Source: a virus
Length of the DNA stretch: 23,628 nt
IMG/VR virus record: IMGVR_UViG_3300012919_002183
Span: 1 to 23,628 of that record
Direction: 5' to 3' (one strand)
Shown: piece by piece, positions 1 through 23,628 of the stretch
Numbering within the stretch: the first letter of the stretch is position 1
Layout of the letters: each line of letters opens with the position of its first letter
Notes under the pieces: model-generated
Told to the model about the DNA's origin: nothing
Database searches by the model: none
The model's input: only the letters and a program-made list of their open reading frames with translations
Translations under genes and position numbers: made by a program

Positions 1-1785
1 AAGAAACTTATACACTACATTTTAATCGGAATAATGCTCAACTGGAACGTGGCCGTGTTCGCTGAAGAGGACCAAGGTTGCGAGTGGAAGACATTCGAAG
101 AAACCGACACATACATCATGGAGAACTGTGTGCATCCGGATGGTGGTTATCAGGCACGTGTTAGGCAGAAACCTGTTGAGGGACTTAATATTACAATAGT
201 AGAAGCACCCAAGAAAAAAGAAAATCCTATAAAAGAATTCAAAGACAAGGTAAAAGAAGCACCTCAGATAGCAGAAAAAGTAGAAAAAATTGAAAAAGTG
301 CAAGAAGAGATTATTGTTACAGAAAAAAAAGTAAAAGAATTAAAAGAAGAGAAAAGTGTAGCAGAAAAAGTTGAGGAACACGTTGAGAATAAAATACTTG
401 CTGAAACACCCGTTACGGATACAGAAAAACCCGCAGTCAAAGAAGAAATAAAAAAAGTAGAAATTAATAATAAATCAGATGAGAAACTTGTTGAACAAGC
501 CACAGAAAAAGAGTGGGCAGAAGTAGATGCCACTAAAAATGTTGATTGGATGCAACTTCATGAAATGTTACCTAGACTTATCGTTGAAAACGAAAAAGTA
601 AAAGCGGCAGAACTTGAGTACGAAGCGGCCGTTGAATCTCTTAAATCAGAATACACAGCATACTATCCACAGGTAACAATATCAGTGGGTAATAATTGGG
701 AAGATGACCGAACACCAAGCAAAGGAACATATCCAAATAATACAATAGCACACGACTCCAAACAAGGCATACAGAAAAGTATCACAATCACACAGATGAT
801 ATGGGACGCAGGTAGGACTAATGCGATGATAGACAAAGCAAAGGCAACTGCACAACAGGCCTACTACCGATTAGAACTGACAAAAGAAGATGTGGTGATG
901 GAAGCCATAAATGCTTGGTTGAATCTACAGAAAGCATACAACACACACGAAGCAAACAAGAAAGTTGAAGCCAATGCAAAGATCACTCTTGCAATGACAA
1001 TAGAGAAAGTTAAGAAAGGTGAAGGTTCCAAATTGGAACAACTGCAAATAGAACAACAATACAGAACATATCAAACACTGTCGATGACCAGCAGACTAGG
1101 ACTTGATAGTGCAATACAGAGATATCAAAATGTTTGGAGATTCTTCCCACACAATATCGCAGAAATGCCAACACCTATCGCTGACTTATTAGGATTAATT
1201 CCACATCAAGGCACAGAGGTTGTGAATAACACAAATCTTAAAATTGCGAGACAAGACGTTATAATTGCAGAAGAACAATTGAATTTTGACAGGGCAGAAT
1301 TCAAACCAAGAGTGGACGGCAAACTTTCATACACAGAAAAGGATGGAGAGTTAAGTGGTGGATACAACACACACGATGCACAAAAGGAAGAGTGGAGAGC
1401 AGACATCACAATGACTTGGAAGATATTCAACTTTAAGAACAAACACATGACTAACGCGGATCATCACAGATTGAACGCGGCACACAGCAGATATCATGAT
1501 CTTATGAGAACAACAGACGAGCAGTTCAAGAACGCATGGAACAATTATGTGTTGGTTGAAAAGAACTTGGAAACACTGAAACGTACGGTAGAAATCAACG
1601 ATGAGATGTACAAGTTGACGTTGGCTGACTTCCAAGCAGGTAACTCGCCCATAATGGCAGTGTTTGGCATGAAGACTGCACACTTGATGGCCGAAGTTGC
1701 TTATCAAAACGCACAGATTGATTGGCAGATAGCAAGATACCAATTACACAAGGTACTTGGCTTGGTAAATCCTATCATCAAGTAA
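1..1785 (+). CDS. TolC-like outer-membrane efflux protein, 5' end cut by window
   Basis: Outer-membrane channel of the TolC/OEP family, the exit duct of type I secretion systems. The frame is open from base 1. The first in-frame ATG is at 34, but the 11 codons before it (KKLIHYILIGI) complete a signal peptide ending NVAVFA/EED, so the true start most likely lies just upstream of the window. Counting from the ATG at 34, residues 11-35 hold two Cys (16, 32) that could form a disulphide. Residues about 57-168 are a Lys/Glu-rich, probably helical spacer that ordinary TolC proteins lack. From about 170 the TolC fold begins, with YYPQVTISVG, QMIWDAGR and a C-terminal repeat containing FQAGNSPIMAVFGMKTA and LHKVLGL. 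It heads an operon with an ABC membrane domain and a HlyD-like adaptor. A channel role is well supported; an intact export role is not. Confidence 0.85.
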   Translation, partial: KKLIHYILIGIMLNWNVAVFAEEDQGCEWKTFEETDTYIMENCVHPDGGYQARVRQKPVEGLNITIVEAPKKKENPIKEFKDKVKEAPQIAEKVEKIEKVQEEIIVTEKKVKELKEEKSVAEKVEEHVENKILAETPVTDTEKPAVKEEIKKVEINNKSDEKLVEQATEKEWAEVDATKNVDWMQLHEMLPRLIVENEKVKAAELEYEAAVESLKSEYTAYYPQVTISVGNNWEDDRTPSKGTYPNNTIAHDSKQGIQKSITITQMIWDAGRTNAMIDKAKATAQQAYYRLELTKEDVVMEAINAWLNLQKAYNTHEANKKVEANAKITLAMTIEKVKKGEGSKLEQLQIEQQYRTYQTLSMTSRLGLDSAIQRYQNVWRFFPHNIAEMPTPIADLLGLIPHQGTEVVNNTNLKIARQDVIIAEEQLNFDRAEFKPRVDGKLSYTEKDGELSGGYNTHDAQKEEWRADITMTWKIFNFKNKHMTNADHHRLNAAHSRYHDLMRTTDEQFKNAWNNYVLVEKNLETLKRTVEINDEMYKLTLADFQAGNSPIMAVFGMKTAHLMAEVAYQNAQIDWQIARYQLHKVLGLVNPIIK

Positions 1786-1793
1786 TCTAAATC

Positions 1794-1801
1794 ATTAAAT
1801 A
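1794..1801 (+). promoter_or_regulatory. Weak T4-late-promoter-like box
   Basis: ATTAAATA matches 6 of 8 bases of the T4 late -10 box TATAAATA and lies 8 bases before the ATG of the ABC membrane-domain gene, in a 24-base gap. In AT-rich DNA this is weak evidence. Confidence 0.2.
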
Positions 1802-1809
1802 CACATAAA

Positions 1810-2565
1810 ATGAAAAGTCTTATCCGACATCTATCCAAGGAACCTGGCACAGCATCAATGCTGTTAACCAGCAGTTTCATAATTGGTATTTGTGCATTGG
1901 CACCAGCATTGTTTGTGATAATTGTGTTGAACAAGTATCTCACATCGGGAGTCACAGCAACATTGATAAGCCTGTCTATAGGCGCAGTATTGGCAATAGC
2001 ATTTGAGTTCACCTTCAGACAGAACAGGGGCAAAATGATGACCGCTTTCAATCAACGTGTGTATGATCCTCTGTTGAAAGCATTCGCAGAAAAATTTAAC
2101 AAAGCAGGACAACTCACAACACAGCAATATAAAAATTTGGATGGTGCAGGCACCATGGTTAAAAATATGAGGACATCGGGTATTACAAGTTGGATATTGG
2201 ATTGGCCTTTCGTGTTGCTGTTTTTGATTGTGTTGCTGTACATAAATTGGGCCGCATCAATAATCACTGCCATATTCATGTTGATCATGTACTTCTTGAT
2301 CACATGGAAAAGGAACGTTTCCATGTCACAGGACACACAGAGCAACATAGAAATATTTTTAAATGGCCTACAGACAATAGTAATCATGTCGGTTGGTGCC
2401 ATGATGATAATGGCAGGCACACTGGACATTGGGTTACTGATTGGTTCTAACATATTGGCCGCCAGGGCATTACAAGGAACCAGCAAATATGCCAAGGCAA
2501 CAGAATTTTTAAAACAACGTGATCGAGCAGTAGGGGAAATAATAAATTATGTCAAAGGCAAGTAA
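1810..2565 (+). CDS. Type I secretion ABC transporter membrane domain lacking the ATPase
   Basis: A 251-residue inner-membrane protein resembling the transmembrane half of type I secretion permease/ATPases. Visible signatures are ALFVIIVLNKYLTSG (family form: LFVMNVYDRVVPN), a hydrophobic segment at the family's IDLPFALLF position (here WILDWPFVLLFLIVLL), and GTLDIGLLIGSNILAARAL (family form: GxLTMGGLIACxILSGRAL). It ends about where the nucleotide-binding domain would begin, with no Walker A, signature or Walker B motif. The long helices and coupling loop between TM4 and TM5, normally about 75 residues, shrink to about 15 (after LITWKR, before FLNGLQTIV). It therefore lacks both the motor and one motor-contacting loop. 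It overlaps the HlyD-like gene by 17 bases. A separately encoded ATPase could exist outside the window. Confidence 0.75.
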   Translation: MKSLIRHLSKEPGTASMLLTSSFIIGICALAPALFVIIVLNKYLTSGVTATLISLSIGAVLAIAFEFTFRQNRGKMMTAFNQRVYDPLLKAFAEKFNKAGQLTTQQYKNLDGAGTMVKNMRTSGITSWILDWPFVLLFLIVLLYINWAASIITAIFMLIMYFLITWKRNVSMSQDTQSNIEIFLNGLQTIVIMSVGAMMIMAGTLDIGLLIGSNILAARALQGTSKYAKATEFLKQRDRAVGEIINYVKGK

Positions 2566-3250
2566 CAGATTCTTTTTTGCCATCACAACTTTGTTTGTGA
2601 TAATCTTCGCATGGATGTCATTTGCAAAAGTGGATATAACAACACAGGCAGTTGGAATCGTAGTACCTGAGAAAAACATAACACAACTAGGCACAATGGT
2701 CACAGGAGAAATTGTTGCTGTAAATTACAAACAAGGAGACGTTGTAAAGAAAGGTGATGTGATCATAACAATCAATCCTGGAGTGGGTTATGAGCCAAGA
2801 GATATTGTTGCAAACATTGATGGTAGGATACAGGAACTCACTTATAGGAATCCAGGTTCTGTCGTTAAACAGGGCGATGGACTTGCTATACTTGTACCAT
2901 TAGATCAAAAATTAATTATAAACGGAAGACTGTTGGTTAAGGACAGAGGATATGTCACAGTTGGCATGGACGCAAAAATTAGATTAGCAAACCAAGACCA
3001 ATTAAAATTTGATTCAATCAATGCAAAAGTGATATCCATATCTCCAGATGCCGTGCAGTCTGAGAGTGCCGCGTGGTATGACATAGAACTGGAAATAGAA
3101 AAAGAATTTTTCACAAGCGGAGACACTACATATAATCTTGTACCAGGGATCCACGTATATGTTTTTATTTTAACCGGGGAGAGAACAGTTTTAAGTTATA
3201 TAACAACACCTTTCCACAACGGCATAGGCCAGGCGCTACAGGAAAGATAA
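2549..3250 (+). CDS. HlyD-like membrane fusion protein without coiled-coil hairpin
   Basis: Periplasmic adaptor of the HlyD family, 233 residues where classical HlyD proteins have about 430-480. There is one N-terminal TM helix (residues about 8-26). The first half of the lipoyl domain follows (TGEIVAVNYKQGDVVKKGDVI), then only about nine residues (PGVGYEPRD, 77-85) where the long alpha-helical hairpin normally sits. The second half of the lipoyl domain (VANIDGRIQELTYRNPGSVV) and the beta-barrel with the typical ISPDAV motif (164-169) and LVPGIHV come next. The frame is intact, so the loss is a clean internal deletion rather than decay. An AGGGGA sequence 11 bases before the ATG may serve as ribosome binding site. 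It overlaps the permease gene and shares one base with the next small gene (TAATG). Confidence 0.82.
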   Translation: MSKASNRFFFAITTLFVIIFAWMSFAKVDITTQAVGIVVPEKNITQLGTMVTGEIVAVNYKQGDVVKKGDVIITINPGVGYEPRDIVANIDGRIQELTYRNPGSVVKQGDGLAILVPLDQKLIINGRLLVKDRGYVTVGMDAKIRLANQDQLKFDSINAKVISISPDAVQSESAAWYDIELEIEKEFFTSGDTTYNLVPGIHVYVFILTGERTVLSYITTPFHNGIGQALQER

Positions 3251-3378
3251 TGTTGACTTGGTTTCTATTAGGAATAATGATTGGACTACTAATCCGATGT
3301 TGTGCAAAACCGCACAAATCAGAAGAAGATAAATTTAAAGATCCATGGAATTGGACAAGTTTCGGAGGAGGCGGATGA
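3250..3378 (+). CDS. 42-residue single-TM peptide with Gly-rich tail
   Basis: A short frame linking the HlyD-like gene and the cyclase gene. Its ATG shares one base with the HlyD stop (TAATG) and its stop overlaps the cyclase start (ATGA). The product begins MLTWFLLGIMIGLLIR, one short membrane helix, then has a Cys-Cys pair, a charged stretch with KSEEDKFKDPWNW, and ends FGGGG. The exact end-to-end fit between two real genes argues that it is translated. Part of its 3' end supplies the Shine-Dalgarno sequence of the cyclase gene. Function unknown; it may be a small membrane subunit of the complex. Confidence 0.6.
   Translation: MLTWFLLGIMIGLLIRCCAKPHKSEEDKFKDPWNWTSFGGGG
3364..3371 (+). promoter_or_regulatory. 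Strong Shine-Dalgarno sequence deciding the cyclase start
   Basis: GGAGGAGG lies three bases before ATG 3375, with its first GGAGG six bases before it. This favours 3375 over the in-frame ATG at 3345, which has no ribosome binding site and would embed this sequence inside the coding region. Confidence 0.7.
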
Positions 3379-5300
3379 GATTCCTTACAAGCATATGGAT
3401 GGTTCTGATAGTGGCTGTCTTACTATTAGGTGTTCGTGTTGACAACAACGATTATGTCAAAACACTGAAATACAAAACTTGGGACTACTTTCAGATAATA
3501 CATCCACGAGACGTTATAAGTGATTCCGTCACTGTGGTGAATATAACGGAAAAAGATCTCAAAGCATATGGACAATGGCCGTGGCCTAGACACATAATGG
3601 CAATGCTTCATGCTAGGATTGGCGATGCCGGTGCTATACTAGTAAACTACAATATACTTTTTGCAGAACCTGACAGGATGAGTGGTGTGGAATATTTAAA
3701 AAGTATGCCCATGACCAACGAATTGCGTGAGCAGTTAGGCAAAACATTATTAGACACAGATGCAGTTTTTTCAACTATGCTACGAGAATCTAATAGAGCC
3801 GTGTTGATGATGAGCGTTAAAAATGAACGTGGTGTTGAATTGCCAAGTACAACGCAAATAATCGAAAAGGGAGATGCAAAACCTTGGCTGTATGAATACG
3901 AAGGTATAGTTTCTCCAACACAAAAATTATCAGCAGGAGCGGCCGGTATGGGAGTAAATGTTACTTCGCCTGAACCAGATGCAGTAGTTAGAAAAATGCC
4001 AATGCTGATTCGTATAAATGGAAAAATATATCCGAGTATGATATTAGAAAATGTTAGATTGCTCAATGGTTCAAAAAGAATTAAAGTAATTGCTAAAGCA
4101 CACGGAATTGACGAGGTGCTTGTAAGCAAGAAAGCAGGTGTACCTGTTAATCACAATGCAGAAATGTATATCCATTATGCCGAGCCAAGCAAGTATATAC
4201 AAATGTCTGCCAGTGAAATATTTTCGGACAATTTTAATGAGAATAAAATCAAAGGAAGGATTGTTGTAGTTGGCCTAGATGCCGCAGGATTGAGTGTGCT
4301 GAAATACACACCACATGGATTGACAACCGATACCATGATTACTGCCCAAGCATTAGATACTTTGCTTACTGGAAAACATTTATTAAGAACACCACAAGCG
4401 GACACGTATGAAATAATATTCATGGCTATGTTAGGTTTGCTTATGATTATTTTGATCCCAAGAACATCTGTGTTATTCTCAGTACCACTTTTAGTGTTCA
4501 CGTTGGGTGGAATAAGTTATGCATCATTCATGGCATATGCTAACAAAGGATGGTTGATCGATTCATCGTTCGCAGTGCTTTTCATTTTTTTAATTTGGTC
4601 GCATAGCACATATAACAATTTTGCAACACAAAGCAGATTAAGAAAACAGATCAAAAAACAATTTGAACATTACCTAGATCCTGGCATGGTTAAAAAATTA
4701 CAGAAAGATCCTTCATTATTAAAACTTGGAGGAGAGACAAGGAACATGACCTTTTTGTTTTGTGACATAAGAGGCTTCACTCCTATCAGTGAGAAGTACA
4801 AAGGAAATCCCGAAGGACTCACAAAACTTATCAACAGGTTCCTAACACGCATGACAGATGTCATAATAGCCAACGGTGGAACCATAGACAAATTCATGGG
4901 CGACTGTATCATGGCTTTCTGGAATGCTCCAATAGAAAATATAAATCACAGAGAGTTGGCAGTAAAAAGTGCATTAGAGATGACAGTTGCGTTGAAAGAA
5001 TTAAATATGAGACTGGTTGCGGAAGGTCTTCCACAAATCAACATCGGCATAGGAATAAACACAGGAGACGCACTTGTAGGAAATATGGGATCCGAACAAA
5101 GGTTTGATTATTCTGTAATTGGAGATGCAGTCAATCTTGCGTCAAGACTGGAAAGTTCAAGTAAAACTTTAGGAAAAACAATAGTGATAGGAGAGGACAC
5201 AAGGCACACGATAGAAACATCTTATCCGTTTGAATATATAGACAGCATCACGGTAAAAGGTAAAACTGAAGAAATAAAGGTGTACACTGTTAAGGATTAA
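3375..5300 (+). CDS. CHASE2-domain class III adenylate cyclase
   Basis: Membrane receptor cyclase of 641 residues, predicted to make cAMP from ATP. Order: an N-terminal TM helix (MRFLTSIWMVLIVAVLLLGV), an extracytoplasmic CHASE2 sensor (motifs GQWPWPRHI, LFAEPD, GAAGMGVNV), about three TM helices, then a cytoplasmic class III cyclase domain. Catalytic residues are present: metal-binding Asp464 (FCDIRGFT) and Asp510 (MGDCIMAF), adenine-selecting Lys506 (DKFMGD), and Asn587 and Arg591 (GDAVNLASR) for the transition state. Ser580 sits where Asp or Thr usually helps select adenine, a mild change. The start at 3375 is chosen for the upstream GGAGGAGG and the ATGA overlap; an in-frame ATG at 3345 would add ten residues. 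The cyclase class is secure. Its ligand, and why a phage carries it, are unknown. Confidence 0.92.
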   Translation: MRFLTSIWMVLIVAVLLLGVRVDNNDYVKTLKYKTWDYFQIIHPRDVISDSVTVVNITEKDLKAYGQWPWPRHIMAMLHARIGDAGAILVNYNILFAEPDRMSGVEYLKSMPMTNELREQLGKTLLDTDAVFSTMLRESNRAVLMMSVKNERGVELPSTTQIIEKGDAKPWLYEYEGIVSPTQKLSAGAAGMGVNVTSPEPDAVVRKMPMLIRINGKIYPSMILENVRLLNGSKRIKVIAKAHGIDEVLVSKKAGVPVNHNAEMYIHYAEPSKYIQMSASEIFSDNFNENKIKGRIVVVGLDAAGLSVLKYTPHGLTTDTMITAQALDTLLTGKHLLRTPQADTYEIIFMAMLGLLMIILIPRTSVLFSVPLLVFTLGGISYASFMAYANKGWLIDSSFAVLFIFLIWSHSTYNNFATQSRLRKQIKKQFEHYLDPGMVKKLQKDPSLLKLGGETRNMTFLFCDIRGFTPISEKYKGNPEGLTKLINRFLTRMTDVIIANGGTIDKFMGDCIMAFWNAPIENINHRELAVKSALEMTVALKELNMRLVAEGLPQINIGIGINTGDALVGNMGSEQRFDYSVIGDAVNLASRLESSSKTLGKTIVIGEDTRHTIETSYPFEYIDSITVKGKTEEIKVYTVKD

Positions 5301-5311
5301 GTACTAGTATT

Positions 5312-5593
5312 ATGAATGCGTATTGGAAATTGATAGCAGATCTAGGTCTACCGATAGTAGCGGCTATTGGACTAGGTGCATTTATTATGATAATAATCAA
5401 ATACATCCTGGGAGGCATAGTAAATTCTATCAAATTTATTGAAAATGTTATCACACAATTGGATAACAGAGTCAAAACAATGAACAACGACATACTTAAA
5501 ATTGATCAACAGGTTTCAGAACAGTTGAATATACCTCTTGATACTGACAGAATTGCCAGAGCCAATGGCAAGGAAGATGCTAGAAAGGATTAA
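5312..5593 (+). CDS. Small TM plus coiled-coil protein, first of a tandem pair
   Basis: 93 residues with one N-terminal membrane helix (DLGLPIVAAIGLGAFIMIII) and a coiled-coil-like region (NRVKTMNNDILKIDQQVSEQ) followed by a charged tail. It starts 11 bases after the cyclase stop and shares one base with the next gene. Architecture and sequence resemble the following gene (LPIVA/FPIVA; RVKTMNNDILKI/RVRMLDNDLIRL), so the two are probably an old tandem duplication. The layout recalls BhlA/UviB-type holin-like proteins, but nothing here proves lysis; a subunit of the neighbouring membrane complex is equally possible. Confidence 0.7.
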   Translation: MNAYWKLIADLGLPIVAAIGLGAFIMIIIKYILGGIVNSIKFIENVITQLDNRVKTMNNDILKIDQQVSEQLNIPLDTDRIARANGKEDARKD

Positions 5594-5850
5594 TGCAATT
5601 AACGAACACTGCATATACTATTTCAAATGTAATTCAAGACTATGGGTTTCCCATAGTTGCAGTTTTCTTTTTGGCATATTTTATCTATTATCTTTACAAC
5701 TATATCACAAAAGAGATAACTCCAAAACTTGGTTCAACGTCAGCAACACTAATCAAATTGATAGACAGAGTTAGAATGCTTGACAACGATCTTATCAGGT
5801 TGGAAACCAAACTCAAGACAACAAGACTTCGAAAACAAAAGAAGAAGTAG
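5593..5850 (+). CDS. Small TM plus coiled-coil protein, second of a tandem pair
   Basis: 85 residues: a membrane helix (DYGFPIVAVFFLAYFIYYL), a linker, a short amphipathic helix with DRVRMLDNDLIRLETKL, and a very basic C-terminus (RLRKQKKK). It is translationally coupled to its paralogue by a TAATG joint. From memory, similar YGFPIVA...RVRMLDNDLIRL proteins are common in marine T4-like phages, so this member may be the ancestral phage gene and the upstream one a divergent copy. A holin-like or membrane-anchoring role is possible but unproven. Confidence 0.75.
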   Translation: MQLTNTAYTISNVIQDYGFPIVAVFFLAYFIYYLYNYITKEITPKLGSTSATLIKLIDRVRMLDNDLIRLETKLKTTRLRKQKKK

Positions 5851-5897
5851 TAATATTACTCTTAAAAATACACAGTAAATATTCAATAGGAGTTGAT

Positions 5898-6161
5898 ATG
5901 AAATTTTTCATGGTAATAATAGTTTGTATGACGGCAGATTTTTGCGAAGCAATCTATGACAAAACCGAATATAATACAAGAGCAGAATGTTTGGAAAAGA
6001 CAGCAGTGGTCAAAGACTACATGATACAAATGTTTCCAACGTCTAGAGGCGAGATCCATTGCATGGATGAAGATACTTTCCAAGGTTACCAAGACTATTT
6101 GGAAAATAACACACCTACGGTAACTCCTGGTTCTACACCAAGTCCTACATTAAGCCTGTAG
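5898..6161 (+). CDS. Small secreted Cys-containing protein with Pro/Thr/Ser-rich tail
   Basis: 87 residues. The N-terminus (MKFFMVIIVCMTADFCEA) looks like a short signal peptide. The mature part has Cys31 and Cys55, which could pair in the periplasm, a CLEKT...MFPTSRGEIHCM core, and a PT/PS-rich C-terminal tail of about 15 residues. A clear AGGAG at 5888-5892 sits five bases before the ATG and fixes the start. It resembles, from memory, small secreted proteins of marine cyanophages. It ends directly before a sigma70-type promoter and closes the envelope cluster. Function unknown. Confidence 0.7.
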   Translation: MKFFMVIIVCMTADFCEAIYDKTEYNTRAECLEKTAVVKDYMIQMFPTSRGEIHCMDEDTFQGYQDYLENNTPTVTPGSTPSPTLSL

Positions 6162-6189
6162 TTGACAAATACCAAAATTATAGTATAAT
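6162..6189 (+). promoter_or_regulatory. Consensus sigma70-type promoter, predicted leaderless transcript
   Basis: TTGACA (6162-6167) and TATAAT (6184-6189), both perfect, are separated by 16 bases. The -35 box starts on the first base after the previous stop codon. The start codon at 6196 begins seven bases after the -10 box, where transcription itself should start, so the mRNA would have almost no leader. It probably drives the block of small genes that follows, using host sigma70 polymerase. Confidence 0.8.
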
Positions 6190-6195
6190 AAGATT

Positions 6196-6501
6196 ATGAA
6201 ATCTAAGGTATCAAGAAGTCTGACTAAGACTATTACTTGGCGTATACTTGCGACATCTGACACTTTCTTAATTTCCTGGTTCATTACAGGAAACTGGAGT
6301 TGGGCAGGTGCAATAGCAGGCATAGAAGTTGTTACTAAAATGTTCTTGTATTATGGACATGAAAGAGTTTGGGATAAAATTAAATGGGGCAGAGAGGCAA
6401 TTGAACTACCAACTGAAATATTTCCTAGTGAGGACTGGAAAGTGCAGAGGCTCAAAAACTATCTCAACAAAAAACACAAACGGTTAGCAAAATTGATATG
6501 A
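6196..6501 (+). CDS. DUF2061-family membrane protein
   Basis: 101 residues matching DUF2061: an N-terminal SLTKTITWRILATSDTFLIS segment, a short hydrophobic hairpin (GNWSWAGAIAGIEVVTKMFLYY) and the family's HERVWDKIKWG motif, followed by a basic tail. The domain is known from bacteria and is presumed to sit in the inner membrane; its function is not established. No Shine-Dalgarno sequence precedes the ATG, in keeping with the promoter ending only six bases upstream. Its stop overlaps the next start (ATGA). Confidence 0.85.
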   Translation: MKSKVSRSLTKTITWRILATSDTFLISWFITGNWSWAGAIAGIEVVTKMFLYYGHERVWDKIKWGREAIELPTEIFPSEDWKVQRLKNYLNKKHKRLAKLI

Positions 6502-6710
6502 AGAACGGCAAATTAGACCAATTTGAAATTGAAGCGAAGACGTCGGGAGGCGCAGTATTTGAAGCAGGTGTCAAGATGTCTAAAAGTAGTAAAGCAATTA
6601 GACAGATTGCACAGCCTTTAATGGATAAACATTGGAAAGGTCAAGTTACAAATTTACATAGAATTTATAGAGTGGCAGAATACTTACTCGAAAGAAAGAA
6701 AAGAAGATGA
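6498..6710 (+). CDS. Hypothetical protein, 70 residues
   Basis: Not recognised. It is a basic small protein (MKNGKLDQFEIEAKTSGGAV, ending LERKKRR), probably helical in its second half, with no membrane segment. ATGA overlaps join it to both neighbours, which supports it as a real member of the operon. Confidence 0.65.
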   Translation: MKNGKLDQFEIEAKTSGGAVFEAGVKMSKSSKAIRQIAQPLMDKHWKGQVTNLHRIYRVAEYLLERKKRR

Positions 6711-6877
6711 GCAACTATATTAAGAGCCTTGCAAATTTTTTGTTTGCTAAAATTAACGATCACCAAAACGATGACGAGGTAAGGAAAAATAAACCTATGC
6801 TTTGGCCGGCAGGTTTGTATTTTACAGAAAAAAATTTAGAACAATGGATTGAAGAACATGACAGAAGCGAAAAGTAA
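6707..6877 (+). CDS. Hypothetical protein, 56 residues
   Basis: A short frame lying between two other genes. It starts with an ATGA overlap at 6707 and ends inside the start of the next gene. The product begins MSNYIKSLANFLFAKINDHQ and has MLWPAGLYFTEKNLEQW in its second half. Not recognised. Without it there would be a 147-base hole in an otherwise gapless operon, and its coupling matches its neighbours. Confidence 0.6.
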   Translation: MSNYIKSLANFLFAKINDHQNDDEVRKNKPMLWPAGLYFTEKNLEQWIEEHDRSEK

Positions 6878-7046
6878 AGCATGGCAAATAGAGTTGAAAC
6901 TGCCAAAAGGAACTATTAAGACTCATGTATATTCAGACACAGGTGAAGATATAGTGCAAAGATTTAAAAATTATGAATGTAAAGTAATAGGAGAAATAGA
7001 TGATCCATGCAATGATAGACTTGGAAACATTGAGCACAAATCCTAA
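6858..7046 (+). CDS. Hypothetical protein, 62 residues
   Basis: A small soluble protein (MTEAKSKAWQIELKLPKGTI) with predicted beta strands. ATG 6858 is preferred; a TTG three codons upstream (6849) is also open. It overlaps the previous frame by 20 bases and the exonuclease gene by 47, and its 3' end carries the exonuclease's ribosome binding site. Not recognised; it might work with the exonuclease, but only proximity suggests so. Confidence 0.6.
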   Translation: MTEAKSKAWQIELKLPKGTIKTHVYSDTGEDIVQRFKNYECKVIGEIDDPCNDRLGNIEHKS

Positions 7047-7533
7047 CGCAGTTGTGTTGACTGTGGGTGGTGTGAAGTTTGATCCATATACAAATGCAGA
7101 ACCTAACCAAGGAATGTATTTTAGGATGGACGTGGACTCACAAACAGCAAAAGGCAGAGAGGTTATGCAGGAAACACTAGACTGGTGGAGTACACAACCT
7201 AAGGAAATAAGTGAAGAAGCCTTGGGTGACAACGACAGAATTAGTTTAGATGAAAGTATTAAAACAATAAACAAATGGTCAGTTGGTGTTGATGTATTTT
7301 GGTGCCAGGGTCCTTTATTTGACTACGCAATTTTACAGGACCTATACAAGCAGTTAGGACATCCTGTACCATGGCAATATTGGCAGATAAGAGACTCCAG
7401 AACATTGTTCAGTTTAGTGCCTAGAGACCCTAACGAAAAGAGAGCAGAGGCTCACAATGCTCTTGCTGACTGTTATTTTCAAGCAAAGAAGGTTCAAAAA
7501 GTATATAAGGATTTAAATATTAAAAATGTATAA
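7000..7533 (+). CDS. DEDDh 3'-5' exonuclease (Rv2179c/RNase T-like)
   Basis: 177 residues forming a single exonuclease domain. The acidic set is complete: Asp7 and Glu9 (MIDLETLS), Asp108 (GPLFDYAIL), and His152 with Asp157 (AHNALADC), which makes it DEDDh type. Compact phage and bacterial proteins of this kind degrade single-stranded RNA or DNA from the 3' end; T4 DexA is a functional analogue, and the Rv2179c-like family seems closest by pattern. AGGAG at 6989-6993, six bases before the ATG, sets the start. Substrate (RNA or DNA) cannot be told from sequence. Confidence 0.85.
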   Translation: MIHAMIDLETLSTNPNAVVLTVGGVKFDPYTNAEPNQGMYFRMDVDSQTAKGREVMQETLDWWSTQPKEISEEALGDNDRISLDESIKTINKWSVGVDVFWCQGPLFDYAILQDLYKQLGHPVPWQYWQIRDSRTLFSLVPRDPNEKRAEAHNALADCYFQAKKVQKVYKDLNIKNV

Positions 7534-7846
7534 ACCACTACCAGAAGGATTGACAATTAAAGAATCTAAAGTGCAAGGCTTGGGTCTGTTTGCAACAAAA
7601 GATTTTGATGCAGACGTGGTTCTCGGCATAGTGCATATTCTTAATAAAAATTTTCCACACGGAGCAATAAGAACGGCTCTCGGTGCGTTCTATAATCATT
7701 CAGGCAATCCCAACTGCAGAAATGTTGCAGGGTTTTGGCATCAATTACCTGTGAAATATCTAATGACTTCCAAACCTATAAAAGCAGGTGAAGAACTGAC
7801 AGCAGAATATAGCCTGTATGATGATTTCAACGAAGATGGAAACTAA
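7526..7846 (+). CDS. Mini SET-domain protein
   Basis: 106 residues, little more than a SET core. It shows GLGLFATKDF near the N-terminus, the cofactor-binding NHSGNPN motif (57-63, canonical NHSxxPN) and GEELTAEY (88-95) with the catalytic-type Tyr. SET proteins transfer methyl groups from S-adenosylmethionine to lysines. The usual Cys-rich post-SET segment is absent and the protein is shorter than most, so activity is likely but not certain. It overlaps the exonuclease gene by eight bases. The target in a phage infection is unknown; a ribosomal or virion protein is conceivable. Confidence 0.82.
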   Translation: MYKPLPEGLTIKESKVQGLGLFATKDFDADVVLGIVHILNKNFPHGAIRTALGAFYNHSGNPNCRNVAGFWHQLPVKYLMTSKPIKAGEELTAEYSLYDDFNEDGN

Positions 7847-8210
7847 TTGGTATAACATCACTGACCTGTACACAATAGATGATTACAAAGTTAAACACAA
7901 TCGTAATCCTAAAATTAAATTTATTAAACTGCCTTGTGTGTACAAAATAAGTATTAACGACAAAGTTGTTCACGTTGGTAGATCAGATACTTGCAAAAAA
8001 CATGGTGGAGCAGAGAAGGTACGCAAAGCGATCGTAAACCTTTTGAATGTGTTGGATCATAATCCTTCGGTAACAAAAACAAAATATTGGGAGGAAATTA
8101 GGTTGCAACATAGACCTAATTCCAGTAATATTAAGATAGGAATTATAAAAACCAATGCCATCAAAAAAAACTACATTCAAGAAGCCAAGAGAAATAATAT
8201 CCAAATATGA
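7836..8210 (+). CDS. Hypothetical protein, weak GIY-YIG resemblance
   Basis: 124 residues from the ATG at 7836, which overlaps the SET gene's end by 11 bases; an in-frame ATG at 7818 is less likely. The segment CVYKISINDKVVHVGRSDT resembles the opening beta-hairpin of GIY-YIG nucleases, but the Arg and Glu of that active site cannot be placed convincingly. The rest is basic and not recognised. Treat as unknown, possibly nuclease-related. Confidence 0.6.
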   Translation: METNWYNITDLYTIDDYKVKHNRNPKIKFIKLPCVYKISINDKVVHVGRSDTCKKHGGAEKVRKAIVNLLNVLDHNPSVTKTKYWEEIRLQHRPNSSNIKIGIIKTNAIKKNYIQEAKRNNIQI

Positions 8211-8562
8211 GGAAAGCACCTGGCTTGGTAACGACAAACCTTTCTACGAAGACGAAACAGTAGCAGTATTCAACGACAAATATCCGGTAACAAAAGGTCA
8301 TCTTTTATTCATTCCCAAAAAAGATGATCTCAAAACTGTGGTCAAAGCATATTCACTTGCTTACCATTGTGGTGAGGAGTGGATGAAGGCTGGGCAGATA
8401 GATGGATTCAACGTTGGACAAAACAGAGGTGATGCCGCTGGACAAACTATTATGTGGCCACACGTACATTTCATTCCGAGAAGAAACGGCGATCACGATC
8501 CTAGAGGAAACAATGGTGTGAGACTAGCACATCCAAACGGTGATCACAAAAGGTACTATTAA
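8155..8562 (+). CDS. HIT-family protein with first triad His replaced by Trp
   Basis: 135 residues of the histidine-triad (HIT) family, nucleotide hydrolases or transferases acting on substrates such as diadenosine polyphosphates or AMP-linked compounds. Evidence: GHLLFIPK early in the fold, FNVGQNRGDAAGQT, then QTIMWPHVHFIPRR and DPRGNNGVR. In the HxHxH triad the first His is Trp101. The middle His103, the nucleophile in known members, and His105 remain, so activity is plausible but altered. It overlaps the previous gene by 56 bases and joins the next by TAATG. Confidence 0.82.
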   Translation: MPSKKTTFKKPREIISKYEESTWLGNDKPFYEDETVAVFNDKYPVTKGHLLFIPKKDDLKTVVKAYSLAYHCGEEWMKAGQIDGFNVGQNRGDAAGQTIMWPHVHFIPRRNGDHDPRGNNGVRLAHPNGDHKRYY

Positions 8563-8825
8563 TGCCAAGAAAGAAAAAAAGACAACCACGTGGTAGACTG
8601 TATATCAGTCCAGATGGTGGCGAAACAATTTACGAACAATTATCAAATGGTAAAAGAGGCAAGTTAATAGAGCAATCCCAACTTGCAAAAGACACGGAAA
8701 TAGCACAAGACGAAATAGAGATGCATGGAGTTTATGCGATACAGATGCGAAGACAATATCCGGCTTTGAAAAACGCATGGGAAAAATATAAGACTGTATG
8801 GCACCTGATTCATGGTGAAAATTGA
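8562..8825 (+). CDS. Conserved hypothetical protein, basic N-terminus
   Basis: 87 residues starting MPRKKKRQPRGRLYISPDGG, then a helical second half with RRQYPALKNAWEKYKTVWHL. No enzyme motif is visible. From memory, short proteins with this RGRLYxSPDGG opening and YKTVWH ending occur in marine T4-like phages. The basic start suggests nucleic-acid contact. It shares one base with the HIT gene stop and ends this operon, before the longest gap in the window (95 bases), in which I see only weak promoter-like sequence. Confidence 0.7.
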   Translation: MPRKKKRQPRGRLYISPDGGETIYEQLSNGKRGKLIEQSQLAKDTEIAQDEIEMHGVYAIQMRRQYPALKNAWEKYKTVWHLIHGEN

Positions 8826-8920
8826 TGGTAATTTTTCGTGATGTACATACACTCCAATATTACTTTTACCAGTGCTGTGCGTTGCTTATATGCAGTTTAA
8901 AGGGGTGATTAAATAGTGTT

Positions 8921-9550
8921 ATGACCAAGTATGTTAGTATAATAGGCAATGGCGAAAGCAGAACAGGATTCGACATAACACCACTCAAAAAGTTCTCAAC
9001 TGTGGTAGGATGTAATGCTCTGTTTAGAGATTATCAACTAGATTATTTGGTATGTTGCGATAGGCATATGTGCCAAGAAGCGGTTAACACAGTTGGAAAA
9101 AAAACTACAATCTATACAAGAGAAAATTGGGTTGGACAATTTGCACATTGGCCTAATGTGAAAAAAGTGCCTGACTTACCATATGCTGGAGATCAAAGAC
9201 AAGACGAACCATTCCATTGGGGCACAGGACCATATGCCGGTGTTGTTGCTTTAAATTATAAACCAAAAGCCATATTCATGATTGGTTTTGATTTATGGTC
9301 AAAGAATGAAAAGCCAAACAATGTTTACAAAGACACAGACGGATACACATACATCAAAAGACCTGTAGATCCTTCATACTGGATATATCAGTTCCATAAG
9401 TTAATGGGAATTTCAGATCCAGATACAAGATGGATAGTTGTAAATGAACCTGATTGGAAGATGCCGGATGAATGGAAAAAACATACAAACGTTTTCCAAG
9501 AAACATACGAAGGCATGGCAAAGTTTATTGGAAAAAAAATAAACAGTTGA
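8921..9550 (+). CDS. IGNGESR-motif protein (possible sialyltransferase/DUF115-like)
   Basis: 209 residues. The N-terminus has a Rossmann-like beta-loop (SIIGNGESRTGFDITPL) followed by VVGCNALFRDY and DYLVCCDRHM, then HWGTGPYAGVVAL and IFMIGFDLWS. The GNGxS opening followed by a CNxxYR/CNxLFR element recalls CST-type sialyltransferases and DUF115/MptE-like proteins, which bind nucleotide-activated substrates. The match is by pattern only. A paralogue lies at 14372-15223. Likely role, inferred: glycan or nucleotide-linked transfer. ATTAAATA at 8908-8915 is a faint late-type box. Confidence 0.6.
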   Translation: MTKYVSIIGNGESRTGFDITPLKKFSTVVGCNALFRDYQLDYLVCCDRHMCQEAVNTVGKKTTIYTRENWVGQFAHWPNVKKVPDLPYAGDQRQDEPFHWGTGPYAGVVALNYKPKAIFMIGFDLWSKNEKPNNVYKDTDGYTYIKRPVDPSYWIYQFHKLMGISDPDTRWIVVNEPDWKMPDEWKKHTNVFQETYEGMAKFIGKKINS

Positions 9551-9574
9551 TAACCAGTTTGTTGGTGTATTCAC

Positions 9575-9602
9575 TTGACAAAATCTAAATAGCGTATATT
9601 AT
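9575..9602 (+). promoter_or_regulatory. Sigma70-type promoter, predicted leaderless transcript
   Basis: TTGACA (9575-9580) and TATTAT (9597-9602, one mismatch to TATAAT) are 16 bases apart in a 58-base intergenic gap. The ATG at 9609 begins seven bases after the -10 box, the same layout as the promoter at 6162-6189, so this mRNA too would start at or next to the start codon. Confidence 0.7.
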
Positions 9603-9608
9603 TATAGT

Positions 9609-9914
9609 ATGAGTTCACAATTTAAAGAGAAAGATTTAATCGCGATCAAGTTTGCATCTGGTGAAGAAATATTAGCAAAGTTCACAAGCGAAAACGAAAC
9701 ACACATTGGAGTAGATAGTGCTTTAACTTTGATGCAAGGCCCACAAGGACTTGCAATGGGCACATTTTTCAGCACAGCAGACCCTAATAAAACAATGCAT
9801 TTGTTGAAAAGTTCAATTATTTCCGTTGCAGAGATGAATCCCAAACTACATGATCAATACAACAACGTTTTTAACAAAATTAAAACAACACCAAAACCTA
9901 GCATAATAACATGA
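9609..9914 (+). CDS. Conserved hypothetical, predicted small beta-barrel (Sm-like)
   Basis: 101 residues. The opening LIAIKFASGEEILAKFTSE followed by a strand-rich core (THIGVDSALTLM) has the strand-turn pattern of Sm/Lsm or SH3-like barrels, and the C-terminal part (LLKSSIISVAEMN) closes it. From memory, equivalents exist in cyanophages. If Sm-like, RNA binding is possible but no binding residues can be assigned. The ATG follows the -10 box too closely for a leader; the stop overlaps the next start (ATGA). Confidence 0.65.
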   Translation: MSSQFKEKDLIAIKFASGEEILAKFTSENETHIGVDSALTLMQGPQGLAMGTFFSTADPNKTMHLLKSSIISVAEMNPKLHDQYNNVFNKIKTTPKPSIIT

Positions 9915-10171
9915 CCAGTAAAGTGTTAAAAGACCAAGAAATATCTATAGAAACTTTGATCGATACAACAGAGGCCATGCTGAACGTCCTCGAAAAAAAG
10001 GGTATCGATCCTGAGATGCTATCAAGAACAAAGGAATTCACTGTGTTAATACATTTCATGAAGGCAATAATAGACGGTGAACTTGGTATTCCTAACGAAC
10101 TTACTGGTAGAATCAAGGATGGCGTAGAGCCATTTAATGTTGACAACTCGTACAAACATAAGTTACACTAA
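9911..10171 (+). CDS. Hypothetical protein, 86 residues, helical
   Basis: Not recognised. An acidic, mainly helical protein (IETLIDTTEAMLNVLEKKGI) with no Cys and no membrane segment. It is coupled to the upstream gene by ATGA and sits three bases from the pterin-synthase-like gene. Operon membership is the only context. Confidence 0.65.
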   Translation: MTSKVLKDQEISIETLIDTTEAMLNVLEKKGIDPEMLSRTKEFTVLIHFMKAIIDGELGIPNELTGRIKDGVEPFNVDNSYKHKLH

Positions 10172-10174
10172 AGC

Positions 10175-10624
10175 ATGACATACTATTCAACTAAAACATA
10201 CGGGCATAATATAGGATTGGCCTGTGTGTTCCGACAACCAAACGCAGATCATTCGCATTGTCATCTGTTGCATGGATATAGTCTACAATTCAAATTTACT
10301 TTTGGTTGTGACGAGTTAGACAACAAAAACTGGGCAGTCGACTTTGGTGGATTAAAACCTTTGAAGAAGTGGTTAGAAGATCATTTTGATCATAAAACAG
10401 CATTGGATATAAATGATCCGCATCTTGAAAAGTTTAGAGAACTTGAAAAACTAGATCTTGTAGATATAGTAACTTTTGATGGAGTAGGTGCAGAAAAATT
10501 TGCCGAACACGCCTTCAACTTTGCAGACAAACTAATAAGAGAAAAGACAAACAATAGATGTTATGTGGTTGAGGTAGAATGTGCAGAACACGGAGCAAAC
10601 AGTGCCATCTACTCAAAAAAATAA
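10175..10624 (+). CDS. 6-pyruvoyl-tetrahydropterin synthase / QueD-like enzyme
   Basis: 149 residues of the PTPS/QueD fold, which converts 7,8-dihydroneopterin triphosphate into a pterin such as 6-carboxy-tetrahydropterin, an early step to queuosine and 7-deazaguanines. Seen: catalytic-type Cys29 in HSHCHLLHGYS, DFGGLK (56-61), the FDHKTALDINDP segment with Asp72-His73, and AEHGANSAIY near the end. The usual HGH zinc motif is HGY (His33, Tyr35), so one zinc ligand may come from elsewhere. Some bacterial relatives, from memory, also have HGY. No QueC, QueE or GTP cyclohydrolase is in the window, so it may feed a host pathway or a phage DNA- or tRNA-modification route encoded elsewhere. Confidence 0.85.
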   Translation: MTYYSTKTYGHNIGLACVFRQPNADHSHCHLLHGYSLQFKFTFGCDELDNKNWAVDFGGLKPLKKWLEDHFDHKTALDINDPHLEKFRELEKLDLVDIVTFDGVGAEKFAEHAFNFADKLIREKTNNRCYVVEVECAEHGANSAIYSKK

Positions 10625-11681
10625 TTTCCTATTTGAAAATATAGTCATCCAACTCAATTCAAAGCAGTTGAGAGTAAACATCTATGATACTCCTTTGGGT
10701 AAGAGGTGGTTAGAAGCACTGCAAGATAATCTAGTAAAAAAAAGAGTATTAGAAAAAAATTATTGTTTCCTAGGATGGGCGGACTCTAAAAGAAACATTT
10801 TTTATTTGTGCGACGAACTTAATAAAAACATAGCAACAATTAATAGTTTTGAATTCAATCCTGCTTATCCTAAACTACAAAGATTTGTTCCAGAACAGTT
10901 TCAAAATCCATACACATATCAATTAAGACATGAAGCCTGTAATGTCTTGCACAGATACTTTGAGGACTTGCAAGGACAGGCCTGGGAGTTATCTGATTAT
11001 TATAAACAGGCGCCAAACGAAGTAAAGTACTCTATAAGGCAGTTGAATAATTTATGCCATGAGATAGAAGGCTGGGTAAACGCATACAAAAAGAAAAATA
11101 AAGATCCTGAATGGATGAGACCATCTCAAATTACTACTTTCCTTAATGCTCCGAGACATGAGTTACATGATGAGGATTTTGAATTATTCAAACAAAATAG
11201 ATACGATAGAGAATTAGGTGGAGTATATCTACACTGGTCGCAAGTGGGTAAAACACTGTTCGAGGTATGGAGAGATCATGACGAAGCAGTGGGAGAAGGT
11301 GGCATCAACCATCAAAAATACTATTCCGGAGAGTTTGATATTGAATGGGGGCAAACAATCACCGAAGAAGACAAGTTTAAAAAAGAGGAAATGGACGAAT
11401 ACAGAGAATGGTTGAAAGAAAAAGGATTTGATTGGAATGATCCAAAACTTGCATTAGGATATATCAAGGTAGGCCAAATTGATATGAAACTAGCATTCCA
11501 GGATAAACCATTCCTAGAAGTTTATGAAGAAATGAAAGATAATTTAAATATTAAAAGTATCCATATCATTGGATCAAGAAGTTATGAAAACGAATACCCA
11601 TACACTCTCGAAAGCAATGACTGGAAACAAATTCAAATGGAAGGATTAAGAGCAGGTTATGAATCATATTCTATGCGTTAA
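10581..11681 (+). CDS. Conserved marine-phage hypothetical protein, 366 residues
   Basis: No domain recognised. A soluble, aromatic-rich protein with NIYDTPLGKRWLEAL near the start, RQLNNLCHEIEGW in the middle and GGVYLHWSQVGKTLFEVW later. From memory, relatives with the same TPLxxRW...LNxxxHxxE...VYLxxxxVGKTL layout are widespread in marine T4-like phages without known function. The start is a GTG: 10581 has GAGGT five bases upstream, and 10602 (359 residues) has CGGAG six bases upstream. Both lie inside the pterin-synthase gene. The 3' end overlaps the glycosyltransferase gene by 23 bases. Confidence 0.75.
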   Translation: MQNTEQTVPSTQKNNFLFENIVIQLNSKQLRVNIYDTPLGKRWLEALQDNLVKKRVLEKNYCFLGWADSKRNIFYLCDELNKNIATINSFEFNPAYPKLQRFVPEQFQNPYTYQLRHEACNVLHRYFEDLQGQAWELSDYYKQAPNEVKYSIRQLNNLCHEIEGWVNAYKKKNKDPEWMRPSQITTFLNAPRHELHDEDFELFKQNRYDRELGGVYLHWSQVGKTLFEVWRDHDEAVGEGGINHQKYYSGEFDIEWGQTITEEDKFKKEEMDEYREWLKEKGFDWNDPKLALGYIKVGQIDMKLAFQDKPFLEVYEEMKDNLNIKSIHIIGSRSYENEYPYTLESNDWKQIQMEGLRAGYESYSMR

Positions 11682-12354
11682 ATGGGGCAACAAATACATT
11701 TCGGAGTACGCAAATGTATTGTATAATATGTGCAAAAGGCACACAACAGTTCCTTATGAATTTCATTGCGTGACCGATGACGTTACTGGTTTGAATCCTG
11801 ATATCCATGTAATTAAATTTCCCAAGGACGTATCTTGGATTAAAACTTGGTGGAGCAAACTATGGATGTTCAGCGATGCATTACCTATCAAAGGAAATGT
11901 ATTGTATTTCGACCTAGATGTAGTAATACACAGAAACATTGATGCACTTTTTAACTATCAAGGAAAATTTAATATTATAAGAGACTTCAATAGATGCAGG
12001 ATCAAGGATTGGTCTTATTGCAATTCAAGTGTAATGCGTTGGCGAACAGGTGAAATGAATTACCTGCATGATGACTTCATTCAAAGGCCACACGAAATAA
12101 TGGGACAAAATCATGGTGACCAAGATTGGATTACGAAACGTGCAAAACAAGACGTGACACATTGGCCAGACGACTGGATCAGAAGTTACAAATGGGAAAT
12201 GATTGGACTCAAAGATACAAAAATTAGAAAAGGAAAAAAATTCGTGTTCGAAAGAGAACCGGACCTCAGTCCTGAAAATAGAGTTGCTGTTTTTCATGGC
12301 GAACCAAAACCATTTAATTGTGGAGACGAATTTGTTGTTAAAAACTGGCAATGA
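11659..12354 (+). CDS. GT-A-type glycosyltransferase
   Basis: 231 residues. The pattern is that of a nucleotide-sugar glycosyltransferase of the GT8-like kind: an N-terminal strand-helix unit, W-rich substrate region (IKTWWSKLWMF), the metal-binding DxD in VLYFDLDVVIHRNID (Asp85, Asp87), NSSVMRW, GDQDWI and a late VAVFHGEPKP. It probably adds a sugar to a phage virion part, host surface glycan or modified DNA base; the acceptor is not visible. It lies between two unknown proteins and near two IGNGESR proteins, suggesting a small glycan-related set. Confidence 0.8.
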   Translation: MNHILCVKWGNKYISEYANVLYNMCKRHTTVPYEFHCVTDDVTGLNPDIHVIKFPKDVSWIKTWWSKLWMFSDALPIKGNVLYFDLDVVIHRNIDALFNYQGKFNIIRDFNRCRIKDWSYCNSSVMRWRTGEMNYLHDDFIQRPHEIMGQNHGDQDWITKRAKQDVTHWPDDWIRSYKWEMIGLKDTKIRKGKKFVFEREPDLSPENRVAVFHGEPKPFNCGDEFVVKNWQ

Positions 12355-13673
12355 TAGACTTTTATATAGAAAAGATAAATTTCGAATTTGAAAATCACGG
12401 AAATTGCAATTTAGAGATACATTGGAATGGTAACAAAATACAAAACAATGTAATATCAGATATTCAAAAAGATAATAAACTCGAATTATTCTTCTCAAAA
12501 AATGATCCTTCCGACAAGGACTCCTATTCAACATTAAAGTATTTCAAAATAAACGATGGAAATTTTACAGACTGGTTCAAACAGATTGAATATAAAGTGG
12601 ATGTGTCCAAGCACTCTGATGTAGAAACAATAATTGTAAACAACGGCTACTATGGATATATTGGCCAATTAGAAATAAACATTTCACAATGTGATCTACT
12701 CAAGAAAGCGGCATGGTTAATAGCAGATAGACATTTCAAAAACTATAAAACAAACAGTAGAGAACGTGCTTTTCGTGAAAAAACATTTGACAATGTTCGT
12801 GATGACGCAAGATGGATGTTTACGGGATCCTGGCCACCTGATACAAAAGAGATAGTGGACCATATAGATAACCTAACAATAAAACAAACTAAACCACCTG
12901 TGATACTAGAGGATTTGAGAAAGCAGACTGAGGAATGGTTACAAAAGTCTAACAGGATTTCTTTTAAAAATTTCGATAAGTTTGAACATTTTTGTTTTGA
13001 TAAAGGTATACTGTCGTTCATTAACAGTTTCCTAATGAGGCAAAAGGAAGTTTATAAGCCAAATAAAATATATCAATTTGTTGGCGAAATAAGTGAGGGC
13101 AAAGATATAACTTACAAAGACATTTTTGGGGAGATAAAAGAAAAATCTGTCGTGTATTTAGAACTGCCTAGTCCATGGTATGACAATGACAGGCTTTTAC
13201 AAGTTGTAAAAGAAGCAAAAGAGAAAAATTGCTACATCGTGGTTGATTTGGTGTGGTGTCCTATTGCAAGAAATAACATAGATATAGATTTAGATCTTTT
13301 CGACGAAGTTTTTTTCAGCATGAACAAGGCATGGCCAATTAATCACTTACGTCCTGCAATTAGATGGTCAAAGAAACATATTAATGACATATCAACTTTT
13401 ACTAACACTTGGGGATATTATCCTGTGGTCGAGGCCAATGTGTTTTTGAACTGCATTAAAAAGTTTTCATATGATTTTACATTTAGGAAATACAGCAAAG
13501 ATGCAGATAGCATCTTGGATACCTTCGGTCTCAAACCTACAGAGGTTCTTTGGTTTGCAGAACACGACACAGTCAATCACAATGACGACAACTACATATC
13601 AAAACATTATTTTTTAGATGATAGAGTATGCATATTGAACCTGTTGCAACACAAAGGAAAATACTTCTGGTAA
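12351..13673 (+). CDS. Beta-rich domain fused to divergent aminotransferase-like domain
   Basis: 440 residues, ATGA-coupled to the glycosyltransferase gene. Residues 1 to about 115 are strand-rich (CNLEIHWNGNKIQ, LKYFKINDGNF, GYYGYIGQLEINIS), like a ligand-binding beta-sandwich. The middle part is helical. Residues about 267-370 follow the order of a fold-type I PLP enzyme: VVYLELPSPWYDND, then YIVVDLVW with Asp299 in the cofactor-pyridine position, then FFSMNKAWPINHLRPAIRW with Lys326 in the position of the Schiff-base lysine. The match is by pattern and remote. If right, it may aminate a sugar for the neighbouring transferases; a non-catalytic relative is also possible. Confidence 0.6.
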   Translation: MIDFYIEKINFEFENHGNCNLEIHWNGNKIQNNVISDIQKDNKLELFFSKNDPSDKDSYSTLKYFKINDGNFTDWFKQIEYKVDVSKHSDVETIIVNNGYYGYIGQLEINISQCDLLKKAAWLIADRHFKNYKTNSRERAFREKTFDNVRDDARWMFTGSWPPDTKEIVDHIDNLTIKQTKPPVILEDLRKQTEEWLQKSNRISFKNFDKFEHFCFDKGILSFINSFLMRQKEVYKPNKIYQFVGEISEGKDITYKDIFGEIKEKSVVYLELPSPWYDNDRLLQVVKEAKEKNCYIVVDLVWCPIARNNIDIDLDLFDEVFFSMNKAWPINHLRPAIRWSKKHINDISTFTNTWGYYPVVEANVFLNCIKKFSYDFTFRKYSKDADSILDTFGLKPTEVLWFAEHDTVNHNDDNYISKHYFLDDRVCILNLLQHKGKYFW

Positions 13674-14014
13674 TGAATATTAAAATTAAAGATAAAAAAC
13701 TTTCTTACGGCAAGGTAAAAATTAAAAAAATAAGGCACGACCTAGATGATATACCAGAAGATTGCGGATATGAAAAAAGATTCAAATACGACATAGACAT
13801 GAACTCAAATGGTATAATGGGCGAGTGCATAGAATGGTGTGTAAAAAATTGCAAAAGCAAATGGGGATGGTGGTTTGAACAAACTAATTTATATGATCCA
13901 GCCAAACATAATTGGGAAGAACAGGATGCCTACATGAGTTTTGAAGACAAAAGAGAGGCAACAGCATTTTGGCTTTCAATTGGTGCTGATAACATGAACA
14001 AACGTGATAATTAA
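13673..14014 (+). CDS. Hypothetical protein, 113 residues
   Basis: Not recognised. A basic N-terminal part (MNIKIKDKKLSYGKVKIKK) is followed by a Trp- and Cys-containing part (GECIEWCVKNCKSKWGWWFE) and a C-terminal FEDKREATAFWLS helix. The ATG at 13673 is chosen because it forms a TAATG joint with the previous stop; an in-frame ATG at 13628 lies inside that gene. From memory, short proteins with a DxxREAxxFWL ending are frequent in marine phages. Confidence 0.65.
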   Translation: MNIKIKDKKLSYGKVKIKKIRHDLDDIPEDCGYEKRFKYDIDMNSNGIMGECIEWCVKNCKSKWGWWFEQTNLYDPAKHNWEEQDAYMSFEDKREATAFWLSIGADNMNKRDN

Positions 14015-14018
14015 TAGT

Positions 14019-14372
14019 ATGAACACAATGCAAGATGTAAAATGGTTTGATATAACAGACGAAGCAAAAAATCAAATGGAAAAATTGCTTTCAAAAAACC
14101 CGGAAAAATACGCAGTCAGCCTAGAAGTAAAAGGTGGCGGATGTGCAGGATTCAAATATGAATGGGGATTCATTGACAAAAAAGAAGATATTGCTGAGGA
14201 CGATCATTTAGAAGATTGGCATACTGGTAGATTTGTTGTTGACGAAAACTCAATGCTGTACGTGGCAGGAACAAAAATTGACTGGAAAGAAGAAGTGTTC
14301 GGATCACAATTTGAAATCGTTAATCCAAACGCACAGTCAGGATGTGGCTGTGGAGAATCATTTGGCGTATAA
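14019..14372 (+). CDS. A-type iron-sulfur carrier (IscA/ErpA/HesB-like)
   Basis: 117 residues of the HesB/IscA family, carriers that deliver Fe-S clusters to target proteins. The three cluster Cys are in place: Cys42 in GGGCAGFKYEW, and Cys109 and Cys111 in SGCGCGESF at the C-terminus. The core between them includes FVVDENSMLYVAGTKIDW, the expected family pattern. The ATG at 14019 is preferred over an upstream GTG (14004) and an ATG three codons later. HesB-like genes are known among marine phage auxiliary genes. Here it is joined by TAATG to an IGNGESR protein, which need not be its client. Confidence 0.9.
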   Translation: MNTMQDVKWFDITDEAKNQMEKLLSKNPEKYAVSLEVKGGGCAGFKYEWGFIDKKEDIAEDDHLEDWHTGRFVVDENSMLYVAGTKIDWKEEVFGSQFEIVNPNAQSGCGCGESFGV

Positions 14373-15223
14373 TGGAAACAGCATTCGTAATAGGTAACGG
14401 TGAATCACGTAAAATATTTCCTATAGAAGAACTTAAAGGGCATGGAACCATTTGGGGTTGTAATGCAATTTACAGAGATCATCCTAGTCTTTGTGATCAC
14501 ATAGTTTCAGTAAATCCTCCGATGTATGATGAACTCAAAGAATGGAGAGACAAATCAACTTTTGATAGTAACATTTACGGTCCAGATGATATAAGCGAAT
14601 GGAACTATCTTCTAGATGACGACAATCCCACAAAGATACCAAAGGGTTTGAAAATTTATAGGCAGTGGATTGGTAGCAACAACCAAGGCAAGGTTAAAAT
14701 ATTGGATCTATCCATGTCAAGAGGTTCTGGAATGAGTGCTTTGTTATTGGCCGCGGAAGATCTAGAAAGACGATTCCCTGACAGACAAGGCATGGAAAGA
14801 AAGCCAGTGAAGAATATTGCCATACTTGGATTTGATATCATGGGGTCTGAACAATGGAAAGATCCTCACGTACAAGCGAGAAAGCAAAACAACATTTACA
14901 AAAACACAATAAACTATCCTTCAAGAATGAACATGAAAGCATATCTAAAATATGAATGGATGTTCCAATTAAGACAGATCATAAGAAAATTTCCAGGCAT
15001 CAATTTTTATTTCGTTAATCGAATTGAATATTTGAACGGAAATCCATACCTCAAATACTACTTTGATCAACCCAATGTTAAATGTGGAATCTATGCAGAT
15101 CTGAAACTATGGTTGGATGGAAATTTTGATGACATCAAATGGAGAGACACCCATTTCAAAGGTTGGCGTGCTTTAGAACAGATCCAAATGAGATGGACCG
15201 GAAATAGCAAAAGGACTACCTAG
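14372..15223 (+). CDS. IGNGESR-motif protein, second copy
   Basis: 283 residues, longer paralogue of the protein at 8921-9550. It shares the opening (METAFVIGNGESRKIFPIEE) and the WGCNAIYRDHPS element, with later GSGMSALLLAAEDL and IAILGFDIMGSEQW resembling the first copy's GTGPYAGVVAL and IFMIGFDLWS. A C-terminal extension of about 80 residues is unmatched in the first copy. Sialyltransferase- or DUF115-like by pattern, unproven. The TAATG start is preferred over an in-frame ATG at 14342 inside the Fe-S carrier gene. The stop is convergent with the minus-strand gene: both stop codons share the palindrome CTAG (15220-15223). Confidence 0.6.
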   Translation: METAFVIGNGESRKIFPIEELKGHGTIWGCNAIYRDHPSLCDHIVSVNPPMYDELKEWRDKSTFDSNIYGPDDISEWNYLLDDDNPTKIPKGLKIYRQWIGSNNQGKVKILDLSMSRGSGMSALLLAAEDLERRFPDRQGMERKPVKNIAILGFDIMGSEQWKDPHVQARKQNNIYKNTINYPSRMNMKAYLKYEWMFQLRQIIRKFPGINFYFVNRIEYLNGNPYLKYYFDQPNVKCGIYADLKLWLDGNFDDIKWRDTHFKGWRALEQIQMRWTGNSKRTT

Positions 15224-15528
15224 ATAGGTTTTGTACTACTAGCATCAAGTTTGTAAATCTTCCTCATTTTCACACCTACTTTTTGTGCAAATTTCTTTGT
15301 ATCACAATAAGAACAAACGTGTTTATAGTTGTTACTTGCACGTTCTGGATCTACTTGACTTCTTTTCCGTAAAAAAGAAACGCCACACGAATCACACTTG
15401 AAAACAAATATGGTGTTTTTTCGGTGAAAGGTATGGTATATGCCTAACTTGGATTGGCGTTCGTACAGTTTCAATGTTTTTAACGTCTCAACGAACATAT
15501 TAATAGTTATATAAATACGTGTAGTCAT
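15220..15528 (-). CDS. Double-CxxC zinc-ribbon protein, only minus-strand gene
   Basis: Up to 102 residues. Two CxxC pairs (CDSC at 45-48, CSYC at 72-75) about 24 residues apart form a zinc-ribbon, followed by KKFAQKVGVKMRKIYKL. Zinc-ribbon proteins of this size bind DNA or RNA or act as transcription cofactors; function here is unknown. From memory, marine T4-like phages carry similar proteins with a CxxC...FAQxxGV ending beside tail-fibre genes. The start is uncertain: ATG at 15528 places the coding region over the divergent late promoter at 15510-15517, while an internal ATG at 15498 avoids it. Neither has a clear ribosome binding site. Confidence 0.7.
   Translation of the reverse strand: MTTRIYITINMFVETLKTLKLYERQSKLGIYHTFHRKNTIFVFKCDSCGVSFLRKRSQVDPERASNNYKHVCSYCDTKKFAQKVGVKMRKIYKLDASSTKPI
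15510..15517 (+). promoter_or_regulatory. T4-type late promoter, exact TATAAATA
   Basis: TATAAATA is identical to the T4 late -10 box read by RNA polymerase carrying a gp55-type sigma factor. It ends 14 bases before the ATG of the first fibre gene, leaving room for a short leader, and fits late expression of virion genes. Confidence 0.75.
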
Positions 15529-15531
15529 ATT

Positions 15532-16140
15532 ATGAGCAGATTAATTATAGACACAGGAATAGAAGGAAACAAGGCCACAGGCGATACTTTGCGTACCGCT
15601 ATGACCAAAATTAACACCAATTTTGAAGAAATATATCAATTGACTGGTGATCCAGATACTGGTCTTATAACAAACTCAAAAACAAACGGTGATGTAAAAG
15701 TGCAACCAAACGGCACAGGTGTTGTTGAAATAGATCAATTACAAATTAATAATGCCGCAATAACACCGATCGCAACAAACAGTGACTTGACATTGTCGGC
15801 AAATGGCACAGGAGCCATACAGTTGGGATCAGCCACAGTTGCTAGAACAGGTGATCTAACAGTTGACACATCGGGTGATATAGTATTAGATGCTGGTGGC
15901 GGTGACATATTTTTAAAAGACGATGGTACAATTTTTGGAATACTAGTTAACACTTCAGGAAACTTAGAAATACGATCAGGTAGCACGGCGGCAATATCAA
16001 TGAGTGGTGCAAATGTTACCACACAAGGTAATTTGACCGTAACAGGTGCACAAATAAATTTTGCGGCACTTCCAACTTCCGATCCGGGAGTGGCAGGAAG
16101 ATTATACAGAGATGGTGGAACAGTTAAGGTAAGCATATAA
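15532..16140 (+). CDS. Tail-fibre-like structural protein, short
   Basis: 202 residues. The N-terminus (IDTGIEGNKATGDTLRTAMT, then TNFEEIY) is the fibre-attachment-like motif shared with the next two genes. A repeat-rich shaft follows (TNSDLTLSANGTGAIQLG; DLTVDTSGDIVLDAGGG; GNLTVTGAQINF), and it ends in a short DGGTVKVSI strand. The module with TGDLTVDTSGDIVLDAGGG and GSTAAISMSGANV recurs in the 616-residue fibre protein. It lies under a late promoter. Probably part of the virion's host-contact fibres. Confidence 0.8.
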   Translation: MSRLIIDTGIEGNKATGDTLRTAMTKINTNFEEIYQLTGDPDTGLITNSKTNGDVKVQPNGTGVVEIDQLQINNAAITPIATNSDLTLSANGTGAIQLGSATVARTGDLTVDTSGDIVLDAGGGDIFLKDDGTIFGILVNTSGNLEIRSGSTAAISMSGANVTTQGNLTVTGAQINFAALPTSDPGVAGRLYRDGGTVKVSI

Positions 16141-16141
16141 G

Positions 16142-17107
16142 ATGGCACGTATTAATATCAACACAGGAACTAATGCAAACGACGGAACAGGTGATGATCT
16201 AAGAACCGCGATGATATCAATCAACGCCAACTTCACGGAGTTGTATGAGGCATCGCCATTCAGTTCACAGATCACGATTGAAGGAAATAAAATATCTTCA
16301 AATGTTTCCAATGCAAACATCAACCTAGTACCAAACGGAAGAGGTGCTATTGTGATGCCTGGTGTAACAATTAATGACAATAATATATCTGCCAATAGAA
16401 CAAATGATGATCTTGTTTTAAATGCATCTGGAACAGGAAACATAGTTGTTGGAGCATTAACAATCAACGGCACAACAATAAGTTCTGCTGATAGTTCGGC
16501 AATAAATTTTGCAGAATCCAATATAACATTAGGTTCTCTTAACATTACCAACAATGTTATCACAGCAACAGACTCTAGTGTAATAAGTTTTGGGAATGAA
16601 AGAATTTCAGACATAGCAACACCAACAGAAGCAAAAGATGCCGCAACAAAAGAATACGTTGACGGTTCTGCAAAAACTTTTGCCAACTTGGAAATTGTCA
16701 CAGACACTTTACAACACACGGTAACCAACAGCGACTTGAACCTTCAAACACAAGGTACAGGTATGATTGTGTTTAACGCACACACGGCTGTTAGTTCAAG
16801 ACAGGTAACACACGTAGGCTCTTCTGGTGTGCAACCATTGGACAGTTTTACGGCGGCCACTTTTAGAAGTGCCGAATATCTAGTAAGTGCAACTAACGCC
16901 ACTGAAACAAGATACGAAGTTGCAAAAATACTTGTGACACACGATGGCACAAATGCTTATATAAATTCATCAAGTGTTGGTTCGCAAACAGTACAAATGG
17001 CCACTTACACTGCTGACATAAGCAACGGACAAGTAAGAATATTAATAGTGCCACAAAGTAGTGATAGTGTAACCTATAAAATGTTCAAAACCCTAATTAG
17101 AGTGTAA
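16142..17107 (+). CDS. Tail-fibre-like structural protein, medium
   Basis: 321 residues. It begins INTGTNANDGTGDDLRTAMI and NANFTELYE, then beta-rich shaft repeats with NDDLVLNASGTGNIVVGAL and NGTTISSADSSAINF. The middle has ISDIATPTEAKDAATKEYVD, a motif widespread in phage tail-fibre proteins. The C-terminal 110 residues (from about SSRQVTHVGSSGVQP) are a separate domain, strand-rich and different from the other fibres, possibly the receptor-facing tip. It starts one base after the previous stop. Confidence 0.8.
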   Translation: MARININTGTNANDGTGDDLRTAMISINANFTELYEASPFSSQITIEGNKISSNVSNANINLVPNGRGAIVMPGVTINDNNISANRTNDDLVLNASGTGNIVVGALTINGTTISSADSSAINFAESNITLGSLNITNNVITATDSSVISFGNERISDIATPTEAKDAATKEYVDGSAKTFANLEIVTDTLQHTVTNSDLNLQTQGTGMIVFNAHTAVSSRQVTHVGSSGVQPLDSFTAATFRSAEYLVSATNATETRYEVAKILVTHDGTNAYINSSSVGSQTVQMATYTADISNGQVRILIVPQSSDSVTYKMFKTLIRV

Positions 17108-17135
17108 AAATTTACATTCGGTTTATAGAATCTAA

Positions 17136-17143
17136 AATAAATA
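17136..17143 (+). promoter_or_regulatory. Late-promoter-like box AATAAATA
   Basis: Matches 7 of 8 bases of the T4 late box and ends seven bases before the ATG of the large fibre gene, in a 43-base gap. Plausible late promoter, but AT-rich background makes chance matches common. Confidence 0.4.
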
Positions 17144-17150
17144 ATAGCAA

Positions 17151-19001
17151 ATGGCAAAACAAACAATTAACATTGGTTCTAGTGCAAACGACGGTACAGG
17201 TGATCCGTTAAGAACGGCGTTTAACAAGATCAATGCAAACTTTACAGAATTATACGGCAACACAGACGAAGCCAACGATATTGTTGAGGATACTACTCCC
17301 CAGTTAGGCGGAAACCTAGATGTCAACAATCAAAGTATCACAACAAACGTAACAAACGGCAACGTGGCTGTTGCGGCAAACGGAACAGGTACAATAGAAT
17401 TACAATCAAACACAAATGTTACAGGTAACTTAACTGCATCAGGAAACATTATCGCAAACGGAAATATCAACCTAGGTAATGCGGCAGGCGACCAAGTTAA
17501 AGTAACAGGTGTATTTGAAGCAGATCAATTACAAATAGACGGAACAGTATTAACAAGCACAGTCACAAACGGTCCTGTAAGCATACAAGGTAACGGAACT
17601 GGAAATGTTAATATTGAAAATGTTTCAATTAATCAAAATGAGATCACAGCGTCTAACAGTAATGATGATTTAGTTTTAAGTGGTGCTGGAACCGGTTCAG
17701 TCAAGGCAGGTGCTTTAAAATTCAAAGGTACATCAATAAGTTCAGATGATTCTACAATCGTAAACATCAACGAAGGACTTGTTGTTTCTGGTGCAGTCAC
17801 AATGGCATCAACACTAGCAGTTGGCACGAACGCAACAGTATCAGGAAACCTAGCAGTAACTGGCACATCAGCATTGACAGGTGCAGTGACCATAGACTCG
17901 AACATAAACATCACTGACAACGTAATCAAAACTACTGCTTCTAATTCGGATCTAGTATTGACACCAGCAGGCACAGGTGGTATAGTAGCATCGGGTATAA
18001 GATTCAAAGGTACAAGTATTAGTGCAGATGACAGTTCAATAATCAACATTAACGAGGGTTTAACTGTTGATGGAAATGCTTCTGTATCAGGAACATTGAC
18101 AACAGCAGACGTGACTACAACAGGTAACGTTACTATTTCTGGAAACATAGCACCTGGAACATTAGGCATAGGTGACTTAAACATCACAGCAGACGGTACT
18201 ATCACAACAGATTCAAATGGTGATATCAATTTAGAGCCAGCAGGAACTGGTGCGGTCAAAGTTGCAAGTAATTTAGATGTAACTGGCACAGGCACGGTGA
18301 CTGGACAATTTAACGTTGACAATTTAAGATTAGACGGAAACGTTCTTTCAGCAACTTCAGGATCAATTACATTAACACCAGCAACAGGAATGAACGTTGT
18401 ACTAGGTGGCATAGCAACTGCGGCAGAATTCCAAGCGACATTGGGTGAATTCGTAACTTTAAGAACAGATACTTTATCAACTGACACTTCCAACGCCGAC
18501 TTAACAATAGGTACTCAAGGTACTGGAAAAATTGTATTAGATGTAGACACAATGAGAAGAACCGGTGATTTAGAACTTGATGTATCAGGCAGTCTCTATC
18601 TAGATGCTGATTCCGGTACTATATTCCTACAGGACGGCACTGCTGGAACTTTTGGACAGTTTGTAAGAGCAGGATCAAACGATTTAACGATAGCATCAGG
18701 CAGTACACAGGCATTGATATTCACTGGAGCCAATGCGGCATTCCAGGGTAACTTGTCGGCGGCAGGTTCATCAACGTTAGATGGTGTTACAATCACAGAT
18801 AACACTGTAAGCACAAATGCCTCAAACGCAGATTTACAATTAGGTGCAAACGGAACAGGTGTTATAGACATTTTAACTGCAACACAGACAACTGTGGGAT
18901 CAGCGGGTGGTGCCAATGCATTACCTGGACAACCAACAGGTTATATCAAGATCAAAATAGGCGGAACTTTAAGAGTTATACCGTTCTACGACCAAGCATA
19001 A
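17151..19001 (+). CDS. Tail-fibre-like structural protein, long, with internal repeats
   Basis: 616 residues. N-terminal motif INIGSSANDGTGDPLRTAFN with NANFTELYG, then a long shaft of short beta repeats around SNSDLVL..GTG..., KGTSIS.DDS..NINEGL and TVSGNL/TGNVTISGN. Two near-identical modules occupy residues 168-210 and 264-304. Residues about 447-545 repeat the module of the 202-residue fibre gene. The C-terminus (GYIKIKIGGTLRVIPFYDQA) is a compact strand pair common, from memory, in marine phage structural proteins. No enzyme domain is visible. Confidence 0.82.
   Translation: MAKQTINIGSSANDGTGDPLRTAFNKINANFTELYGNTDEANDIVEDTTPQLGGNLDVNNQSITTNVTNGNVAVAANGTGTIELQSNTNVTGNLTASGNIIANGNINLGNAAGDQVKVTGVFEADQLQIDGTVLTSTVTNGPVSIQGNGTGNVNIENVSINQNEITASNSNDDLVLSGAGTGSVKAGALKFKGTSISSDDSTIVNINEGLVVSGAVTMASTLAVGTNATVSGNLAVTGTSALTGAVTIDSNINITDNVIKTTASNSDLVLTPAGTGGIVASGIRFKGTSISADDSSIININEGLTVDGNASVSGTLTTADVTTTGNVTISGNIAPGTLGIGDLNITADGTITTDSNGDINLEPAGTGAVKVASNLDVTGTGTVTGQFNVDNLRLDGNVLSATSGSITLTPATGMNVVLGGIATAAEFQATLGEFVTLRTDTLSTDTSNADLTIGTQGTGKIVLDVDTMRRTGDLELDVSGSLYLDADSGTIFLQDGTAGTFGQFVRAGSNDLTIASGSTQALIFTGANAAFQGNLSAAGSSTLDGVTITDNTVSTNASNADLQLGANGTGVIDILTATQTTVGSAGGANALPGQPTGYIKIKIGGTLRVIPFYDQA
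17652..17780 (+). repeat. Fibre shaft module, copy 1
   Basis: Protein-level repeat (residues 168-210 of the long fibre): SNSNDDLVLSGAGTG, then KFKGTSISSDDS and VNINEGL. It pairs with copy 2 at 17940-18062. Confidence 0.7.
17940..18062 (+). repeat. Fibre shaft module, copy 2
   Basis: Residues 264-304 of the long fibre: SNSDLVLTPAGTGG, then RFKGTSISADDS and ININEGL. It differs from copy 1 mainly by conservative changes and a two-residue length difference. Confidence 0.7.
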
Positions 19002-19005
19002 TCAT

Positions 19006-19013
19006 AATAAATA
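19006..19013 (+). promoter_or_regulatory. Late-promoter-like box AATAAATA
   Basis: Matches 7 of 8 bases of the T4 late box and is followed by AGGAG (19021-19025), seven bases before the ATG at 19033. Position and spacing suit a late virion gene. Confidence 0.5.
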
Positions 19014-19032
19014 CTGGTGAAGGAGTAAGTTA

Positions 19033-21603
19033 ATGTCAGCACCAGTGTGGACAACCACAGCAGGTAAATTAGGGTCTGCCGACGAGCAGGCTACATATTC
19101 GCTACAATTAGAAGCGAACACAGCCGATTCTACGGCTATCACTTACTCCGTAATTGCAGGAAGCCTACCACCAGGACTTACACTTACTTCATCAGGCTTA
19201 CTGACGGGTGTTCCAGCAGAGGTTCCAAAAAGAACGTTATATACTTTCGTTATTAGGGCCACTGCTGGATCTACAGTTACAGATAGAACTTTTTCTTTAG
19301 ATATCAAAGGTGCAGATGCACCAACATTCACAACATCGTCGGGTCAATTACAATTAGATGACTCAACACGTGTTGGAATATATTGGGTATTAGATGGATC
19401 CGCTGTTAGTGTTCAATTGTTAGCAACTGACACAGATACAGCCGCAGGACAAACACTTTCATATGAGATAGTGCAAGGAGAACTTCCTCCGGGAGTCACA
19501 ATGGATTCCAAAGGTCAAATTACAGGTGTTGTGCAATTAACACAGGATCAAAAATATGCACCACGTGGAGGATTTGATTCTGAGATGTTTCCTGATTGGG
19601 ATCCGGATCTTGTATCAGGTGAAACACAAAAAGACGGAGCCGATCCAAACAATCCAAGAAACATTTACGATTATTCTGTCACAACAAAAAGTATTTCTAA
19701 AAACTTTGAATTTAAAGTTAGGGTAACAGACGGTGCAAGTTACGCCGAACAAGTAAACAGCATATTTGTATACAGTGCAGACTATTGGAGAGTATCAAAC
19801 AATCAAATCACTGTTGATCAAAGTTTGATTTCCGGCACAAAACTTTCAGTAGACTTTAGTGCAAACAGGAGACCAGTATTCAAGACTCCTTCCGATCTTG
19901 GCACATTTAGACATGATAACCAATTGGTTGTAAAAATAGATGTTGAAGATTTTGATCCACAACAGGCAGATTTAGAATATTCAATTCAATCAGGTTCTTT
20001 GCCACCAGGAGTTAGCATCAATTTAAACACTGGTGAACTTTCTGGTACATTACCAAAACAGGCCGCTGTCGAAACAGAATATAATTTTACGATACGAGCA
20101 AACAGAGTTGTGTCGACAGGAATAAATGTATTCACAGATCAAGCATACAAAATTAAAATTATTGGTGATATTGATATAGGAATTACTTTTCTATCAAATG
20201 CAACACTTGGAACAATTACTGTTGGGCAACCATGTTTACTAAATTTAGAAGCAGTGGCTTCTGAAGAAAACAGAGTGCTAACTTACAATGTATCTGAAGG
20301 TACATTGCCTCCAGGAATAACATTGTCACCACAAGGAAATTTTATAGGTACAATCAATTCAAGTGACCTTACAGATTCAACAACGGCTTATACGTTCAGT
20401 GTAACGGTAAGTGACCAATATCAATCAACTGCAAGTACAAAAGAATTTACAATTAATTTAGAAGTTCCTTATACAACTTTAGAATTTGCAAATATGTCTG
20501 GTACTTCTACATCGAGAATAGATGAAAACATTTTTTACACAGTTGCACAAGATCCAAATATTAACAATGAAAAATATATCTTCAGACCGGAAGATCCTGA
20601 ATTTGGTATGAGACAAAGTATAGAAATGCTTTTACTGGCTGGATTAGAAACAAAAACATTGACGCAACTACAAAATCAAATGGAAGAAAACCACAGCACA
20701 AAAACTTTATACTTTGGTGGATTGAAAACAGCGATTGCCAAAAAGAATAATATATTACAGTATGAAGTTGTATATCTGGACATAGTAGATCCATTAGAAA
20801 ATAAAGATGGTGAAGCAGTTTCAAGAGAAATATTTTTAAGAAGTGATGTTGCCAAACCTGTTTTAGGTCCTAGAGCATCCACAGTAAACACAACAACCGA
20901 TGCCAATGTATATGAAGTGACCACAGACGGTGGATTATCATTTTCTACAAGTGGATCTAAAGTAAGATATGCCAATCAATTGTCAGCAGATTTAGATTTT
21001 GTGACAAGTGTGTATCCAAACGCAGTAAACAATATGCGAGACAGAATGAAAAGTTTGGGTAACAAAGAATATTCATATCTTCCATTATGGATGAGAACAA
21101 CACAGGTAGGTGATAGAGCACCTTTGGGTTACGTCAAAGCAGTACCAATTGCATATTGCAAACCAGGTTCCGGTGCCTTGGTATTAAAAAGAATCAAAGA
21201 TAAAAATTTAAAGTTTGGTAATATACATTTCCAAATTGACAAATACAAAGTGTCTAACAGCAAAATTACAAGTACCTTTACTGGTGATGGTAGTACAACG
21301 TCATTTGTTGTTAATGAAATAGTACACGAAGAAGATATCAAAGTAAAAGTTGGAAATATTGTTTTTGAACACACAATAAGTGATACAGCAGATATGTCTG
21401 GAATATTACCACAACTTACAGCAGACACGCAATTGAATTCAGCGGACAGAGGAATGGAAATAAAACTAACTCACGACACAGAGAACCAACAAACAACAAT
21501 AATTTTTACCACAGCACCCGCAGACGGCGTTTCAATCACAGTGGATAGAAAGGTTGCTAAATATCTAGTATTCAATAAAAAAGGAATTTTAAATGGGCAG
21601 TAA
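19033..21603 (+). CDS. Large virion structural protein with four He_PIG/Ig-like repeats
   Basis: 856 residues. The first ~480 hold repeated immunoglobulin-like (He_PIG) units, each marked by an LPPG turn: GSLPPGLTL (from residue 43), GELPPGVTM (149), GSLPPGVSI (321) and GTLPPGITL (423), each followed by a GxLTG-type strand. Such units usually mediate surface adhesion. The remaining ~375 residues are different, with a TFTGDGSTTSFVV strand motif around 755-767 also seen in other phage structural proteins. AGGAG at 19021-19025 supports the start. It lies among fibre genes and overlaps the next by 11 bases. Likely a long virion appendage; its exact place in the particle is unknown. Confidence 0.82.
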   Translation: MSAPVWTTTAGKLGSADEQATYSLQLEANTADSTAITYSVIAGSLPPGLTLTSSGLLTGVPAEVPKRTLYTFVIRATAGSTVTDRTFSLDIKGADAPTFTTSSGQLQLDDSTRVGIYWVLDGSAVSVQLLATDTDTAAGQTLSYEIVQGELPPGVTMDSKGQITGVVQLTQDQKYAPRGGFDSEMFPDWDPDLVSGETQKDGADPNNPRNIYDYSVTTKSISKNFEFKVRVTDGASYAEQVNSIFVYSADYWRVSNNQITVDQSLISGTKLSVDFSANRRPVFKTPSDLGTFRHDNQLVVKIDVEDFDPQQADLEYSIQSGSLPPGVSINLNTGELSGTLPKQAAVETEYNFTIRANRVVSTGINVFTDQAYKIKIIGDIDIGITFLSNATLGTITVGQPCLLNLEAVASEENRVLTYNVSEGTLPPGITLSPQGNFIGTINSSDLTDSTTAYTFSVTVSDQYQSTASTKEFTINLEVPYTTLEFANMSGTSTSRIDENIFYTVAQDPNINNEKYIFRPEDPEFGMRQSIEMLLLAGLETKTLTQLQNQMEENHSTKTLYFGGLKTAIAKKNNILQYEVVYLDIVDPLENKDGEAVSREIFLRSDVAKPVLGPRASTVNTTTDANVYEVTTDGGLSFSTSGSKVRYANQLSADLDFVTSVYPNAVNNMRDRMKSLGNKEYSYLPLWMRTTQVGDRAPLGYVKAVPIAYCKPGSGALVLKRIKDKNLKFGNIHFQIDKYKVSNSKITSTFTGDGSTTSFVVNEIVHEEDIKVKVGNIVFEHTISDTADMSGILPQLTADTQLNSADRGMEIKLTHDTENQQTTIIFTTAPADGVSITVDRKVAKYLVFNKKGILNGQ

Positions 21604-22156
21604 GATAGTACCAGGTAATATAGACGGAACGTATCCAATAGCGGGAAAAGACAATTCATCGCAAGGATTCAGGGATAACTTCACGGCAATTAAAACAAAT
21701 TTTACAGAAGCAAGAGACGAAATTTTAGATTTACAAACAAACAAAGCCAGCACCAATGCTACGTCAGATTTTGCTGACAACATAGTCACCAGAGCACAAC
21801 TGAAAGACACTAGTCAAAGTGTTTTCGCTCACGGCACAACAGGTGGTTCTATAACTTTGAACCATGCGAATGGCCACTATCAAACGATGACTACTAATGC
21901 AGGATTCGCCATAGGCTTTGCTAACTTTCCAGGCAATAATCAAGTGGGGGTTATCAGATTTGATGTTCAGTACACCAATACAACACACGCAATGACAATA
22001 CCGACAGCAGTTAAAGTTGCTGACAATGTGTCAGGCGGAGATGGATCTAGTAATACAATTACAGCACCAACAACAGGAAGATATCTTTATGAGTTTGTTA
22101 CTGTCGACGGTGGTACGACTGTACTGATGCACCAAGTTGGTAAAATGTATACCTAA
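21593..22156 (+). CDS. Short virion structural protein, fibre-like
   Basis: 187 residues. The N-terminus (IVPGNIDGTYPIAGKDNSSQ, then FRDNFTAIKTNFTEAR) is a distant version of the fibre genes' opening motif, followed by a short coiled-coil stretch and a beta-rich C-terminal domain with GTTGGSITLNHANG and TGRYLYEFVTVDGGT. It is probably another fibre or baseplate-associated protein. AAGGA lies just upstream of the ATG inside the previous gene. Confidence 0.72.
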   Translation: MGSKIVPGNIDGTYPIAGKDNSSQGFRDNFTAIKTNFTEARDEILDLQTNKASTNATSDFADNIVTRAQLKDTSQSVFAHGTTGGSITLNHANGHYQTMTTNAGFAIGFANFPGNNQVGVIRFDVQYTNTTHAMTIPTAVKVADNVSGGDGSSNTITAPTTGRYLYEFVTVDGGTTVLMHQVGKMYT

Positions 22157-22446
22157 TGGTTAACAACGTGAGCAATCACGGTGGGAGAAATATGCACGAC
22201 TTCAACCCATTGCAGGAAGATATCAGTAGCCTGTCAGATGAACAAATCTCAACAAGAATAAAATCACTTACTAAAAAAGCGGCAGTGGCAAGAAGAGGTC
22301 GGAATCCAAATTTATTAGCACAATTACAAAATGCTTTACTGGCATATCAAAATGCTATTCGACAAAGACGTTTAGAAGAATGGCACAAAAATAATAAGAA
22401 GGCCAGAGGTGAACCAGATATTGGTGATTTAATAAACATCGAATAG
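22156..22446 (+). CDS. Hypothetical basic helical protein, start ambiguous
   Basis: Up to 96 residues. The recognisable part begins MHDFNPLQEDISSLSDEQIS and continues as a long, Arg/Gln-rich helix (QLQNALLAYQNAIRQRRLEE). There are two possible starts: 22156, a TAATG joint with the previous stop, or 22192 (84 residues), which has GGGAG four bases upstream. The latter fits better with the sequence before it reading as a ribosome binding site. Not recognised beyond a general resemblance to short helical phage proteins. Confidence 0.65.
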   Translation: MVNNVSNHGGRNMHDFNPLQEDISSLSDEQISTRIKSLTKKAAVARRGRNPNLLAQLQNALLAYQNAIRQRRLEEWHKNNKKARGEPDIGDLINIE

Positions 22447-22458
22447 TAAGTATTGTAG

Positions 22459-23094
22459 ATGTCAAAAAGAATTACCTGGGATACGAAATTCAAATCAATT
22501 ATTGTAGTCGACAGCGAATTATTTTCGAACGAGTACAAATGTAAAATTACAATCACTCCTCATTCACAAAGTTTGAAAGAACAATCAGCATACTTTGAAA
22601 GATTAAAAAATTTATTTGATCTTGTTCTTGGTAATACTATTATTGTTTGGAGAGATGATCCTCTGTTCTCTGTTTTGAAAAAAAATACAAACAACAGATT
22701 TATTGAATTACCAAAACCTCCATATGATCAAATCATGGCGGCAGTATGTTTTTGCAAAGCAAATGCTGTATTAGATTCTAAAATTACCGTAAACAATTTG
22801 GAATTATCTAGTTGGCAAGGCGATGGAATAACATATTCAGTTGACAAAGACAGTGATGAACTAGTATTATTAGATACTGTGGATTGGTTTAGTGACAAGT
22901 ACAAAAATTTCCATCCATGGTGGTTACGGGCAGACACGGCAACATATGATAAAGAACTCGACAAAGGCATATACACAGGACATTTTAGTTGGCAAAACAA
23001 AGACATTCCACTTGACAAACAGCACGACAACCATGCTAAAATATTTGAATTCAATCCAAAGGTTTTAGATGGCGGAAAAGATAAAGACAAATGA
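22459..23094 (+). CDS. Hypothetical protein, 211 residues
   Basis: Not recognised. A mixed alpha/beta protein with SIIVVDSELFSNEYKCKITI, a segment LPKPPYDQIMAAVCFCKANA, and an aromatic part with FHPWWLRADTATYD, ending in a Lys/Asp tail. From memory, proteins with a PYDQ...K.NA core occur in marine T4-like phages, function unknown. It overlaps the next gene by 26 bases and follows the fibre block, so it may be an accessory of morphogenesis or of the following gene. Confidence 0.65.
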   Translation: MSKRITWDTKFKSIIVVDSELFSNEYKCKITITPHSQSLKEQSAYFERLKNLFDLVLGNTIIVWRDDPLFSVLKKNTNNRFIELPKPPYDQIMAAVCFCKANAVLDSKITVNNLELSSWQGDGITYSVDKDSDELVLLDTVDWFSDKYKNFHPWWLRADTATYDKELDKGIYTGHFSWQNKDIPLDKQHDNHAKIFEFNPKVLDGGKDKDK

Positions 23095-23590
23095 AACAGG
23101 TGATTGCATTTTTACAGAACAGAATGCAATTGAACTATTGTATCAAAATCCACAACTAGATATAAGCAAATTATTTTTTGAAGACACAGAACAATTTAAT
23201 AAAAGTGTTGATCAAACAGGAATCAATTTAACAAAATTATCTCAGGTACCACAAAGACCCAAACCCGCAGATTTCGATAATGAGATGATTAATAATTGGC
23301 ATATGCCCAAAAAATATTATGAATTAAATGTGTTGCAATGGCTCTTGGAAAAATGTCATTCGGATGAAGAAAGATTCAGAGTGCAACAAGAGTATTCACG
23401 ATTTGAACAAAAAGGATTTATAAAAGTATTGCAATTTCTTATATACTTCATAGAAACATTAAGAGCAAATAACATTGTTTGGGGAGTTGGCAGAGGATCA
23501 TCTGTGTCAAGTTTTTGCTTGTTTTTGATCGGAGTACACAAAATAAATCCAATGCTTTACAATTTAGATTACACCGAATTTTTGAGATGA
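23069..23590 (+). CDS. DNA polymerase III alpha-like fragment without catalytic aspartates
   Basis: 173 residues. The C-terminal third (NIVWGVGRGSSVSSFCLFLI, then HKINPMLYNLDYTEFL) matches the C-family polymerase segment GPGRGSGAGSL...ITDLDPLxYNLLFERFL. In DnaE the catalytic PDIDxD motif follows almost at once; here the protein stops at FLR, so polymerase activity is excluded for this chain alone. The first two thirds are not recognised. AAAGG six bases before the ATG supports the start. From memory, similar short proteins are found in many marine phages, so this is probably a stable family rather than a broken gene. GRGSS lies at 141-145, a phosphate- or nucleotide-contacting loop in DnaE. 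Confidence 0.7.
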   Translation: MAEKIKTNETGDCIFTEQNAIELLYQNPQLDISKLFFEDTEQFNKSVDQTGINLTKLSQVPQRPKPADFDNEMINNWHMPKKYYELNVLQWLLEKCHSDEERFRVQQEYSRFEQKGFIKVLQFLIYFIETLRANNIVWGVGRGSSVSSFCLFLIGVHKINPMLYNLDYTEFLR

Positions 23591-23621
23591 TAAGTAATAT
23601 ACATAATAATAGGAGCATATA

Positions 23622-23628
23622 ATGGTAG
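23622..23628 (+). CDS. Start of a further gene, cut by window end
   Basis: ATG GTA is preceded by a clean AGGAG (23611-23615) with six-base spacing, in a 31-base gap after the previous stop. Only two codons are visible, so nothing can be said of the product. Confidence 0.5.

Follow-up and report, generated by a model that had tools for sequence, protein, structure and literature searches.

The systems closest to the locus described here are the RTX-adhesin type I secretion systems (T1SS) of Alphaproteobacteria and the curli cassettes of pelagiphages. In three alphaproteobacterial genomes (G067, G173 and G219) a TolC, a FecR-domain giant protein and a full-length ABC exporter are encoded together, with a gene for HlyD alongside. 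The HlyD of G219 is complete and includes its hairpin, and the TolC proteins of all three genomes have no spacer ahead of the channel fold. In pelagiphages, a FecR protein and an adenylate cyclase accompany curli genes (PMC9599517), and phage-encoded curli pores are an open puzzle in the literature. TolC is not mentioned in the texts of three pelagiphage papers (PMC9599517, PMC7029224 and PMC9004378).

The window analysed here is a stretch of 23,628 nucleotides (IMG/VR virus record IMGVR_UViG_3300012919_002183) from an uncultivated tailed marine phage. Its first genes and the site of one internal loss are as follows:

1-1785, plus strand: TolC-like ORF, reading frame open to base 1
1810-2565, plus strand: T1SS-type ABC exporter membrane domain of 251 aa, without ATPase domain and without the second intracellular loop
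2549-3250, plus strand: HlyD-type adaptor with TM helix, lipoyl halves and beta-barrel, no alpha-hairpin
2777-2806, plus strand: short join of about 10 residues (PGVGYEPRD) between the lipoyl halves, where the hairpin is lost
3345-5300, plus strand: CHASE2-sensor adenylate/guanylate cyclase (PF05226, 9.7e-39; PF00211, 1.6e-22)
5312-5593, plus strand: small membrane protein, phrog_18771, whose relatives flank the HTVC008M curli cassette
5593-5850, plus strand: phrog_18771 paralogue of the preceding protein, with weak holin likeness

A cassette of a FecR-adhesin, tolC, the ABC membrane domain, a hairpin-less HlyD and the CHASE2 cyclase recurs in at least 20 viral loci, in the same order in every locus with enough sequence. 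The FecR protein is encoded upstream, off the window, and was seen in L003, L004, L005, L006, L011, L013, L022, L023, L089, L092 and L110. It is 1000-1700 aa long and combines a Glu-rich coil with cadherin-type repeats and, in most cases, a FecR domain; its matches to SMC/Rad50 reflect coiled-coil composition only and were dismissed. RTX repeats and a serralysin-type C-terminus form its end in L092 and L110 and were not detected in the cargo of L003, L004 or L011.

Like the alphaproteobacterial RTX-adhesin T1SS (L043, L045 and L046; TIGR01844/TIGR03375/TIGR01843), the phage set combines homologous, neighbouring genes for TolC, the ABC membrane domain, HlyD and a FecR-domain giant protein. Unlike them, it has no ABC ATPase, second intracellular loop (ICL2) or HlyD hairpin, its TolC carries a Cys domain and a spacer, its gene order is different, and a CHASE2 cyclase is attached. 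Judged against the operons of G067, G173 and G219, the phage cassette appears to be an altered version of an alphaproteobacterial FecR-adhesin T1SS operon. Such a derivation would have removed the ATPase, ICL2 and the hairpin; the presumed cargo, the channel and the ring in the inner membrane would have been kept.

With the pelagiphage curli cassette (HTVC008M, Melnitz) the locus shares a FecR protein, a CHASE2 cyclase (34% identical to HTVC008M gp019) and the phrog_18771 pair, all beside an outer-membrane pore. There, however, the pore is CsgG/CsgF instead of TolC, and the FecR protein has a signal peptide. In L084 and L085 the T1SS-like and CsgF/CsgG curli cassettes adjoin and a second FecR protein is present; L085 additionally has a second CHASE2 protein. 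The phrog_18771 proteins, each with a single TM segment, flank both kinds of cassette alike, and a link to lysis is possible. The T4-type capsid family of HTVC008M (Gp23) is absent from the large contigs, so membership in that T4-like lineage was rejected, and the module seems common to several phage lineages. No match to the terminase family PF03237 was found in the large contigs. That FecR and the CHASE2 cyclase stand beside a second, unrelated type of pore suggests that the phage needs a pore and a surface protein, not curli itself.

The ABC protein matches TIGR03375 (type_I_sec_LssB; 1.1e-18) over 1810-2565 and is 28% identical to a bacterial full exporter, of which residues 170-225 (the loop after TM4) and 313-564 (the ATPase) are absent from the phage protein. 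In ABC exporters the loop after TM4 contacts the ATPase. AlphaFold predicts six TM segments for the membrane domain (pLDDT 83), and its best Foldseek matches are HlyB (8dck) and PrtD (5l22). A split ATPase encoded elsewhere in the phage was considered and rejected: in a set of 17 viral contigs, two of which measure 148 and 172 kb, the sole ABC ATPase over the cutoff was SufC in a 137-kb contig. In that contig (L050), positions 5809-10436 encode SufB, SufC and, after them, a protein resembling TonB-dependent B12 receptors.

The adaptor matches TIGR01843 (3.4e-45) in two pieces; the score is below the curated cutoff, which the loss of the hairpin would lead one to expect. Its C-terminal LSY..P...ALxER motif, lipoyl halves and barrel are present and place it in the T1SS HlyD family. 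The original prediction, made from the letters of the window, held that this partner of TolC had lost its hairpin, and both alignments bear this out: the adaptor covers residues 64-128 and 329-478 of E. coli HlyD (8dck) and nothing between, and in a MAFFT alignment it has no counterpart to residues 93-277 of the HlyD of a bacterial relative. The lipoyl halves are separated by about 10 residues in the window, by 194 in the bacterial relative and by 64 in the viral locus L103 (IMGVR_UViG_3300020465_001752, 1753-2724), whose short hairpin is intermediate between the bacterial and window forms. The TolC of L103 is 81% identical to that of the window over its OEP part, and its N-terminus lies off the contig. 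A search for viral loci with a hairpin-bearing HlyD and a readable TolC N-terminus found none besides L103.

Estimates of dN/dS, all of them rough because many pairs approach saturation at synonymous sites, are 0.161 for the ABC part and 0.127 for HlyD. Both are thus under purifying selection, and the ABC and HlyD remnant is maintained. Of the features of a functional T1SS, the set lacks the nucleotide-binding domain and a hairpin reaching TolC (a short one occurs in L103 only). Which parts of a T1SS a lineage can lose is visible here, namely the ATPase, one coupling loop and the adaptor hairpin, with the remainder under selection, so that nature itself tests here what keeps the three membrane parts assembled. 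The cassette may export the FecR protein with host power, interfere with a host exporter or act as an unpowered pore. With a little less than even confidence, we suggest that this adhesin-T1SS derivative, with its tethered TolC tip and neither ATPase nor hairpin, is a marine-phage alternative to the curli pore, an unpowered or host-powered envelope machine acting on the infected cell. The TolC, HlyD and ABC membrane-domain families, hairpin-less adaptors and phage curli pores are already known. What is novel is the ATPase-less, hairpin-less T1SS-like phage cassette; none with curli-type FecR and cyclase companions was found in the open-access literature searched.

The protein encoded by ORF 1-1785 is ordered, from N- to C-terminus, as signal peptide, Cys mini-domain, Lys/Glu-rich spacer and TolC fold:

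1-66, plus strand: signal peptide, residues 1-22, read by eye
67-180, plus strand: Cys mini-domain, residues 23-60, three short beta strands predicted
79-81, plus strand: C27
127-129, plus strand: C43
181-534, plus strand: Lys/Glu-rich spacer, residues 61-178, 118 aa
229-363, plus strand: amphipathic helical segment of the spacer, residues 77-121, about 45 aa
535-1785, plus strand: TolC/OEP outer-membrane channel domain (PF02321, TIGR01844, Foldseek)

The start codon lies one codon 5' of the window. Relatives begin MKK...; the TolC proteins of L003, L004, L011 and L013 start MKKLVHYILI... or MNKLVHYILI..., and their hydrophobic stretch is alike and ends in ...VFA before E. Because the frame is open at base 1 and relatives begin in this way, base 34 falls inside the signal peptide. 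Of the span 34-537 first claimed for the spacer, the spacer itself (181-534) holds, and the start does not, since it runs over signal peptide (1-66) and Cys domain (about 67-180).

The spacer does stand ahead of a genuine TolC fold, on which three lines of evidence agree: PF02321 (4.5e-48 on ORF 1-1785), TIGR01844 (type_I_sec_TolC; 8.5e-35 over residues 196-587, below its curated cutoff) and Foldseek (TolC 1ek9 and others, E 1e-15 to 1e-17). AlphaFold gives the OEP helices a pLDDT of 70-92. By profile and structure, the protein belongs to the TolC/OEP outer-membrane factors of T1SS type. In the bacterial relatives L043, L045 and L046 the OEP part directly follows the signal peptide, and the phage protein has about 155 extra residues at this point. 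Fold membership stands, as the extension is an addition and not a loss. A Listeria protein matching the TolC profile in the PDB (E 1.6e-4) was dismissed as a low-complexity match at the spacer-OEP junction. Elsewhere, a cellular TolC adjoining valyl-tRNA synthetase in a 1-Mb genome (L044, 153-1904) is extended at its N-terminus by about 150 unrelated residues, which are rich in Lys and Asn and lack the Cys pair, so N-terminal TolC extensions may be easily gained.

The original prediction also described two cysteines just before the spacer and a small tip pinned by them. Both cysteines, C27 and C43, are there and, together with an EET motif, are invariant in nine diverse viral relatives, L092 and L110 included. 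The mini-domain is kept even in L110, the most distant viral relative, and AlphaFold places strands at residues 30-34, 38-44 and 50-56, with low-to-middling pLDDT (about 54). A small Cys-pinned tip is therefore supported as a probable one, the C27-C43 disulphide being proposed from the conservation of the pair. The domain would be secreted, and no lipobox was seen by eye ahead of it. Searched against the PDB it gave no match, and against 240 genomes of the MAG's class it matched only phage contigs within one MAG, labelled Rickettsiales MED657; these hits are not host genes. Two contigs binned in this alphaproteobacterial MAG (L021 and L022) belong to this phage, which hints weakly at the host.

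The Lys/Glu-rich character of the spacer is confirmed: K and E make up 43% of it versus 16% of the TolC fold, and the richest 118-aa stretch of every other gene in the window reaches at most 25%. Among close relatives the spacer is 106-137 aa long, with frequent indels that are not heptad multiples. Its dN/dS (rough, as above) is 0.136, with 0.129 for the Cys domain and 0.055 for the OEP part, and some spacer positions are invariant among relatives. The spacer is hence under purifying selection and not junk, and with its conserved positions and a dN/dS of about 0.14 it differs from a fully disordered, unconserved stretch. Most of it could still be tolerated low-complexity filler, grown by slippage in AAA/GAA-rich DNA, with only the Cys domain mattering; the many indels that alter its length and sequence, and the dominance of K and E in an AT-rich genome, would fit this. 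We regard it as unlikely, given the purifying dN/dS of the spacer, the invariant positions inside the spacer, the amphipathic first segment of most relatives and the absence of a comparable stretch elsewhere in the window. Selection at this level combined with many indels is as expected of a constrained, length-tolerant linker.

How far such a linker could reach depends on its structure. If all 118 residues were helical they would span about 177 A, in keeping with the far reach into the periplasm first proposed. Helical amphipathic periodicity is, however, significant in residues 77-121 only (p=0.002 versus shuffles; p=0.58 for the other spacer residues); of the 12 relatives carrying that segment, 9 show it at p<=0.05. 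AlphaFold gives the spacer a pLDDT of about 28-47, with unconfident helices at 76-86, 91-129 and 145-175; the alignment supplied was shallow (15 sequences), so this low confidence is no proof of flexibility. The spacer does not behave as a rigid coiled-coil strut, with its periodicity confined to residues 77-121 and between 62 and 165 aa from the second Cys to the fold. A bridging strut should keep its length, and that role is disfavoured since the spacer varies by so many non-heptad indels.

These observations bear on the central proposal of the original prediction, that the spacer forms a helix or hairpin reaching down from TolC and substituting for the missing HlyD hairpin. No spacer occurs in the bacterial relatives whose hairpin is full, the complete viral loci are hairpin-less and extended, the first 45 residues are amphipathic, and the decisive pairing, that of L103, is unreadable. 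The second Cys is nonetheless separated from the TolC fold by 129-165 aa in close relatives, by 113 in L089, by 96 in L092 and by 62 in L110, where the stretch, at 24% K+E, is no longer Lys/Glu-rich. Over the same loci HlyD keeps to a steady 232-241 aa; in L092 and L110 it is hairpin-less at 232 aa. Substitution is unsupported because the spacer shrinks while the adaptor stays as it is.

A precedent points the same way. In Borrelia BesA (4KKS; PMC3807786) the lipoyl halves are joined by a short loop of nine residues, versus about 10 in the phage HlyD; BesA lacks a hairpin, and its pump works without a compensating domain in its other parts (PMC3807786), which speaks against the need for a substitute. 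The systems do differ, as BesA is a lipoprotein in an RND pump with an energised transporter, and its channel BesC has no extra domain. Moreover, the TolC N-terminus lies at the equator, whereas hairpins dock at the tip of the channel, and there is no ATPase to serve. Without ABC ATPase and one coupling loop the cassette is not obviously a conventional conduit that needs bridging. We consider hairpin substitution quite improbable; the original prediction is thus partly supported, for its tip and not for the substitution. The Cys domain, kept throughout, is a better candidate for the working part than the spacer, which is of moderate interest as a conserved, length-variable leash rather than a new hairpin.

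The reading we prefer, though we put it only at an even balance, is that a flexible periplasmic tether presents the disulphide mini-domain, acting as an envelope-binding leash and not as a rigid strut in place of the hairpin. It builds on the observed architecture, conservation and selection, on the absence of the extension from the bacterial relatives examined and on its decoupling from hairpin loss, and it is supported by the persistence of the Cys pair and EET motif where the distance to the fold shrinks to 62 aa. The N-terminal extension would be specific to the phage lineage, added to a T1SS-type outer-membrane channel, and the charged tether, opening with one short amphipathic helix, would link the mini-domain to the TolC barrel. 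A similar arrangement is seen in TolA, in which domains II and III combine a helical, Lys/Glu-rich spacer in the periplasm with a small end domain that contains a disulphide. TolA has an inner-membrane anchor and an Ala-rich long-helix spacer, and we claim no homology.

By analogy with solved TolC structures, the tether would leave the barrel on its outside near the periplasmic equator, since in E. coli TolC the N-terminal helix extends from the equatorial domain as far as the membrane (PMC13082787). In lipid-anchored outer-membrane factors, and in TolC-YbjP (PMC13082787), something is likewise joined to the channel at its N-terminus or equator, in their case a lipid or lipoprotein on the outer membrane and not a Cys mini-domain on a charged tether. 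Three tips, held at variable periplasmic distance, might bind an envelope partner such as the inner-membrane HlyD/ABC remnant, the CHASE2 sensor or the cell wall. The leash may in this way keep channel, inner-membrane ring and perhaps sensor together without hairpin contacts.

Two other roles for the extension can be weighed. Anchoring of the channel to peptidoglycan would agree with the proposed position of equatorial TolC at the peptidoglycan layer (PMC13082787), but neither Pfam nor NCBIfam finds a known peptidoglycan-binding domain, and the net charge of the spacer (-2 to -12) disfavours an electrostatic version; the chance of this appears very slim. Alternatively, the extension might bind the presumed cargo, the adhesin with FecR domain, Glu-rich coil and cadherin repeats, and retain it on the surface in the manner of LapA. 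Wherever a locus covers that region, the gene for the cargo sits immediately upstream of tolC, and the RTX and serralysin-type ends of the distant members are typical of T1SS substrates. In LapA systems, however, retention relies on the adhesin's own N-terminus. Cargo coil and spacer are both net negative, offering no complementarity, and the phage has no ATPase for cargo export, which leaves cargo retention a highly doubtful explanation.

Further along the window, the ORFs from 15532, 16142, 17151 and 21593, one of them matching baseplate wedge/tail-fibre connectors, begin with similar 'INTGTxANDGTGDxLRTAxxxINxNFTELY'-like segments and continue into different repeat-rich proteins.
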